Source: Paenibacillus sp. IHBB 10380 (GTDB taxonomy: Bacteria; Bacillota; Bacilli; Paenibacillales; Paenibacillaceae). Taken from it: 64,000 nucleotides of DNA. The stretch lies in NCBI RefSeq assembly GCF_000949425.1, contig NZ_CP010976.1, forward strand, positions 4,092,001-4,156,000, written 5' to 3'. Below, in pieces: positions 1 through 64,000 of the stretch. Made by a program: the position numbers and the translations under genes. Within the stretch, counting starts at the first letter, position 1. Each line of letters starts with the position of its first letter. The notes beneath the pieces were generated by a model. It made no database searches. It was not told the origin of the DNA and saw only the letters and a list, made by a program, of their open reading frames with translations.

Positions 1-43
1 TAACAGCGTGTGTGCAATCATAACCATACGTTGGTTCATACAT
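1..43 (-). CDS. Start of an unidentified gene downstream of sigB (cut by window edge)
   Basis: An ATG at 43, read leftwards, opens a frame beginning MYEPTYGYDCTHAV that stays open to the window edge. An AAAGGGA ribosome site lies just upstream, overlapping the end of sigB by a few bases. The gene would be the next cistron after sigB. In B. subtilis that position is held by rsbX, but these 14 residues are too few to assign a family. It is called a gene only because of the ribosome site and tight spacing. Confidence 0.4.
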   Translation of the reverse strand, partial: MYEPTYGYDCTHAV

Positions 44-51
44 TCGTCCCT

Positions 52-825
52 TTATAAAGAAGATAAATTAGACATAATTTCTTTCAGTTTCTCTGTTGCT
101 CTCTTCTGAATTCGCGATACACTCATTTGGGAAACTCCTAGTTTCTGTGCAATAGAACGTTGTGATTCGCCATCTTGGAATGCAAGCAGTAATACCTTTT
201 GTTCCTGTTCCTTCAGCTGGCTAAGCGCCTGTTGTATATCCATATGTTTCTCTAAAGAGTCGTAGTCATTCACATCAGAACTAATTAACTCACCTAGAGT
301 AGCACCTGACTCTTCTTGTGAAAGTGGAGAATCCAATGAAACATAATGATAACATTCACGTCCGGCTAATATCTCCACCGTCTCTTCCACCGTCAGATCT
401 AAAAATCCCGCAATTTCTTGAACATTAGGGGAGCGCTCTAATCTGACATTTAGTTCATCAATAGCACGCTGAACTAAAGCACCTTTTTCCTTTATTCGTC
501 GAGGAACTTGAATATACCAAGATTTATCCCGTAGATAATTCTTCATATGTCCAATCATACTCTTCATAGCATACGGCTCAAAGGGAATGCCCAAGGTGAT
601 ATCGTACTTCTGAAGCAAACGAATTAAAGCCATCTGTCCCACTTGAAATAAATCTTCATATAAATCAGGGCGGTTACGGGCAATTTTTCCAGCCGCCATC
701 TTAACCATAGGTTCATATCTGCGGACCAGCACGGTTGCGAGTTCATTATCTTTCGTCTGCTGATATTCCCAGATTAGACCTACTGCCTCGCTCATGGACT
801 CGGGGGGAGTCACATTCTCACTCAT
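52..825 (-). CDS. sigB: RNA polymerase sigma factor SigB (general stress sigma)
   Basis: A 257-residue sigma-70 factor of the SigB/SigF/SigG group. Core-binding region 2 is visible around residues 56-75 (YEDLFQVGQMALIRLLQKYD) and a region-4 helix-turn-helix near 222-243 (GVSQMSVSRIQKRA). It directs RNA polymerase to general-stress promoters when released from its anti-sigma factor. The ATG overlaps the rsbW stop (ATGA), so the two are translationally coupled. The gene order rsbV-rsbW-sigB separates it from sporulation sigF, whose operon is spoIIAA-spoIIAB-sigF. The stress-kinase genes upstream and a SigB-type promoter before rsbV also favour SigB. Confidence 0.9.
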   Translation of the reverse strand: MSENVTPPESMSEAVGLIWEYQQTKDNELATVLVRRYEPMVKMAAGKIARNRPDLYEDLFQVGQMALIRLLQKYDITLGIPFEPYAMKSMIGHMKNYLRDKSWYIQVPRRIKEKGALVQRAIDELNVRLERSPNVQEIAGFLDLTVEETVEILAGRECYHYVSLDSPLSQEESGATLGELISSDVNDYDSLEKHMDIQQALSQLKEQEQKVLLLAFQDGESQRSIAQKLGVSQMSVSRIQKRATEKLKEIMSNLSSL

Positions 826-1274
826 GCCATTTCCTCACTTCTCATGATGCGTTTTGTAAGTACAACAACTGTACCTTTACCCGCAAGACTTTCTACGCTG
901 ACATCGTCCATAAGTGCCTGCATTAGATAAAACCCAAGACCACCCACTTGAACTTCACTAAGATCCTTATCGTGTAACGTTACATGGCCACTCTGTGGAT
1001 CTACATTATCAAAGCTCTCCCCTTCATCTTTGACAATGATGGATAACACATCAGCATGTATTTCAAAAGTGACTTCTACTGTTCCGTCCGCTTGACTATA
1101 TGCGTAGAGCACAGAGTTATTACACGCTTCTGAAACAGCAACTTTCATATCTTCAATTTCTTCATATGAGAAGCCCATCTTGGAAGCAATTCCATACAAG
1201 TTCAATCTTACAACATCAACATAATCAGCACTTGCTGGTAATGTTAATACAACTTTCTGAAATTCAGAATTCAT
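822..1274 (-). CDS. rsbW: Anti-sigma-B factor, serine-protein kinase RsbW
   Basis: A 150-residue GHKL-fold kinase. The N box lies around residues 41-58 (EDMKVAVSEACNNSVLYAY), the G1 motif near 83-90 (DEGESFDN) and a glycine motif at 111-115 (GGLGF). The family binds and holds SigB in unstressed cells, and uses ATP to phosphorylate RsbV so that RsbV cannot bind it. The length is close to that of B. subtilis RsbW. It sits between rsbV and sigB, with its stop overlapping the sigB start. The ribosome site before the ATG is only moderate. Confidence 0.9.
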   Translation of the reverse strand: MNSEFQKVVLTLPASADYVDVVRLNLYGIASKMGFSYEEIEDMKVAVSEACNNSVLYAYSQADGTVEVTFEIHADVLSIIVKDEGESFDNVDPQSGHVTLHDKDLSEVQVGGLGFYLMQALMDDVSVESLAGKGTVVVLTKRIMRSEEMA

Positions 1275-1295
1275 TTTGCTTTCGATCCTTTCCTA

Positions 1296-1631
1296 TTAGG
1301 AATTCTCTTGGGATGCAAAGAACTTCGCTATACCCGTCATATCAAACAACTTTTGAATTTGAGCTGGAACATCCTGTACAAGAAATTGAGCATTCATCCC
1401 ATGTCTAGCTTTAAGAATAGACAATAGAATCCCAATACCTGTGCTGTCAATATACTTTAAATTCTTCATGTTAATAATTAGATTCAGATCAGAATTTCCA
1501 ATGAGAGGCTCCATCACTAAACGAAAATCAGGAGCAACAGATAAGTCTAATTCTCCTTGTAGAAAAACAGTACACGATCCTTCAGTCGTTTCCGTTGTAA
1601 CATTAAACTTTTCATTTTTATTTGTATTCAT
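1296..1631 (-). CDS. rsbV: Anti-sigma factor antagonist RsbV (STAS domain)
   Basis: A 111-residue single STAS domain protein. The phosphoacceptor serine sits in the family motif YIDSTGIGILL, near residue 63. Unphosphorylated RsbV captures RsbW and frees SigB; RsbW phosphorylates this serine and a PP2C phosphatase removes the phosphate. I chose the ATG at 1631 because AGGAGA lies eight bases upstream; an in-frame GTG at 1637 would add two residues and sits too close. A SigB-type promoter lies upstream at 1676-1701. Confidence 0.92.
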   Translation of the reverse strand: MNTNKNEKFNVTTETTEGSCTVFLQGELDLSVAPDFRLVMEPLIGNSDLNLIINMKNLKYIDSTGIGILLSILKARHGMNAQFLVQDVPAQIQKLFDMTGIAKFFASQENS

Positions 1632-1675
1632 AGGCACTCTCTCCTGATAACAATGTTTTTACTATCATTAATTAA

Positions 1676-1701
1676 TAACCCAATTCATCTATCATTGAAA
1701 C
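1676..1701 (-). promoter_or_regulatory. Candidate SigB-dependent promoter of the rsbV-rsbW-sigB operon
   Basis: Read on the minus strand, GTTTCA is followed by 14 bases and GGGTTA. The SigB consensus is GTTTAA-N12-15-GGGTAT. It lies about 45 bases before the rsbV start. An autoregulatory SigB promoter at this point is the rule in Bacillus and Listeria. The -10 element differs from consensus at two positions. Confidence 0.55.
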
Positions 1702-1731
1702 ACTAACATTCTAATTTTTCAACAGTGATCA

Positions 1732-3399
1732 TCAACCGTGATTCATGCGCGGTTCCGATAAATGCTCTTGGTTAGGATTCGTATACAAAGATAATATATG
1801 CTGTACGTTACTCATTTTGATAGGTTTACTAATATAATGATTCATTCCAGATGCAAGGCATCGCTCTTCAATTCCTTCCATTACGTTGGCTGTCATAGCA
1901 ATAATAATCGGCTTTTCTTCCGTTACCGCAGACTCTCTAATTTTAGCTGTCGCCTCTAATCCATCCATGACAGGCATTTGTAAATCCATAAATATGAAAT
2001 CATAGCCTTTATGCTCATTAAACATATCCATAGCTCGTTTACCATCTTCTGCTAGATCAACCGTTAACCCCATTTTATTTAACATGCTAACCATCAGCTT
2101 CTGATTAATCGGGTGGTCTTCTACTACCAATACATTAGCCTCTAAGTTTCCCTTTTGTGTTGGATGAAGGATTATATCATGTTCAAAACAAGCTTCGTGC
2201 TCTTTTTCATTCGGCGGACGAACCATGACATTAAACACAAACGTAGCTCCTTTTTCCTCCATCGACTCGGCACGAATTTCTCCACCCATGATCTCAACCA
2301 TAGCTTTACATATAGCAAGACCCAACCCTGTTCCACCGTATTTACGTGTCATGGAAGAATCGAGTTGGGAGAAAGGTTTAAATAGGCGGTCTACTTTGTC
2401 AGGGGATATACCGATCCCCGTGTCCTTAATCGTAAACTCCAGAGAATACTGTCCCTCAGCATGTTGCTCAGATACTACTAAATAAACCCCACCCTGATTC
2501 GTAAACTTAACAGCGTTGGCAATTAAATTAATTAATACCTGTCGGAGTCTTGTCATATCACCATAGAGAATATGAGGAATTTGTTCATCAATGAAATACA
2601 CCAGTTCAATATTCTTTTTTCCAGCCTCCATCGTGAACAAACCGAATACTTCCTCTATGCATGCCTGTACGTCAAATGGATGTTCTTCTAGCTCCATTTT
2701 TCCAGATTCTAACTTGGTAAAGTCTAATATGTCGTTAATGACTGTCACAAGTGCATCCGCACTTTTACGAACAATTTCACTGTACTCTTTTTGATCCTCT
2801 TGTAAATCTGTTTCCATCAAGAGATCAATCATTCCGATAACCCCATTCATCGGTGTGCGAATCTCATGGCTCATCATCGCTAGAAACTCGGTTTTGGCAT
2901 TCATGGCAATTTCTGCCGCTTCTTTAGCCTCCATGAGTTCTTGATTCATTTTCTCTAATTCCTGCGTTTTTTGTTGAAGTAACATGGATTGCGACTTGTG
3001 TTTCTTGTTCGTTAAATACATTGCCACGAATCCTTCAATTTTAGATTTTAGGATTTGTGGAACAAATGGTTTAACCATATAGTCAATTGCTCCAGCGGAA
3101 TAACCAGCAAAGAGATGCTCGGCTTCCTTACTATTCGCAGAAATAAATATAATAGGAATCTCTTTTGTCTTGTCTCTTGCCTTAATTAATTTAGCAGTTT
3201 CAAACCCGTCCATACCAGGCATCTGTACATCCAATATAATCACAGCAATTTCGTTCTTCAAGAGACATCTCAAAGCTTCTTCTCCTGAATTAGCCTTAAT
3301 AAGATTATACTGTTCACTTTCGAGTACAGCTTCTAGTGCTAGTAAATTCTCTGGTCGATCATCTACTAGCAGTATATGAATCGGTTCTTGAACCCCCAT
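1732..3399 (-). CDS. Hybrid histidine kinase, REC-HisKA-HATPase-REC
   Basis: A soluble 555-residue hybrid kinase. An N-terminal receiver ([10 protein letters not shown], acceptor Asp near 57 in [10 protein letters not shown]) is followed by a short coiled coil, a HisKA helix with His near 178 ([12 protein letters not shown]), an ATPase domain ([15 protein letters not shown]) and a C-terminal receiver ([11 protein letters not shown]). There is no membrane segment. The preferred start is ATG 3399, behind GCGAGGAA; a TTG at 3420 overlaps the preceding stop but has poorer spacing. It lies between the CheR-like gene and rsbV, so it probably feeds the same stress pathway. It may take phosphate from RsbK or pass it on to RsbY, but its partners are not proven. 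Confidence 0.8.
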
Positions 3400-3416
3400 A
3401 TATTCCTCGCCCCTCG

Positions 3417-4286
3417 TCAATTCATTTTACGATATATTTTTTCTGTCTTATCTATTATTTCATAAGAATTTCCGTATTTCGTAAATTGAATGGATTCCTT
3501 CGAACCTAGCACTAGAATACCGAAACGACTTAAACTCTCATGAAATAGTCCATGAACATGATCCCGAAGGATATCGTTGAAGTAAATCATGACATTGCGA
3601 CAGAGAATAACATTAAATTCATTAAATGAACGATCTGTCGCCAAATTGTGTTCTGCAAAAATCATATTTTTTTGTAAAAACGGGTGGAACTTAATCGAAT
3701 TATACTTGGCTGTATAGTACTCTGAGAATGAGGATGTTCCACCCGCTTCAATGTAATTTTTGGTGTATAACTTCATCTTCTCAATTCCAAATATCCCTTC
3801 TTTGGCTTGCTTTAGAGATTGGCTGTTCATATCTGTTGCATAGATCCGAGCCTTATCATATAGCCCTTCCTCATGAAGCAGGATCGCCATGGAGTACACT
3901 TCCTCCCCAGTGGAACATCCTGCATGCCAGATACGAATATATGGGTAAGTCCGCAGTATAGGAACGACATGTTTCCGAAAAGCCAAGAATAGTTCAGGGT
4001 CCCTAAACATTTCCGTAACAGGGATAGATAAGCTATGGACCAAACGATCAAAAATTGCACGATCATGCAGTACCCTTTCTTGCAATGAAGATATAGTAGT
4101 TAATTGATTGGCATGTATGAAATGCCAGATCCTTCGCTTAAGCGAAGGAATGGCATAGTTTTGGAAATCGTGACCATAGAATCGATGCATCCCTTGTAAT
4201 AAAAGCTCAAGTTCAATATTTTCACGTTCTACATCTACTGTTTTTATTACCTTTTCTTCATACTCGGCATCATCCATCGAAGTCAT
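3417..4286 (-). CDS. rsbM: CheR-type methyltransferase, RsbM-like
   Basis: A 289-residue protein of the CheR family, which uses S-adenosylmethionine to methylate glutamates on sensor proteins. The SAM-binding motif is [15 protein letters not shown] and a downstream family motif is [13 protein letters not shown]. The N-terminal helical CheR domain is present. There is no chemotaxis operon around it. Instead it follows a large hybrid kinase gene and precedes rsbV. In B. cereus the equivalent RsbM methylates the kinase RsbK and lowers SigB activation, and the same job is inferred here. The symbol is given by context and family, not by identity. Confidence 0.75.
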
Positions 4287-4353
4287 TGTCTTTCCCTGCT
4301 TCCTCTTTACGGCTAATGTGAACTAACTACTATTCATTAACCAAAAACAACGG

Positions 4354-7300
4354 TTACGAATACAACCATACCCTCATTAGTGAAAGAAGTTGTTCTGTTT
4401 GTATCGGTTTTTTTACATAATCTGAAGCTCCAGCCTCAATACACTTGGATCGATCCTCTTTCATAGCCTTCGCTGTTAGTGCAATAATGGGTATTTTACA
4501 ATACTCAGGATTCTGCCTGATCAGCGTCATAGCTTCGTATCCATCCATTTCAGGCATCATCATATCCATAAGAACGATGTCGAAATCTTTGCGATCCTCT
4601 AGGATATCTATCGCTTCTCTTCCATTCTCCGCAAATATCACTTCCATACCGTAACTTTCTAGCACACTAGAGAGAGCAAAGACATTACGTATATCATCAT
4701 CCACGAGCAATATCTTTTTGTTATCAAAAAGCTCTTCCTTATTATGAAGTCTTTGCAATATCTCCCTTTTTTCATCTGGTAAGTTAGCCTCTACTCTGTG
4801 AAGAAACAACGTCGTCTCATCTAGAAGACGTTCTGGAGATTTAACATCTTTAATGATAATGGACTCGGCATATTTACGAAGTTTCATCTCTTCCTTAGGA
4901 TCAAGGTCCTTGCCCGTATATATAATAATAGGTAAATCAGATAAATTCTCATCATCTCGAATCTGATCAAGCAATTCAAATCCAGTCATATCCGATAGCA
5001 TTAAATCGAGTACCATACAATCATATCTTTGATTGCGAAGAAGCATCAATGCTTCTTTACCCGATGATGCTGCCGTAATCGATACATCGTCATGATTGAT
5101 AAACTCTATAATAGCATTACGCTGAATTTCATCATCTTCTACAATAAGTAAGTGCTTTAATGAATTATCTGTATACGATTCAATATGCGAGAAAGCTTCA
5201 TCAAGCGCACCTTTGGATGAAGGCTTCTTGAGATAGGCAATGGCCCCCATCATCAAGCCTTGCTTCACTTCATCGATGACCGATACGATATGAACTGGAA
5301 TATGACGTGTTAACGCTGAATTCTTCAATTCATTAAGAATGGCCCATCCATCCATAACAGGTAATTGAATATCCAGAATAATGGCACTCGGCAAATAAGT
5401 CTGAGCCATGGACAACCCTACATCACCCTTTGTTGCTACCAATGCTTTAAAGCCTCGAGTTCTCGCCATATCAAGAAGTATGGCTGCAAATTTCACGTCA
5501 TCCTCAATAATGAGCAACGTTTTGTCGTTCTCTTGAAGGGAATGACGATCATCCTCAAGCGGCTCCTCTGAATGGTCCATGATGCTATTATTGACATTGC
5601 CTACATAACTTGAATCTACGAAGCTTACTCTACTCATCATGGATTCTGAACTTGTTGCAGCAGCTACTTCTGCTTCAGTTAATACTTCATTCGGAGAATT
5701 CACTGGTATGTACAATGTGAAGCAGCTACCTTCACCTTCAGAGGATTGCAGATCAATGTATCCGCCAAGCAGATGAGACAATTCTCTACTGATAGAAAGA
5801 CCAAGCCCCGTACCGCCATATTTGCGACTTGTCGTTCCATCCACCTGCTGGAATGCTTCGAATATAATATCTCTTTTGTCGATAGGTATGCCTATCCCTG
5901 AATCTTTAACAGATAATGCAATATATTCTTGGTCTTTCTTCAGATGCCCAGGAAGTTCATTCGAATTAGCTAAATTTATCCCAAAACTAATGGAACCCGC
6001 ATTCGTAAATTTAAAAGCATTGCTGAGTAAGTTCCGAAGAATTTGCTTCAATCTGTGCCCATCCGTCACCACTTCATCAGGTAAATAATCGCCATACTTT
6101 ATGTTGAGAGATAGCTGTTTCTGATCTGCTAATGGCATGAAATTCTGCTTCACGAAGTTATCGAGATCTTTCAAACGAATAACCTCTCGATTAATATCCA
6201 TCTTCCCTGCATCAACTTTGGACAAATCAAGAATTTCATCAATCATCTTAAGTAAATCTGCTCCCGACATATAAATCGTATGCGCATATTCCACTTGCTT
6301 AGCATTTAGATTGCCACCCTTATTTTCAGACAATAGCTGAGACAAGATAAGAAGACTATTAAGCGGTGTACGCAATTCATGCGACATATTGGCCAAAAAT
6401 TCCGATTTATACTTCGCTGTAATAGATAGCTGAATCGCTTGTTGTTCTAATTGTGTACTTGTTTTCTCAATTTCATAATTCTTCTCTTCTAATTGCTGAA
6501 CTTGGTCTTCCATCGTCCGAGTCTTAGCAATCAGTTCCGTATTAAATTGTTCCAGTTCCTCTTGTTGTCTTTGCAAAAGAACTTCAGATCTTCTAAGCGC
6601 GCTTGTCTGTTCCTCCAAATTGTCATTAGATCTGCGTAGCTCTCCTTGTTGTGTCTGAAGCTCTTCAGATTGACATTGTAGCTCCTCTGTCAATGCCTGT
6701 GATTCACGTAACAATTCTTCTACACGTAATCGACGACTAACATTATTGATCACAATGCCTAGATTAGAGGTTAACTGCGAAATTAGTTCGCGTTGCAATG
6801 GTGTAAATGATGTGAATGAAGCAAGCTCCACTACACCTAAGAGTTCATTCTCGAACAAAATAGGATAAACTAGTAGACTTACAGGTGAGGAGCTTCCAAG
6901 TCCTGATTGAATAGACAGGTAATCTTCAGGCACTTTATTAATATAAATGGCCTTCTTATCCATGGCACTTTGTCCGATCAACCCTTCCCCAATTTCAACA
7001 ACTTCTTTGGCGAGTACGTCACCTGAACTCGCATATGTTCCATAAACGGATAGACGATTGGGATGATTAGGATCACCTTGAATATAGACGGCACCGTAAT
7101 GCGCTCCTAATACAGGAGTAAATTCACTAATAAACGTTTGAGATAATTGTTTTAACGACTGAACACCACGCAATAACTCCGTCACTTGACTTGTATGAGA
7201 ACTGAGCCAGTTCTGATCCTTCTGACTCTGTAGATATTTCATCTCTAATTGTTGCTTTTTCTCAATATCCTCTGCCATTTCTTTAAATACGTGTGCAACC

Positions 7301-8037
7301 TCACCAATCTCATCCTTCGAGGTGATATTAATCCGTCGAATGGTCTTTATCTTACCTTTACCGAAGCTACTAATCATCATGTTAATGACGTTAAGACCTT
7401 TGGTAATACTTGGAATTATCCACATAATGATACCTAATCCAAGTAGAAGTCCCACAACCATAATGGCTGTCGTCATTTGAATGGTGCTTGTATATGCTGC
7501 CTTGATATCCTTCATTTCCTGATCAATCCGTAAATCCTGATAGGTAGCTAGCTCATTCAAGCTATCGAGTGCCTTTATTTGAACAGCTAGCCCTGTTTGA
7601 TTCCGATACGCAAGGGCTTCTTCTAAATTTCCTGTTGTTAATAGCTCTATTTCGACTTGTTCGTATTCCTCAAATTCACTCCAAGCTTCCTGAACACGAT
7701 TCAGCACCTGCTTCTCCTCAGTCGTGTCCCCACTCTCCATAAGCTGATTCATATATTGATTCGCTCGAGTGATCGTGCTCTCTAATTCTTGTCTGTCCTT
7801 ACTATTATCAATTGATGAATTCGTATCTGTAAGAAGCATATCCATTAACATACGGGAAGAGGTATTGACTTCACCTCGCATGCCACTTGTATTGCGTACT
7901 TTGACATATCTTTCTTGATACACTTGATCTAACTGTTCGTTCATATAACTTAAACGATCGTAACCAATCATAGTCAATACAATCATAATGAGCATGAGTG
8001 TACTGAACCCGATCAGTAACTTTGTCTTTATTTTCAT
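4354..8037 (-). CDS. rsbK: Membrane hybrid sensor kinase with three receivers, RsbK-like
   Basis: A 1227-residue sensor. A membrane helix near 8-25 is followed by an extracytoplasmic helical segment (about 30-185), a second membrane helix (about 187-208), HAMP (about 210-265), GAF (about 285-435), a long coiled coil, HisKA with His near 553 (MSHELRTPLNS), an ATPase domain ([16 protein letters not shown]) and three receivers (ILDIQLPVMDG, LDLMLSDMTG, LMDMMMPEMDG). The ATG at 8037 overlaps the stop of the phosphatase gene (ATGA) and has GAAGGAGAAA upstream, so it is preferred over a longer start at 8079. The family includes B. cereus RsbK, which activates SigB through RsbY. The stimulus cannot be read from sequence. 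Confidence 0.8.
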   Translation of the reverse strand: MKIKTKLLIGFSTLMLIMIVLTMIGYDRLSYMNEQLDQVYQERYVKVRNTSGMRGEVNTSSRMLMDMLLTDTNSSIDNSKDRQELESTITRANQYMNQLMESGDTTEEKQVLNRVQEAWSEFEEYEQVEIELLTTGNLEEALAYRNQTGLAVQIKALDSLNELATYQDLRIDQEMKDIKAAYTSTIQMTTAIMVVGLLLGLGIIMWIIPSITKGLNVINMMISSFGKGKIKTIRRINITSKDEIGEVAHVFKEMAEDIEKKQQLEMKYLQSQKDQNWLSSHTSQVTELLRGVQSLKQLSQTFISEFTPVLGAHYGAVYIQGDPNHPNRLSVYGTYASSGDVLAKEVVEIGEGLIGQSAMDKKAIYINKVPEDYLSIQSGLGSSSPVSLLVYPILFENELLGVVELASFTSFTPLQRELISQLTSNLGIVINNVSRRLRVEELLRESQALTEELQCQSEELQTQQGELRRSNDNLEEQTSALRRSEVLLQRQQEELEQFNTELIAKTRTMEDQVQQLEEKNYEIEKTSTQLEQQAIQLSITAKYKSEFLANMSHELRTPLNSLLILSQLLSENKGGNLNAKQVEYAHTIYMSGADLLKMIDEILDLSKVDAGKMDINREVIRLKDLDNFVKQNFMPLADQKQLSLNIKYGDYLPDEVVTDGHRLKQILRNLLSNAFKFTNAGSISFGINLANSNELPGHLKKDQEYIALSVKDSGIGIPIDKRDIIFEAFQQVDGTTSRKYGGTGLGLSISRELSHLLGGYIDLQSSEGEGSCFTLYIPVNSPNEVLTEAEVAAATSSESMMSRVSFVDSSYVGNVNNSIMDHSEEPLEDDRHSLQENDKTLLIIEDDVKFAAILLDMARTRGFKALVATKGDVGLSMAQTYLPSAIILDIQLPVMDGWAILNELKNSALTRHIPVHIVSVIDEVKQGLMMGAIAYLKKPSSKGALDEAFSHIESYTDNSLKHLLIVEDDEIQRNAIIEFINHDDVSITAASSGKEALMLLRNQRYDCMVLDLMLSDMTGFELLDQIRDDENLSDLPIIIYTGKDLDPKEEMKLRKYAESIIIKDVKSPERLLDETTLFLHRVEANLPDEKREILQRLHNKEELFDNKKILLVDDDIRNVFALSSVLESYGMEVIFAENGREAIDILEDRKDFDIVLMDMMMPEMDGYEAMTLIRQNPEYCKIPIIALTAKAMKEDRSKCIEAGASDYVKKPIQTEQLLSLMRVWLYS

Positions 8038-9203
8038 TCCGGCGTTTCTCCTTCTTTCAACGTTATCCACACCAAGCATTTGTCATCATCTCTTTCCTGC
8101 TGCAATTCACTATTAAAAAATGCCTGCCTCATTAATTCTTCGTTCCACTCATGGTGGCCCTCTAAATGTCCGATCAGGAAATCCATTTGCGCGTCATGCT
8201 CTCCTTCAACAATCTCCATCAATCCATCTGTATATAGCACAATATGCCCTTCATCTTCATAATATATGGACTGCGGCTTCATCTCGATTTTATCGAACAA
8301 CCCTACAGGACAACACACTTCATCCAACAGAATAATCCGCCCATTCCCTTGAAAAAAGAGTGCTGGAGGATGCCCCGCATTTACATAATCAATACGCTTC
8401 ATTCGTGTATCGACTACTAAATATATCGCTGTAAAGTAATATTGCACCAGTTCATTCTCAATATATAGCTGATTGAATCTTCTGTTCAATTCTTGAATAA
8501 CCTTCTCCGGTTCCACATGTGTTGTTACGGTATCTTTCAATACAGAGGCAATGAACATACAAAATAATGAAGAAGAAATACCATGTCCCATCATATCAAG
8601 CAAAATAATACCGTAACGACCATCCCCTAGAGGATACCAAGCATATAAATCTCCAGCTAATTCCGAAGCAGGCTGATAGAGGGCATGAACTTCAAAGAGA
8701 TCCTCTTCTAAAGGAGAGGTTAGAACAGCATTCTGAACCAAAGCTGCCAACCTAAGCTCTTCCTGAATCCGCTGATCTCTTTCTTTATGCCAATCGTTCT
8801 CTTTCTTTAATCGTAGCGCTAGCCGAATTCTAGCCATAATTTCCACTTTGTTAATAGGCTTGGTTACATAGTCTGTAGCTCCACTATCTAAGGCTTCAGC
8901 TAACTTCTTGGAATCCCCTACTGCCGTTACCATAATAACGGGAATATCTTTAAGATGGTCATATTCCTGAATAATTCGGCACGCTTCAATCCCGTCCATT
9001 TCAGGCATCATCATATCCAAAAGAATTAAATCGATGTCTACCTTTTTGGTCACAACGTCACCTGGATGATTACCGATTCCTAATATTTCAAACATCTCTC
9101 TTGCAGATGCGGCCTTATCTGTATTTCGATAGTTTTCTTTTTTGAGAATTTCCCGAATTATAATGACATTCGTAGGATTGTCGTCCACAATTAATATTTT
9201 CAT
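8034..9203 (-). CDS. rsbY: Response regulator-PP2C phosphatase, RsbY/RsbU-like
   Basis: A 389-residue protein. An N-terminal receiver (KILIVDDNPTN, acceptor Asp in LLDMMMPEMDG) covers about 1-125. A linker leads to a SpoIIE/RsbU-type PP2C domain (about 190-385) with metal-ligand aspartates in ELAGDLYAW and LLDMMGHGISSS. Such phosphatases remove the phosphate from RsbV and so activate SigB. Control by a receiver, not by a PAS or stressosome-binding domain, matches RsbY of B. cereus. The start at 9203 has AAGGAG at good spacing; the open frame extends to 9248 without a ribosome site. It is the first gene of the minus-strand stress block. Confidence 0.82.
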   Translation of the reverse strand: MKILIVDDNPTNVIIIREILKKENYRNTDKAASAREMFEILGIGNHPGDVVTKKVDIDLILLDMMMPEMDGIEACRIIQEYDHLKDIPVIMVTAVGDSKKLAEALDSGATDYVTKPINKVEIMARIRLALRLKKENDWHKERDQRIQEELRLAALVQNAVLTSPLEEDLFEVHALYQPASELAGDLYAWYPLGDGRYGIILLDMMGHGISSSLFCMFIASVLKDTVTTHVEPEKVIQELNRRFNQLYIENELVQYYFTAIYLVVDTRMKRIDYVNAGHPPALFFQGNGRIILLDEVCCPVGLFDKIEMKPQSIYYEDEGHIVLYTDGLMEIVEGEHDAQMDFLIGHLEGHHEWNEELMRQAFFNSELQQERDDDKCLVWITLKEGETPE

Positions 9204-9248
9204 AAGCCGCTCCTTAGGTTTCATAATTACATTAATAAACGATAACAC

Positions 9249-9424
9249 TAACGATTAAGCATATTATATAAAATGGACTAGAATCTATAAGACTTGGTTA
9301 CGGTAAACTTATACCCCTACAATCCAAAAATACAGATGAGGAATGGAATAAATTCCATCCCTCATCTATGTCTTTAAATCGTGATCATAGTACACACTAT
9401 AAGTAATAAATCACCTGAGAAAAA
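9249..9424. other. Intergenic stretch before rsbY
   Basis: A 176-base gap between the stress-protein gene at 9425 and rsbY. It holds the terminator of the 9425 gene at 9334-9367 and AT-rich sequence upstream of rsbY that presumably carries its promoter. I see no convincing SigB-type or SigA element and no small gene. Confidence 0.5.
9334..9367 (-). terminator. Rho-independent terminator of the stress-protein gene
   Basis: A hairpin of AGATGAGG(A/G)ATGGAAT arms around a short loop, followed on the minus strand by GTATTTTTGG. It lies about 60 bases past the stop of the gene at 9425. Confidence 0.75.
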
Positions 9425-9766
9425 CTATGATCTCTTGGCAATAACAAGCACTTTACCAAGATCTAATTCTTTCTCGTAGAAATCCGCTTCCGCATCGGTA
9501 AATCCTAATGAGGTAATCTTAGCACGAAGCTCATCTCCCCGTGAACGAAACAAATTGGCTATGGAATCGAAAACTCCTTCTTCTTTAATCCCAATCTCAT
9601 CTGCATTTGCAGTATCAGCAATACGATCTGTACGATCTTTATCGTGCGCAAGAACATAAATATTTTCATAGATATATCCAGCAGTTTGTAATTGCTTAAC
9701 TTCTTGAACAGCCTGAACACCATTCTCAACGACTTTTGCATACGATTGTAAATTTGTTGAATCCAT
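9425..9766 (-). CDS. General stress protein, YflT/17M family
   Basis: A 113-residue soluble protein resembling the heat-induced stress protein 17M domain. Family features are an N-terminal strand/turn with a conserved glycine (ENGVQAVQEVKQLQ), a central YVLAHDKDRTDRIAD segment, and the C-terminal FTDAEADFYEKELDLGKVLV. The molecular function of the family is unknown; in Bacillus its members are SigB-regulated. ATG 9766 has AAAGGAGAG upstream. It lies directly beyond the SigB regulatory block, which fits membership of the regulon, although I could not find a good SigB promoter in front of it. Confidence 0.75.
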   Translation of the reverse strand: MDSTNLQSYAKVVENGVQAVQEVKQLQTAGYIYENIYVLAHDKDRTDRIADTANADEIGIKEEGVFDSIANLFRSRGDELRAKITSLGFTDAEADFYEKELDLGKVLVIAKRS

Positions 9767-9836
9767 AGTTTCACTCTCCTTTAATTTGTTATTATTCTAT
9801 TAACCGCTACGCTTCCAATTGAATCGTAAAATCAAG

Positions 9837-10373
9837 TTAAAAAGCAGATTCATCGAAAAAATCTACACCTTCTATTGTTTCCGAAATAGGATCCTTATAC
9901 ACTTTAATTGCACTTGTACCTCTACTATATCCATATCCATCCTCTGCATTAAATTGGGGTTCTCCCAATGCTTCACGGATTCGATTATGACTAAGCTCTA
10001 TTACCTGTCCGTTAACTTCCATCATTCCTGCAGAAGAATTGATATGTACATAATCTACAATGCCATGGCAAATCCCTATGGTGGAATCAGCATATCGGTA
10101 TTCGTCACAATCCAACATTGAAATATAAGTGACTTCTAAGGGTTCCCCCTTCTTAGAGATCACATCTTCCTCTTCATCCCAAAGTGAGATTCCATTCATC
10201 TTATCAAAGGTATCCAATGATTCGGGGATCATAGAGTCTGTAATGGTTGGAGATACATTCCATGTGGCATGATTAATTGTTGGGGAAGCTACTTCGCTAA
10301 CAAGAACAGACTCTACAGGTGAACCAGACACGAGGGGTAGTATACCTAACATAAGCACAATAACCTTCAACAT
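9837..10373 (-). CDS. Exported protein of unknown function
   Basis: A 178-residue protein with a signal peptide of about 18 residues (MLKVIVLMLGILPLVSGSP). I do not recognise the family. The mature part carries MNGISLWDEEEDVISKKGEP and a later IREALGEPQFNAEDGYGY; both look like the small repeats of SmpA/OmlA- or YycI-like beta domains that start with a helix and a G(E/K)P turn. ATG 10373 is behind AAGGGTGAG; the open frame reaches 10415 but has no ribosome site there. The next gene upstream (10430) is on the same strand, so the two are probably co-transcribed. Confidence 0.6.
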   Translation of the reverse strand: MLKVIVLMLGILPLVSGSPVESVLVSEVASPTINHATWNVSPTITDSMIPESLDTFDKMNGISLWDEEEDVISKKGEPLEVTYISMLDCDEYRYADSTIGICHGIVDYVHINSSAGMMEVNGQVIELSHNRIREALGEPQFNAEDGYGYSRGTSAIKVYKDPISETIEGVDFFDESAF

Positions 10374-10429
10374 GATTCTCACCCTTTCTGCAAACTCGTG
10401 GTGAGCAGACTTCAACGGCTAAATTCGTT

Positions 10430-10930
10430 TTAATGTCGGAACTTCTTCCATACTTCAGCGGCCACATCAACATATTTAACCCAGCTCGGAGCAGGCTTAG
10501 TTGCCCCTGTACTATTATTGACCGTAGCATAAGATTGAACTGTACGTTGTTCAGCTGAACTTGCAGCAGACTCGTGTGATGGTTGTGGAGCAGATACATG
10601 GCGCTTATTACTCTTCATTTTATCTATGAGTGTCGTGGATACTTGTTTTGCAGCTAAAGTTACCTCACTTAGCACTTCACCAATATTCTGTACAGAATCC
10701 ATTACAGGATCAATTTGTTTCATCTTGGCTTGAACATCGACTGTAATATCATTAGCGTGTCTTATCGTTTGTTTAACCTCATAGCTCAGTTCATCAATCG
10801 TTTTCTGTACCTCTTGTAACGTTTGGGTTGTTTTGTCTAGCGACTGAGTAGCCGCTCGTAATGTCTTAATTAAGAAAATAACGAGTACTGCAAACGCAAC
10901 TGCTATAAGAGCAACACTAATTTCAATCAT
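10430..10930 (-). CDS. DUF948-type membrane protein (YtxG-like stress protein)
   Basis: A 166-residue protein with one N-terminal membrane helix (IEISVALIAVAFAVLVIFLI) followed by a long amphipathic coiled coil (about 25-100) and a low-complexity tail rich in Ser, Ala and Pro. This is the layout of DUF948/YtxG proteins, which in Bacillus are SigB-controlled stress proteins. ATG 10930 follows GAAGGAGAG; an upstream in-frame ATG at 10954 would overlap that site. A well-matched SigB-type promoter lies at 10973-10998, so this is probably a stress-regulon gene. Confidence 0.72.
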   Translation of the reverse strand: MIEISVALIAVAFAVLVIFLIKTLRAATQSLDKTTQTLQEVQKTIDELSYEVKQTIRHANDITVDVQAKMKQIDPVMDSVQNIGEVLSEVTLAAKQVSTTLIDKMKSNKRHVSAPQPSHESAASSAEQRTVQSYATVNNSTGATKPAPSWVKYVDVAAEVWKKFRH

Positions 10931-10972
10931 TCTTATCTCTCCTTCAAATTTCATAATGTTTGTTGTCAGTTA

Positions 10973-10998
10973 GTACCCTTTCATTATAGGGGCGAAAC
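10973..10998 (-). promoter_or_regulatory. Candidate SigB-dependent promoter of the DUF948 gene
   Basis: On the minus strand, GTTTCG is followed by 14 bases and GGGTAC, against the consensus GTTTAA-N12-15-GGGTAT. It lies about 45 bases before the preferred start of the DUF948 gene. It is the best SigB-type match I found in the window. Confidence 0.65.
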
Positions 10999-11201
10999 AA
11001 CCGTTACTCCAAGGGAAAGTTGTCTCCATATAGTGAACAATGACAGAATGTTTCATCTTTTGGGTACTCGGTTAATTAGCAACTACAAGGGAGCAACGTC
11101 ATATAATCTTCTTTAACTCTTCTCCCCCTATGCTTATGAAAGTATGGGATAAAATATCCTTTACACATCATCACAAATTAAAGAAAGTAAGGTGAACAAT
11201 T

Positions 11202-11366
11202 ATGTTGAAATGGTCTGTTATACTTTTAATCGTTGCTGTCATCGCAGGAATCTTTGGTTTCTTCAGCATCGTTGCGGCAGCGACATCTATCGCGAAAATT
11301 CTCTTCTTCATATTCATCGTTCTGTTTATCATCTCGCTCTTTACAGGTCGTTCTAGAACCCCATAA
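11202..11366 (+). CDS. Small DUF1328-type membrane protein
   Basis: A 54-residue protein with two hydrophobic helices, beginning MLKWSVILLIVAVIAGIFGF and ending LFTGRSRTP. The short, Ala/Phe/Ile-rich two-helix layout and the N-terminal MLKW match the DUF1328/YtjA family of small membrane proteins of unknown function. AAAGAAAGTAAGGTG lies upstream of the ATG. It is convergent with the next gene, and a bidirectional terminator follows. Confidence 0.7.
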   Translation: MLKWSVILLIVAVIAGIFGFFSIVAAATSIAKILFFIFIVLFIISLFTGRSRTP

Positions 11367-11426
11367 CTTCAGCAAGAATGAATCATTATTATGTACATTA
11401 GAGAGATAACAAAAAGGTTAGAAGTA

Positions 11427-11474
11427 GACGAAACCCTAATTGCCTAGAAAGTATGAGGCACTTGGGGTTTCGTC
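11427..11474. terminator. Bidirectional terminator between convergent genes
   Basis: A hairpin with near-perfect arms (GACGAAACCC...GGGTTTCGTC) around a ten-base loop. It separates the small plus-strand membrane gene from the minus-strand gene at 11486, with T-rich sequence on the right. Confidence 0.75.
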
Positions 11475-11485
11475 TTTTCTTCGTC

Positions 11486-12082
11486 TTATTTATTATCTAA
11501 CCATTTTTTATCTAGCAGTAGTGAGGGAATCAACGACCAATCTATTTTGAAAGAAAGAAGTATGCCATCCGTTCTAAACTTGAGCTTATCAACCTCCACT
11601 AGATTAGGTAAATGATCTTTAAGAGCTATGTGAATAGGCGATAATGACATAGGTATACATGCGTCCGGAATTTTGATCTTTCTGATGGTCGTTGAACGAT
11701 AATATAGAATTAGTTCATTCCCTTCAGGCTCCATATGAAAGGTTATTGTTGCTCCAAAAGGAATCAACCCCCATTTTCCATTCAATGTCGCCGCCACTTC
11801 CTGTCCATTGAAATCAAAGTTGGCCCCGGTTATATCTACAGATTGTTTATGTTCGCCTACATATTCGATCAACTTTTTCTTAGCAAGATTATTGAGCTCG
11901 TCCCGGCTTAATTCAATCTCTGGTGTATGATTAGAAAGCATTTCCATGATCTTTTCTTTCAGGTCAATAGTGTCATAATTCAGATCTAATTCTTTATCTG
12001 GTGAAATGTACCATATAGCTCCAGCTATTAGTATTACTATGAGTATGAACATTATGAGAATAATACGTCTAATCACACGCAA
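11486..12082 (-). CDS. Single-pass membrane protein, YpmS/DUF2140-like
   Basis: A 198-residue protein with one N-terminal membrane helix (IILIMFILIVILIAGAIWYI) and an extracytoplasmic domain of alternating strands. It ends with a segment about the integrated ligand-type fold (KLKFRTDGILLSFKIDWSLI). The layout and length resemble the YpmS/DUF2140 family, whose function is unknown; the assignment is tentative. I chose the TTG at 12082 because AAGGAG lies nine bases upstream. An ATG at 12124 is possible but has only AGG directly before it. Confidence 0.55.
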   Translation of the reverse strand: MRVIRRIILIMFILIVILIAGAIWYISPDKELDLNYDTIDLKEKIMEMLSNHTPEIELSRDELNNLAKKKLIEYVGEHKQSVDITGANFDFNGQEVAATLNGKWGLIPFGATITFHMEPEGNELILYYRSTTIRKIKIPDACIPMSLSPIHIALKDHLPNLVEVDKLKFRTDGILLSFKIDWSLIPSLLLDKKWLDNK

Positions 12083-12271
12083 ATCATCAGTCTCCTTCCG
12101 ACATAAATCGTATATATTCAACATCCTATCTTCAAATTATACGGTAAAAACAAGATATTGTCGTGTCATTAAAAATAAAGTCTTTGTTAAGTTGGTTCAA
12201 TTTCCCATTTTGAGTTTATTACTATACTGTACAGCAAGCAGTACTACATAGATTTGAGGAGGAGTAATAAT

Positions 12272-12655
12272 ATGAAAAAAATAATCACAGTAACAGCAGC
12301 ATTCGGTATCATGGCTTCCATGGCGACAAGCGCATTTGCCGCAGAAACAACAACGACTACGGGAACGACTACTACAACTACAGCAAATGGAGTGTCTACA
12401 ACAGTAAACGATAAAGACACTAATTTAATCATCAGTACACCAATCATTACTTCTGAGGACGTTGTAACTTTCCCTAAAGAACCTGTTCAATTGCTAAAAA
12501 CAACTTTCTTTTACAACGCCCCTAATGGCAAACGAGTGGGCGCACTTTCAGCACAAATAATAAGCACAACAGGAAATAAAGTAACCGGCATTGTTGCAGG
12601 AACTTGGGTCGAAGTTTACACATGGCTTGGAACATCATGGATTCTCGTAGACTAA
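12272..12655 (+). CDS. Secreted small SH3-like protein
   Basis: A 127-residue exported protein. The signal peptide is about 23 residues (MKKIITVTAAFGIMASMATS, then AFAAE with an AXA cleavage site). A threonine-rich linker follows, then a domain of about 70 residues (FFYNAPNGKRVGALSAQ ... GTWVEVYTWLGTSWI) that looks like a bacterial SH3-type fold. Such domains often bind cell wall. ATG 12272 is behind GAGGAGGAG; the open frame extends to a TTG at 12254, which is less likely. Confidence 0.65.
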   Translation: MKKIITVTAAFGIMASMATSAFAAETTTTTGTTTTTTANGVSTTVNDKDTNLIISTPIITSEDVVTFPKEPVQLLKTTFFYNAPNGKRVGALSAQIISTTGNKVTGIVAGTWVEVYTWLGTSWILVD

Positions 12656-12675
12656 TTCATGAATTCACATACCTT

Positions 12676-12708
12676 AAAAGAATTGGGATTTATTCCAGTT
12701 CTTTTTTT
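12676..12708 (+). terminator. Terminator of the secreted SH3-like gene
   Basis: AAAAGAA arms around TGGGATTTATTCCA, followed by a run of seven T on the plus strand. Confidence 0.7.
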
Positions 12709-12718
12709 GGCAAAAAAA

Positions 12719-12748
12719 GAAAGACAGTCTTCTCTCTCACTGTCTTTC
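12719..12748 (-). terminator. Terminator overlapping the end of the CDF gene
   Basis: GAAAGACAG arms around a twelve-base loop, followed on the minus strand by seven T. The stem includes the last codons and the stop of the cation transporter gene. Confidence 0.7.
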
Positions 12749-13636
12749 AACGGCCATCAACGTTTCATTCTTCGGTTCAATGTGAACCTGAACCTGCATA
12801 ATGTTGTAGTCTTTCTTCATTAGCTCTTCGATATCATCACAAATCTGATGTCCTTCTATAATTGTTAAATTCGCATCTACATCAATGACGACGTCAACTA
12901 ACACATAATTACCATGAACTCTTGCTTTAACATCCTTAATTCCCTCAACGCCAGGTATTCGAGAAATTGTACTACGCAAGTCCATTAATTGACTCTGATC
13001 AAAACCGTCCGTTAAGCTGTAAGTAGAATCCTTAAAAATATCCCAAGCCGTCTTACAAATAATGATACCTACGGCAAAGGCAGCTACAATATCAAGCCAT
13101 GGTAGTCCGAATTGAGCCCCAATAATTCCAACAGCTGCTCCTATACTAACAAGAGAATCTGACAAGTTATCTTTGGCTGCCGCCATGAGTGCTTTATTAT
13201 TAATTTGATTAGCTAGTTTACGATTAAATGCATATACGCCTAACATTCCTATTGCACAAATGATGGCTACACCTGCGGACCATAGATTAGGGGGTTCTGA
13301 TTTGCTCCCATTAAACAGTGTACGCGTGGTCTCCACTATAATTTGTATCCCGACCATTGCCATAATAAATGAAGCAATTAGTGCTGCAACCGTCTCCGCA
13401 CGGAAGTGGCCATAAGCATGATCTGAATCGGGCGGCTTTTGGGAAATACGCAAACCGATCAATACAGCTACAGAAGCTACGATATCTGTTAAGTTGTTAA
13501 AACCATCGGCCAATAACGCACTTGAAGCAAATAGATAACCACTCACCAATTTAAGCGCAGATAATAATAAATAGGCTACAATGCTAACCCAAGCCCCACG
13601 CTCTCCTTTGCGTATCTCTTCATATACATCCGCCAT
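12737..13636 (-). CDS. Cation diffusion facilitator (CDF) metal transporter
   Basis: A 299-residue CDF exporter, which expels divalent metals (Zn, Fe, Mn or Co) in exchange for protons. An N-terminal six-helix domain is visible with LLADGFNNLTDI and HAYGHFRAETVAALI (metal site Asp/His pairs) and a second DNLSDSL motif. A cytoplasmic ferredoxin-like dimerisation domain begins near residue 210 (GVEGIKDVKARVHGNYVLVD) and ends HIEPKNE. The length fits the MamB/YdfM group. Metal preference cannot be decided. Confidence 0.85.
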   Translation of the reverse strand: MADVYEEIRKGERGAWVSIVAYLLLSALKLVSGYLFASSALLADGFNNLTDIVASVAVLIGLRISQKPPDSDHAYGHFRAETVAALIASFIMAMVGIQIIVETTRTLFNGSKSEPPNLWSAGVAIICAIGMLGVYAFNRKLANQINNKALMAAAKDNLSDSLVSIGAAVGIIGAQFGLPWLDIVAAFAVGIIICKTAWDIFKDSTYSLTDGFDQSQLMDLRSTISRIPGVEGIKDVKARVHGNYVLVDVVIDVDANLTIIEGHQICDDIEELMKKDYNIMQVQVHIEPKNETLMAVERQ

Positions 13637-13825
13637 TGTTTATGCCACCCTTCTATTCAGAAGATTCCTAATTACATCATTACCTTATCCTAACAAACGT
13701 ATCCTTAGTGGGTCCATAGGAACAGCGTTCCATAAAGTAACGAAGAAATTGCCACGATGCCCCCTTGTAGGGTTATTTAAAAACGTTTAGAATGAGGACA
13801 GAACCCCGAAGGGAGGGTCTTACTT

Positions 13826-14011
13826 ATGACCGAAAAAAACAATGAAGTAAAAAAAGTTAATTTGGCTGACGCCATACGCCAAAAATTAGAACAGAAGAAA
13901 CAGCAATCCTTTACAGGTAGAAATGGTGGATTTCAACCTGACTCTGCTAAAACTCTAAAATCTCAAAACAACAAAAAACCAAATAATCAACGTCGCCGTA
14001 CAGGCGTGTAA
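13826..14011 (+). CDS. Small basic hydrophilic protein
   Basis: A 61-residue protein rich in Lys, Gln, Asn and Arg, with no membrane segment, predicted mostly helical at the start (VNLADAIRQKLEQKK) and disordered after that, ending NNQRRRTGV. AGGGAGGG at good spacing and a strong terminator downstream support a real gene. I do not recognise a family. The roughly 190 bases upstream hold no other gene. Confidence 0.6.
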   Translation: MTEKNNEVKKVNLADAIRQKLEQKKQQSFTGRNGGFQPDSAKTLKSQNNKKPNNQRRRTGV

Positions 14012-14034
14012 TTCCAACAGTTCATAACACAACA

Positions 14035-14072
14035 AAAAGAGGCTATTCCCCATTAATGGGATAGCCTCTTTT
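14035..14072 (+). terminator. Terminator of the small basic protein gene
   Basis: AAAAGAGGCTAT arms with GGG/CCC pairing around a CATTAAT loop and a T-rich tail. Confidence 0.8.
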
Positions 14073-14090
14073 GTATCTATTCAGTAGTTA

Positions 14091-14272
14091 GAGGTTGTTC
14101 AAAAAGTCATCTATTGATCACGAAGTAACTCTAGAAGAATATTCGGCATCGAATCTGAGTTCAACCCTTGAAGTCCGTTGCTCATGTAGGTTTGCCTACA
14201 CTCCGCTACTCCTTCTTCGGTCTGTACTCACCTTCTCGGTGCTGAATAGTCGACTTTTTGAACTCGCACTTA
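14091..14272. repeat. MITE-like repeat with terminal inverted repeats
   Basis: A 182-base non-coding element. GTTCAAAAAGTC at 14097-14108 is a perfect inverted copy of GACTTTTTGAAC at 14252-14263, and similarity continues inward (CTATT..CACGA against CTATT..CACCGA). Partial copies occur at 21996-22040 and 33155-33196. It sits between a terminator and the stop of the ABC-F gene and codes for nothing. Confidence 0.7.
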
Positions 14273-14278
14273 TAGCTA

Positions 14279-15901
14279 TTATTCAGCTGGATACATTTTC
14301 TCACGAAGAGCTTTAACCTCTTCGTTGTCCAAGTACTCATCATAACTCATAGAGCGATCAATGATACCATTCGGCGTAATTTCGATAATCCGATTGGCAA
14401 TCGTTTGAATGAACTGATGGTCATGTGATGTGAATAAGATCGTACCATCAAAGTCCGTGAGACCATTATTAAGTGCAGTAATGGACTCCAAATCCAAATG
14501 GTTCGTCGGTTCATCGAATATAAGAACATTGGCACCGTTTAGCATCATCTTGGCTAGCATACAACGAACCTTCTCTCCACCAGAAAGCACACTTGCCTTC
14601 TTCAGAGCTTCTTCGCCTGCAAAGAGCATCCGTCCTAAGAATCCACGTAGGAACGTTTCATCTTGATCTTGGGAATACTGACGCAGCCAATCCACTAGGT
14701 TCATCTCTACGCCATCGAAATACTTAGAGTTGTCTATAGGGAAGTAAGCTTGGGTAGTCGTGATACCCCAAGTATATTCGCCTGAGTCAGCCGCTTGCTC
14801 ACCCATAAGAATGTCAAATAGAGTGGACTTAGGCAAACTATTTGGACCTACCAACGCGATCTTATCACCCTTATTGACTACAAAGTTCAGGTTATCAAGA
14901 ATAACTTCGCTATCAAAAGATTTATTAAGCCCGTCAATGGTAAGTAGTTGTTTACCCGCTTCACGTTCTGGCTTGAAATGTAAGAAAGGATATTTACGAC
15001 TAGATGGACGAATATCATCCAGCGTAATTTTATCTAATTGCTTCTTACGAGAAGTTGCTTGCTTGGACTTAGATGCATTAGCCGAGAAACGTTGAATAAA
15101 GGCTTGAAGTTCTTTAATCTTCTCATCCTTCTTCTTGTTAGAATCGCGTGCTAAACGCAAAGCAAGCTGGCTAGATTCATACCAGAAATCATAGTTACCA
15201 ACATATAACTGAATCTTTCCGAAATCAATGTCCGCAATATGCGTACAAACTTTGTTCAGGAAGTGACGGTCATGAGATACTACAATGACAGTGCCTTCAT
15301 AATCCATTAAGAAATTCTCTAACCAGCCAATCGATTCAAGGTCCAAGTGGTTGGTAGGCTCATCTAGTAGCAAGTTGTTCGGACGTCCGAACAACGCTTG
15401 TGCTAGCAATACCCGAACCTTCTCGTTACCACTAAGCTCTTCCATCTTCTTATCATGTAGCTCGCGATGAATACCTAGACCAATCAAGAGTGCTGCTGCA
15501 TCGGGTTCTGCATCCCAACCATTCAGTTCAGCAAATTCACCCTCCAACTCGCCTGCGCGAAGTCCGTCTTGTTCTGTGAAGTCGGATTTCGCATATAACG
15601 AATCCTTCTCCTTCATAATCTCATATAGACGAATATGTCCCATAATAACAACTTCTAAAACTGGGAATTCATCATACTCGAAATGGTTCTGCTTCAGAAC
15701 GGCCATACGTTCACCCGGTGTCATGTGAACATCACCTGAGTTAGCCTCAATTTCACCAGAGAGAATTTTTAGGAAAGTTGACTTACCTGCACCATTGGCT
15801 CCAATGAGACCATAACAATTGCCCGGATTAAATTTTATGTTTACATCTTCAAAAAGTGCGCGCTTTCCATAACGGAGTGTCACGCCGCTTGTACTGATCA
15901 T
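14279..15901 (-). CDS. ABC-F family ATPase (YkpA/YbiT-like)
   Basis: A 540-residue protein with two ABC nucleotide-binding domains and no membrane segments, which marks the ABC-F class acting on ribosomes. The first domain has Walker A GANGAGKST and DEPTNHLD; a charged linker follows (about 240-310); the second has DEPTNHLD and signature LSGGEKVR. Two sites deviate from the textbook: the second P-loop reads GPNSLPKST and the first signature reads LSGNEKVR. Similar changes are tolerated in the YkpA/YbiT subgroup. Roles range from translation factor to antibiotic protection; nothing here points to resistance. Confidence 0.85.
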   Translation of the reverse strand: MISTSGVTLRYGKRALFEDVNIKFNPGNCYGLIGANGAGKSTFLKILSGEIEANSGDVHMTPGERMAVLKQNHFEYDEFPVLEVVIMGHIRLYEIMKEKDSLYAKSDFTEQDGLRAGELEGEFAELNGWDAEPDAAALLIGLGIHRELHDKKMEELSGNEKVRVLLAQALFGRPNNLLLDEPTNHLDLESIGWLENFLMDYEGTVIVVSHDRHFLNKVCTHIADIDFGKIQLYVGNYDFWYESSQLALRLARDSNKKKDEKIKELQAFIQRFSANASKSKQATSRKKQLDKITLDDIRPSSRKYPFLHFKPEREAGKQLLTIDGLNKSFDSEVILDNLNFVVNKGDKIALVGPNSLPKSTLFDILMGEQAADSGEYTWGITTTQAYFPIDNSKYFDGVEMNLVDWLRQYSQDQDETFLRGFLGRMLFAGEEALKKASVLSGGEKVRCMLAKMMLNGANVLIFDEPTNHLDLESITALNNGLTDFDGTILFTSHDHQFIQTIANRIIEITPNGIIDRSMSYDEYLDNEEVKALREKMYPAE

Positions 15902-15987
15902 GAAGTATTACCAGTCCTTTCAAATTATACTTCTCCCATCATACCATAGATGACGCGCCTTTTCGAAGTGTAATCATTGAATTACAG

Positions 15988-16134
15988 TTAATTCCGCTTT
16001 CTTCCCTCAGGATGTATCTTTAGAGTCTGTCCACAGCTTAGGACTTGTACACGATGATCTGCTATCGCTAATCGCTCTCTTTCAGCCTTCATCCGATCTA
16101 ATGCTTCTCTTGCGGTGTCCTAGGATTTACTCAT
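15988..16134 (-). pseudogene. Small gene remnant with an early stop codon
   Basis: On the minus strand ATG-AGT-AAA-TCC-TAG is followed in the same frame by DTAREALDRMKAERER and about 28 more coding-like residues ending HPEGRKRN and a stop. The composition is charged and helical, unlike random intergenic sequence. No ribosome site precedes it and a hairpin lies directly upstream. It is most simply the tail of a decayed gene; it may also be chance. Confidence 0.35.
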
Positions 16135-16143
16135 TACTGTAGC

Positions 16144-16184
16144 AAAAGCAGCTCATCCTCTAACAAGGAACGAGCTGCTTTTTT
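16144..16184. terminator. Hairpin terminator after the first chemoreceptor gene
   Basis: AGCAGCTC and GAGCTGCT arms enclose a 17-base loop. The T-run is stronger on the plus strand (seven T) than on the minus strand (four T), so it may stop transcription both ways. Confidence 0.6.
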
Positions 16185-16240
16185 TAATCATCTGATCACT
16201 TTTACGATTACAGAGTACCTGTTTCGCTTCTTTGCCTTTA

Positions 16241-18286
16241 TTATACTTTAAATTGTCGTAAATACATTTGTAGATCTTCCGCCATTTTCGCCAACGACTG
16301 TGCCGAAGAGCTGACTTGCTCCATCGCAGCCAACTGTTCTTCGGTCGCCGCAGACACATCTTGCGTCCCCTCAGCCGATTTCTCCGCCACATTCGTAATA
16401 AAGTTTACTTGCTCGACAGCGTAATCGGTGCTCTTATTCATTTGCATCGAGTAAGCCGTAACCTCTTGAATTTGAGTTGTCACTTGCAGTACCGATTGCA
16501 TAATTTCATTAAAAGATGCGCCCGCTTGGTTAACAACATCGATACCTACGGCTACTTCGCGTGTGCCTTGCTCCATAGATTCGATGGCTACTGTCGTTTC
16601 ACTTTGAATCGCTACAATTAGCTCGGTAATTTGCTTGGTTGACTCTCCCGATTGCTCAGACAGTTTCCGCACTTCACCGGCTACTACAGCAAATCCTCGT
16701 CCATGTTCGCCTGCTCGAGCCGCTTCGATCGCTGCATTAAGAGCGAGTAAGTTCGTTTGCCCCGCAATATCAGACATTACCTTAACGATATTATCAATTG
16801 CAGCAGATCGTTGCCCTAGCCGCTTTATCGTTTCGTTAATGGAGTTTACCGTAACGTGAATAGATTGCATCTGATTCATAACCACTTGAATGGCCTGATT
16901 GCCGATATCGGCACTTTCGGATGCTGTCAAAGCAGAGTTGGCTACACTTTGCGCGTTAGTCGCAATTTGCTGTACGCCCTCTGCTACCTCCCGAATTGAG
17001 TGTACGCTCTCTTCAACGTTTTTCAGTTGCTTCTCCGTTCCGTCAGCCACATCTTGAATCGCCATCGCAATATGCTCGGTTGCCTTACTCGTATGCTCTG
17101 CGTTTGCAGACAGCTCCTCTGCGGACGTAGCCACGTCTTGGGCCGTTCGATTCACTTGCTGAATGAAGCCGCGCAGAGTCGTAATCATTGTATTGACGGC
17201 TCCTGTCAGCTTGCCAACTTCATCATGCGTTTTTACTTGCAACGCTTCTTGGCTTAGATCGCCCTTCGATACACGTTCAGCTGCGTTTGCTACCGCGACA
17301 ATTGGCCGCGTAATTTGTTGTGCAATAAAGATTGCAATGAAGATAACCGCTAAGCTTACAAGCAGAACAATTATCGTCACATTAGTTTTAATGGAAGAAA
17401 CTGCTGCTGTAATTGAGTCTTCCGGAATGTGCAAGTACAGGCTATAACCTGTCGTTGGCACAGGCGCGTATGCAACTGAATAATTTTTCCCTGCTTCATT
17501 ATATACATAGGAAGTCGATTTCGCTTTATCTCCAGCTAAGATATTAGCTAAGCCATTCGTCAACTTTGCTTCTTCAGCTGTTTTGCCGATCAGCTCTTTA
17601 TTCGGATGAAGCTGAATTTTGCCTTGGTTGTCCACAACAATCGGATAGCCAACGCCATTATCAATATACAAATCTTTTAAAATGTCAGACGTAAATCCTT
17701 CAAAGTTTACGAGTCCAGTCAGAACACCCTTGACACGATCACCAATCCCTATAACCGGAGCCGCCATAATAATGGAGCGTTGGCCCGTCGTCTTTGCTAG
17801 AATAACATCCGTGTACGTTACTTTTCCTTCCAATCCGTTTTTGAAAAATGGACGGCTCCCCAAGTCAATACCTACGCTTTTTTCAAATGTATCAGCTTTC
17901 ACAAGGCCGTCCGCACCAATAAAGGTGCTGCCGTCGTACTTGTCTGTTGTCTTTTTTAACGACTGTATATACTTCATCTTTTGTTCGTTATCGTCCGAAC
18001 GAATATCTGACGTTGTTGCCAGCAGCTGTATTTCAGACATGCGTTCCCGTAAGAACATATCCATCGTGTTGGCTTTACTCTGTACGAGGGAAACGTAGGA
18101 ATCATTTTGTTTCTCAATCAATTTAGTTGAAACCGTGTAGTAGACGTACAAGGAAGTTGAAATTAAAGGAATAAACGAAACGACCAAAAACCAAGCGATT
18201 AGCTTATTTTTTAACTTGCCTGTAAACAGATTACGTATCAGATCCTTAGCCTTGGAAGCCGAACTTTGTTCGACAGGTTCTTTCAT
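16241..18286 (-). CDS. Methyl-accepting chemotaxis protein with double-Cache sensor
   Basis: A 681-residue receptor. A membrane helix near 29-50 is followed by an extracellular sensor of dCache type (about 55-300; family motif around [15 protein letters not shown]), a second membrane helix (about 305-325), HAMP (about 325-380) and a long signalling coiled coil. The conserved hairpin tip reads [20 protein letters not shown]. It steers the CheA/CheW kinase in response to an outside ligand, probably an amino acid or similar small solute. There is no che gene nearby. By eye its coding sequence is richer in G and C than the second receptor at 46451. Confidence 0.88.
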
Positions 18287-18462
18287 CTATTATTCCTCCA
18301 CCTTATCCATTGAAATCTCTAATTTAAGCTGTACGGCATGTGTTGTCGGAGGGTGTATGGGTGTCATGATGTCTCATATGCGTATATTTTAGAGGAGACA
18401 ACTAGGGAGGTCCGGAAATTTCCGAACTTTATCCCCGTTGTCGATTTCATTATTTTATAGGA
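18287..18462. other. Intergenic stretch between GGT and chemoreceptor genes
   Basis: A 176-base gap. It contains a small palindrome (CGGAAATTTCCG) about 40 bases past the stop of the gamma-glutamyltransferase gene, which may be its terminator, and the GGTGGAGGAA ribosome site of the chemoreceptor. No gene is seen. Confidence 0.4.
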
Positions 18463-20181
18463 TTAATACCCAATAGACGCGCCTTCACCACGAGGGTCAG
18501 CGCCACCGAATTTCACGTTAGTTTTCGGTTCGATAACGATCATACCGGATTGACCAACTTGGTCCGTGTAATTGTCAATCTTCTTCACTGGATGACCACG
18601 ACGGATAAGCTCATCCATAACGGATTGCGGGATACGTCCTTCCATCTTCAAGTCATTAGCAGAATCTCCCCAGTTACGGCCATGCAGCCATCTTGGCGCT
18701 TCAATAGCATCCTGCACACTGAAGCCAAAATCAACGAAGCGTGTTACAAGTGCTGCTTGCGTTTGAGGTTGTCCCTCCCCACCTTGTGTACCGTATAGCA
18801 TATACGGCTTGCCGTCTTTCAGCAGCATTGCAGGGTTCAGTGTATGGAACGTGCGCTTCTTGGGCTCCAAGTGGTTGATGTTGCTCTTATCCAAGGAGAA
18901 AAAGCTTCCGCGGTTCTGTAACAGAACCCCTGTATCTTTTGCCACAACACCTGCGCCCCAGTCAAAGTAATGGCTTTGAATGACGGATACGGCATTGCCG
19001 TCTTTATCTACAATACCTAACCATACAGTATCACCCTTAGGATCAAGTGGTTTAACTGCTTCCGCGGCTTTTTTCATGTCGATGCGGTCAGCCATTTGTT
19101 TACCGTGCTCTTTGGATAACAATTGGTCAACTGGAATTTTAACAAACTCCGGATCAGTCAACCATTTATCGCGATCAGCAAATGCTTGCTTCGTCGCTTC
19201 AACCATAACATGGTAGTAGTCAGCTGTGCCTTCGCCCATGCTCTTCAGATCAAAGTTGTTTAAAATGTTTAAAATAGATAATGATGCCATACCTTGGGAG
19301 TTAGGCGGTACGTTGTATGCTTTGTATCCACGGTAATCCACGGAAATAGGGTTTACCCAATCCGCTTTGTGGTTAGCAAAGTCATTGTACGTCAAGGAAC
19401 CTCCGTTAGCTTGAATATCAGCTGCGATCTTCTTCCCGATGTTGCCTTTGTAGAATGCGTCTGTACCTTTATCTGCAATTGTCTTCAGCGTGTTCGCCAA
19501 GTCTTTTTGCACAAGCATTTCGCCTGCTTTGTAAGGTTCACCGTTAGGCTTCAAGAACGTCTTGCGGAACGTTTCAAAACGCTGCAAGTTTTTCAATTCT
19601 TTATCCTTTGTGTCGATGGCACTTTTCGTCCATGACTCTTGATTAGGTGTCACCGGATAACCTTTCTCAGCGTACTGAATGGCACGCTCAAGCACGTTGT
19701 CCAGATCCATAGAATTACCCATAGATTTTTTCGCGTATTTGTAAGCTTCTCCCCAACCAGACACTGTTCCTGGAACTGTGTTTGCCGCCAAGTAGCCGCG
19801 AGAAGGGATTACATCAAAGCCCTTTTTTTTGTAGAAATCGATCGTCGTCTTCTCACCTGAGCGACCACTCGCATTTAATGCTTTTACTTCTTTTGTCTTT
19901 GCGTTATAAATAAGCCAGAACGCGTCTCCACCGAGTCCTGTATAGTGAGGATACACAACCGAGAGCGCTGCTTGCGCTGCGATTGCTGCGTCTACAGCGT
20001 TACCGCCCTCTTCAAGCACTTCCAATGCTGCGGCAGAAGCCAAATAATGCGGTGTTGTAACGATTCCGTTTGGTGCCATCGTTGTAGGACGACCCGCCGC
20101 ACCTGCAGTGGCCGATAAAGTCGAGAAGCATAACATTGTCGTCAGCAACAGGGTTGTACACTTTTTCAAATTAGTTCTCAT
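18463..20181 (-). CDS. Secreted gamma-glutamyltransferase
   Basis: A 572-residue member of the gamma-glutamyltranspeptidase family of N-terminal nucleophile hydrolases, which cleave gamma-glutamyl amides such as glutathione or poly-glutamate. A signal peptide of about 28 residues ends ATAGAAG. The large-subunit motif GGNAVDAAIAAQAALSVV is present, and the autocleavage site with nucleophile Thr is expected at GDTVWLGIVD near residue 390. The downstream glycine pair motif is TQGGEGQPQTQ. It belongs to the YwrD/GGT-like branch more than to classical Ggt, whose nucleophile site usually reads TTH. A c-di-GMP-type riboswitch precedes it. Confidence 0.8.
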   Translation of the reverse strand: MRTNLKKCTTLLLTTMLCFSTLSATAGAAGRPTTMAPNGIVTTPHYLASAAALEVLEEGGNAVDAAIAAQAALSVVYPHYTGLGGDAFWLIYNAKTKEVKALNASGRSGEKTTIDFYKKKGFDVIPSRGYLAANTVPGTVSGWGEAYKYAKKSMGNSMDLDNVLERAIQYAEKGYPVTPNQESWTKSAIDTKDKELKNLQRFETFRKTFLKPNGEPYKAGEMLVQKDLANTLKTIADKGTDAFYKGNIGKKIAADIQANGGSLTYNDFANHKADWVNPISVDYRGYKAYNVPPNSQGMASLSILNILNNFDLKSMGEGTADYYHVMVEATKQAFADRDKWLTDPEFVKIPVDQLLSKEHGKQMADRIDMKKAAEAVKPLDPKGDTVWLGIVDKDGNAVSVIQSHYFDWGAGVVAKDTGVLLQNRGSFFSLDKSNINHLEPKKRTFHTLNPAMLLKDGKPYMLYGTQGGEGQPQTQAALVTRFVDFGFSVQDAIEAPRWLHGRNWGDSANDLKMEGRIPQSVMDELIRRGHPVKKIDNYTDQVGQSGMIVIEPKTNVKFGGADPRGEGASIGY

Positions 20182-20295
20182 GTTTCTCCTCCTAAGTAAT
20201 ATATATTCTTGATGGCTATGTAATGTATTAGAACCTAACCCTTAATACCTTTTACCTCCTTTTAAGGTAACAATCACCACTGTAAAAGCAAGATA

Positions 20296-20386
20296 AAGAT
20301 GACATTGCAGTAAGAGAGCCCCTCCCATATCAGAAGAAACTCTCTCTCTACAGGATGAGGTGAATCCCATCCATCAATGTCATCTT
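20296..20386 (-). terminator. Expression-platform hairpin before the gamma-glutamyltransferase gene
   Basis: AAGATGACATTG at 20375-20386 (minus strand) pairs perfectly with CAATGTCATCTT at 20296-20307, with an inner purine/pyrimidine stem (GAGAGAG with CTCTCT). A loose T-rich stretch follows. It lies just after the riboswitch aptamer, so it is the likely terminator or antiterminator switch. Confidence 0.5.
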
Positions 20387-20399
20387 ATTTATTAGCGTT

Positions 20400-20495
20400 G
20401 CGATGACAGGCAACTGGCTGGCATAACCTGTGTAAACACAAGCGGTAGCCCCTGTAGTTTTGCGACCTATTCTTTCGAATAGTGTGCTTTTTGCT
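20400..20495 (-). ncRNA. c-di-GMP-I (GEMM) riboswitch aptamer
   Basis: On the minus strand the sequence holds the GAAA-capped hairpin TATTCGAAAGAATA, then GGTCGCAAAACTACAGGGGC, then a second arm with GCCAGCCAGTTGCC. These match the family landmarks: the GNRA loop, the GGNCGCAAA core and the tetraloop-receptor arm (consensus GGACGCAAAGCC..GGGCCUA and GGUAGCCAGGUUACC). It is placed about 220 bases before the gamma-glutamyltransferase start on the same strand, the usual position. Confidence 0.7.
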
Positions 20496-20833
20496 GTAAT
20501 TGTATTTGTTCATGAACATATCATCATATAGGAGATTATATCCTATCCATCAATTTCCATCAATAGTCGACAAATTTCGAGTAAATATACCGAAATCAGC
20601 ATTTTTTATTGGTTGTATTTACCACAAGTGGATGTTTTACTAGAGATAACCCATTTTCCCAGCAAAACTAACTTAGCATATGAGACAGTTACCACTAAGA
20701 CAGACTTTCACTTTCTACAAATAGCATTCATTCACAGTGTGGCTAAATTGATCCCTATATACCGTTTATTGAATTTCAGTCGCTAAAACATCCTTATTTT
20801 TGGTTTTCTTATAAATGAGGTAAAATAACGTAG
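20496..20833. other. Divergent intergenic region
   Basis: About 340 bases between the riboswitch and the plus-strand HEAT gene. It is AT-rich and should hold both promoters. I see no small gene, no clear operator and no repeat. A TTTGTCGAC at 20565-20574 resembles a Spo0A box but deviates at the last position. Confidence 0.4.
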
Positions 20834-20854
20834 AAGAGGAGGTTGATCATACTT

Positions 20855-21991
20855 ATGAAGATCACGTTTATAGAACCGACACCAAGCCCCAATTCAATGA
20901 AACTCCACTTGGATGAAACGGCAGAGGCAGGTATAAGAAAAACATATACTTTAAATAATGAACGCTCAGCTCCCTCTTGGATTAGAGAGATGCTTCATAT
21001 TCCAGGCATAAAAAGTGTGTTCCACACTGCCGATTTCATAGCCCTAGAACGTAAAGGGAGTGCGGATTGGTCTATTATTCTTGGTGAAGTGCAAGAGCGC
21101 TTTGGACAGGAAGGTCTGACCCAGGCGTTGTCTGAATCGTCTGAGGATTTAGGACAACACTATGGTGAGGCGGATGTATTCGTACAGTATTTCCGTGGTA
21201 TCCCTATGCAGATTCGCGTAAAGGCGGGTCCGCGTGAAGAACGTATTGCCCTCTCTCAGCGATTCACTGAAGCCATCACTGAGGTTGCTACAGCTACCAT
21301 GATCAAAGAACGTAAATTGTCTGAATACGGGGTTCGTTATGGAGAACTAGAGGAAATTGCCCGTGAGGTAGAACAGGAACTAGAAGCTGCCTATCCTCCA
21401 GAACGTCTGCAACAAGTCATTCAACAGGCTATCGCTCACGGCGCAAGTAACGAAGAATTCACAGAAAAACGAGGAGAACTTTCTGATGAAGAGCTAGCTG
21501 TAGCTCTTGAGAATAGTGATTGGCGTATTCGTTATGCTGCAATGGATAGAATGACTCCGACGGAAGCGCGAATTATTTATATCCAAACCGCCCTTCGAGA
21601 TGCCAAAATGCAAATGCGCCGTCTAGCCGTTGTCTATCTTGGTGACTTGAAAACACCTGAAGCTATGGAGCTTCTATACGAAGCACTTAAAGATAGTTCT
21701 GCAGGTGTACGCCGTACAGCGGGTGATACGTTATCAGATATTGGTGATCCAGTAGCTACTCCTTACATGACCGAGACACTCAAGGATAGCAGTAAACTTG
21801 TTCGCTGGCGCGCTGCCCGTTTTCTATATGATTTAGGTACGGAAGATGCCCGAGAAGCTCTTGAGGTTGCAGTAGGAGATTCAGAATTCGAAGTAAGTCT
21901 ACAGGCCAGAATGGCTCTTGAACGTATTGAATCCGGTGAACAGGCTGCAGGAACCATATGGCAGCAAATGGCTAAGCGGACGAATACTTAA
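20855..21991 (+). CDS. Nfu_N-HEAT repeat protein (CvfC family)
   Basis: A 378-residue cytoplasmic protein. The first 90 or so residues match the N-terminal Nfu/NifU-type domain (ITFIEPTPSPNSMKL, then FHTADFIALERKGSADW), which is found in iron-sulfur carriers. The C-terminal half (about 215-360) holds HEAT-like repeats with RRLAVVYLGDL, VRRTAGDTLSDIGDP and VRWRAARFLYDLG. This pairing is the conserved virulence factor C (CvfC) family, whose exact role is not settled. The CXXC iron-binding part of Nfu is absent. ATG 20855 follows GAGGAGGT; a TTG at 20843 overlaps that site. Confidence 0.75.
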   Translation: MKITFIEPTPSPNSMKLHLDETAEAGIRKTYTLNNERSAPSWIREMLHIPGIKSVFHTADFIALERKGSADWSIILGEVQERFGQEGLTQALSESSEDLGQHYGEADVFVQYFRGIPMQIRVKAGPREERIALSQRFTEAITEVATATMIKERKLSEYGVRYGELEEIAREVEQELEAAYPPERLQQVIQQAIAHGASNEEFTEKRGELSDEELAVALENSDWRIRYAAMDRMTPTEARIIYIQTALRDAKMQMRRLAVVYLGDLKTPEAMELLYEALKDSSAGVRRTAGDTLSDIGDPVATPYMTETLKDSSKLVRWRAARFLYDLGTEDAREALEVAVGDSEFEVSLQARMALERIESGEQAAGTIWQQMAKRTNT

Positions 21992-21995
21992 AGAA

Positions 21996-22040
21996 GTTGT
22001 TCAAAAGTCGTCTATTAATCACGAAGTAAGTCTAGAAGAA
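21996..22040. repeat. Left-end fragment of the MITE-like repeat
   Basis: About 45 bases nearly identical to 14094-14139 (GTTGTTCAAAA.GTC.TCTATT.ATCACGAAGTAA), right after the stop of the HEAT gene. The rest of the element is missing. Confidence 0.65.
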
Positions 22041-22044
22041 AATG

Positions 22045-22095
22045 AAATGGAATAAGGACGGTGCTACCCTCGTGGGAACCGTCCTTATTCCATTT
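22045..22095. terminator. Bidirectional terminator, 18-bp perfect stem
   Basis: AAATGGAATAAGGACGGT pairs without mismatch across a 15-base loop. It lies between the convergent HEAT and MFS genes and abuts the repeat fragment. Confidence 0.85.
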
Positions 22096-22101
22096 ATAAT
22101 A

Positions 22102-23433
22102 TTAATAGTTTGTTCTTAGCTCTTCCCTCTTCGCTTCTACCGAGAATGATTCCCTATTCAACCAGCCAAATAGACCTGCAAGTAAGCTAATCCCACCCGC
22201 AACCAAATACATATTCATAATTCCTAGTTGTTCAGCCACCCAACTCATGAATAATAGTGAGACACCGAGAATCAGATTAAGCAATACTGCTTGCGCAGAA
22301 AGGACCTTAGGTAACATATCCTTACTCGTGCTTCGCTGAATCATCGTTCTCCGGGAAACAGCTGACAACTCAGTCATAGGACCCATGAGCACTACAATCA
22401 ACAATGCCATTGGAGCAGATGTATTGAGCGCATAGATAGCTATTAATACAGCATAGCCTACCATTCCAGTCAGCATCGCCATAAACAGTCTCTTTTCTAG
22501 ACGGTTGACCAGCGCTACGACTAGAATACCTCCCAGTACAGCTCCAGCAAAATAACTAGCATTGATATATCCCCACCACTGCTCGTCCTTTAGCAGTACC
22601 TCTTTAACAAATAAGAGCATAAATGCGCCCACCCATACGGAACCACCCAGCATGTCAGTCATATCCATAATGGTCAACGCTCTTAGCCTTGGTGAATGCC
22701 ATAATGCCAACCAGCCTTCACGAAGTGTATGCCACCGAGAAGGCTGCTCCATAATCGCATCTTCGATATACTCGTCTGCTGTACTTAAGGATAACGAAAT
22801 CGGTGATATTCCTCTCTGCTGCGAGGATACGCTCCTCCAGTCCCATAAGTTACGCCGAGGCGGTTCAGTCGGATCTTCAATCCTTGTTGTTACAATCATC
22901 GCGAGTCCATATCCCACTGCTACAATCATAAGTGTAGGAAAAGAACCGATCTGAGAGACTAATAAGCCGCTGATCGCCCAGCCTGCAAACTGTACCACCT
23001 GATCCGAGATTGCAACCAACCCATTAGCCTTCAACAATGCCTGATCATTCACCAAGCGAGGAATAAGCGCATTTCTTGATGGAGTCGTCCATCCGTCAAG
23101 AAATGATAGCAGGATAACTGAGGTAAATATGACGGGTAGGCTATCCCCCCCGACCCATGGTGACATATACAGAGCGAGTCCTCCAAATAGAAGGAACTGT
23201 CCAGTCTGGGAGATTAGTAATAGAAAAGGAAGTCGGTACCTGACCACCATCAAAGGCGCTAGTATTCCACTTATAAGCTGAGCCATCACTCTGAAGAACG
23301 GAATTAATGTAGCGAAGATAATCGAACCGCTTCCATTAAGAACAAAGGTAGTTAACGCCACCAAATAAAGTACGTCAGCGGCATTAGATACCGTCTGCGT
23401 ACCCCACAAGTAATAAAAAGACCGCTTAAACAT
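22102..23433 (-). CDS. MFS efflux transporter
   Basis: A 443-residue membrane protein with about twelve hydrophobic helices. It starts FYYLWGTQTVSNAADVLYLV, the entry helix of the MefA/macrolide-efflux-like branch of the major facilitator superfamily. The large central cytoplasmic loop (about 190-240) is longer than usual. The substrate is unknown. It probably exports a small hydrophobic compound. Confidence 0.75.
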   Translation of the reverse strand: MFKRSFYYLWGTQTVSNAADVLYLVALTTFVLNGSGSIIFATLIPFFRVMAQLISGILAPLMVVRYRLPFLLLISQTGQFLLFGGLALYMSPWVGGDSLPVIFTSVILLSFLDGWTTPSRNALIPRLVNDQALLKANGLVAISDQVVQFAGWAISGLLVSQIGSFPTLMIVAVGYGLAMIVTTRIEDPTEPPRRNLWDWRSVSSQQRGISPISLSLSTADEYIEDAIMEQPSRWHTLREGWLALWHSPRLRALTIMDMTDMLGGSVWVGAFMLLFVKEVLLKDEQWWGYINASYFAGAVLGGILVVALVNRLEKRLFMAMLTGMVGYAVLIAIYALNTSAPMALLIVVLMGPMTELSAVSRRTMIQRSTSKDMLPKVLSAQAVLLNLILGVSLLFMSWVAEQLGIMNMYLVAGGISLLAGLFGWLNRESFSVEAKREELRTNY

Positions 23434-23542
23434 AACGCGCTGAACTCCTTCTACTGTTAATATTCATGTTGAAAGATCTTAGTTATCATCAAATCGGTCT
23501 CATTTGGCCTTCCCTCCCCATATCATGGTGTATTGTTATGAC

Positions 23543-24676
23543 CTACTTCCAGGTTACATTCACCATTAAATCACCTGTATTCTCAAAATCGCTATAATTA
23601 TAGGATATCCCTTTGATATTAAGCTTGTATAACCCCTGCAATACTTCCATCAGTTTATCTTTACTACCGTGGAAACGAAATAAGATGGAATGATCGCCCT
23701 CGCTAATGACCTTCTTCACTTTCGTGTTCAGCCCAGCCGAAGAACTCACAATCTCTCCTGATTCGTATAAATGATAATGAAGTTCCTTCACCAATTTCGT
23801 GTAAAAGGCTTTCTTACTTCCTCCCTGTTTAACGAGCGTAGATAGCGTATTTCTATATAGCGTTGTTGCTGCTGGGTAAGGTTTCGTCCATGTATGGTCT
23901 TTACGCATCTGCTCGTCATTCCGCAAATAATAACCTATAGCCACCTTGTTCTTCTGGTCAGGGACGGGGTCATCCCACGTTGTATCGAGATGATACCATT
24001 TACCAGATACTAGCACTAAATTCCAAGCATGAAGCTGCCTGTTACCTCCCGACTGAACTGCACCTTCTACGATCATATTTTTGATCCCAGCTTCTTTTAA
24101 CGTTTTATAAGTTAAAAGTGAATAACCCTGGCATACGGTACTTCCTGTACTAAGTCCATCATATGCTGTGTATTTCCGTAAAGTTGTATCATATTTCAAG
24201 TTCAGTACGACCCAATCATGAATGACTTTCACTTTCTCATGATCGTTCATTCCTGGAACGATGATCTTTTTCAATACACTCTGGACCTTTTTTGTGACAA
24301 ATGCGGTCTCCTGAGCGGTTTCCCGGTAACTGAGTTTAACTTTCACATCCGCTGAATTCTTACCTCCTTGATAAGAGTATCCATAGCTTTCAATCGTATA
24401 GTTTATGTAAGGATCGCTCTGCATCGCCTGATCTAGAGCTTGCTTTATTTGCGTCTTAAGCGATATCGTTTTCCCTTTATACACAAACTCCAACACGTCT
24501 TTACGGTCATTCATCGCTGATAATAGGATCTGTTGAATATCATCCACGGAACGTACCACCTCAAATTTGGAAGTAGCGTAAGCCTTTTCCCAATCAGTGG
24601 CAGGTGGAACGACTCCCACCATCAGGGTTCCGATTAAAATTATTTTAAAGAGTCTGTAGGGACTTCTATTATTCAT
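23543..24676 (-). CDS. Secreted transglutaminase-like protein
   Basis: A 377-residue exported protein with an N-terminal hydrophobic signal (IILIGTLMVGVVPPA). A transglutaminase-like core is at about 150-240. The expected Cys is in STVCQGYSLLTYKTL, His in LHAWNLVLVSGKWYHLD and Asp in the same segment, forming a Cys-His-Asp triad. The preceding HDWVVLNLKYD is also typical. Such proteins act as proteases or crosslinkers at the wall in Paenibacillus and clostridia. A strand-rich C-terminal region (about 300-377) follows. Its substrate is unknown. Confidence 0.75.
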   Translation of the reverse strand: MNNRSPYRLFKIILIGTLMVGVVPPATDWEKAYATSKFEVVRSVDDIQQILLSAMNDRKDVLEFVYKGKTISLKTQIKQALDQAMQSDPYINYTIESYGYSYQGGKNSADVKVKLSYRETAQETAFVTKKVQSVLKKIIVPGMNDHEKVKVIHDWVVLNLKYDTTLRKYTAYDGLSTGSTVCQGYSLLTYKTLKEAGIKNMIVEGAVQSGGNRQLHAWNLVLVSGKWYHLDTTWDDPVPDQKNKVAIGYYLRNDEQMRKDHTWTKPYPAATTLYRNTLSTLVKQGGSKKAFYTKLVKELHYHLYESGEIVSSSAGLNTKVKKVISEGDHSILFRFHGSKDKLMEVLQGLYKLNIKGISYNYSDFENTGDLMVNVTWK

Positions 24677-24784
24677 GGAATACCTGCCCTTCTGTATACT
24701 GGGAATTTATAATCATAATTGTATCAACTATATATATGCTTAACTAACAACTTATACACCATTAAATTTATTGTAACAATAACA

Positions 24785-24827
24785 AAGCTGCGATTCCTCC
24801 ATCATACCAATAGAGGAATCGCAGCTT
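24785..24827 (-). terminator. Terminator of the xylose operon
   Basis: A 15-bp perfect stem (AAGCTGCGATTCCTC) with a 13-base loop, followed on the minus strand by TTTGTTATTG. It lies just after the xylB stop. Confidence 0.8.
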
Positions 24828-24843
24828 CAAGTTCTCTATGAAA

Positions 24844-26340
24844 TTATTGACGGAAAGCTGCCAATTTCTCATTCAATTCACGGGTCTGTCCGTATACTTC
24901 TCGATAAAGGTTAAACAATTGTTCATAAGTAGCTACGGCATTTGGGTTCGGTGTATAAGATTTCGCTGTCGACAGGAAGGCAGATGCACAAGCTTGTAGA
25001 GATGGGAACCATCCGCAACCATAAGCCGCCAACATCGCTGCTCCCATGGCTGGTCCTTGCTCACTTTCAAGCTTCAGAATCGTGGCATTGAACACGTCTG
25101 CCTGCATCTGTAACCAGACTTCATTCTTAGAACCACCACCAATGGAGATGACCTCGGACACCTGCTTACCTGATGCACGTAAAATATCAATGGATTCTTT
25201 CAATGAGAACGTGATTCCTTCCATCACAGCACGACTGAAGTGTGAAAGTGTATGACTGGCATCTATTCCAATAAAGCTGCCTCGGATGGTTGCATCAGGG
25301 TGTGGTGTACGTTCTCCCACGATATACGGAGTAAAGAGCAGTCCTCCACTCCCTGCTGATATCTCTTCAACTCCTGCGAGCATTTGATCGAACGTCAAGT
25401 CTTCAGCAAAGGTTTCCTTGAACCATTGTAAGCTGTACCCAGCCGCTAACGTAACGCCCATAATGTAGAATGCATCTTGCTCCCCATGGTTAAAGAAATG
25501 AACCTTCCCTTCAAAGTCCAAATCCTTGCGTTCCTCATAAGACAGAATAACTCCAGATGTTCCGATACTACACATCGTCTGACCTTCGGACAGAATGCCT
25601 GTACCGATGGCCCCACATGCATTGTCTGCTCCACCTGCAAATATTTTGGTAGAAGGAAGTAGACCTGACTTTTCCGCAATTCCTGGAAGTAGCGTACCCA
25701 CCTGATCAAATGATTCGACTAGTTTAGGACAGAGCGATACAGGTAATTCGAATGCACTTGCAATCTCCTCACTCCACTGCTTGTTAGTCACATCGAGTAA
25801 CAATGTACCTGCCGCATCAGAATAATCCATCGCATAATCACCTGTTAAGCGGTACCGAACATAATCCTTTGGTAATAAGAATAATGCAGCTTGCTTCAGA
25901 ATATCAGGTTCATGTTCTTGTAACCAAAGGATTTTGGGAAGTGTGAAACCCTCCAAGGCCCGATTGCGTGCAATATCAAGCAATTTACTACCCAGCGTTT
26001 TCTCAATCTTACGGCACTGTGGCGTAGTACGCGTATCATTCCATAGAATCGCATTACGTAGCACTCGACCCGATTCATCCACTAATACTAATCCATGCAT
26101 TTGACCAGAGAAGCTGATCCCTTCAACTTCTGATGCCTGCACCCCAGATTTATTCATTAATTTATGGAGAGAGGTAAGGGTCTTCTCTACCCATTCCTCT
26201 GGATTCTGCTCACTATAACCCGGCTTCGGCTGAAGCAGCGGATAAGGTTCGGATACTTCATAGACTACACGGCCTTTTTTGTCCACAAGCACGGATTTCA
26301 CTGCACTGGTGCCCAGATCAATCCCTATCACGTAACTCAT
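24844..26340 (-). CDS. xylB: Xylulokinase
   Basis: A 498-residue FGGY-family sugar kinase that phosphorylates D-xylulose to xylulose 5-phosphate for the pentose phosphate pathway. The N-terminal phosphate loop reads YVIGIDLGTSAVKSVLVD; the family motif GQMHGLVLVD and the later GGGSKNEVWLQMQADV are present. ATG 26340 is preceded by a G-rich ribosome site; the open frame runs upstream to 26433, but those codons lie in the intercistronic hairpin. It follows xylA on the same strand. Confidence 0.92.
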   Translation of the reverse strand: MSYVIGIDLGTSAVKSVLVDKKGRVVYEVSEPYPLLQPKPGYSEQNPEEWVEKTLTSLHKLMNKSGVQASEVEGISFSGQMHGLVLVDESGRVLRNAILWNDTRTTPQCRKIEKTLGSKLLDIARNRALEGFTLPKILWLQEHEPDILKQAALFLLPKDYVRYRLTGDYAMDYSDAAGTLLLDVTNKQWSEEIASAFELPVSLCPKLVESFDQVGTLLPGIAEKSGLLPSTKIFAGGADNACGAIGTGILSEGQTMCSIGTSGVILSYEERKDLDFEGKVHFFNHGEQDAFYIMGVTLAAGYSLQWFKETFAEDLTFDQMLAGVEEISAGSGGLLFTPYIVGERTPHPDATIRGSFIGIDASHTLSHFSRAVMEGITFSLKESIDILRASGKQVSEVISIGGGSKNEVWLQMQADVFNATILKLESEQGPAMGAAMLAAYGCGWFPSLQACASAFLSTAKSYTPNPNAVATYEQLFNLYREVYGQTRELNEKLAAFRQ

Positions 26341-26378
26341 TATACCCCCCCTAGATGTAGTATAGTAGTATATAGAAA

Positions 26379-26415
26379 GAGCCGCCGCCTTCCCGTGGGA
26401 AAGGAGCTGCGGCTC
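26379..26415 (-). terminator. Hairpin between xylA and xylB
   Basis: GAGCCGC.GC.TTCCC arms close on a short loop. No T-run follows on the minus strand, so it looks like a processing or partial-attenuation hairpin that may lower xylB expression against xylA. Confidence 0.55.
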
Positions 26416-26436
26416 AAGATTCATCATTATCAAAGA

Positions 26437-27756
26437 CTACTCAATAGCGTAAATGTATTGGTTAAGTGTAGCTCTTAGGTGCTCTTGGCGACCTGATTGG
26501 TTCTTACGAGGATTCTCATTGTTCAATGCATATTCAGCCAATGATGTTAATGTAGCTTTGCCTGATACAACGTCAGCGCCGATACCTTCGCTAAAGCTGC
26601 TGTAGCGTTTCTCAATGAAATCTTCAAATACACGATCTTCGATCAACTTAGCTGCAACTTTAAGACCTTTTGCATAAGTGTCCATGCCTGCAATGTGGGC
26701 CAAGAACAAATCTTCAGCTTCGAAAGAAGCACGACGTACTTTAGCGTCAAAGTTCACGCCACCACGACCGATACCACCATTCTTAAGAACTTCGTACATT
26801 GTGAGTGTTGCATCATAGACATCCGTAGGGAATTCATCTGTATCCCAGCCAAGCAACATATCGCCTTGGTTAGCATCTAAAGATCCTAACATACCGTTGA
26901 TACGAGCTACACGAATTTCATGGTCAAATGTATGTCCTGCAAGTGTCGCATGGTTTGCTTCAAGGTTCAATTTGAAGTGTTTGTCCAAGTTATACTTCTG
27001 CAAGAAAGCAATGGTTGTTGCTGCATCATAATCATATTGATGTTTCGTAGGTTCTTTCGGTTTAGGCTCGATCAAGAATTGAGCTTCAAAACCAATTTCT
27101 TTCGCATAATCTACTGCAAGTTGGAACATCCGAGCTAGATTATCTTGCTCTAATTGTAGGTCTGTATTCAGTAGTGTTTCGTAACCTTCACGACCACCCC
27201 AGAATACATAGTTCTCAGCACCAAGACGTTTACCAACCTCAATACCTTTCTTAATCTGAGCAGCTGCATGAGCGTATACATCAGCATTACAAGTGGAAGC
27301 CGCACCATGGACATAACGAGGGTTCGTGAACATGTTCGCCGTATTCCAGAGCAATTTCTTACCTGTTGCTTTCATTTTTTCTTCAATTAATCTAACGATT
27401 ACGTCTAAGTTGCTATGAAATTCTTTCAGAGTATCACCTTCTGGAGCAATATCTACATCGTGGAAACAGAAAAATGGTAGACTCATTTTCTCCATGAATT
27501 CAAAAGCAGCGTCTACACGAATCTTCGCAAGATCCATGTCACTATATTTATCCCAAGAACGTACTGCAGTGTTAGCGCCGAACTGATCGGAACCTCCCGC
27601 AGTTAACGTATGCCAGTAAGCCATACCGAAACGGAAATGCTCTTCCATTGTTTTGCCGGCCACTTCTTCTTCCGGGTTATAAAATTTAAAAGAATAGGGA
27701 TTGGTTGATTTGCTACCTTCATAAGCAATTTTTCCAACATTCTCAAAATGGGCCAT
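26437..27756 (-). CDS. xylA: Xylose isomerase
   Basis: A 439-residue TIM-barrel enzyme that converts D-xylose to D-xylulose. Length and sequence match the class II group of Bacillota. The active-site motif [15 protein letters not shown] with its catalytic His, the metal-binding [33 protein letters not shown] and the [14 protein letters not shown] segment are intact. It is the first gene of the operon, divergent from xylR. Confidence 0.95.
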
Positions 27757-27786
27757 GTGATCATGTCCTCCTCTTCATTATTAAAA

Positions 27787-27800
27787 AGTAATCGTTTACA
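27787..27800 (-). promoter_or_regulatory. Candidate CcpA cre site in the xylA leader
   Basis: On the minus strand TGTAAACGATTACT fits the cre consensus TGWAANCGNTNWCA except at the last base. It lies between the xylA promoter and ribosome site, a roadblock position for carbon catabolite repression. Confidence 0.6.
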
Positions 27801-27805
27801 CCGCT

Positions 27806-27834
27806 ATCCTATCATATCTGTTATACTTTGTCTA
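27806..27834 (-). promoter_or_regulatory. Candidate xylA promoter
   Basis: On the minus strand TAGACA, 17 bases, then TAGGAT, about 50-78 bases before the xylA start. The -35 differs from TTGACA by one base. The XylR operator abuts it upstream. Confidence 0.5.
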
Positions 27835-27847
27835 TTGGTTAAACTAA
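27835..27847. promoter_or_regulatory. Candidate XylR operator
   Basis: TTGGTTAAACTAA is an imperfect palindrome (TTRGTT-N-AACYAA) directly upstream of the xylA -35. The Bacillus XylR operator has TTAGTTT half-sites. It lies in the shared xylA/xylR intergenic region. Confidence 0.55.
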
Positions 27848-27892
27848 GTTATCTTTTCTATATTTTCGCCCCAAAGGATGTGTGAATTTCAT

Positions 27893-29053
27893 ATGAAAAT
27901 TACAGGTGATCAAGCTCTAGTCAAAAAAATTAATAAGTCCATTGTGCTCGATACGATTCGTAGGCATAACCCTCTCTCCAGAGTGCGGGTATCCGAAATA
28001 ACCGGTCTGAATAAAGCTACAGTATCCAATCTCGTGCTCGAATTAATAGAAACCCATTTGGTGCAAGAGATCGGCCCTGGAGAATCCAGTGGTGGGCGCA
28101 AACCGCTAATGCTGCTCTTTCATCGAAGTGCTGGACACGCCATAGGTCTGGAACTTAGTGTTACTCATTTGAAAGGTATATTAACCGATCTAGAGGATGA
28201 GATTATTACAGAACAGAACTTCGTCCTAAGTCAGCGCGACCTTCCCTATGTATTAGAGAGAATGAAAGAACTCATTCATTCCTTAATAGAGTTAGCTCCT
28301 GCCTCTCCACATGGTATTGTAGGGATTGGTGTCGGTGTTCCAGGTATGGTCGCCGAAGATGGAACTGTATTGTTCGCACCCAACCTGGGTTGGGTGAATG
28401 TGCCGCTAAAGTCACTTCTTGAACAATCTTTCGGCATCCATGTGACCATTGATAACGAAGCTAATGCAGGTGCCCAAGGCGAACTTCATTACGGTGCAGG
28501 CGCAAATGTCCAGCATCTAATCTATATCAGTGCAGGCATGGGGATTGGCTCAGGTATTATCTTCGCTGGCGAGCTATATAAAGGAGCCTCGGGTTATGCT
28601 GGTGAAACAGGTCATATGACCATTGAAGCTGATGGTCGCATCTGCTCTTGCGGAAACCGCGGTTGCTGGGAATTATATGCTTCCGAATTAACTTATCTAG
28701 ATCAATCCAGGAAATTACCAGCCCAATCTACAAGAGAGCTGATCCTACATGCACAAGAACAAGAAAAAAGTACACTTGCGTTATATGAAGAAATTGGACA
28801 CTATCTAGGGATTGGAATAACAAATATTGTGAATAGTTTTAACCCAGAGCTGGTCATTATTGGAGGTCCCCTGTCAGAAGCCAAGCCATGGCTTGAGTCT
28901 TCTATTCAAGCTATTGTTGCAGAACGAACCTTGCCTTATCATAGGCGACAACTACAGATTCAATTCTCCTCTCTCGGTAGTCGCTCAGCTATGATTGGCG
29001 CCTCATATGCTGCTGTATCTCAGTTTTTGGGACGCATCCGAGTTTCCCAATAG
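27893..29053 (+). CDS. xylR: Xylose repressor XylR (ROK family)
   Basis: A 386-residue ROK-family regulator. An N-terminal winged helix-turn-helix (RVRVSEITGLNKATVSNLVL) is followed by a sugar-kinase-like fold (GIGVGVPGMV, GYAGETGHMT, and the ROK zinc motif CSCGNRGCWE). It represses xylAB and releases DNA on binding xylose. Divergent placement beside xylA supports the assignment. ATG 27893 lies 14 bases from AAAGGA; an ATG at 27878 overlaps that site. Confidence 0.9.
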   Translation: MKITGDQALVKKINKSIVLDTIRRHNPLSRVRVSEITGLNKATVSNLVLELIETHLVQEIGPGESSGGRKPLMLLFHRSAGHAIGLELSVTHLKGILTDLEDEIITEQNFVLSQRDLPYVLERMKELIHSLIELAPASPHGIVGIGVGVPGMVAEDGTVLFAPNLGWVNVPLKSLLEQSFGIHVTIDNEANAGAQGELHYGAGANVQHLIYISAGMGIGSGIIFAGELYKGASGYAGETGHMTIEADGRICSCGNRGCWELYASELTYLDQSRKLPAQSTRELILHAQEQEKSTLALYEEIGHYLGIGITNIVNSFNPELVIIGGPLSEAKPWLESSIQAIVAERTLPYHRRQLQIQFSSLGSRSAMIGASYAAVSQFLGRIRVSQ

Positions 29054-29243
29054 AATCTAGCAACTCAATTTATGTTAAATCGACGTAAATTCGTCGCATT
29101 TTTGCCTTCTTTATTCTTATCATTTGAGATTGATTTCGATATAATAGAAATACTGTATATGATATTAGTCATTGCAATACACATTTTATCTATTCAGAAA
29201 TCTACATTAATAATTTCTCAGTAAAGAAATGGAGAGAAAATCC

Positions 29244-29441
29244 GTGACTTACGTTGACACATCCAATATTTCGGCGCAAATGTTTGTAACCGTGTTATTA
29301 TTCTTAGTCGTAATTGCTCCTCTATTCAGCCTCGGAGTATTGCGGTTGTTTCAATCTAAGCGTAAATCCGGGTTAATGCTTATCGGTCTAGGTATAGGTG
29401 TCTACATCGTATTCCAAATCATCATGTCGGCATTCTATTGA
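29244..29441 (+). CDS. Small two-helix membrane protein
   Basis: A 65-residue protein with two hydrophobic helices (TVLLFLVVIAPLFSLGVLRL and LMLIGLGIGVYIVFQIIMSA) joined by a basic loop (QSKRKSG). GTG 29244 is preferred: GGAGAG lies seven bases upstream. An in-frame ATG at 29229 would contain that site. No family is recognised. Confidence 0.55.
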   Translation: MTYVDTSNISAQMFVTVLLFLVVIAPLFSLGVLRLFQSKRKSGLMLIGLGIGVYIVFQIIMSAFY

Positions 29442-29508
29442 TATTACTGCATTAGGATTAAATTCACATCCATGAATCGAGTCGCAATGTAATGAGTTTT
29501 ATAACACA

Positions 29509-29549
29509 AAGAGGCCGTAACTTCTTATAGCTAGAAGTTACGGCCTCTT
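29509..29549. terminator. Bidirectional terminator, 17-bp perfect stem
   Basis: AAGAGGCCGTAACTTCT pairs perfectly across a seven-base loop between the small membrane gene and the convergent glutaredoxin gene. Confidence 0.85.
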
Positions 29550-29577
29550 ATATTTACATTTACCCGAATGAAAGCTA

Positions 29578-29814
29578 TTATGCTTCTGGGTCCAATGCCT
29601 TCTTGAATTGTGTCATATTCATTCCCACAATACGGTGTTCCCCGATTACAGTAACCGGAACTGCTCTAAGCCCCATATCCCATACTTGCTGCGCAAATTC
29701 GTCGTTTTCCTCAATGTTGCGCTCTTCAAACTGAATTCCTTTGTCTCCTAGATACCCTTTCACTTGTTTACAGTGAGGGCAATTCGAGCTTGTATATACA
29801 ACAACGTTATCCAT
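29578..29814 (-). CDS. Glutaredoxin-like protein (NrdH/YruB type)
   Basis: A 78-residue thioredoxin-fold protein with the redox motif CPHC (SSNCPHCKQVKGYLGDKGI) and the conserved cis-proline segment AVPVTV. It lies 75 bases downstream of the thioredoxin reductase gene on the same strand, so it is probably reduced by TrxB, as NrdH-type redoxins are. It is likely a disulfide reductant for ribonucleotide reductase or a peroxidase. Confidence 0.8.
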   Translation of the reverse strand: MDNVVVYTSSNCPHCKQVKGYLGDKGIQFEERNIEENDEFAQQVWDMGLRAVPVTVIGEHRIVGMNMTQFKKALDPEA

Positions 29815-29888
29815 GTTAACAGTCTCCTCTATTCTTGATTTTTAGATGTAACTTATTGATCATAGATGATTTTTTGAACTACCTCTTC

Positions 29889-30830
29889 TTACAACGCAAC
29901 CTTAGCATGCTCTAAGCTCTCTAGATACTTCTCACAATCCATTGCTGCCATACATCCGCTACCTGCGGCAGTAATTGCTTGTTTATAACGTGTATCTTGA
30001 ACGTCACCACAAGCAAATATACCAGGGATATTCGTCTCAGAAGTACCAGGCTGTACAACAATGTACCCATTCTCATCCGTTGTAACGCGACCACCTAGAA
30101 ATCCTGTATTCGGATGGTGACCAATCGCTACGAATATACCACTTGCTTCAATAAATTCTTCTTCACCAGACACATTATTCAACAATCTAAGACCCTTCAC
30201 ACCACGTTCATCAGCTAAGACCTCTTGAGGAGCACGGTTCAGTGCCCATTCAATTTTACTGTTTGCACGAGCGCGATCCTGCATAATCTTGGATGCACGT
30301 AATTCGTCACGACGGTGAACTAACGTAACCTTAGTTGCGAAGCGCGTTAAGAAATTGGCTTCTTCTAGTGCGGAATCTCCCCCACCTATGACAACAATCT
30401 CTTTACCACGGAAAAAGAACCCATCACATGTTGCACATGTACTCACACCACGTCCGATGTTTTCTTGCTCACCAGCAATCCCTAAATACTTCGCCGATGC
30501 ACCCGTAGAAAGAATGAGCGTATCGGTTACCAATTCACCCAATCCTTCTACATTCAACTTGAATGGACGGCTCTCCATATCTACGCTATTCACCCAGCCC
30601 GTACGGAATTCTGCACCGAAACGCTCTGCTTGCTTACGCATTTGATCCATTAGTTCAGGGCCCATGATACCATCAGGAAAACCCGGGAAATTCTCAATTT
30701 CGGTCGTTGTAGTCAATTGACCACCTGGTTGCGGACCTTCAATAACGAGTGGATTCATATTAGCTCTTGCTAAGTAAATAGCAGCGGTTAGACCTGCCGG
30801 ACCTGTTCCGACGATAATAGATTTGTACAT
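29889..30830 (-). CDS. trxB: Thioredoxin reductase
   Basis: A 313-residue flavoprotein that passes electrons from NADPH to thioredoxin. FAD-binding GTGPAGLTAAIYLARA, the active-site CATC (VSTCATCDGFFF), NADPH-binding GGGDSALEEANFL and the C-terminal FAD motif IFACGDVQD are all present. The length fits the low-molecular-weight bacterial class. Confidence 0.93.
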   Translation of the reverse strand: MYKSIIVGTGPAGLTAAIYLARANMNPLVIEGPQPGGQLTTTTEIENFPGFPDGIMGPELMDQMRKQAERFGAEFRTGWVNSVDMESRPFKLNVEGLGELVTDTLILSTGASAKYLGIAGEQENIGRGVSTCATCDGFFFRGKEIVVIGGGDSALEEANFLTRFATKVTLVHRRDELRASKIMQDRARANSKIEWALNRAPQEVLADERGVKGLRLLNNVSGEEEFIEASGIFVAIGHHPNTGFLGGRVTTDENGYIVVQPGTSETNIPGIFACGDVQDTRYKQAITAAGSGCMAAMDCEKYLESLEHAKVAL

Positions 30831-30984
30831 GTTGTATCCTCCTATTTTCCATAGATCTTTAAAATATGATATAAACCTTAATTAAAATGATTATTATATA
30901 GAAACTATTATGATCCATATAGGGAATGCTGTCAACAACATAGCACACATTTATCAAACTAAATTGTGAACAATTTAATGAATG

Positions 30985-32937
30985 TCATCTAAGGAGTCTC
31001 AATCCATTTAGAATAACTAGTATTGTACTTCCTTCATGACCAATGACACCAAAGGGTAGAGGAATATTCGTGACAAAGTTACTTGTGATCAGCAGTAGAA
31101 TAATACTAATGGCAAACACTATATTTTGCTTAATGATTCTCTGTGCTCGTCTGGCAAGTGTTATCGTACTCGCAATCTCTTCAATATTGTCATTCATAAG
31201 TACGACATCCGCGACCTCTAATGCTGTCCCGCTTCCGTTCATTCCCATACCTATACCAACGGTTGCTGTAGCTAGGGCAGGCGCATCATTAACTCCATCT
31301 CCGACCATCACCACATGACCGTACTGCTCCCGCATTTGTTTGACATAATTCACCTTATCCTCTGGCAATAAATCAGCATAAATATAATCTACACCCATCT
31401 GCTCTCCGATCACTTGGGCTGTATCCGCACGATCTCCTGTCAACATCACGACACGAATACCTAAAGCTTGCAGAGACTTCACCGTTCTTACCGCCTGCGG
31501 TCTGATCAAATCTTTCAAGGCTATCATGCCTACTACCTGATCTTCATCCATAATAACGGAGACAGTCTTCCCTTCTGAGGTAAGGCGGTTACGATGGTTA
31601 ACCCACTCTGATTGAACCGATGATTCATCCAAAATGCTACTCTTGCCTATTCTCCACATCTTTCCTTCAACCTCAGCTTCAATCCCCCATCCCGTCAACG
31701 ACTGAGCCGAATCAGCCGACTTCAACTGGACTCCTTCTTCCTCTGCTCTACGCAGAACAGCCTTTGCCAACGGATGCTCGGATAACTGCTCTACTGAGGC
31801 ACAGATGGATAGCAGTTCATTTCGGTCATATCCTTTTCCAACAATAAAATCCGTCACTTGCGGTGTTCCCATCGTAAGCGTTCCTGTCTTGTCAAAGGCC
31901 ACTACCGAAGTCAGCGCCATATTCTCTACGTGGGCTCCACCTTTGAAAAGAATTCCTTTACGCGCCCGATTGGAAATCGCGGACAGCATGGCAGGCATAA
32001 TCGAAGAGACTAAGGCACAGGGAGAAGCCACAACGAGAAATACCATCGCCTTGTAGAAGGAATTACCCCAGCTCCAACCTAACAGCAATGGTGCGATCCC
32101 GATTACTACTAGCGTTACGAGAACGACAATCCGTGCATAGATCGATTCAAACCGTTTGATAAAACGCTGTGAATCAGGAACTTCGCTCTCCGCTTCTTCC
32201 ACTAACTTAATGATTTTGGCAAAGACAGTAGCTTCGGCTGACTTCGTCACCTCAACATATAACACACCTTCTCCATTCAGCGTACCTGCGAATACTTCAT
32301 CGCCCGTTGTTTTGTCTACTGGATGTGCTTCACCCGTAATGGAAGCCTGATTTATAGAGGAATACCCACGCTGAATTTGACCATCTGCTGAGATCAACTC
32401 ACCTGGCTTCACAAGAAATAGATCTCCGACTTGAAGCTGACCAATAGGAACCTCCGTCATCGTCCCATTCTCGATTAGAATCGCTGTCTCAGGTTTAAGC
32501 GCCATAAGAGAAGAAATATCCTTCTTACTCCGTTCCATTGTGTAGCTCTCTAATGCACCACTTAAGGCAAATATGAAGATAAGCAAAGCCCCTTCATTCC
32601 AATAGCCTATCGTGGCTGCCCCCATAGCGGCTGCGATCATCAGTAAATTCACATCCAGATCACGTTCTTTAATAAGGGTCTGAACACCTTCCTTAGCCTT
32701 GACCCATCCGCCGAGCGTATAAGCGATCACATAGATGAGAACCGATAAGATATCAGACCACTGCCCCACTGTCCAAGCGATCAAAGTGAGCGCTCCACTA
32801 CTTAATGCAGCGAGCATCTCTGTATTACGAAGCATACCGCGTAAATCGAATTTCCTCTGATTCCGAGGATTCGGTTGATTGGCCATTTTGCGATTGGAGA
32901 TTGTTACCATTGATGAAGCCTTGTATGCATTTTGCAT
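30985..32937 (-). CDS. Heavy-metal P-type ATPase, ZosA-like
   Basis: A 650-residue P1B ATPase. Phosphorylation site DKTGTLT, actuator TGEAHPVDK, the nucleotide-domain HP (SEHPLAKAV) and hinge GDGVNDAPALA are intact. The membrane metal motif reads SPC (VVASPCALVSS), not CPC, and there is no N-terminal metal-binding domain, like ZosA/PfeT of Bacillus, which move zinc or iron. ATG 32937 follows GGAGGGT. Two Fur-family-like boxes lie upstream. Whether it imports or exports, and which metal, cannot be told from sequence. Confidence 0.82.
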   Translation of the reverse strand: MQNAYKASSMVTISNRKMANQPNPRNQRKFDLRGMLRNTEMLAALSSGALTLIAWTVGQWSDILSVLIYVIAYTLGGWVKAKEGVQTLIKERDLDVNLLMIAAAMGAATIGYWNEGALLIFIFALSGALESYTMERSKKDISSLMALKPETAILIENGTMTEVPIGQLQVGDLFLVKPGELISADGQIQRGYSSINQASITGEAHPVDKTTGDEVFAGTLNGEGVLYVEVTKSAEATVFAKIIKLVEEAESEVPDSQRFIKRFESIYARIVVLVTLVVIGIAPLLLGWSWGNSFYKAMVFLVVASPCALVSSIMPAMLSAISNRARKGILFKGGAHVENMALTSVVAFDKTGTLTMGTPQVTDFIVGKGYDRNELLSICASVEQLSEHPLAKAVLRRAEEEGVQLKSADSAQSLTGWGIEAEVEGKMWRIGKSSILDESSVQSEWVNHRNRLTSEGKTVSVIMDEDQVVGMIALKDLIRPQAVRTVKSLQALGIRVVMLTGDRADTAQVIGEQMGVDYIYADLLPEDKVNYVKQMREQYGHVVMVGDGVNDAPALATATVGIGMGMNGSGTALEVADVVLMNDNIEEIASTITLARRAQRIIKQNIVFAISIILLLITSNFVTNIPLPFGVIGHEGSTILVILNGLRLLR

Positions 32938-32956
32938 GATAAATACCCTCCTTATT

Positions 32957-32975
32957 GATAATGACTTCCATTATT
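32957..32975 (-). promoter_or_regulatory. Fur-family-like box near the ATPase start
   Basis: GATAATGACTTCCATTATT matches 14 of 19 positions of the Fur consensus GATAATGATAATCATTATC. It overlaps the leader just upstream of the P-type ATPase ribosome site. Fur, PerR and Zur boxes are hard to tell apart. Confidence 0.4.
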
Positions 32976-32992
32976 ACTTCCCTAAAAATGGC

Positions 32993-33025
32993 ACAAGCTG
33001 CTCCGAGTGACCCGGAGCAGCTTGT
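32993..33025 (-). terminator. Leader hairpin before the P-type ATPase gene
   Basis: A 13-bp perfect stem (ACAAGCTGCTCCG) closes on a seven-base loop, about 55 bases before the start. No strong T-run follows on the minus strand. It could be an attenuator or a terminator for plus-strand reading. Confidence 0.4.
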
Positions 33026-33030
33026 TTAAA

Positions 33031-33045
33031 TGAGAATGATACTCA
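33031..33045 (-). promoter_or_regulatory. Fur/PerR-like palindrome overlapping a candidate -10
   Basis: TGAGAATGATACTCA is a 7-1-7 palindrome close to TGATAATNATTATCA. On the minus strand it overlaps a possible -10 TATCAT, 16 bases past TTGCAT. A repressor there would block the ATPase promoter. Confidence 0.5.
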
Positions 33046-33154
33046 TTTCTTGTATCTATGCAATTATTTTTCCCATAAGCAACTTATGCTTTTATTATAT
33101 GCCGACATCACTCCAAAGTAAATGATATATATGACCATCAAGGAATAATGATTA

Positions 33155-33196
33155 AAGTGCGAGTTCAAAAATCAGACTATTTGTGAACAACCTCTT
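33155..33196. repeat. Internally deleted copy of the MITE-like repeat
   Basis: 42 bases joining the inverted right end (AAGTGCGAGTTCAAAAA.TC) directly to the inverted left end (GTGAACAACCTCTT). Both termini are kept and the interior is missing. Confidence 0.55.
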
Positions 33197-33207
33197 AAAC
33201 AAAAAAA

Positions 33208-33246
33208 GATGAGCAAAGGGTCTCAGGAAGACCCCTTCGCTCATCT
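33208..33246 (-). terminator. Terminator of the PPDK-like gene
   Basis: AGATGAGC.AAGGGTCT arms around CAGGA, followed on the minus strand by seven T. Confidence 0.85.
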
Positions 33247-33266
33247 CAGGTAGAACTAACGTCTAA

Positions 33267-34520
33267 TCAAATTCCTATAGAGCCATGATGACTCTGCAAA
33301 TCAGTAACGCTCTCCGTTAACTCCCACTGTGCTGCGCTTAAACGAACGCTTGATAATTCCGTCAAATTACAACTTACTTCATTAATTCCAAGCCTATACA
33401 CATCGGGTAAATCTACGGCCGTTAAAGCACCCACTGTGCGAATATCAATGTATGGCTTCATTCTCCGTACACTCCGTAAGGTTTCCACCTCTAGTACGCA
33501 ACCCGATGAGCCTATATTAATAACAGTATCCGTATTAGGATCACCTGAGTTTTCCTGCCATTCCAATACTAATAAATTCGTAAAGCGTGCCATCAGAACG
33601 GCTATTTCTTGCGAGATCCTCTCCGTTACCAGCACACCAACACGGTATTTCACCTGCCGATACATATGACATAAAGTTTGTTCTGCAACTCGGTCAATGA
33701 ACTCAATGCAGGCTGCTAATTGTTCCCCGCTCACTGGATTAGGAATCAATAGATCTAGCGTATAATCTTCTCCCTGTTGTTCACAGCGTAATATAGCTCT
33801 AAAAAGTGCTTCTAACTGAAGATCTTGTATGCCATTCAAAGGATAAGGCTCTATCATACTGTCTGCAGGTGAACGTAAACTAACCGTCATCGGGGCACCA
33901 TCTAATTCATGCAAAAGGGAACGCCATTGCTCTTGTTGTATACCCAACAACCGCTGTTGTAATGACTGTGGAATCTGCTCCTCTCTGTTTACTATACGAG
34001 CAGCGAATAATTCTCGCACATCGTTAGTAAGGAGTAAGTTTGCGCAACTAACTAATCCGAGCCCAGCAGCGCCTAACTTCTTGCCTAGCTGAGCATCCTT
34101 GGGCGTCACTCCGTTTGCAAATACACGTAAATGCCTCACTTGATCGCTCCATAACAATAAGCGTTCTGGCGCAGTAGGTACATTCAACTGCTGTAGATGT
34201 GCAGCATTTCGTACAATTTCCCCAATATAATTGGCGTCTGTACACAGTAATGCTTCTTCACGTGATAATGTTCCTAATGCAACCATTTCTATAAGTGAGA
34301 CTATCTCAGGAAGGGTATACGCACGATTTTGTCGGTCTTCATGTGTCCGATATAAACTACCTTTCCTATAGGAAGATAATTGACTTTGTCCAAGATAGCG
34401 TTCATCTGCTTCCGCAGCAGCTTGCTCCGAATACACCTGTAATAAGAACGCTCTCATCTCTATAGACTTGAAAAAGTCCTCCGTATTGTAGAAGTCATGG
34501 TTACACCGTTCACGCTTCAT
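33267..34520 (-). CDS. Degenerate pyruvate phosphate dikinase-like protein
   Basis: A 417-residue protein that aligns by eye with the central and C-terminal parts of pyruvate phosphate dikinase (PPDK). Landmarks are LGTLSREEALLC (PPDK ITKEEALLR), FANGVTPKDAQLGKKLGAAG (WANADTPEDA..FGAEG), LDGAPMTVSLRSPADSM (MDGLPVTIRLLDPPLHE) and GINEVSCNLTELSSVRLSAA ([20 protein letters not shown]). The ATP-grasp and swivelling-histidine domains are missing. Catalytic positions are lost: CRTEH reads VSCAN, the RLLDPP Arg is Ser, GLRGCR reads GIQDLQ, and GTNDLTQ and CGEHGGDP are not recognisable. Activity is very unlikely. A binding or regulatory role is inferred. It has its own terminator. Confidence 0.7.
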   Translation of the reverse strand: MKRERCNHDFYNTEDFFKSIEMRAFLLQVYSEQAAAEADERYLGQSQLSSYRKGSLYRTHEDRQNRAYTLPEIVSLIEMVALGTLSREEALLCTDANYIGEIVRNAAHLQQLNVPTAPERLLLWSDQVRHLRVFANGVTPKDAQLGKKLGAAGLGLVSCANLLLTNDVRELFAARIVNREEQIPQSLQQRLLGIQQEQWRSLLHELDGAPMTVSLRSPADSMIEPYPLNGIQDLQLEALFRAILRCEQQGEDYTLDLLIPNPVSGEQLAACIEFIDRVAEQTLCHMYRQVKYRVGVLVTERISQEIAVLMARFTNLLVLEWQENSGDPNTDTVINIGSSGCVLEVETLRSVRRMKPYIDIRTVGALTAVDLPDVYRLGINEVSCNLTELSSVRLSAAQWELTESVTDLQSHHGSIGI

Positions 34521-34618
34521 TTCAGCTGTCCACCCTCTTTTCCCTTAGTACACTCTACATAAGATTATTAAGCATGAACCCAAAATATACAGACAGTTCC
34601 ACTGTATTTAACAAAAAT

Positions 34619-34652
34619 ACACCTTCCCTCTCCATTTGGAGAAAAAAGGTGT
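34619..34652 (-). terminator. Terminator of metY
   Basis: ACACCTT...CTCC arms around ATTT, followed on the minus strand by ATTTTTG. Confidence 0.65.
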
Positions 34653-34704
34653 CAAGGATTACGGATTAATATGCATCTCACTATAGAATGAAATAAACCA
34701 CTTA

Positions 34705-36203
<1,499 letters not shown>

Positions 36204-37187
36204 TTACCTCAAAATTACCGGAAGATCCTCAATCAGCTTTTCTCTCGCTAATGGATCTGTTGTGATGCCAAGACTTCCAGCAATGAAATAAACCTTTCCG
36301 GCTTTAATGGCCGGAAGATCTCTCCAGATCGGTCCTGTGATCATTTCCTCCGCTGCTCTTCGTTCTTTTTCATCAAAAAACACTATAAAGATTCTATCCC
36401 CTGCCAACTCTGGCAGTAGTTCAGCGGATATATCGATATATCCATAACCCTTAGGATCTTCAATCAGTTTCTGAATAGCCTGAGTCGGCTTAAAGCCATT
36501 CTCATGGTAAATAAAGCTAGGCAAATAGCTGGTTGTATATACGCTGAGCCTATTGGCACCTAACATATACTGAAAGACCGACGCTGTTTCATCAGTTTGA
36601 ATAATGTTATCCTGCACTAATGACTTCCACATCTCTGTTACTTTGACTTCATGCTTGGCCAGAAATGCCTCCGCTTCTTTCTCATAGCCGAACCATTCCC
36701 CGATTCTCTTAATCCGGTCTGCCATCGGATCCCACTCGTTCGTCAGAAGGACAGGTGCAACTTTAGAAATCGCTTCAATCTGTGCCGAATCCGTAATAGA
36801 GGTAATAATAATATCCGGCTGCAGTTCAATTAATTTTTCAACATTTAGAGGCCAGCCTACATCCGCAACATCTTTAATTTCTTCTTTATAAACTGCATTT
36901 TCAAGGCCGCCTTGAACTAATCCTACGGGTTGAATACCAAACAACAAAATATCGCCTACCGTATTATCCGTATACACAACTCGCTTGGGCGAGCTCGGGA
37001 TTTCGACCTTTCGTCCCTTGATATCAGTAACGATTTTCGTCTCGGCAGTTGAACTTTCCTTGCCTGCTGTCTGAGATACTTCCCCTTCTGTCTTGTCTCC
37101 CCCGTTGTTGCTACTGCAAGCGCCCATCAAAGCAGCGATCAAACAAAATATCAGACTTAACAGTAATAACTGTGACCTCTTCAACAT
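36204..37187 (-). CDS. Siderophore-binding lipoprotein
   Basis: A 327-residue ABC-transporter substrate-binding protein of the iron-siderophore class (FeuA/YfiY-like). It starts MLKRSQLLLLSLIFCLIAAL with lipobox LMGAC, so Cys would be lipidated. The periplasmic-binding fold begins IPSSPKRVVYTDNTVGDILL and includes VEKLIELQPDIIITS. ATG 37187 follows TAGGAGGA; an upstream ATG at 37238 falls in the Fur box region. A perfect Fur box lies about 30 bases upstream. It stands without permease or ATPase genes, so these must be elsewhere. Confidence 0.85.
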   Translation of the reverse strand: MLKRSQLLLLSLIFCLIAALMGACSSNNGGDKTEGEVSQTAGKESSTAETKIVTDIKGRKVEIPSSPKRVVYTDNTVGDILLFGIQPVGLVQGGLENAVYKEEIKDVADVGWPLNVEKLIELQPDIIITSITDSAQIEAISKVAPVLLTNEWDPMADRIKRIGEWFGYEKEAEAFLAKHEVKVTEMWKSLVQDNIIQTDETASVFQYMLGANRLSVYTTSYLPSFIYHENGFKPTQAIQKLIEDPKGYGYIDISAELLPELAGDRIFIVFFDEKERRAAEEMITGPIWRDLPAIKAGKVYFIAGSLGITTDPLAREKLIEDLPVILR

Positions 37188-37216
37188 GAATGTCCTCCTA
37201 CACGTTTTCCTTTTAT

Positions 37217-37231
37217 TGATAATGATTATCA
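37217..37231 (-). promoter_or_regulatory. Fur box upstream of the siderophore-binding gene
   Basis: TGATAATGATTATCA is a perfect 7-1-7 Fur box in the divergent intergenic region, about 30 bases before the binding-protein start. Confidence 0.85.
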
Positions 37232-37369
37232 ACATCATTTATTATACATGCTATTCCATTTTGACATCAATGGAGAGAAAGGCTGTTTTTTTGTACCATT
37301 GAGATGGCTTAATGATGGATATATCGATACATTGAAATAAAGGAAACTTTCGTGTAAGATCAATTTAAT

Positions 37370-37384
37370 TGATAATCGTTCTCA
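37370..37384 (+). promoter_or_regulatory. Fur box upstream of the Btr-like regulator
   Basis: TGATAATCGTTCTCA keeps one perfect half-site of TGATAATNATTATCA, with two mismatches in the other. It lies 19 bases before the preferred start. Confidence 0.6.
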
Positions 37385-37402
37385 AATATGGAGGTGCTTC
37401 AT

Positions 37403-38983
37403 TTGAATCTGGAAACTCTTGGAGCTACAAGTCCAATCAACGCAATACACTTTGAACTACACAGCATGGTGCAGGGAAGCTTCTCCCACAACTTGATTGT
37501 TCCACAACAGCACCTGGATACCTATATCATATTAGCGATCGAAGAAGGAGAAGGAGTCCTGGTCTGGAACAACCAAGAGCACCACCTACTATATGGAACA
37601 TGTTTCCTGATTGACCCCGATTCTAATATTGAAATCAAAAATGTCAAAAATACCAACCTATGCCTATGGCTGTTGACATTCTCTGTGCATTCCACCATAA
37701 ACCCCTCTTCTGCCTACTTGAAATCGGGTGAATTCTGCGTGCCATCCTTCGAGTCTTTAATTCGTGGGTTTAAAGGCATCGCAAAGCATCAGAACGACCG
37801 TGAGGTACTAGAGCAAATGGCCAATCATTCCAGATTCCAAAAGGTAATTGGCGGTCTCCTTCCACATATCGGGCATAACAAAACAACCGAAAGCAGCAGG
37901 CAAGCTGTTTCCGAAATCATTGCGCAATTGAAGGAGAATTACCAGGAAGATGTATCCGTAGAGGAGCTTGCTGCGCGAGCCCAAATTAGCAATCGCAGAT
38001 TTACACATTGGTTTAAGCTATTAACCGGAACCAATGTATCCGGCTACATGACGACTTTACGAATGAATCAAGCCAAACAGTTGCTTCTGAGCGGTGGACG
38101 CTTGCAGGAAATTGCCAGTACGGTAGGCTACCGAGATGAATTTTATTTTAATCGACGCTTCAAGCAAACGGTAGGCATTTCTCCCGGCCAGTTCATCCGC
38201 AATCATAAGAAAAAGCAAATTAATATTTGTGCAATGAGTTGCCTCGGCCATCTACTTGCGCTTGGTATTCGTCCAGCCGCTGCCGCAAAAAACTTAACGA
38301 ATAATTATCATTTGAGAGAACTCAGCTCTGATATTCATAAGGTCAACAGTATTCCCTTTCAGCTCGATGAGATTGCCAATCTTCATCCGGAGCTGATCCT
38401 CGCTGCGGATCAACAGGATTACGATAAGCTGTCGAAAGTCGCTCCTACCCTATTGTTCTCAGCCAATGAACATAAGCCGCCTGCTTTGCTCCGGATGCTT
38501 GGAGAAACATTTGGCAAGCAGAATGAGGCAGAACAGTGGATTTTACAGTACAAGCGAAAGACACAGCGCAACAGAGCAAAACTGGCCGGTATTATTCCAA
38601 GCCATGAAACATTCTCGGCCATTGAGATTCGAACCGACTCCATTTATGTTTTCGGCAATTATTGGTGTAGGGGTGCTTACAATTTGTATGATGGACTGGA
38701 ACTTGCAGCTCCAGCAATCATTCAGCATGAAATGATAGATAAAGAAGCCTATCGCATTATATCCGAGGAGCAATTGCCGCTATATGTAGGTGATCATCTT
38801 TTCTTGACGGTCGTCGATCCGGTTCGCTTCAAGCAATTGTCAAACACTCCATGGTGGAAATCAATGCCTGCTGTATCACATAACCAGGTCTACCAAACCA
38901 ATCTTCTGAATTTTGGTGTTAGTGATCCGATCTCTTTGTATAATCAGCTTGATATACAAATGAAATTACTGCTTGCACGATGA
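37403..38983 (+). CDS. AraC-type regulator fused to a siderophore-binding domain (Btr-like)
   Basis: A 526-residue cytoplasmic protein. The N-terminal cupin-like part (to about 150) is followed by an AraC helix-turn-helix (about 180-280; VSVEELAARAQISNRRFTHW, ASTVGYRDEFYFNRRFKQTV) and then a C-terminal periplasmic-binding-type domain without signal peptide. The fusion is that of B. subtilis Btr, which binds bacillibactin and activates its uptake operon. It faces the siderophore-binding lipoprotein gene. TTG 37403 has GGAGGTG six bases before; the ATG at 37388 overlaps that site. Confidence 0.85.
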   Translation: MNLETLGATSPINAIHFELHSMVQGSFSHNLIVPQQHLDTYIILAIEEGEGVLVWNNQEHHLLYGTCFLIDPDSNIEIKNVKNTNLCLWLLTFSVHSTINPSSAYLKSGEFCVPSFESLIRGFKGIAKHQNDREVLEQMANHSRFQKVIGGLLPHIGHNKTTESSRQAVSEIIAQLKENYQEDVSVEELAARAQISNRRFTHWFKLLTGTNVSGYMTTLRMNQAKQLLLSGGRLQEIASTVGYRDEFYFNRRFKQTVGISPGQFIRNHKKKQINICAMSCLGHLLALGIRPAAAAKNLTNNYHLRELSSDIHKVNSIPFQLDEIANLHPELILAADQQDYDKLSKVAPTLLFSANEHKPPALLRMLGETFGKQNEAEQWILQYKRKTQRNRAKLAGIIPSHETFSAIEIRTDSIYVFGNYWCRGAYNLYDGLELAAPAIIQHEMIDKEAYRIISEEQLPLYVGDHLFLTVVDPVRFKQLSNTPWWKSMPAVSHNQVYQTNLLNFGVSDPISLYNQLDIQMKLLLAR

Positions 38984-39067
38984 AGTCTTCTTGACCTCGA
39001 AACTTCTTAATAGGTAAAGGTTTGGCATCCTGAGAAGAGAAGCCCTTGTTGTTATCCAAGGATGCTC

Positions 39068-39116
39068 TTTGAAACAGAGAATGACGAGCCTATGGCTCGT
39101 CATTCTCTGTTTCAAA
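39068..39116. terminator. Bidirectional terminator, 23-bp perfect stem
   Basis: TTTGAAACAGAGAATGACGA continues to a GCC/GGC pair around a three-base loop without a mismatch. It separates the convergent regulator and reductase genes. Confidence 0.88.
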
Positions 39117-39129
39117 GCGATTAGCCCAC

Positions 39130-40173
39130 TTATTCATCTTCCTCTCTTATGCCCAGTGCAAGATTCTTCTCCTTGAACCGTTCGTTATGAGATGAAACAT
39201 ACGCCATCTCCGTAGCTTCAGGATCCATATATAACTTGGCGCTATTTAGCGCCAGTGCGCCACTCGTAAATGTGCCAGCAATCAGCTCGACTTTACTGCC
39301 ATAAGATACGAAATCGCCGGCACCGAAAATGCCAGGGATGTTAGTATCCATCCTTTCTCCGACTTCTAAGTTCCATTCTCCCATGTTCAGACCCCAGTCA
39401 CGAATTGGACCATAATCGATCTTCATTCCATGGTTCACGATCACTGCATCAACCTCTAACTGCTCGCGTTCCTCCGTTTCTACATGGATGATTGTCACGT
39501 GTTCGATGCTCTTCCCGTTACTGCTATGGAGAGCTTCAACCGCAAAAGGTGTACGGATGTTGACGGAGGATTGCTTCATAGTTGTTACATTTCGTTCATG
39601 TCCTCCGAATCGATCACGTCGATGAACCACCGTTACGTTTGCGGCAATCGGCTCTAGCTCATTCGCCCAATCCACTGCCGAATCTCCGCCTCCAGAGATA
39701 AGGACTCGCTTCCCTCTGAAGCCTTCAAGCTCTTGTACTGTGTAGTACAGATTCGTTACTTCATAACGATCAGCTCCTTCAACCTCCAGCTTGGCAAGCT
39801 TTCGGATTCCATAACCAATCGTCAATATGACCGTTCTCGTATGATGACGCTCACCACTTGCGGCCGTCAGGATGATCGTGCCATCCTCCTGACGTTCAAA
39901 ATCGATAATCCGCTGGCCGAGTACAATAGTAGGGTCGAAGGTACGTGCCTGCTCGATCAATTGGGCAATCAACTTCTCACCGCGAATCGGGGTTATACCG
40001 CCTACATCCCAAATCATTTTCTCAGGATACGTAAGAATTCGTCCCCCCAACTCTTGTTGCGACTCAATCAGCTTCGTCTTCAAATCGCGCATGCCACTAT
40101 AGAAGGTCGTATATAATCCAGCGGGGCCTCCGCCAATAATCGTTACATCGTATAGCTCTAAATGTTCATTCAT
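39130..40173 (-). CDS. Ferredoxin/flavodoxin-NADP reductase, YumC-type
   Basis: A 347-residue flavoprotein of the thioredoxin-reductase-like FNR group. FAD motif [25 protein letters not shown] motif [15 protein letters not shown] and [11 protein letters not shown] are present. The CXXC redox pair of TrxB is absent, which separates the two. Such reductases pass electrons from NADPH to ferredoxin and, in Bacillus, can release iron from ferric siderophores. A Fur box upstream and convergent siderophore genes fit that. The gene order suggests a link but does not prove it. Confidence 0.85.
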
Positions 40174-40200
40174 CTTTTGCCTCCAGCTTCATGTTTTAAA

Positions 40201-40215
40201 TGATATTAATTATCA
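40201..40215 (-). promoter_or_regulatory. Fur box upstream of the reductase gene
   Basis: TGATATTAATTATCA matches TGATAATNATTATCA at all but one position, about 28 bases before the start. Confidence 0.75.
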
Positions 40216-40412
40216 TTGTCATTAACTGTACTATAATTTGATTTGCTGCTATTAACAATGGAGAAACTGGTCGTTCTTCATACGGAAAGCATCACTTTAG
40301 TATAAAACACAAATTTCAGAACTCATTCGTTATGACATTCACATGGATTATACCGAGATCTAATTCAGGACATCCTCTCGGAACAGTCTCTCTACAATAA
40401 TTAATGTAAAAA
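40216..40412. other. Intergenic region between deoC and the reductase gene
   Basis: About 200 bases of AT-rich sequence carrying the promoter of the reductase gene. I see no small gene or repeat; the terminator of deoC borders it at 40413-40454. Confidence 0.4.
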
Positions 40413-40454
40413 AACCAGTGTTCATGCCCTCTTTGGAGGTCTTGAACACCGGTT
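40413..40454 (-). terminator. Terminator of deoC
   Basis: AACC.GTGTTCA arms with an inner CCTC/GAGG pairing, ending in eight T (one C apart) on the minus strand. Confidence 0.75.
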
Positions 40455-40492
40455 CATTTTCTGCTACGTTTGCTTAGATATTACGTAGGTTC

Positions 40493-41170
40493 TTAGTAAC
40501 TGCTTTGGGACTGCTCCCCTTGCGCGATTGCCACTCCACCACTAGTCCCTATTCGGGTTGCACCCGCTTGAATCATCGCTTGTGCATCCTCTGCACTGCG
40601 TACTCCACCTGAAGCCTTAACACCCAGATCTGGTCCGACAGTCTTACGCATTAATGCGATATCCTCAACGGTAGCTCCTCCGGTGGAGAATCCAGTAGAT
40701 GTTTTGACATAATCAGCCCCAGCTTCAACAGCTAGTTGGCACGCACGCACTTTCTCTTCTTCAGATAGTAAGCAGGTCTCAATAATAACTTTAGTCAAAG
40801 CTTGTCCACGAGCAGCCGCAACAACCGCAGCAATATCCCGTTTCACAAGTGCATCATCATGGTCCTTCAAAGCTCCAATGTTAATAACCATATCTACTTC
40901 TGTTGCCCCATTAGCAATGGCATTCGTAACTTCAAATGCCTTAACTTCTGACGTAGAAGCTCCAAGTGGAAATCCTATGACCGTACATACTTTCACTTCG
41001 GGTGTATCCTTCAATATTTCATGCGCCACTGCAACCCATGTTGGGTTTACACATACCGAGGCAAAGAGAAAGGTTTTGGCTTCTTCAGCCAGCTTAATTA
41101 CTTCATCCCGACTAGCATTTGGCTTCAATAAGGTATGGTCGATCATTCTAGAAACTGATGCTTGGTTCAT
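40493..41170 (-). CDS. deoC: Deoxyribose-phosphate aldolase
   Basis: A 225-residue TIM-barrel aldolase that splits 2-deoxyribose 5-phosphate into glyceraldehyde 3-phosphate and acetaldehyde in nucleoside breakdown. The Schiff-base Lys is in [15 protein letters not shown] and the second Lys in [10 protein letters not shown]. The gene stands alone with its own terminator. Confidence 0.92.
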
Positions 41171-41353
41171 TATCTCGTTCCTCCTATACTCTTCTTAGAA
41201 ATCTCAATTTTTCAATCAACAACTACTGCTATTATGGAATTATTTATCCAAAAATGCAAAGGTCCACCAATACATGTTTTCATTATGATCATTAAAAAAG
41301 CTATCCGACTCAATAGATGATATCGGATAGCCCTTACTTCGTAAGTTTACTTA

Positions 41354-41671
41354 TTATTTAATGGAATCGAGATATTCTGTGATCTGAGTCGGTGTCTTGG
41401 CAAATTTACTATGCAAGTGGGCAATCTTCTCCCCATTTCGATACACTAACAGACTCGGTATACCTCGAACATCATTCTGTTCCGAAATATTTGGGAATGA
41501 TTCCACATCCATAGCATAGAAATGTTTGTCGGGATTATTGTCTATAATTCCATCCATAAATTTATCCAATGTCTTGCAGTCAGGACACCATGTTGCATCA
41601 TATTTAATAACAGTTAATTCATCACCTTGCGTCAGCTGTTTATATTGTTCTTCTGTTTGAATTCTTTCCAT
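41354..41671 (-). CDS. Thioredoxin-family protein (WCPDC)
   Basis: A 105-residue cytoplasmic thioredoxin-fold protein. The active site reads ATWCPDCKTLDKFM and the cis-Pro segment RGIPSLLVYRNGE. The WCPDC motif differs from the WCGPC of housekeeping thioredoxin and matches YtpP/YdfQ-like proteins of Bacillus. It probably reduces disulfides under stress; no partner is encoded nearby. Confidence 0.82.
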   Translation of the reverse strand: MERIQTEEQYKQLTQGDELTVIKYDATWCPDCKTLDKFMDGIIDNNPDKHFYAMDVESFPNISEQNDVRGIPSLLVYRNGEKIAHLHSKFAKTPTQITEYLDSIK

Positions 41672-41794
41672 GTCTTTGTTCCTCCTATGTGTGGCTATAC
41701 CCTAAGTCTTATTCGCTATGCAATGATAAAATTCACACTCGAATGACTTAATGTACATTTTAACCATTATTTTTTTTTTTGCAAATTCATGTTT

Positions 41795-41846
41795 AACAGC
41801 AAAAAGCGCAGTTTGGCCAGATTCGGCATAACTGCGCTTTTTGTTG
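41795..41846 (-). terminator. Terminator of ppaC
   Basis: A stem AACA.CAAAAAGCGCAGTT around a 16-base loop; it would act in both directions. Confidence 0.7.
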
Positions 41847-41852
41847 AACACT

Positions 41853-42785
41853 CTAGATTTTATTCAATGTTTCAGTCAACACCGGTACAATCTGAGATTT
41901 ACGTGATACTACGCCTTTTAGAATGGCTTTGTTATCGTCTAGCTTCACATTGTAAGCTTGCTCTACCGCATGTGCTGAAGCTCCAAGTGCTAAGGCTACA
42001 GAATCATTATTCAGAATATCTGTCACTACAAATACGAACAGATCCAAACTCTTAGCTGCAATAACATCTGTGAGCGCCTTCTCCAATTCTGCTTGACGAG
42101 CCAGAACATCGTTCGTATCCACAGCATTGACTTGAGCGATCTCAACCTTAAAGTTCCCCATTTGGAACTCCTTAGCATCAAGGGAGATCAATTCACTGAT
42201 ACTTTTATCACTAAGGTCTGCTCCAGCTTTAAGCATTTCAAGACCATAGCTCTCCAAATTAACACCAGCGATTTCAGCTAGCTCCTTAGCTGCAGCTACA
42301 TCTTCATCTGTACAAGTTGGAGATTTCAATAATAGGGAATCTGAAATGATAGCCGATAGCATTAAGCCCGCGATTTCTTTACGAATAGCTACCCCTTTTT
42401 CCTTATATATTTTATTAAGTATAGTCGCTGTACAGCCTACAGGCTCTGCACGATAATACAACGGATGGCTCGTCTCAAAATTCGCAATACGATGGTGATC
42501 AATAACCTCGATAACACGAACCTGATCAAGATCACTTACACTTTGTTGACGTTCATTATGATCGACTAGAATAACTTCTTGCACTTCATTCGCTACCGTC
42601 TCCACTTGACGTGGTGCTGATACTTTGAAATGATCAAGTGCATATTGTGTCTCACCGTTAACACTACCTAGACGAACAGGTTCTGCATCCACACCCATTG
42701 CTTTCTTGAGTTCCGCATACGCAATGGCAGAACAAATGGTATCACTGTCTGGATTTTTATGCCCAAAAATAAGAACTTTACTCAT
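41853..42785 (-). CDS. ppaC: Manganese-dependent inorganic pyrophosphatase
   Basis: A 310-residue DHH-family (class II) pyrophosphatase that hydrolyses pyrophosphate to drive biosynthesis. Metal ligands sit in [24 protein letters not shown] and [10 protein letters not shown]; the C-terminal DHHA2 motif is [13 protein letters not shown] 42785 gives the family N-terminus [14 protein letters not shown]; an ATG at 42791 is closer to GGAGAG and cannot be excluded. Confidence 0.92.
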
Positions 42786-42936
42786 AATCATTATTCTCTC
42801 CTTCTCGTCTTCGATAATAAATACGCCAGAATGATTGTCCTATGTATAGATTATAACTTCAATGGTGACTTATTCCAATCCCTTTACAGAGAATAATTCC
42901 AAAATAGACAAGGATGCACGACTTCGTTGTATTATT

Positions 42937-42961
42937 AAAGGGACGGCACAGCCGTCCTTTA
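42937..42961 (-). terminator. Terminator of the MFS gene
   Basis: AAAGGGACGGC pairs across a three-base loop; T-rich on both sides. Confidence 0.75.
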
Positions 42962-42971
42962 TTTAAAGACG

Positions 42972-44153
42972 CTATCCGCCCATCGCATCCGAAGACTCAT
43001 TCCCTTGTCTAACCATGAGCATACATGCCAACGCCACGAGCAAACTCGCCGATGCACAATAGAACAATATGGAATACCCAAAGTTATCGATCATCTGACC
43101 CAGTAAAGGTGGAGATGATATGGCAGCTAATGAAGATACTAAGTAGTACAATCCTGTTCTTGTACCAATACTCTCTTCCTTACCTGTTGAAATAATAAAA
43201 GGGTAAGAGTTGATATTAATACATGCCCAGAACATCCCCCCTATGAGCAGTACAACACGAAGCATGAGTAAATCTTTCACGAAGATGACAAGAGTAAAGA
43301 CTACAAACAAGCCACATATGCCTGTAATGATCATCTTTCTCTTTCCGAATCGTTTGCCCAACAATCCACTTGGAATCGCAAAGAGAACAAAGGCTACAGA
43401 GAAGAAGGTAAGTGAGAAGGCAGAGGCCTTCTCACTCAGCCCAAGATAGTTCTTACCATATAAAGTGAACAAAGTTTCAACACCTTGATAAGAGACGAAC
43501 CAGAAAAAAATAGCGGCTAGTAAAAATAACGTCGTACGATCAAACTGACTTTTTAACGAAATACGGGGTATCCTTGTTTCTTCCGAGTTCACGCCATCTC
43601 TCTCTTCCTTAATCGATCGAGAGACAACCAGAAGACAAATAAGTGTTACGATTCCCGCAGCTATGAAAGGTGCCGACCGATGAAGATCATACATCATGGA
43701 GCCTACACCAAATGCAATGATAGATCCTACTCCGCCCATGAAATTAATAATTCCGTTTGCTTTCGTGCGTCTATTCTCTGGTGTAATATCTGGCATTAAT
43801 GCAATGGTCGGGGATCGATACAGGCTCATAGATAGATTCATCAGGATCATGAATAATAGAAGAGTGAATAACCCCGTATGAAAGGGAATAATAGCTGTGA
43901 AGATCGCAGCAAGTGGCATTCCTACTAGCAAATAGGGGATTCTTCGACCATATCGAGTTCTAGTACGGTCACTTCGATTCCCTATCCATGGTTGTAGAAA
44001 CAGCGCAAAATAATTGTCTATTGTCATCAAAAAGCCCACAACGGCTATGCTTTGTACGTAATTTTCCAGAAAGAAAGGAATGAATGCATTATATAATGCC
44101 CATGTAATACTAATACTGAAAAATCCAAAGCCCAGCAACCATGTTCTTTTCAC
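42972..44153 (-). CDS. MFS transporter, SLC45/GPH-like sugar carrier
   Basis: A 393-residue protein with about twelve helices. It starts with SISITWALYNAFIPFFLENY and the loop motif GNRSDRTRTRYGRRIPYLLV, which is characteristic of the SLC45 and related sugar-cation symporters. The start is GTG, four bases after the GDPD stop, with GGAGCG inside that gene's end, so the two are coupled. The substrate is not known. Pairing with a glycerophosphodiesterase might suggest uptake of its products. Confidence 0.75.
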   Translation of the reverse strand: MKRTWLLGFGFFSISITWALYNAFIPFFLENYVQSIAVVGFLMTIDNYFALFLQPWIGNRSDRTRTRYGRRIPYLLVGMPLAAIFTAIIPFHTGLFTLLLFMILMNLSMSLYRSPTIALMPDITPENRRTKANGIINFMGGVGSIIAFGVGSMMYDLHRSAPFIAAGIVTLICLLVVSRSIKEERDGVNSEETRIPRISLKSQFDRTTLFLLAAIFFWFVSYQGVETLFTLYGKNYLGLSEKASAFSLTFFSVAFVLFAIPSGLLGKRFGKRKMIITGICGLFVVFTLVIFVKDLLMLRVVLLIGGMFWACININSYPFIISTGKEESIGTRTGLYYLVSSLAAISSPPLLGQMIDNFGYSILFYCASASLLVALACMLMVRQGNESSDAMGG

Positions 44154-44157
44154 TGGC

Positions 44158-44898
44158 TCACGCTCCTCTATTCGCCAATAGTTCAGCTAATTTATCAGGA
44201 TAATCTGTAATAATACCAGAAACTCCAGCTTCCATCAGTGCCTTCATTCGATCGGGCGCATTCACTGTGAAAGGGTGATAATCTTTACCATGCTCCACGG
44301 CTTCCGCAATAAACTCTGGAAGTACAGCAAGGTGATTCGCATGAAGCGCATCAGCTCCTACAGATGAAGCATAGTCCCATGGCCGATACAATCCTTCCAT
44401 ATACAAGATTCCTGTCCGAATCTCAGGAGCAATCGATTTACAGTGGACTAAGGAGTAATGGTTAAAGCTAGAAATCACGACTCGCTCAGCCATTCCATAT
44501 TGCCTAACAAGGTTAATGACCTTTTCCTCCATCCCCGGATACATAAAGATACCATTCTTTAATTCAATATTTAGTATCGTATCCCGCACACGAAGAAGCT
44601 CTAATAGCTCTTCCAATGTAGGGATGTGCTCCCCCTTAAATGTCTCTCCAAACCAAGAACCGGCATCCTGCGCGGATATTTCCTCTGATATCATGTCTTT
44701 CACAAAGCCCTCTCCAGCAGTGGTTCGGTTGATGGCCTCATCATGAATTAAGACGAGTTGTCCATCCTTCGTCATCTGAACATCCGTTTCAATACCTGTT
44801 GCACCTAATTCAAGACTTTTGGTAAAAGACGCCATCGTGTTCTCAGGACATACCGCAGATGCGCCTCGATGTGCAAAATTAATGATCTTCTTCATCAT
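44158..44898 (-). CDS. Glycerophosphodiester phosphodiesterase
   Basis: A 246-residue cytoplasmic GDPD. It has the N-terminal motif FAHRGASAVCPENTMASF with its catalytic His, metal-ligand GIETDVQMTKDGQLVLIHDE, and the C-terminal GVSGIITDYPDKL. It hydrolyses glycerophosphodiesters from phospholipid to glycerol 3-phosphate and an alcohol. There is no signal peptide, so it works inside the cell, unlike secreted GlpQ. ATG 44898 has GGAGAG eight bases upstream. Confidence 0.88.
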   Translation of the reverse strand: MMKKIINFAHRGASAVCPENTMASFTKSLELGATGIETDVQMTKDGQLVLIHDEAINRTTAGEGFVKDMISEEISAQDAGSWFGETFKGEHIPTLEELLELLRVRDTILNIELKNGIFMYPGMEEKVINLVRQYGMAERVVISSFNHYSLVHCKSIAPEIRTGILYMEGLYRPWDYASSVGADALHANHLAVLPEFIAEAVEHGKDYHPFTVNAPDRMKALMEAGVSGIITDYPDKLAELLANRGA

Positions 44899-44991
44899 TC
44901 ATAGTTCTCTCCTTTTGTCAGTTTCACTTTGTTTTATTATAGTTTCTATTGTTGTTAGATATATCATCTGAATGTAAAAATAGAAAATAAA

Positions 44992-45017
44992 GACCCCATC
45001 CTTGTAAGATTGGGGCC
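44992..45017 (-). terminator. Terminator of the antiporter gene
   Basis: CCCCATC / GATTGGGG arms, T-rich (TCTTTATTTTC) on the minus strand. Confidence 0.65.
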
Positions 45018-45064
45018 GTTAAAGAAATATAATGATAAGACACATCATCTTATAGGAAACTTCG

Positions 45065-46222
45065 TTAGTCTTCTTTTACAACGGATGGCTCACGAAACAA
45101 GTACTTTAACAATGGCGGAGCCACTAAAGTAGTTAGAATAACCATAATAATAACGGAAGTGAAATATTCAGGCTGTAGCAAGCCTGCTTCCAAACCTGTG
45201 GCAGCGATAATTAGAGCCACTTCTCCTCTTGAGATCATCCCCGCTCCAATAGCAATAGAGGAATGATTGTTAAATCCAGTAAGGCGTGCTCCGAGTCCTC
45301 CACCGATCCACTTACTTACAATAGCAACAAGTGATAGTACAATTAGAAACACTATTTGTTGCCCTACACCCTCAAACGATACATTCAATCCAATACTCAC
45401 AAAGAAAACAGGAACAAAAATAGAGTAAGCAATCGGCTCCAGCTTCTTCTCTACTGTATGCTTAAATGAAGTTTGCGAAATAGCGATGCCGGCTGCAAAT
45501 GAACCTATAATACCAGCCATACCCATGATATCTGCAAAATAGGCAAATCCAAAACATATAATTAAAGCAGCGCTCATCGTTGCTTCTGTTACTCTGAGTG
45601 GCGCAAATATTTTCATAAATCTTGGCACAAGTAACCATCCCGCTACAATAATGACTGCGAAGAACAACACCTTTTTACCGATTAATAGTCCTAATGAAAC
45701 ATCTGCCCCAGTTCCGAGCAGACTCATCATCACCGCAAGTAGAATGACCACGAGTACATCATCCACAACAGCAGCGCCCAGAATCGTTGTGCCTTCGCGC
45801 GAATTCAACTTGTTCATATCCTTTAGCACCTGAGCAGAAATACTGACCGAAGTAGCACTAAAAATAACACCCATGAAAAGAGCATAGTTATGTGGAAATC
45901 CGAATACTTCTGCAACTGCGAATCCCCCAAGGAAAGGAAGAATAATACCTCCAACAGCTACAGCCAGTGCGGACTTCCAATTTCTCCGAAGCTGATCCAG
46001 GTCCGTCTCAAGACCCGCTATGAACATGAGTAACAGCACACCAATTTCCGACATTTCATGAATAAAGCTGCTATCACTTGGAATCCATCCTAAGACGGCA
46101 GGACCTAGAATAACCCCAACAATTAACTTACCCAGGACTGCTGGCTGCCCTAATCGAACAGCAAGATCACCTGCAACTTTAGTGAACACTAGAATAAGTA
46201 CAAGATATAAAACAAAAGCCAT
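45065..46222 (-). CDS. Cation:proton antiporter (CPA2/KefB-type)
   Basis: A 385-residue membrane protein with about twelve helices, of the monovalent cation/proton antiporter-2 family. LGQPAVLGKLIVGVILGPAV and the ion-binding SVSISAQVLKDMNKL and AAVVDDVLVVILLAV stretches are typical. It lacks the C-terminal TrkA-N regulatory domain of KefB. It exchanges Na+ or K+ for protons at the membrane; which ion is not clear. Confidence 0.82.
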   Translation of the reverse strand: MAFVLYLVLILVFTKVAGDLAVRLGQPAVLGKLIVGVILGPAVLGWIPSDSSFIHEMSEIGVLLLMFIAGLETDLDQLRRNWKSALAVAVGGIILPFLGGFAVAEVFGFPHNYALFMGVIFSATSVSISAQVLKDMNKLNSREGTTILGAAVVDDVLVVILLAVMMSLLGTGADVSLGLLIGKKVLFFAVIIVAGWLLVPRFMKIFAPLRVTEATMSAALIICFGFAYFADIMGMAGIIGSFAAGIAISQTSFKHTVEKKLEPIAYSIFVPVFFVSIGLNVSFEGVGQQIVFLIVLSLVAIVSKWIGGGLGARLTGFNNHSSIAIGAGMISRGEVALIIAATGLEAGLLQPEYFTSVIIMVILTTLVAPPLLKYLFREPSVVKED

Positions 46223-46299
46223 AACTCCATCTCCCTTTTCTTCTATCCATAGTAACTTTCCTCTTTTAACGATTCTTTATGAAAAAAAGCATACAAAAA

Positions 46300-46324
46300 G
46301 AGGGACCCACAGAACTGGTCCCTC
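46300..46324. terminator. Terminator hairpin, GAGGGACC
   Basis: GAGGGACC / GGTCCCTC arms around nine bases, flanked by A-runs on the right (T-run on minus) and left, so bidirectional. Confidence 0.75.
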
Positions 46325-46337
46325 AAAAAAAAACAGA

Positions 46338-46361
46338 AGGAGCCCTTGGTGACAGGCTCCT
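46338..46361 (-). terminator. Terminator of the second chemoreceptor gene
   Basis: AGGAGCC / GGCTCCT arms around ten bases, then TTCTGTTTTTTTTT on the minus strand. Confidence 0.75.
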
Positions 46362-46450
46362 CCAATAAAACAATACTGCATATAATTAACCGTTACTATA
46401 ACTATATAGCTATTCTATAAGTTTGTAAACTACGTCACAGCAGCTTAACC

Positions 46451-48514
46451 TCATTCTGTTCTAAATTTAGAAGCAGCTTCCTTAAGATCTTTACTCAAGT
46501 TATCAATCGTCTCAATCATGTCTGATAAGTTCTGAACCATAGCAGATTGCTCCTTAATGGTAGCTGTAACTTCCTCCACTGAGGCGGATACTTCTTCTCC
46601 AGAAGCAGATAAACTCTGAGCAGATTCCAATACATCATCCTTGCTTTGTTCCATATCTGAGATTTCACTCGCCATCGGTTTAATCTGATCTGTAATCTCA
46701 ATAACATTCCTTAAGATCGTGTCAAATGCTTCCTCTGTTTGACCTACATATTGATTCTGCTTACTTGAGATCTCTCTGATTTCTTTCACACTCTCATTAT
46801 TCTCCCCAACATATTGAAGCGTCTGTTGAATAATGACATTAATCTCATTCGATTGCTTCGAGCTTTGTTCTGCCAATTTACGGATTTCTGTTGCTACAAC
46901 TGCAAATCCTCTACCATACTCTCCGGCTCTTGCTGCTTCTATGGAAGCATTCAGTGCAAGTAGGTTAGTTTGTGTTGCAATCGCGGTAATAGCACCTGTG
47001 ATCTCACTAATGCTATGTGAACTCTCTTCTAGTTTAGAAGTAATCCCAGAAATTTTACGTACTTCTCCTTCGTTCTTATCATTAATTTCAATCAAGTTCT
47101 CAATAACTTCTTTATTAGCATGAAATACCTCAATAATATTCTCGGCTCTTTCTTTTACAGACTGCGCTCTGTTATTAATATTATTAATTTTGTCTCCAAC
47201 CTCATTAAATTTATCTACGATGTGTTCTGTATCATTCGATTGAGATTCCGTCGCTTTAGCAATTTCCATCGTCGTTGTTGCAGTCTCCTCAATGGAAGAA
47301 GCTGTTTGCTTCGAGGATGTTTCTAATTCTTGAGTACTGTAATTGAGTACATAAATAGTGCTATTCATATTCGAGATTAAATCTTTATTTAATCCAACCA
47401 TGACGTTGAAACTATCTGCCAAGTCCTTGAACTCACTGTTGTATCGACCCGTAGCAGCCACCGTTAAATCACCAGATGATAACTTTCTGAACAAATTCGT
47501 AAGTTTAATGACCGGCTTTGTAATCGTTCTGGATAATAGCAATCCAAAGGTAACCGCGATGATCAGGGTAATGATGGTTACAATAGCTATGTTAGTGAAC
47601 AATGTATCAAGTGGTTTTTTGATATCTCGATAGCTATCTTCAACGACAACTGTCCAATCTGCTTCAGGTATCTTCGAATACCTCATAAATTTATCTTGAT
47701 AATCAATATTCCCTTGAATAATCTTGTCTACAGCTTTCTCTTTCAGAAGATTGGTCATATCAGCTGATTCTATCTTTTGCCCAATAAGCGTAGCATCTTG
47801 AGAGTGATATATAATCGCCCCATCTCGGCTTAAGATATAGATCAATCCTTCTTCATTGATTTGGATACCCTCCAATTTATCAACGAACATGGAAGTATCT
47901 ATAGTACTGATGTAAACTCCAAGCACTTTGCCATTATCATCTTTAATGGGCTGTGCGAAGGAGACAATTAACGTATTAGTCGATTTTGATATCAAGGCAT
48001 CACTTATATTGGATTTCCCTTTTACTGCTTCTTGAAAATACTCACGATCTGATCGATCGGCTTGAATCGCAACAGGACTACTACTTGAGATAACCTTCCC
48101 TTTAGAATCGACAACCATAAGGGTTTCAATTCCTTTTATTCCTTTAATGCTTTGAGTCAATATGTCATTTGATCTCGTAAACGATTGATTTTTAGCAGAA
48201 AAAAAGTCTTCTTCAGACAGCTTATTCTCATTACGCAGCTTTAATAAGTCTTTGAAGTCGCTATGAATTGAGATCAAATAAGCCATTTCTTGTTCTAACT
48301 GAACGGTTGATAATAAACTTTCCCCAATCCTGTCAGCATTTGCGTTCATTTCGTCCTTGCTCTTATCAAGAAGTAAACTTGAACCAAACATATACATGGA
48401 AGCACTTGTTCCTATAAGTACAACAATGACAAGCATACTTATAAATAGAGGTAATTTCACCCTTAAGGAGACATTTCTAACCGTGTTATTCCACGCTGCT
48501 ATTCTATTCTTCAT
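46451..48514 (-). CDS. Methyl-accepting chemotaxis protein with Cache sensor
   Basis: A 687-residue receptor: membrane helix (about 18-42), extracellular dCache-like sensor (about 45-300; STDRE-like motif [19 protein letters not shown], then [18 protein letters not shown]), second helix (about 302-325), HAMP, and a coiled-coil signalling domain with tip [16 protein letters not shown]. It feeds the chemotaxis kinase. Its ribosome site lies in the 3' arm of a 15-bp hairpin at 48522-48595, suggesting control of translation. Confidence 0.88.
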
Positions 48515-48521
48515 TGAACTC

Positions 48522-48595
48522 TTCCCCCGATAACATTAATGAGTAACATTTGTCTATGACTTTGCATTAGCATCATATTTATGTTATCGGAGGAA
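48522..48595 (-). promoter_or_regulatory. RBS-sequestering hairpin of the chemoreceptor gene
   Basis: On the minus strand TTCCTCCGATAACAT (48581-48595) pairs with ATGTTATCGGGGGAA (48522-48536) over 15 positions with one G-U pair and a 44-base loop. The 3' arm contains the GGGGGAA ribosome site, seven bases before the ATG, so folding would hide it. Confidence 0.6.
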
Positions 48596-48622
48596 ATATA
48601 TCTTTTGATGAATGGAAAAAAT

Positions 48623-48686
48623 ACACTCTCTATTATTTCATTAGGATCTCCCGAAGGAACGGGTCCAATGTCATGATAAAGAGTGC
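48623..48686 (-). terminator. Long imperfect hairpin, terminator of the upstream hydrolase gene
   Basis: A stem of about 25 imperfect pairs (CACTCT...ATG.CATT.GGA.CCCG and complements) with an internal GGACCCG/CGGGAGATCC tip; six T follow on the minus strand. It lies past the stop of the gene at 48800. Confidence 0.65.
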
Positions 48687-48799
48687 ACTATGTAACGGTT
48701 AAAATGGATATCAATTCTACAACATCTTCTTCTCTAATTGTTCAATCATGTCTATTCATACTTGTGGTTTGTTCGACAGATACTTTCTCATAATTCATA

Positions 48800-49504
48800 T
48801 CACTTATTTGTTCTTTCCATATCTATTACCTCACCTGGTTGTAGAACCTTACCCGCTAACCCTTTCCTCTCTAGTTGTTGCACAAATGCTTGAGCATCCT
48901 GCTGAATAAGAGGGAATGTATTATAATGAACAGGTACAGTCATCTTCGCGTTATACCACTCGGCTGCTTGAAGTGCATCATCAATGCCCATCGTATACTT
49001 GTCTCCTATCGGAACGAAGGCAATATCAATGGAATAACGATCTCCGAACATTTTCATATCCCCGAAAAGACTCGTATCACCTGCATGAAGAATCGTTAGC
49101 CCTTCTGCAGAAATGATATATCCTCCTGGCATACCTGCATACATAATCCGTTGCTCTTCTTCCAATACAATACCAGAGCTATGAAAGGCTTGAATCATTT
49201 TAGCTTTGGCGAAACCAAGATCAACAGTACCACCGATGTTCATATCAATCGTTTTGACACCCTTCCATGACATATAAGTGGCAAGTTCCACATTGGCAAC
49301 AACGGGAATATCATTTGCTTTAGCAATGGGCTCTGCATCTAGGATATGATCTATATGTGCATGGGTTAAGAGAACCGCATCTGTCTTAATCTCTTCCGGT
49401 AATGTGATCGCGAGCTCATTGCCACGTAGGAATGGGTCTATAATGAGAGACTTTCCCCCTGTAAAAATCTGAATACATGAATGGCCATGATACATAATTT
49501 CCAT
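48800..49504 (-). CDS. Metallo-beta-lactamase-fold hydrolase (UPF0173, YtkL-like)
   Basis: A 234-residue cytoplasmic hydrolase. The metal-binding HAHIDHILD motif, N-terminal YHGHSCIQIFTGGKSLIIDP and the distal LHAGDTSLFGDM and PVHYNTFP histidines mark the UPF0173 group, whose substrate is unknown. It is 285 bases upstream of the chemoreceptor on the same strand, but a terminator separates them. Confidence 0.85.
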   Translation of the reverse strand: MEIMYHGHSCIQIFTGGKSLIIDPFLRGNELAITLPEEIKTDAVLLTHAHIDHILDAEPIAKANDIPVVANVELATYMSWKGVKTIDMNIGGTVDLGFAKAKMIQAFHSSGIVLEEEQRIMYAGMPGGYIISAEGLTILHAGDTSLFGDMKMFGDRYSIDIAFVPIGDKYTMGIDDALQAAEWYNAKMTVPVHYNTFPLIQQDAQAFVQQLERKGLAGKVLQPGEVIDMERTNK

Positions 49505-49578
49505 ATGTTTTTCCCTCCTATTTGGATTAATGGCTTCTATCTAAATTTAATTATCCCCATTTATTGTCGGAGTAATTG

Positions 49579-50613
49579 CTAATCTCCACCCCCACCACAG
49601 CTAGAGCAACTAGACGAAGAACAGCTTGATGTCGACCCACTATCTCCACCGCCTCCTCCACTATCTGAGCTACTATCATGACTTCCGTTATCCGTACAAT
49701 TCTCATCCCAGCCGTTGCAGATGTATCCGGAAGAATCACCCGTATTTGCTGTATCCTTCTTCTTCTCATCCTCTAAGGAATATTGTTGCATATGTTCTTC
49801 AAACCCGTTGTCATTCTGATAAGAGTGAAACATCATCGCACCCGCCATATAGGGCATGAAATCGGCATTTCCCCTCGAAGGCCTTGCTTCATCGTAAGCT
49901 GTATTGTGCTCAGCTCCACTAATTTGTCGTTTCGCCTTAGCAATCAAAAGATGAACCACACTCCGAATTTCCGGATATTGTTCAACTGTCCGTTGGTTAA
50001 ACAGGCTTTTGACTAATGACTCTTCGCTCATTAGAAGAAGTTCCTCAATGCGGGTTATGTCAAGTGGATGACGAAAGAAGGATTTCCAAATGGCTCCTGT
50101 ATACGGAGAGACAGTGAACAATTGACTGTACACCCACTCGAACCAAGCTCGTTCACCCGGATTAGGTGAGGACGCTGTACTTGAGTGAGGTGCATGATGA
50201 ATGGAGGAGCCAATGAACGTTTCACCGAACTCTTGGTACTCGCGAGTAAACATTAACATCTCATGCCAGATGTCATCTACCGAATCACTATACATAGGCA
50301 CAGATTTCATAATAGCTGTCATCATGAAATAACGTTTCAGCTCAAAAAATTTCCAATCAAATTCAGCTTCAGACATACGTGGGTATTTCTCTAACATTCT
50401 ACCCTTAAGCTGTTTAACGAAATGTTTGGGTAATCCCGCTTGTAGGCGAGATTCAGCATCACGCAATATGACATCCCGTTGTAAGTTAAGCTGCTTGGGT
50501 ACTAGATGTTTCTTATAGTTAGGCTGACGGCGCCTATTTCGAAAAGTTTTACTTAAACTTCTGATCATAAAAAAGATAGCAACCACAATAATAACCGTAA
50601 TCAATACCTGCAT
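49579..50613 (-). CDS. Membrane-anchored GRDP-like protein with Gly/Ser/Cys-rich tail
   Basis: A 344-residue protein. One N-terminal helix (VLITVIIVVAIFFMI) anchors it; the cytoplasmic part includes DSVDDIWHEMLMFTREYQEF followed by FIGSSIHHAPHS, the motif of glycine-rich-domain-like (GRDP) proteins. The C-terminal about 30 residues are Gly, Ser and Cys only (SGGGGGDSGSTSSCSSSSC and on), with a CXXC-like series. Such tails in DUF1517/TPM-type proteins may bind metal or sit at the membrane. ATG 50613 is used; a GTG at 50619 overlaps GGAGG. Confidence 0.65.
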   Translation of the reverse strand: MQVLITVIIVVAIFFMIRSLSKTFRNRRRQPNYKKHLVPKQLNLQRDVILRDAESRLQAGLPKHFVKQLKGRMLEKYPRMSEAEFDWKFFELKRYFMMTAIMKSVPMYSDSVDDIWHEMLMFTREYQEFGETFIGSSIHHAPHSSTASSPNPGERAWFEWVYSQLFTVSPYTGAIWKSFFRHPLDITRIEELLLMSEESLVKSLFNQRTVEQYPEIRSVVHLLIAKAKRQISGAEHNTAYDEARPSRGNADFMPYMAGAMMFHSYQNDNGFEEHMQQYSLEDEKKKDTANTGDSSGYICNGWDENCTDNGSHDSSSDSGGGGGDSGSTSSCSSSSCSSCGGGGD

Positions 50614-50738
50614 GATCACCCTCCACTTCCATCAGTAATTTCACTATACCTTGATTATAAAAGCTAAAAAATCACGAACAACTTTTAGTAGATTAAGGTA
50701 TAATATTGTTATCTTACACGATATAACGAGGAATTTAA

Positions 50739-50924
50739 ATGACTGAAACTACACGTATTGATTGTATGAAATGCCAATATTTCTATGTTACATGGGATCC
50801 AAAGTACCCCAAGGGATGTAAAGCTTTTGAGTTTAAAACACATACCATGCCAAGTCTAACCGTATTAAGATCTTCCGGTAAGCCATGCATGAACTTTGAG
50901 CCCAAGATACAAGCGAGACCCTGA
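50739..50924 (+). CDS. Small cysteine-rich protein of unknown function
   Basis: A 61-residue protein with CMKCQYFYVTWDPKYPKGCK, then a conserved FKTHTMPSL and KPCMNF. The four cysteines (C-X2-C...C...C) are spaced like a zinc or iron site. Small proteins of this pattern are widespread in bacteria and often misnamed uracil-DNA glycosylase; the function is unknown. Its ribosome site is weak (ACGAGG). Confidence 0.65.
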   Translation: MTETTRIDCMKCQYFYVTWDPKYPKGCKAFEFKTHTMPSLTVLRSSGKPCMNFEPKIQARP

Positions 50925-50962
50925 TTTGTTTCCCTTAGATACTAAAGCATGGATATAAACAA

Positions 50963-51014
50963 AGAAGAGGATAAGGTTAACTGCGTTATAGCAGCTAATA
51001 CCTTATCCTCTTCT
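50963..51014. terminator. Bidirectional terminator between convergent genes
   Basis: AGAAGAGGATAAGGT / ACCTTATCCTCTTCT arms with a loose loop separate the cysteine-rich gene from pyk. Confidence 0.78.
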
Positions 51015-51030
51015 CTGTAATTCTTAACTA

Positions 51031-52443
51031 TTATACCTGTTGAATCTTAATCAAATTCGTTGTACCCGCGCCTAAAGGTACTCCTGCAGAAATAACAACC
51101 GTATCTCCTACTTCAATATATCCTGTCTGTGCTGCGTTACGAATAGATGACTCGATCATTTCATCTGTCGATGTCACCTTATCCCCTTTGACAGGAATGA
51201 CACCCGAAAGAAGACAAATCTTAGCCAACACATTCTCATGCTGTGTAATCGCGATAATCGGTGCTTTAGGACGATATTTGGAAACCATACGTGCTGTAAA
51301 ACCGCTCTCTGTAGATGTAATGATCGCTTTCGCGTTCAGCTCAAGAGAGGATCTCACCACGTTCTGGCTAATGACTTCTGTAATGTTTGTGTTCTGCTGT
51401 GATCTCTTCTTGTCAAATTCAGATTTGTAGTCGATCATCTCTTCCGCTTTTCTAGCAATAGCCGCCATCGTCTGAACCGATTGAACAGGATATTTACCTG
51501 CAGCTGATTCACCTGACAGCATCACTACATCCGCTCCTTGAAGCACTGCATTTGAGACGTCACTAACCTCGGCTCTTGTCGGACGTGGATTAACCTGCAT
51601 GGATTCAAGCATATGAGTAGCAACAATAACAGGCTTACCTGCTAAGTTACATTTATCAATCATTTCTTTCTGCATTCTTGGTACGTCTTCAATTGGAACT
51701 TCTACGCCCAAGTCTCCACGTGCCACCATAATTCCATCGGAGGCTTCAATGATAGCATTTAGATTAATAACGCCTTCTTCATTCTCAATTTTAGAAATAA
51801 TCTGTACATGCTCCGCTTTATGTTCTTTAAGAATGCTACGAATTTCCATAATATCTTCTGCTTTTCTTACGAATGAAGCAGCTATAATCTCGATGTCATG
51901 CTTTAACCCGAATCCAATATGAAGAACGTCGCGTTCAGTCACACCAGGTAGAGTGGTTTGAATTCCAGGAAGATTGACCCCTTTTCTAGGCTTCAATGTT
52001 CCACCACTAACGATTCGACAGTGAATATCATGACCCTTAATAGCAAGAACAGTCAGGTCTACAAGTCCATCATCAATCAGAATCCGATCATTGGGCTTAA
52101 TGACTTGTGTCATATCTGGATAATTGACAGAAATCCGACTAGCGTCACCAAGTACCTCTTCCGTCGTCAGAATAAGCTCATTACCAACGACTAGCTCACA
52201 TGATGCTTCTTTCAATTTACCTATACGAACCTCTGGCCCCTTGATATCCATCATAATGGGGATAAAGGTATTCATCTCTTTTGCCGCTTGGCGAACATTC
52301 TCGATTCTTTTCACATGATCCTCAAGCTCTCCGTGAGCCATATTTAATCTACCTACTGTCATCCCCGCTTGAATCATTTCTTTCAATACCGAAACGGAGT
52401 CACATGCAGGTCCCATAGTACATATAATTTTTGTTTTTAGCAT
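51031..52443 (-). CDS. pyk: Pyruvate kinase
   Basis: A 470-residue glycolytic enzyme that converts phosphoenolpyruvate and ADP to pyruvate and ATP. The TIM-barrel motifs IICTMGPACDS, MDIKGPEVR, GIMVARGDLGVEV and the substrate Lys in ISKIENEEGV are intact. It lacks the C-terminal PEP-utiliser-like extension that B. subtilis Pyk carries (about 585 residues). It therefore belongs to the shorter type and may be a second pyruvate kinase in this organism. Confidence 0.92.
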   Translation of the reverse strand: MLKTKIICTMGPACDSVSVLKEMIQAGMTVGRLNMAHGELEDHVKRIENVRQAAKEMNTFIPIMMDIKGPEVRIGKLKEASCELVVGNELILTTEEVLGDASRISVNYPDMTQVIKPNDRILIDDGLVDLTVLAIKGHDIHCRIVSGGTLKPRKGVNLPGIQTTLPGVTERDVLHIGFGLKHDIEIIAASFVRKAEDIMEIRSILKEHKAEHVQIISKIENEEGVINLNAIIEASDGIMVARGDLGVEVPIEDVPRMQKEMIDKCNLAGKPVIVATHMLESMQVNPRPTRAEVSDVSNAVLQGADVVMLSGESAAGKYPVQSVQTMAAIARKAEEMIDYKSEFDKKRSQQNTNITEVISQNVVRSSLELNAKAIITSTESGFTARMVSKYRPKAPIIAITQHENVLAKICLLSGVIPVKGDKVTSTDEMIESSIRNAAQTGYIEVGDTVVISAGVPLGAGTTNLIKIQQV

Positions 52444-52535
52444 TATTTATTCCTCCTCGTTTTTTTTCAATTGTATCTTCTATTCAAGAATGGCACTATG
52501 AACTATAGTATAATGATTGCACTATAGTATGATTA

Positions 52536-53333
52536 TTGGGAGCGATTATTATCATAGTTGTGACAGATGTCCATCAAGATAACGGAGTAGATTGGTACGA
52601 AGAACGAACATTAGATGAGGAGACTTGGCACTTAAGTCTGATGACCTACGGGAAGTGCGTATACTGGGTGAATGAGAACAAGATCATCATGGAAAAGGGA
52701 GATATCCTGCTCATACCAAGCCATGTTCCGTATTATGGGAAGAGTATTCCCACAGTATTCCATACCAAGTATGTGATTAATTTCAACAAATCATGCACAG
52801 GCGTTACACTACCTATCCTTAGTTCATATGGATTAATGAAACAGAAACTAGGATGCTATGAATTAATTTATGAACGTTTTAAGACAATACTGAATCAATG
52901 GCTGGAACAACCTTCATATTATGTGATGATGGCGGAGGCGTTGCTTACCGAGGCGTTGATATATATGAATCAAGAATGGGATCGTGGCGTAATCCCTCCA
53001 GAAACACATCGACAGGTGGATAGTATGAAGGATTATATTCAGAAACATTACCGTGAAAAAGTGACTAAGTATGAACTGGGTGAAGTTATCAAAAAAACAC
53101 CCAATTATGCTGCAACTCTATTTCGTAGCGTTACTAATCAGACCATTAGTCAATATGTACACAACCAGAGAATCAAAACAGCCATGTATGTACTCACAGA
53201 ATCACAGTTAACGATAGATGAGATATCTACATTTGTAGGTTATAACGACGTCTCCTATTTCTACCGTATATTTAAGCGAATTACAGGCAACTCTCCATCA
53301 GACTTTTTACATGAGCGCTCATCCATTTCATAA
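52536..53333 (+). CDS. AraC-family regulator
   Basis: About 265 residues. An N-terminal cupin-type sensor domain (about 15-130) is followed by a C-terminal AraC DNA-binding pair (EKVTKYELGEVIKKTPNYAA and STFVGYNDVSYFYRIFKRIT). It probably senses a sugar or similar ligand. The start is unclear: TTG 52536 has no ribosome site; GGGAGC at 52538-52543 would serve a start near 52550, where only ATT/ATC/ATA codons occur; GTG 52560 is in frame but 16 bases away. It is divergent from pyk. Confidence 0.75.
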   Translation: MGAIIIIVVTDVHQDNGVDWYEERTLDEETWHLSLMTYGKCVYWVNENKIIMEKGDILLIPSHVPYYGKSIPTVFHTKYVINFNKSCTGVTLPILSSYGLMKQKLGCYELIYERFKTILNQWLEQPSYYVMMAEALLTEALIYMNQEWDRGVIPPETHRQVDSMKDYIQKHYREKVTKYELGEVIKKTPNYAATLFRSVTNQTISQYVHNQRIKTAMYVLTESQLTIDEISTFVGYNDVSYFYRIFKRITGNSPSDFLHERSSIS

Positions 53334-53350
53334 CTAATTTCACACTAATT

Positions 53351-53394
53351 CATAAGAAGAACCCTTACATATCTGTGTAAGGGTTCTTCTTATG
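53351..53394. terminator. Terminator of the AraC-type gene, 19-bp perfect stem
   Basis: CATAAGAAGAACCCTTACA pairs perfectly across a six-base loop. Confidence 0.85.
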
Positions 53395-53467
53395 ATGCTG
53401 GTATATAGCTGATATTCATAAAAAGCATTAATCCGTTTGCAATTGATCTCAAATTTGCATTTGCTAT

Positions 53468-53495
53468 TTGTCACAGAATGTTCAATAATTATAAA
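53468..53495 (+). promoter_or_regulatory. SigA-type promoter of the 37-residue gene
   Basis: TTGTCA, 16 bases, TATAAA, about 45 bases before the small gene's ATG. Confidence 0.5.
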
Positions 53496-53538
53496 AAGAC
53501 ACAAAACATTCACAAATTAAAAAAGGGGATGACTTCAA

Positions 53539-53652
53539 ATGAACAAACCAGAGTATAAACGCGAAAGCCAGGTTTTTCTTGTTTTTGTTGCCTTAGGTAT
53601 CTTTTACGCCGTTTTTTATAGCGTATTTATCCTGATGTCTATTCATGGGTAA
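53539..53652 (+). CDS. 37-residue single-helix membrane peptide
   Basis: ATG 53539 opens MNKPEYKRESQVFLVFVALG followed by IFYAVFYSVF and a stop after ILMSIHG. A charged N-terminus of nine residues is followed by one long hydrophobic helix. AGGGGATG lies upstream and a SigA-type promoter precedes it. Peptides like this can be subunits of membrane complexes, but no partner gene lies near. Confidence 0.6.
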   Translation: MNKPEYKRESQVFLVFVALGIFYAVFYSVFILMSIHG

Positions 53653-53702
53653 TAACGTTCAATGCAGGGTGAATGGTGTTTCTTCTATCTTCATTATGTT
53701 AG

Positions 53703-53774
53703 AATGAGCGATTCCTACAGGGAAATTCGAATGCAATAGACATTCGTTACCCTAGTGAAAGGAAATCGCTCATT
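53703..53774. terminator. Compound terminator hairpin
   Basis: AATGAGCGATT / AATCGCTCATT outer arms, with an inner CGAATG / CATTCG hairpin. It separates the membrane peptide gene from the convergent methyltransferase gene. Confidence 0.7.
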
Positions 53775-53800
53775 TTATTAATTATCCTCAACAATCCTAA

Positions 53801-55360
53801 TTATAGTTCCCGAGTGACTCCCCAACTCTCTAGAAGTGACAAAGCCCCTTCATGCTCGGGCTCCATGGCTAAAGCTCGACGAGTGTAGTCCAATGCCGTT
53901 TCTTCAATACCAACCTCATCGTAGCAAATTGCCATATTATACATTACGTTGGCATCCGCCTTACTCACATTTCGTGATCGTTCAAAGAAAAACAACGCCT
54001 CCTCGAACAAATCCATTTCAAACAATACCATGCCACACTCTATAGCCAAATCATGATTCTCGTCCATGGGATAGTAGCGTGACCACATGAAGTGAATCCC
54101 ATCATGGATGTCACTCATTTCTTCATCACTACTCATTGGAAGTAGGTTCTTTATACGATCCGTGCTCTGAAGAAACCATTGAGTATCGTGGCCACTTAAT
54201 CGCCATAAGGAATAAATTTGGCGTAGCTCCATTTGTTCCAAATGTTCATCAAACCATTCTTTCATACTAAAGAAATCATCTGGTCCAAAGCGATCTATAA
54301 ACCGCTTATATGCTAGGCGGGTATTTACATGACTTGTGGGATCTTGAAGCATAAGAATACAACCAACATTTAAGTTTTTGTAATGATGGGTAGTAAAGAA
54401 AGACTGTGCACCTTTTTGCTCAAAAAAGGTTTGAATGGCTTGATAATTTGCAGTTAAAGAGAAGCTTCCGTGATGAACCAATCTTGGGGGCTCGGCAAAT
54501 TCCCAGTTCTCTAATCGGTGGTCACCTTTATCTGCTGTAAGCAGAAGGAACCCCTCTTGCGACAACTGACGAAGTCGTTCTAGACATGCCAATCCAATCT
54601 CTGGAAAGAGAATATGTGAATCCTCAAGCTTTTGTTGATACAGACCTATAACGGCGTGATACGGGTACGCATCCTCTTCGTATTCGGGCGCTCTACGATA
54701 ATGATACTCTGGGATGAGTTTATCCAACATATCTGATGTATTAAGATTAGTCGTTCCTTCTGGAGAATGTAGCGAAACATTGCACTCAAAAATCTTGCCT
54801 TCACCCACATAGATCAATTCTTGCGGAATACTATCAAAAAAATAATTAGCAATCACTAGCAATGGCTGCTGCAAGTCAGCAGGTCGTACAACAAGGTTAG
54901 ATTGCGTCAAATTAAGCTCTGTATCATACATAGCATCAAAATGTGCAAAATCTAAAACCCCCTGTTGGACAAATGTTAAGAGACTAGGATGCTGCTGCCA
55001 ATAGGCTATATTTTTGAGAGGCAAATCACTCATGACATAACGAAAAGGAGGAAGTGGGATATTGGCAAAATCCCTTAACTCGCACAACTCCTTAAGAATA
55101 TAGAACGCTAATCGACCCGAACCTGCTCCAAGCTCAAGAATCGTGACCGGTTCACTTGTATAGCCTAAGCTAGCTCTATCTTGAAGAAACCCAAATATCA
55201 TCTCCGCATAAGCCACTGCAATAAATGAATTATTCGTTATGTAATGTGGGACTTCTTCACTCTGCCAAGCCTTCATCCCCTGCTCTTCATAATAGGATCG
55301 CTGTAGCTCCCAAATGGGCGATTCACTGAATCGATAGATCTGTTGTTCTGTATGTGTCAT
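53801..55360 (-). CDS. MidA-like methyltransferase with C-terminal TPR repeats
   Basis: A 519-residue cytoplasmic protein. The N-terminal about 330 residues form a SAM-dependent methyltransferase of the PF02636/MidA class, with motif I ILELGAGSGRLAFYI and a later FDSIPQELIYVGEGK segment. MidA methylates an arginine of mitochondrial complex I in eukaryotes. The C-terminal about 100 residues hold two TPRs (VMYNMAICYDEVGIEETALD). This fusion suggests that it binds a protein partner and methylates it. The bacterial target is unknown. Confidence 0.7.
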   Translation of the reverse strand: MTHTEQQIYRFSESPIWELQRSYYEEQGMKAWQSEEVPHYITNNSFIAVAYAEMIFGFLQDRASLGYTSEPVTILELGAGSGRLAFYILKELCELRDFANIPLPPFRYVMSDLPLKNIAYWQQHPSLLTFVQQGVLDFAHFDAMYDTELNLTQSNLVVRPADLQQPLLVIANYFFDSIPQELIYVGEGKIFECNVSLHSPEGTTNLNTSDMLDKLIPEYHYRRAPEYEEDAYPYHAVIGLYQQKLEDSHILFPEIGLACLERLRQLSQEGFLLLTADKGDHRLENWEFAEPPRLVHHGSFSLTANYQAIQTFFEQKGAQSFFTTHHYKNLNVGCILMLQDPTSHVNTRLAYKRFIDRFGPDDFFSMKEWFDEHLEQMELRQIYSLWRLSGHDTQWFLQSTDRIKNLLPMSSDEEMSDIHDGIHFMWSRYYPMDENHDLAIECGMVLFEMDLFEEALFFFERSRNVSKADANVMYNMAICYDEVGIEETALDYTRRALAMEPEHEGALSLLESWGVTREL

Positions 55361-55680
55361 TTATTTAAACCTTCTTTACTATAATTGTTGAACTCGTTAC
55401 ACCGAAGGAAAGTCGCTCCCCCTCACAAATGATATCATGGGCGCTCATTACATCATAATAAGGTATACTGGGCTGAACAGGATTTCTGGATGGCTGACAG
55501 TTGGCGCCCTTGGTGCCAAACCTCAATTCTATTGCTGGTGTGACCCAACTGATTCAAACCTGGCGAGGAGCTTCGTCGAATAACCAGAGGCAATCGTTTC
55601 GATATTCCGGTTAATAATAAGGGCCGACTTCGACAAACAATTTGTAGTGAAGATCGCTATCTAATAAGTATTTCCATTAA
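55361..55680. other. 320-base gap without a recognised gene
   Basis: Between the methyltransferase and the vWA gene. The part from 55470 to 55660 looks richer in G and C than its surroundings and has short palindromes (TTGGC..GCCAA). Open stretches exist on both strands, but none has a start with a ribosome site or a recognisable product. It may be a gene remnant or a small RNA; neither is shown. Confidence 0.35.
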
Positions 55681-56358
55681 TTATTGAATGATATTGGCTA
55701 CCTTAGCTATCTTCAACCAATTGGGGAACTCATCAAACAGACGCTCATAAAGATCAGTATCACTAATGGATTCAATATCATTAAGATTAAAAAAGTTTGC
55801 GTTATCCACAACGCGACCTGCGATCGTATCCAGCTTTCTCAGGACACCAAATTCCGACTCTCCTATTCCGACAAATTGCCAGAAGATTGGTTTGCTGGAG
55901 GAATGGATTACTACTTTGTCAATCGTATCTCCGGACCCTCGTTTCACTCCACCATCATTGATAAAAACGACGTATGCTGGTAGGTTACTCGTATCCTCCA
56001 CCGTAAATTTCTTGATCACATCCCGCATGACTGGGGGCTCATCGTTCCTACCGAATTTTGATATCTTCTCATTGTTGAGTATGTACTTTTCGACGTAACC
56101 TTCTATGTTCTTCTCTGTTGCAGCTGGTAATCTAGAGAACTTAGTGTCATAAATCCAACAATCGAGAGACCCGTCATCGTCGAAATGGATGGCTACCGCC
56201 AGTATCCGTTCAATCACCTTTTGTACAACCCCACCCTTGTAGAGTTTTCTCATTGATCCCGAACCATCCAATACAAGTCCTATTCGAGCTTGCACTTTCG
56301 TCAAATCCATTTTAGTTAAGACCAGTTGTGCATTTTGTTTGTGCAGATTAATGTTCAA
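55681..56358 (-). CDS. vWA-domain protein, TerF-like
   Basis: A 225-residue von Willebrand factor A domain of the kind found at the C-terminus of TerF. The MIDAS motif LVLDGSGSMRK near residue 31 and the second ligand region VFINDGGVKRGSGDTIDKV are intact. In Ter systems vWA proteins bind divalent metal and act with the TerD and TelA families at the membrane. It is the last gene of the minus-strand Ter-linked block, following the unknown gene at 56396. Confidence 0.78.
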   Translation of the reverse strand: MNINLHKQNAQLVLTKMDLTKVQARIGLVLDGSGSMRKLYKGGVVQKVIERILAVAIHFDDDGSLDCWIYDTKFSRLPAATEKNIEGYVEKYILNNEKISKFGRNDEPPVMRDVIKKFTVEDTSNLPAYVVFINDGGVKRGSGDTIDKVVIHSSSKPIFWQFVGIGESEFGVLRKLDTIAGRVVDNANFFNLNDIESISDTDLYERLFDEFPNWLKIAKVANIIQ

Positions 56359-56395
56359 AAAGAATCGCCTCTCCTTCTTCTATTCTGATATCTAG

Positions 56396-56953
56396 TTAGC
56401 CTATTACATCTTCCATTATTTTTATAATTTTACCTTGGGTCTCTTTGTATGTACGAACAAGCGCTTGGATTTTATCGAATTCATCGTTCCCTGGACCGTA
56501 ATTATCCATAAACATTTGTTTTAAGATGTCGTTGAACATATCCATTTTTTCGTCACACAGTCTAACTTCTTGCTCAAATACATCCCGTAATGAACTGTTT
56601 TGATCCACATAACCATTGTAATCGCTTGTTCGATTGATACGATCGTTAACACTTTCTCTACTATGGGTTGGTTCGTCTTGGTCTTGCTTTGAAGGATCTA
56701 AATCAATTGAGGTTCTCAAACTAGATAATAGGATGTTTTCCTTGGCTAGCATGATTTGAAAGCTTTTATTTTTAAAAAGATCAATCATCACAACTCTGCA
56801 AAGCTCGCGGTTTTGCAAAAGAATACCGTCAAATGGATGTATTGTCCAGCATCCATGTTTCAGGTAAATATTGAGTTTGAATGTTTCACTGCCATATTGG
56901 TATTCCATGTTAATATTAGTATCGCTAATTATTTCAAATGAAAAGTCTATCAT
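56396..56953 (-). CDS. Unknown protein in the Ter-linked operon
   Basis: A 185-residue protein I do not recognise. The first 75 residues are strand-rich (SFEIISDTNINMEYQYGSET), then a charged linker (about 80-125) leads to two helices with LRDVFEQEVRLCDEKMDMF and ALVRTYKETQGKIIKIMEDV. It has no membrane segment. Its position between telA and the vWA gene suggests an accessory role in the same system. Confidence 0.6.
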   Translation of the reverse strand: MIDFSFEIISDTNINMEYQYGSETFKLNIYLKHGCWTIHPFDGILLQNRELCRVVMIDLFKNKSFQIMLAKENILLSSLRTSIDLDPSKQDQDEPTHSRESVNDRINRTSDYNGYVDQNSSLRDVFEQEVRLCDEKMDMFNDILKQMFMDNYGPGNDEFDKIQALVRTYKETQGKIIKIMEDVIG

Positions 56954-57026
56954 TGAACGAACCTCCTAATTTTTATCATTACGTCAATTCTATCAGATTT
57001 CTAATTAATCGAGTATAGATATAAAA

Positions 57027-57052
57027 GAAAGCCTCCCATCTTAGGAGGCTCT
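57027..57052 (-). terminator. Terminator after the 31-residue peptide gene
   Basis: AGCCTCC / GGAGGCT arms around a seven-base loop, followed on the minus strand by TTCTTTTATA. Confidence 0.7.
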
Positions 57053-57059
57053 GAATAGC

Positions 57060-57155
57060 TTATTTTTGTAACTCTATTATGGACTCTGCCCTGTTGTTGC
57101 TTGTTATTACAATTAAAACTGAAATCAATATCCCGAGACATACATAAGAAATCAT
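57060..57155 (-). CDS. 31-residue membrane peptide
   Basis: ATG 57155, read leftwards, opens MISYVCLGILISVLIVITSN followed by NRAESIIELQK and a stop. GAGGAGATG lies nine bases upstream, and a terminator follows within 10 bases. The single helix plus charged tail resembles type I toxin peptides (TxpA/BsrG) or small stress peptides. No antisense RNA was identified. It lies between telA and the unknown gene. Confidence 0.5.
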   Translation of the reverse strand: MISYVCLGILISVLIVITSNNRAESIIELQK

Positions 57156-57300
57156 AAATATCATCTCCTCTTCTAATCTATCTATATGAACAAGAAGGTC
57201 CATCTATGAATAGTATGTTCGGATAACTGTTTTTTAAACAAAAAAGAGACCTCTCGGCCCCTCTTCACATCAGTATCATTCGTCTTTCTGTCTCACGTAC

Positions 57301-58401
57301 TTAATAAAGGATATTACTCAATTCGCTTGTAGCAGCAGTCTCTTGAATGCCCGTAGTTTGTGTGCCTGCTTCCAATCCAAGACGTTTTGTCATTTGTTGA
57401 TTAATAGCTGTCAGTTTTGGAGTAAGTTCGTTACACGAAGCAATGATGTCACGATTCGATTTCTCGGATGTATCCAGCGCGATCATCAAATCAGACATAG
57501 CCTGATTAACAGCTTCCAAAGACATTGCTGGTTTTTTTAGCAATTCAGCTGATTTTTCCGTTGTAGTTTTAAGCATTGCCGCATTGTCTTTGAATGTGTT
57601 CTCTATCGTACTGTTCACACTTTCCACAGCATTTGCTACCTTTATTTGATTCTCTATCGCCAGTGTAATTAGTGCCGATATTTTAATAAGATTTGCTGCC
57701 TTATAGACTGCATTGTTTACGGAATCTATCAATTTATCGTTTGTGTCATTAACAATATCAGTAGCTGCAATTGCTTGGTTGAAGAGCATGATGTCTTCGG
57801 TCATGGACATAATTCGGGTAACGACCTTCCTCAGTCCACGTTCCAAGTATGTTTTGCGGCTTTCATTCTCTGGATTATTAATCTCTATTTCGAAAAGCTC
57901 TTTCAATTTATTACCCATTGCAATTTTATACTGGAGATTGTAAATTTCTTCGAGAGAGCTACGCTTCAATACTCTCATGCTGATAATATCTTCCTCAAGC
58001 GTATCTTTCCCGCTCCTAAGTCCAGCCACGATCGCATCAATATTCGTTTTAACGGATTGATACTTATACACGTAATTTTTTATAGGCGATTTACGAACCA
58101 GTTTGCCGAAGAATCCGACATTTTTACTTTGTTGTAAGGATTCGCACTCGTTTCTCAAAGACAGAATCAGGTTTGATACCTTATCGGATTTCCCTGACAT
58201 CAATTCGTTAACTGGTCGGTCTAGTTGTGTAAGAGCTTGTCCAGCCTTTTCCTGTGTCTTGGCTCCCAATTTCCCTACCTCGTCCATTAGGGTATCTAAT
58301 GATAATGTATCTGCCTGAGAAACCTTCTGAATGATTTCTGACGCTTCTTGAATAACCTTCTGCTCATCTTCCTTTTTCAATTCAATGATCTGTGTAGACA
58401 T
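57301..58401 (-). CDS. telA: TelA-family toxic-anion resistance protein
   Basis: A 366-residue helical, coiled-coil protein of the TelA/KlaA family (PF05816), known from tellurite resistance. Typical segments are NVGFFGKLVRKSPIKNYVYKYQSV and a helical bundle up to ITLAIENQIKVANAVESVNS. In B. subtilis, YaaN and YceH belong here. ATG 58401 follows GGAGG; the TTG at 58407 is in frame. It follows the xpaC-like gene, as yaaN follows xpaC. Confidence 0.85.
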   Translation of the reverse strand: MSTQIIELKKEDEQKVIQEASEIIQKVSQADTLSLDTLMDEVGKLGAKTQEKAGQALTQLDRPVNELMSGKSDKVSNLILSLRNECESLQQSKNVGFFGKLVRKSPIKNYVYKYQSVKTNIDAIVAGLRSGKDTLEEDIISMRVLKRSSLEEIYNLQYKIAMGNKLKELFEIEINNPENESRKTYLERGLRKVVTRIMSMTEDIMLFNQAIAATDIVNDTNDKLIDSVNNAVYKAANLIKISALITLAIENQIKVANAVESVNSTIENTFKDNAAMLKTTTEKSAELLKKPAMSLEAVNQAMSDLMIALDTSEKSNRDIIASCNELTPKLTAINQQMTKRLGLEAGTQTTGIQETAATSELSNILY

Positions 58402-58424
58402 GTTCAATTGACCTCCTCTTCATT

Positions 58425-59084
58425 TTAGGAATTAGCATACCGTTTGTGGATGACTTCCGCCCTCGTTTGTAATTCCAATAAATCCTTGTGTTCGATCGTT
58501 GCAACGATATCAGAGATTTTATTGTTCACATCTCGAATACCATTCAAGAGCACGCGGCGATTCTTTATTTTTGCCTCACCACTTAAACGTAGGAAGGGAT
58601 TAATAACACTGTTTAGTTCCTTTAAAACGAGCCTATTAATCGTATGATTGATTTCGTCATTATTTAAGTCGCTTAGAAGCGGAATGACTCGATGCAATCG
58701 AAGAAACAAAGAGCATGATTTTTCTACAATTTCATTATCAAGAGTATTCTGTTGTCCTTCGGAAATCACCATGTCTTCAATCACTTCTAGATATTCTATA
58801 ATAGGTTGAAACATCGGATTTATCTTTTCTTTTGAAGCCTCGATACCGTTCGATTGATATGATGTATCACTGGAATTCAATACGGCTTCTTGTACCGGTA
58901 TCACATCAGGAATATTGTGTGTTTTCTGTCCAGTATTCTTTTGATTACCCAACAAGAGTGCGAGCCCCCCTCCGATTATCGGGAATAAAAGGAATAAGAA
59001 GTCCGGCAAGAAGCTGCTACAGACCAATCCAACTAAATAACCAATCAGGGCTCCCCCTAAGGGCTTCAACTTTCCCATAAACAT
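58425..59084 (-). CDS. XpaC-like membrane protein
   Basis: A 219-residue protein of the 5-bromo-4-chloroindolyl phosphate hydrolysis (XpaC, PF10112) family. Two hydrophobic helices near the N-terminus (LGGALIGYLVGLVCSSFLPD and LFLLFPIIGGGLALLLGN) precede a long helical cytoplasmic part. The family name comes from an assay; its real role is unknown. It pairs with a TelA homologue, as in B. subtilis xpaC-yaaN. ATG 59084 has a clean GGGGGA upstream; the one at 59090 overlaps it. Confidence 0.75.
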   Translation of the reverse strand: MFMGKLKPLGGALIGYLVGLVCSSFLPDFLFLLFPIIGGGLALLLGNQKNTGQKTHNIPDVIPVQEAVLNSSDTSYQSNGIEASKEKINPMFQPIIEYLEVIEDMVISEGQQNTLDNEIVEKSCSLFLRLHRVIPLLSDLNNDEINHTINRLVLKELNSVINPFLRLSGEAKIKNRRVLLNGIRDVNNKISDIVATIEHKDLLELQTRAEVIHKRYANS

Positions 59085-59235
59085 ATTCATTCCCCCATCT
59101 CTCTCATTTTCAATATTTATTTATCCAATCAATTCTTATTCCTTCTTACACATAAGATTAGAATTCAGGGAGAATATTGTCAAATAAACCACCTCAAAGG
59201 GTGGCTAATAAGATCAGAACATGGCTTCTGAATAA

Positions 59236-60300
59236 TCACAAATTTTCATGCATTAAAACTTTGTTTTTCAAATGGAAATCTTTCATAAGCATTGGCATTT
59301 CTACATGACTTCCGATAATGTCGTATTGAGGATTTTGTAGTTCCACATGGCCACCTAGAGCCATTTTCACTGCCAAATAAGGGAAATTTATCCCCGTTAA
59401 ACAAGTGACATGCAAACCACCCGACATCCTGGGATTAATTTCAAGAAGTTTTGGCACTCCGTCTTTATACTTCATCTGTACGTTAAAGATATAAGGTATC
59501 TTATATGTATCAGCTACTTTTTGAGCAATGTCCAGAAGCTCAGGAATATTCTCCATGGAGCGAAGACGGCCGCCAGCTTTACGGCGTGGAACTGCTGCTA
59601 GAAGTTTGCCAGCAGGATCAGATAAGCAATCTATGCTAAACTCAAAACCATCTAGGAGTTCCATGACCATCAAATCATTAAATTCCTCTACACCGGAAAG
59701 TATCCGATACGCTTCTTCAAATGACAAATACTTATTGATCGCGCCGAACATATCCTGAAGCTCATTCCGTTCGTTGTCGATTATCCGGAAGCCCAATCCA
59801 CCCTCCAAATTGGTCGGTTTAAAACACACTTTATGTCCCTTGTTCACGAGATCTTCGTATGCTTCTTTGAATTGATTCGCATTTCGAACAATGTGATAAT
59901 CAGGCACAACCATGATTCCAGTTGGTTTTACAGATTGATAAAATAAGTCCTTGTCCATCAGCTTCTCAAGGAGATCCACATCTTGACATACGATAACCCT
60001 TGTCCCAATCTCTTCGAATAAAGCGATGTGCTTGGCAATATGAAACATATTAAGGCGCGGAACAAAGACATCTATTTGGTGTCGGCGGCAGAAATCGAGA
60101 CAAAATTCCACATATTCGTAACCGTCCAACTGCGGCTCTACCTCTACATGGTTGCATGCCTGAAGAGACATATGTTTAGGGTCCGGATGGGTACCATACA
60201 ACTCCACTTCAAGTCCATCTGAATTATTCTTAATATGGTTCATGTAGTGATATGCAACAGAGAACCAACGATTAAACCAAATTCGTGCATTCTTCTTCAT
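59236..60300 (-). CDS. ATP-grasp ligase of the Ter-linked biosynthetic cluster
   Basis: A 354-residue ATP-grasp enzyme that should join a carboxylate to an amine or thiol at the cost of ATP. The nucleotide-binding motif FKPTNLEGGLGFRIID and the metal-binding LLEINPRMSGGLHVTCL are intact. An N-terminal Rossmann-like part (about 1-110) recalls carbamoyl-phosphate synthase-like ligases. The start follows AAAGGGGAT. Within the cluster it probably adds an amino-acid-like unit to a nucleoside-like product; the substrate is unknown. Confidence 0.8.
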   Translation of the reverse strand: MKKNARIWFNRWFSVAYHYMNHIKNNSDGLEVELYGTHPDPKHMSLQACNHVEVEPQLDGYEYVEFCLDFCRRHQIDVFVPRLNMFHIAKHIALFEEIGTRVIVCQDVDLLEKLMDKDLFYQSVKPTGIMVVPDYHIVRNANQFKEAYEDLVNKGHKVCFKPTNLEGGLGFRIIDNERNELQDMFGAINKYLSFEEAYRILSGVEEFNDLMVMELLDGFEFSIDCLSDPAGKLLAAVPRRKAGGRLRSMENIPELLDIAQKVADTYKIPYIFNVQMKYKDGVPKLLEINPRMSGGLHVTCLTGINFPYLAVKMALGGHVELQNPQYDIIGSHVEMPMLMKDFHLKNKVLMHENL

Positions 60301-60302
60301 AT

Positions 60303-61145
60303 TTATCCCCTTTCGATTTTATTGGCCATAACCTTGTCATTTGAGTAACTCACTTTAGATACAAACTTCATAATCTCATCTGCTGCAAGAACTCCGGATG
60401 TAGAGGTAAATGAATACGCCATGGTACCCGGAAACCTTAATTCCTCCCGATAGAGCTCCCCGTGCTTTGGTGCTATTGGATGCGTTGCATAATCTAATAA
60501 ACATCTATCCAGAAGTGAGTCGCCCGATGCCACGATGATATCTGCTCCAATACGCTGCTGAAGATGTGAAAGAGCAGCGCTCTTGCTCACGGAGATGGGT
60601 ACCAGGTATATCTTTCTACCCTGAACGGATACCTCCCATCCCAGATTTCTTATTTCTTTTGAAACTTGATGCACTTCATCCAACGGCATTTTCTCTCGGT
60701 TGATGACTATTGAGAAAAATAGCTCATCACAAAACCGTTCGCCTAATATCCAATCATCATTCCCAATCTGATCGAATAATGTCTTTACCTCATTGGCTGA
60801 GGCAGACTTACCCACAATATCGTCATGAACAAATTGATTCCATTCTAAATCTGGAATTCCATCAAACAGTATGTTGCCGCCATTGCTTGTAATAGCATAC
60901 TTTGGCTGAATGACTTCACGAAACAGTTCAATTCGGTTGTACTGTTCCATAGTTCTTGTTGTGACCGGTATGAACTCCATTTCCTTCGCCATTGTTGTAA
61001 GAATCGAGCATGCTTGAATTGAAATATAAGAAGTTATCTTCCCGTTCACGGTTTCCGCCGCCATGATTAGAGGGGAATCTAGCGCAAGTCCAACAGAACG
61101 CGTTGAGTAGATTAGGGTTTGATCTAAATCGCTGGCGTAGATCAC
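60303..61145 (-). CDS. HAD-family phosphatase of the Ter-linked cluster
   Basis: A 280-residue haloacid dehalogenase-type phosphatase. Nucleophile motif SDLDQTLIYS near residue 5, motif II Thr in IPVTTRTMEQY, and the late acidic SGDSLLDRCLLD are present, with a small cap between them. It should remove a phosphate from a cluster intermediate. The start is GTG 61145, overlapping the StiP stop by four bases. Its own stop is two bases from the ATP-grasp start, so the genes are coupled. Confidence 0.8.
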   Translation of the reverse strand: MIYASDLDQTLIYSTRSVGLALDSPLIMAAETVNGKITSYISIQACSILTTMAKEMEFIPVTTRTMEQYNRIELFREVIQPKYAITSNGGNILFDGIPDLEWNQFVHDDIVGKSASANEVKTLFDQIGNDDWILGERFCDELFFSIVINREKMPLDEVHQVSKEIRNLGWEVSVQGRKIYLVPISVSKSAALSHLQQRIGADIIVASGDSLLDRCLLDYATHPIAPKHGELYREELRFPGTMAYSFTSTSGVLAADEIMKFVSKVSYSNDKVMANKIERG

Positions 61146-62293
61146 TCTATCTCCCCCTTAAGCGGTTTAATTATTCCACAACAGGAATAATTAAGTCCTG
61201 GGTATACCTCAACGGGTACATTCCGATCCTTTGCCAGAAGAAGAATATGGTTCAAATTCGGATTGTCCATACGATCAACAAGTATTTTCCATGGAACTCT
61301 TCTCAGAAGAACCCTTGTTGTCTCACCAACTCCTGGTTTAACCAGATTAACATCGGAAATCGCATATTCCCTTTGGATAGACTCTATATCTTTCATCCCC
61401 TGCCAAGTAACTTCTGCGGGTAACGAAATCATTTTTATGGCTTCTTCTTCTGCGGCTGTAGCAATCTTAGGGAAATAGCCTGCTACCACATCGATAAAAT
61501 GGTTGGATAGATCATCCCCTAACCATTCCTTGTAGTATTTAGCTCCATGAAAGTCATCTTGGTCTATCAAATCATGTCGCAACACTGTACGACTCATTAA
61601 ACCCGAAACCGTCGAATTTAGGCACGCACTAGGAATAAGATAATCCTCTCTCGTACCAAACGTATCCGAACAAAAACCAGGATCAGCGAGGACGGCCAAA
61701 TCATCATCCAATGAGATGTCGTATTTATCTTTGAAGTCACGACAAGCATCAATGAGCACTTTCCGAATAGCCCCTTTACCGGTCCAACCATCCACGAACT
61801 GCAATGGTGTATCCAAACCATGCTGCTGAAAAATGTACTTCAAGGCATTCTCGTCAATACCCTTTCCTCTGATAATTGAAATACTGTAATGAGGAAGATC
61901 GATCTGATAACGAAAAGTGATATATCTTTTTATAAGAATTCCAATGGGTGTTCCCGCTCGAGCCAAAGAAATGAGGGCGACATTCCCACCCCGTTTTTTC
62001 ATAATAAGCTCTGCAACGACCCCTGCAGCAAGTGCAACCTTTTCTGCAGACTCATCCAACGTATCTTTGAACAGTTGGATATATTCAGGCGTTGGTTGAT
62101 ATTCAACAGGAAGCATTTCAGAGTAATGCACGCCTGATTGTATAGCCTGTTCACGATCATTCGTTTCCTTCTCAAGATTTATCTCACTTAAATTCTTTAA
62201 CAAGAAGATGACATCAGATTCGCTATAACTTCCCATCTGTTCGGGCTTCTTAATAACCCTGTCATATATTTTTTCATGTGAAGTCGCGTTCAT
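61142..62293 (-). CDS. StiP-type cysteine-protease-like protein
   Basis: A 383-residue protein of the cysteine protease StiP family (PF11202), found in Ter-linked clusters. Typical segments are GNVALISLARAGTPIGILIK, YSISIIRGKGIDENALKYI and FVDGWTGKGAIRKVLID, and a C-terminal RNA-binding-like part with cysteines (LNYSCCGIIK). The phosphoribosyltransferase-like appearance of the central part has been noted for the family. ATG 62293 overlaps the previous stop (ATGA). Real activity is unknown. Confidence 0.75.
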   Translation of the reverse strand: MNATSHEKIYDRVIKKPEQMGSYSESDVIFLLKNLSEINLEKETNDREQAIQSGVHYSEMLPVEYQPTPEYIQLFKDTLDESAEKVALAAGVVAELIMKKRGGNVALISLARAGTPIGILIKRYITFRYQIDLPHYSISIIRGKGIDENALKYIFQQHGLDTPLQFVDGWTGKGAIRKVLIDACRDFKDKYDISLDDDLAVLADPGFCSDTFGTREDYLIPSACLNSTVSGLMSRTVLRHDLIDQDDFHGAKYYKEWLGDDLSNHFIDVVAGYFPKIATAAEEEAIKMISLPAEVTWQGMKDIESIQREYAISDVNLVKPGVGETTRVLLRRVPWKILVDRMDNPNLNHILLLAKDRNVPVEVYPGLNYSCCGIIKPLKGEIE

Positions 62294-63708
62294 ACGTTAT
62301 CTCCTTTCAATGAATGAAACTTGGGACCGCAAATAACAACGTTGATTTTTGTGAATCCCTTCGTGCGAAAAGATTGGAGCATTGGCTCGATACTTTCTAT
62401 AGAATGATCCCGCTCTAAGAAAAGAAAAAGATCCTCATACTGGCCGGGGGAAATATTATAAACGAAATTGGCTAATCCATAATCATCTGGTGACGGAAAC
62501 GAAACGCCATGTTTTACCGCGTAATCTGTATGATGTACAGAATGAATTGGGCTGCGGGTAGTGGAATGATAAGACACATTCTCGCCCATCTCGCTTGCGA
62601 TTCTCATAGGAATGTACATGAATTCACCAGTACCAAGACATAGAGTATTCTCACCTTTCCTATATCCAGCCAATCTTTTGGCAGCTGCCGAGACACTCGA
62701 ATCAGTCTTTCGGTTGTCGATCTGTTGAATACCGAACCTTCCAGTTCCCTTAGTATAAGGTGCACCATTCATGTATCCTTCGCTGTTTAGAGATTCTCCT
62801 CTGGACGATTCGAAAAGATCATTCAGATAAATAAACTCAGTTGCTGGAATAACAGAGACTAATAATATTGCTTCTTGAGGAACAGATAAGATTGGATCAC
62901 CCTGAACCTCAATTGTCCCCTTAATAAGAGACAATAACTTGATCGTGATATCCAGTTGTTGCTCCAATTCCATATAACGCTGTTCATCCTCAGGTGTTCT
63001 CCAATCTAAGAGAGACGCAACAATATAGATTTTACGGGGGAATTTCGCCTGAATATCCTTAATGATATTAAGTGCAGTCTTCCCCGTTGTAATCTCATCA
63101 TCGACCAATACGACGGTTTCTTCACCAGCTATAACATCTGCATCAATTGCATAACATCGGTGAGATACAGCGTGCGAATGTTCCTCATCGAAGTTAATTA
63201 ACGAGGTCATGGATGGGATTAGCTCGCGTGTTGTGTGAATATACGTACAACCGCCATCAAATACGTTATACATGCTGTGTCCCAATGCTGTAGCGGTTTC
63301 AGCAAAGCCAATAAACTTAACGGGGGCAGGTAATACTAACCGGCTTTGCTGGATTTTGCGATAAACCGTTCCCGCGTCTGTTGAGCCAGTTAAACCGTTA
63401 AGGATCTCAGAAAGAAGCTCCACCGTTTGTTCATTATTTTCATTCAATTCTTTAAACAATAATAGAGACAACGCCGCTCCACTTAATAAAGATATATAGG
63501 GATCAACAGGTATGTGCTTTCCTAAGATCTTGCTTACAAAGAGAAAAGCCCTCTTCTTGTTTATCCTTGCTGCCATTGAGAACAGTGAATCTAGCGGTAA
63601 TTGAAATGGATTCTCTTTAACAGAAACGGTTACAGATAAATCTCCTAGTATATTAAACGTATGCGTGTTCGTGGTTTGATAGTAAGGAGATATAGTTTTG
63701 TTCTTCAT
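62290..63708 (-). CDS. Phosphoribosyltransferase-TRSP domain protein
   Basis: A 472-residue protein. A phosphoribosyltransferase domain (about 80-290) has a PRPP-binding loop TVVLVDDEITTGKTALNI. The C-terminal TRSP domain carries the eponymous motif in SYHSTTRSPIHSVHHTDYAV. It is expected to attach a ribose phosphate to a base-like moiety, making the nucleoside-like metabolite proposed for these clusters. ATG 63708 follows GGGGTG; the upstream ATG at 63738 lies inside the lyase gene. Confidence 0.78.
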   Translation of the reverse strand: MKNKTISPYYQTTNTHTFNILGDLSVTVSVKENPFQLPLDSLFSMAARINKKRAFLFVSKILGKHIPVDPYISLLSGAALSLLLFKELNENNEQTVELLSEILNGLTGSTDAGTVYRKIQQSRLVLPAPVKFIGFAETATALGHSMYNVFDGGCTYIHTTRELIPSMTSLINFDEEHSHAVSHRCYAIDADVIAGEETVVLVDDEITTGKTALNIIKDIQAKFPRKIYIVASLLDWRTPEDEQRYMELEQQLDITIKLLSLIKGTIEVQGDPILSVPQEAILLVSVIPATEFIYLNDLFESSRGESLNSEGYMNGAPYTKGTGRFGIQQIDNRKTDSSVSAAAKRLAGYRKGENTLCLGTGEFMYIPMRIASEMGENVSYHSTTRSPIHSVHHTDYAVKHGVSFPSPDDYGLANFVYNISPGQYEDLFLFLERDHSIESIEPMLQSFRTKGFTKINVVICGPKFHSLKGDNV

Positions 63709-64000
63709 GTAGCACCCCATATATTTTTGATCTTGCAATTATCCGCTGCGCCCAATTTAGATGCGGTTTGATTTCGTTCATTTTATTAGAATATTCACTT
63801 TTAAGAACTCCAAGGTAATCATTATTGTTTGCCACGATACTGGTTGCATCAACGAACTCTTCATGAGTAACGACGTAAAGAGATTGAACAGGTTTAATAT
63901 GCGATGGGTGAATGATGGTCTTTCCAATTATCCCATTCTCCTTATCCATCATCGCTTCATGAATCAAACCGTCTACGTAATTGGTGATGAATTCCATTCG
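63653..64000 (-). CDS. HpcH/CitE-type C-C bond lyase, cut by window edge
   Basis: The last about 115 residues of a gene that runs off the right edge of the window. GIIGKTIIHPSHIKPVQSLY is the C-terminal signature of the HpcH/HpaI aldolase-citrate lyase beta superfamily, and such a lyase is a member of the Ter-linked biosynthetic set. The stop overlaps the TRSP-protein start by about 56 bases. The N-terminal catalytic part is not in the window. Confidence 0.7.
   Translation of the reverse strand, partial: RMEFITNYVDGLIHEAMMDKENGIIGKTIIHPSHIKPVQSLYVVTHEEFVDATSIVANNNDYLGVLKSEYSNKMNEIKPHLNWAQRIIARSKIYGVLHEEQNYISLLSNHEHAYV

Follow-up and report, generated by a model that had tools for sequence, protein, structure and literature searches.

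The open reading frame at positions 33267..34520 (minus strand) of the window, by which we mean the whole analysed stretch of 64,000 nucleotides from Paenibacillus sp. IHBB 10380, is a real gene. Its 417-residue product matches PF02896 and TIGR01828, and its origin from pyruvate phosphate dikinase (PPDK) is well supported; the spread of the family and the dN/dS ratios among relatives add to the identification. We propose that the gene probably encodes a pseudoenzyme that derives from PPDK, has a re-made pocket and would act as a regulatory or binding protein. Compared to PPDK the product lacks three parts, namely the ATP-grasp domain, the phosphohistidine domain and the loop that follows the second PEP arginine, so that the helical linker is joined to the PEP barrel; as a small soluble protein it would now serve in regulation or binding. 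Short family members including the window protein will be referred to as E-forms, apparent intermediates as I-forms and full-length PPDKs as T-forms.

Domain Architecture of the Window Protein

Pfam profile searches placed the window protein above the gathering score of PF02896 (25.9 bits against 22.8), whereas its score with the PPDK equivalog model TIGR01828 (70.4 bits) was far below the cut-off of 843.45. The ATP-grasp model PF01326 gave no match at E values up to 10 and the phosphohistidine domain PF00391 was not matched either, in agreement with the original prediction that both domains are gone. That prediction had also staked itself on a PEP-type barrel, and the predicted structure is indeed a (β/α)8 barrel (residues 118–405; 33306..34169, minus strand) with PPDKs as the best fold matches. 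In the structure model, residue 68 onward aligned to PPDK from residue 342. The preceding N-terminal stretch (residues 1–62; 34335..34520, minus strand) is variable, lies outside the PPDK fold match and was predicted with low confidence (pLDDT of 37–52 in ten-residue blocks). Residues 68–113 (34182..34319, minus strand), which include the EEALLC motif, correspond to the helical inter-domain linker of PPDK according to the alignment with PPDKs and I-forms and to the fold alignment, and this linker is now joined directly to the barrel. As judged by profile, sequence and predicted fold, the window protein is thus the PPDK linker plus the PEP-binding TIM barrel.

The junction at the missing phosphohistidine domain was assigned to residues 107–117 (34170..34202, minus strand) by comparing span lengths. 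The phosphohistidine span comprises at least 140 residues in the 23 PPDKs, 2–42 in the 12 I-forms and 0–19 in the 43 E-forms. The segment that follows the second PEP arginine measures 61–69 residues in PPDKs, 15–70 in I-forms, 11–21 in E-forms and 15 in the window protein, which lacks a barrel loop of about 50 amino acids relative to PPDK. The order of the PPDK landmarks is therefore preserved as had been claimed, but their spacing is not since the spans are shortened.

Loss and Retention of Catalytic Residues

Catalytic positions were compared in an alignment of the 23 full-length PPDKs, 12 I-forms and 43 E-forms, the window protein included, with columns located by motif and residues numbered as in Clostridium symbiosum PPDK. 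His455 is kept in 23/23 T-forms, 0/12 I-forms and 0/43 E-forms. For the first and the second PEP arginine the corresponding numbers are 23/23, 8/12 and 38/43 (Arg561) and 23/23, 8/12 and 0/43 (Arg617). Glu745 was found in 23/23, 9/12 and 1/43, Asn768 in 23/23, 0/12 and 0/43, Asp769 in 23/23, 1/12 and 1/43, and Cys831 in 23/23, 12/12 and 36/43 sequences, and each of the PPDK metal ligands is lost in 42 of the 43 E-forms. The window protein carries S, S, T, Q, E and C at the columns of Arg561, Arg617, Glu745, Asn768, Asp769 and Cys831, respectively. The PPDK set of PEP-site residues (the first five of these) is consequently absent from it, and the general acid/base cysteine is present as C384 (codon at 33369..33371, minus strand). 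The serine at the Arg561 position, S158, is encoded at 34047..34049 (minus strand).

With neither His455 nor Arg617 nor the metal ligands in place, PPDK chemistry as known is impossible and, on the evidence of the sequence, can be regarded as excluded for the window protein. The protein thus combines homology to an enzyme, recognised by sequence and fold, with the loss of essential catalytic residues, and profile, fold and residue columns all agree with the earlier view of a shortened PPDK relative that is incapable of the PPDK reaction. The stronger claim that every catalytic position had been replaced went too far: most are gone, but Cys831 is kept and Arg561 is found in most E-forms. By the same token, homologues with intact arginines and cysteine, which had been named as evidence against the idea, do exist in part, as most homologues retain one arginine and the cysteine and have lost the rest. 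Sensing of PEP, which had been suggested for the window protein, is doubtful given that the equivalents of Arg617, Glu745, Asn768 and Asp769 as well as the first PEP arginine are missing.

Newly Conserved Residues and the Barrel Mouth

A second residue survey revealed positions that are conserved in the E-forms and differ from PPDK. Among them, W175 (38/43 E-forms; R in the window protein), P262 (39/43), T282 (40/43), V318 (40/43) and Y375 (37/43) were found in 0/23 PPDKs at the same columns, and D320 is present in 35/43 E-forms at a column that is Gly in 23/23 PPDKs. In the window protein the acid is E320 (codon at 33561..33563, minus strand), where strand 6 of the barrel ends, and in a 44-row family alignment 40 rows carry Asp or Glu here. 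D233 and R190 are each found in all 44 rows, position 158 is Arg in 41 rows and Ser in the window protein alone, and position 384 is Cys in 34 rows. In the structure model, residues 320 and 384 appear to terminate strands 6 and 8, respectively, which would place them on the face that binds PEP in PPDK. The barrel mouth would thus have been re-made with the strand-6 acid, together with Cys384, which was kept, and Arg158, which was kept in most relatives. The barrel is the part of PPDK that binds PEP and mediates dimerisation, so that the remnant would lend itself to binding a small acid or a partner; we suggest that its re-made mouth would accommodate a small anionic metabolite or else a partner protein other than PPDK.

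Conserved and partly new mouth residues (158, 233, 320 and 384) might also belong to an active site, and the main rival to our proposal is a re-made enzyme that, like other PEP/pyruvate barrels, has a small acid or a phosphorylated compound as substrate of a different reaction. This would have to be reconciled with the loss of both PPDK metal ligands in 42/43 E-forms, with the absence of R158 from the window protein and with the absence of the cysteine from 7/43 E-forms, and we attribute to it a small, though not negligible, probability. The replacement of R158 likewise argues against simple PEP sensing in the window species. As two family-conserved residues are lost in the window protein (R158 to S and W175 to R), this copy may be more decayed than its kin.

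Retention and Divergence in the Genus

A first search of genome contigs with the window protein as query found no relative. A profile built from ten relatives was run on 100 Paenibacillus genomes and matched 97; in two of these (G079 and G099) the match was a PPDK or an ambiguous fragment alone, and the family was therefore counted as present in 95/100 genomes. Among the 95 carriers, G044 (72% complete) yielded a partial match, and in G062 the gene (G062:C30:65726-66684) is split over two reading frames by a frameshift or an assembly error. The profile search did not find the gene in G013, G022 (900 contigs) and G089 (71% complete). Plasmid carriage was rejected, since no tblastn match was obtained among 72,556 plasmid records.

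Nei-Gojobori estimates among relatives (224 pairs, not independent of each other, with dS of 0.2–2) gave a median dN/dS of 0.25 and a maximum of 0.41; pairs with dS below 0.05 reached up to 0.55. The selection signal is below 1 and of moderate strength, and because no pair involving the window protein is close enough, it speaks for the family and not for the window copy. Presence in 95/100 genomes together with this median points to retention by selection at the family level. The gene had been predicted to be kept by selection on account of its intact frame; the conclusion stands, on the basis of genus-wide presence and dN/dS among relatives rather than of the open frame alone.

The family evolves fast relative to its neighbours. 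Identity to the window protein is 27–43% with a median of 32 (38 loci), compared to 85–91% for MetY (38 loci), 64–78% for the P1B ATPase (36 loci) and 80–86% for a thioredoxin-reductase-type flavoprotein (27 loci). This very fast divergence would also be expected of a PPDK relic that is slowly dying under relaxed selection, has no job and persists by chance. The loss of R158 and W175 in the window protein, the frameshifted copy in G062, the missing copy in G013 and a short form reduced to 296 residues at one locus (L106) fit such a relic as well. Its presence in 95/100 genomes, dN/dS ratios far below 1 among relatives, conserved residues that are absent from PPDK and a conserved upstream element do not, and we consider a relic unlikely, more so than a re-made enzyme. 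Selection, new conserved residues and the upstream element together argue that the gene has a job.

Relation to True PPDK and Its Regulator

PPDK scoring over the TIGR01828 cut-off is encoded in 17/100 genomes of the genus. The original prediction had considered an action on real PPDK, and a protein that modulates true PPDK or the PPDK regulator would be consistent with a fold that is the same as the PPDK barrel and with the presence of the gene in 15/17 PPDK-bearing genomes. However, the gene is also carried by 80/83 genomes without PPDK, the window genome included, so that it cannot mainly act on PPDK. An action on PPDK as the general role was thus rejected, and modulation of PPDK or its regulator is very improbable. 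The window genome contains no PPDK above the family cut-off; its best hits were two Enzyme I-like open reading frames (574 and 583 aa), an 870-aa PEP-synthase-like open reading frame and the family gene itself, the Enzyme I-like and PEP-synthase-like labels being read from lengths and matched regions. In a wider version, the protein might act instead on Enzyme I or the product of the 870-aa PEP-synthase-like frame.

The PPDK-less window genome also contains a 57-residue, stop-ended relic of a PF03618-type gene (PPDK/PEP-synthase regulator), which is located beside msrA on the minus strand (G000:C1:3169278-3169454; positions 6279-6455 of locus L139) and likewise tells against a modulator of PPDK or its regulator.

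Genomic Context

Synteny was examined at 39 of 41 loci, the window included; two loci (L064 and L077) were left out as their gene was missed by the ORF picker, which also placed several starts too far upstream. A MetY of the homocysteine synthase type (34705..35994, minus strand) is the upstream neighbour and is found upstream on the same strand in 37/39 loci. The downstream neighbour is a heavy-metal P1B ATPase with an SPC motif (30985..32937, minus strand); in 35/39 loci it follows at a distance of up to 2.7 kb and is encoded on the same strand. As other genes of the locus are conserved too, this conservation is weak evidence of a shared function.

In the P1B ATPase, CPC is replaced by SPC and an HEGST motif occurs close to the end, as in Co/Fe-type exporters; NCBIfam models put it in the cadmium family. 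The leader of its gene (window positions 32993-33050) contains the palindrome TGAGAATGATACTCA, which resembles a Fur or PerR box, and between this palindrome and the coding start lies a terminator-like hairpin (33025-32993, 15 pairs); the ATPase could be under metal-responsive control. At 36204-38983 a gene for a lipoprotein of the siderophore-binding type is divergent from that of an AraC regulator with a part resembling substrate-binding proteins; the regulator is Btr-like, with a score under the cut-off of that model.

Transcription and the Upstream Element

Terminator-like hairpins were found on both sides of the family gene, at its 3′ side (33215..33237, minus strand) and between metY and the gene (34619..34652, minus strand); three such hairpins were detected in the stretch scanned, compared to 1.1 expected from shuffled sequences. 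Owing to these flanking hairpins the gene is probably transcribed alone, and an operon with metY or the P1B ATPase is unlikely in the window. An Rfam search found no RNA element at the gene, and the sole Rfam match of the window lies elsewhere: a c-di-GMP-I riboswitch (20406-20498, minus strand; 63.7 bits) is located just upstream of a 572-aa gene (18463-20181) that we labelled gamma-glutamyltransferase-like from its sequence.

Upstream of the gene a promoter-like element, GYATATTT-N13-AATAnnCT, is conserved across relatives, and the window's own site was located with a looser pattern (34559..34590, minus strand). The GYATATTT block was present in 55 of 62 distinct upstream stretches, many of them from closely related loci, and by eye it is followed at near-fixed spacing by (A/C)(A/G)TA. 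The form typical of one clade, CTGTATATTTC-N11-TAATANNCTGTANGG, gave exactly one match with up to 3 mismatches in each of 28 out of 100 genomes; 27 of these 28 matches adjoin the family gene and the remaining one, in G086, is far from its gene. The backward control of this pattern had 0 matches in the 100 genomes. Gene specificity of the element is accordingly claimed for the clade whose form was searched genome-wide. The strict pattern is absent from the window genome, and a loose form gave 75 matches there compared to 67 for the control, as expected by chance, with the gene's own site among the 3-mismatch matches.

Simple consensus scans of the upstream region for sigma promoters, sporulation types included, gave nothing above shuffled sequences. 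The first block, GYATATTT, resembles the -35 region of SigE promoters, and a SigE-type pattern is enriched in the window genome (23 matches compared to 6 for a control pattern). Since the second block of the gene does not fit this pattern, no sigma factor was assigned.

As the element is found almost only at the family gene in the clade searched, autoregulation can be envisaged. It forms part of a more far-reaching scenario, in which PPDK would have lost its phosphotransfer domains and become a genus-wide signalling protein via surviving intermediates, with a barrel that senses a metabolite, acts as a regulator and has a promoter element dedicated to it; we put this forward tentatively and think it rather doubtful.

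Apparent Intermediates in the P. amylolyticus Group

A sister group comprising P. amylolyticus and its kin contains 12 I-forms, ten of 710–797 aa and two of 585 aa. They are located at the ppdK locus of this group (L107-L114, L102, L103, L100 and L101), which adjoins genes for an LtaS-type sulfatase and a DHH-family protein, and judged by match length P. xylanivorans, P. taichungensis, P. amylolyticus and P. illinoisensis are among the holders that are named, cultured species. Three loci (L115, L116 and L118) carry a true PPDK (898–920 aa) followed by genes for CcpN and the PPDK/PEP-synthase regulator. In the 20-kb stretches of the I-form loci, tblastn detected CcpN and PpsR genes in 0/12. PF00391 matched three PPDKs with 81, 82 and 78 bits and none of the 12 I-forms; scores for PPDK_N were 170–177 bits in the PPDKs versus 21–59 in the I-forms, and those for PF02896 were 272–284 versus 121–240.

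Short forms are also present in the sister group, at four loci (455, 483, 483 and 296 aa, the last being L106). In all four the orthologous P1B ATPase lies within about 9 kb downstream, in three of the four a second, different P1B ATPase is directly upstream, and no metY was observed within the 20-kb stretches. Two genomes (G312 and G277) each contain an open reading frame of PPDK length (896 and 903 aa) plus a 483-aa short form.

A tree built on 301 barrel columns united 43/43 E-forms in one clade (bootstrap 100/100), whose stem has a length of 2.0 changes per column. E- and I-forms together were set apart from T-forms with a bootstrap of 69/100; the I-forms by themselves require 2 changes on the tree. 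Residue 163 is Phe in 23/23 T-forms and Leu in 12/12 I-forms and 39/43 E-forms, and residue 296 is Thr in 23/23 T-forms and Ala in 7/12 I-forms and 37/43 E-forms. In the alignment the boundary at which the phosphohistidine domain was excised is identical in I- and E-forms. The shared states L163 and A296 and the common boundary favour a single loss of this domain, repeated loss with convergence at a domain boundary being the alternative. We are moderately confident that the I-forms descend from the same first step as the E-forms and resemble frozen intermediates.

Comparison with Known Systems

Pseudoenzymes as a kind are well known, and the stepwise change from enzyme to pseudoenzyme is usually deduced from end points. 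None of the titles and abstract openings listed from the open-licence PMC literature described the family reported here. Compared to PPDK (TIGR01828; PDB 1kbl, 1vbg and 2r82), the window protein has less than half the length and lacks the ATP-grasp domain, the phosphohistidine domain, the loop of about 50 amino acids, Arg617 and the metal ligands. The PEP-binding domains of PTS Enzyme I and PEP synthase match it more weakly than PPDK does, with no phosphohistidine or PPDK_N part being matched. The PF02896 label (PEP-utilising enzyme, PEP-binding domain), for which the protein exceeds the gathering score, makes no mention of the lost catalytic residues, and for a close relative (P0003) one source gives the name "pyruvate,orthophosphate dikinase", for which its residues offer no support. 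Annotators are thus warned against labelling genes of this family as PPDK and against taking them as evidence of a PEP-pyruvate cycle in Paenibacillus.

The I-forms of the P. amylolyticus group resemble the window family in that the same domain is missing at the same boundary, L163 is shared and Asn768 is lost. They differ in size (585–797 aa), in an eroded ATP-grasp region that is still present, in the arginine found in 8/12 at each of the two PEP arginine columns and in their location at the ppdK locus and not beside metY and the P1B ATPase. In one bacterial family the end point and the intact type of the ancestor are found together with apparent intermediates (797 to 585 aa), and by their coexistence the order of domain and residue loss becomes directly testable.
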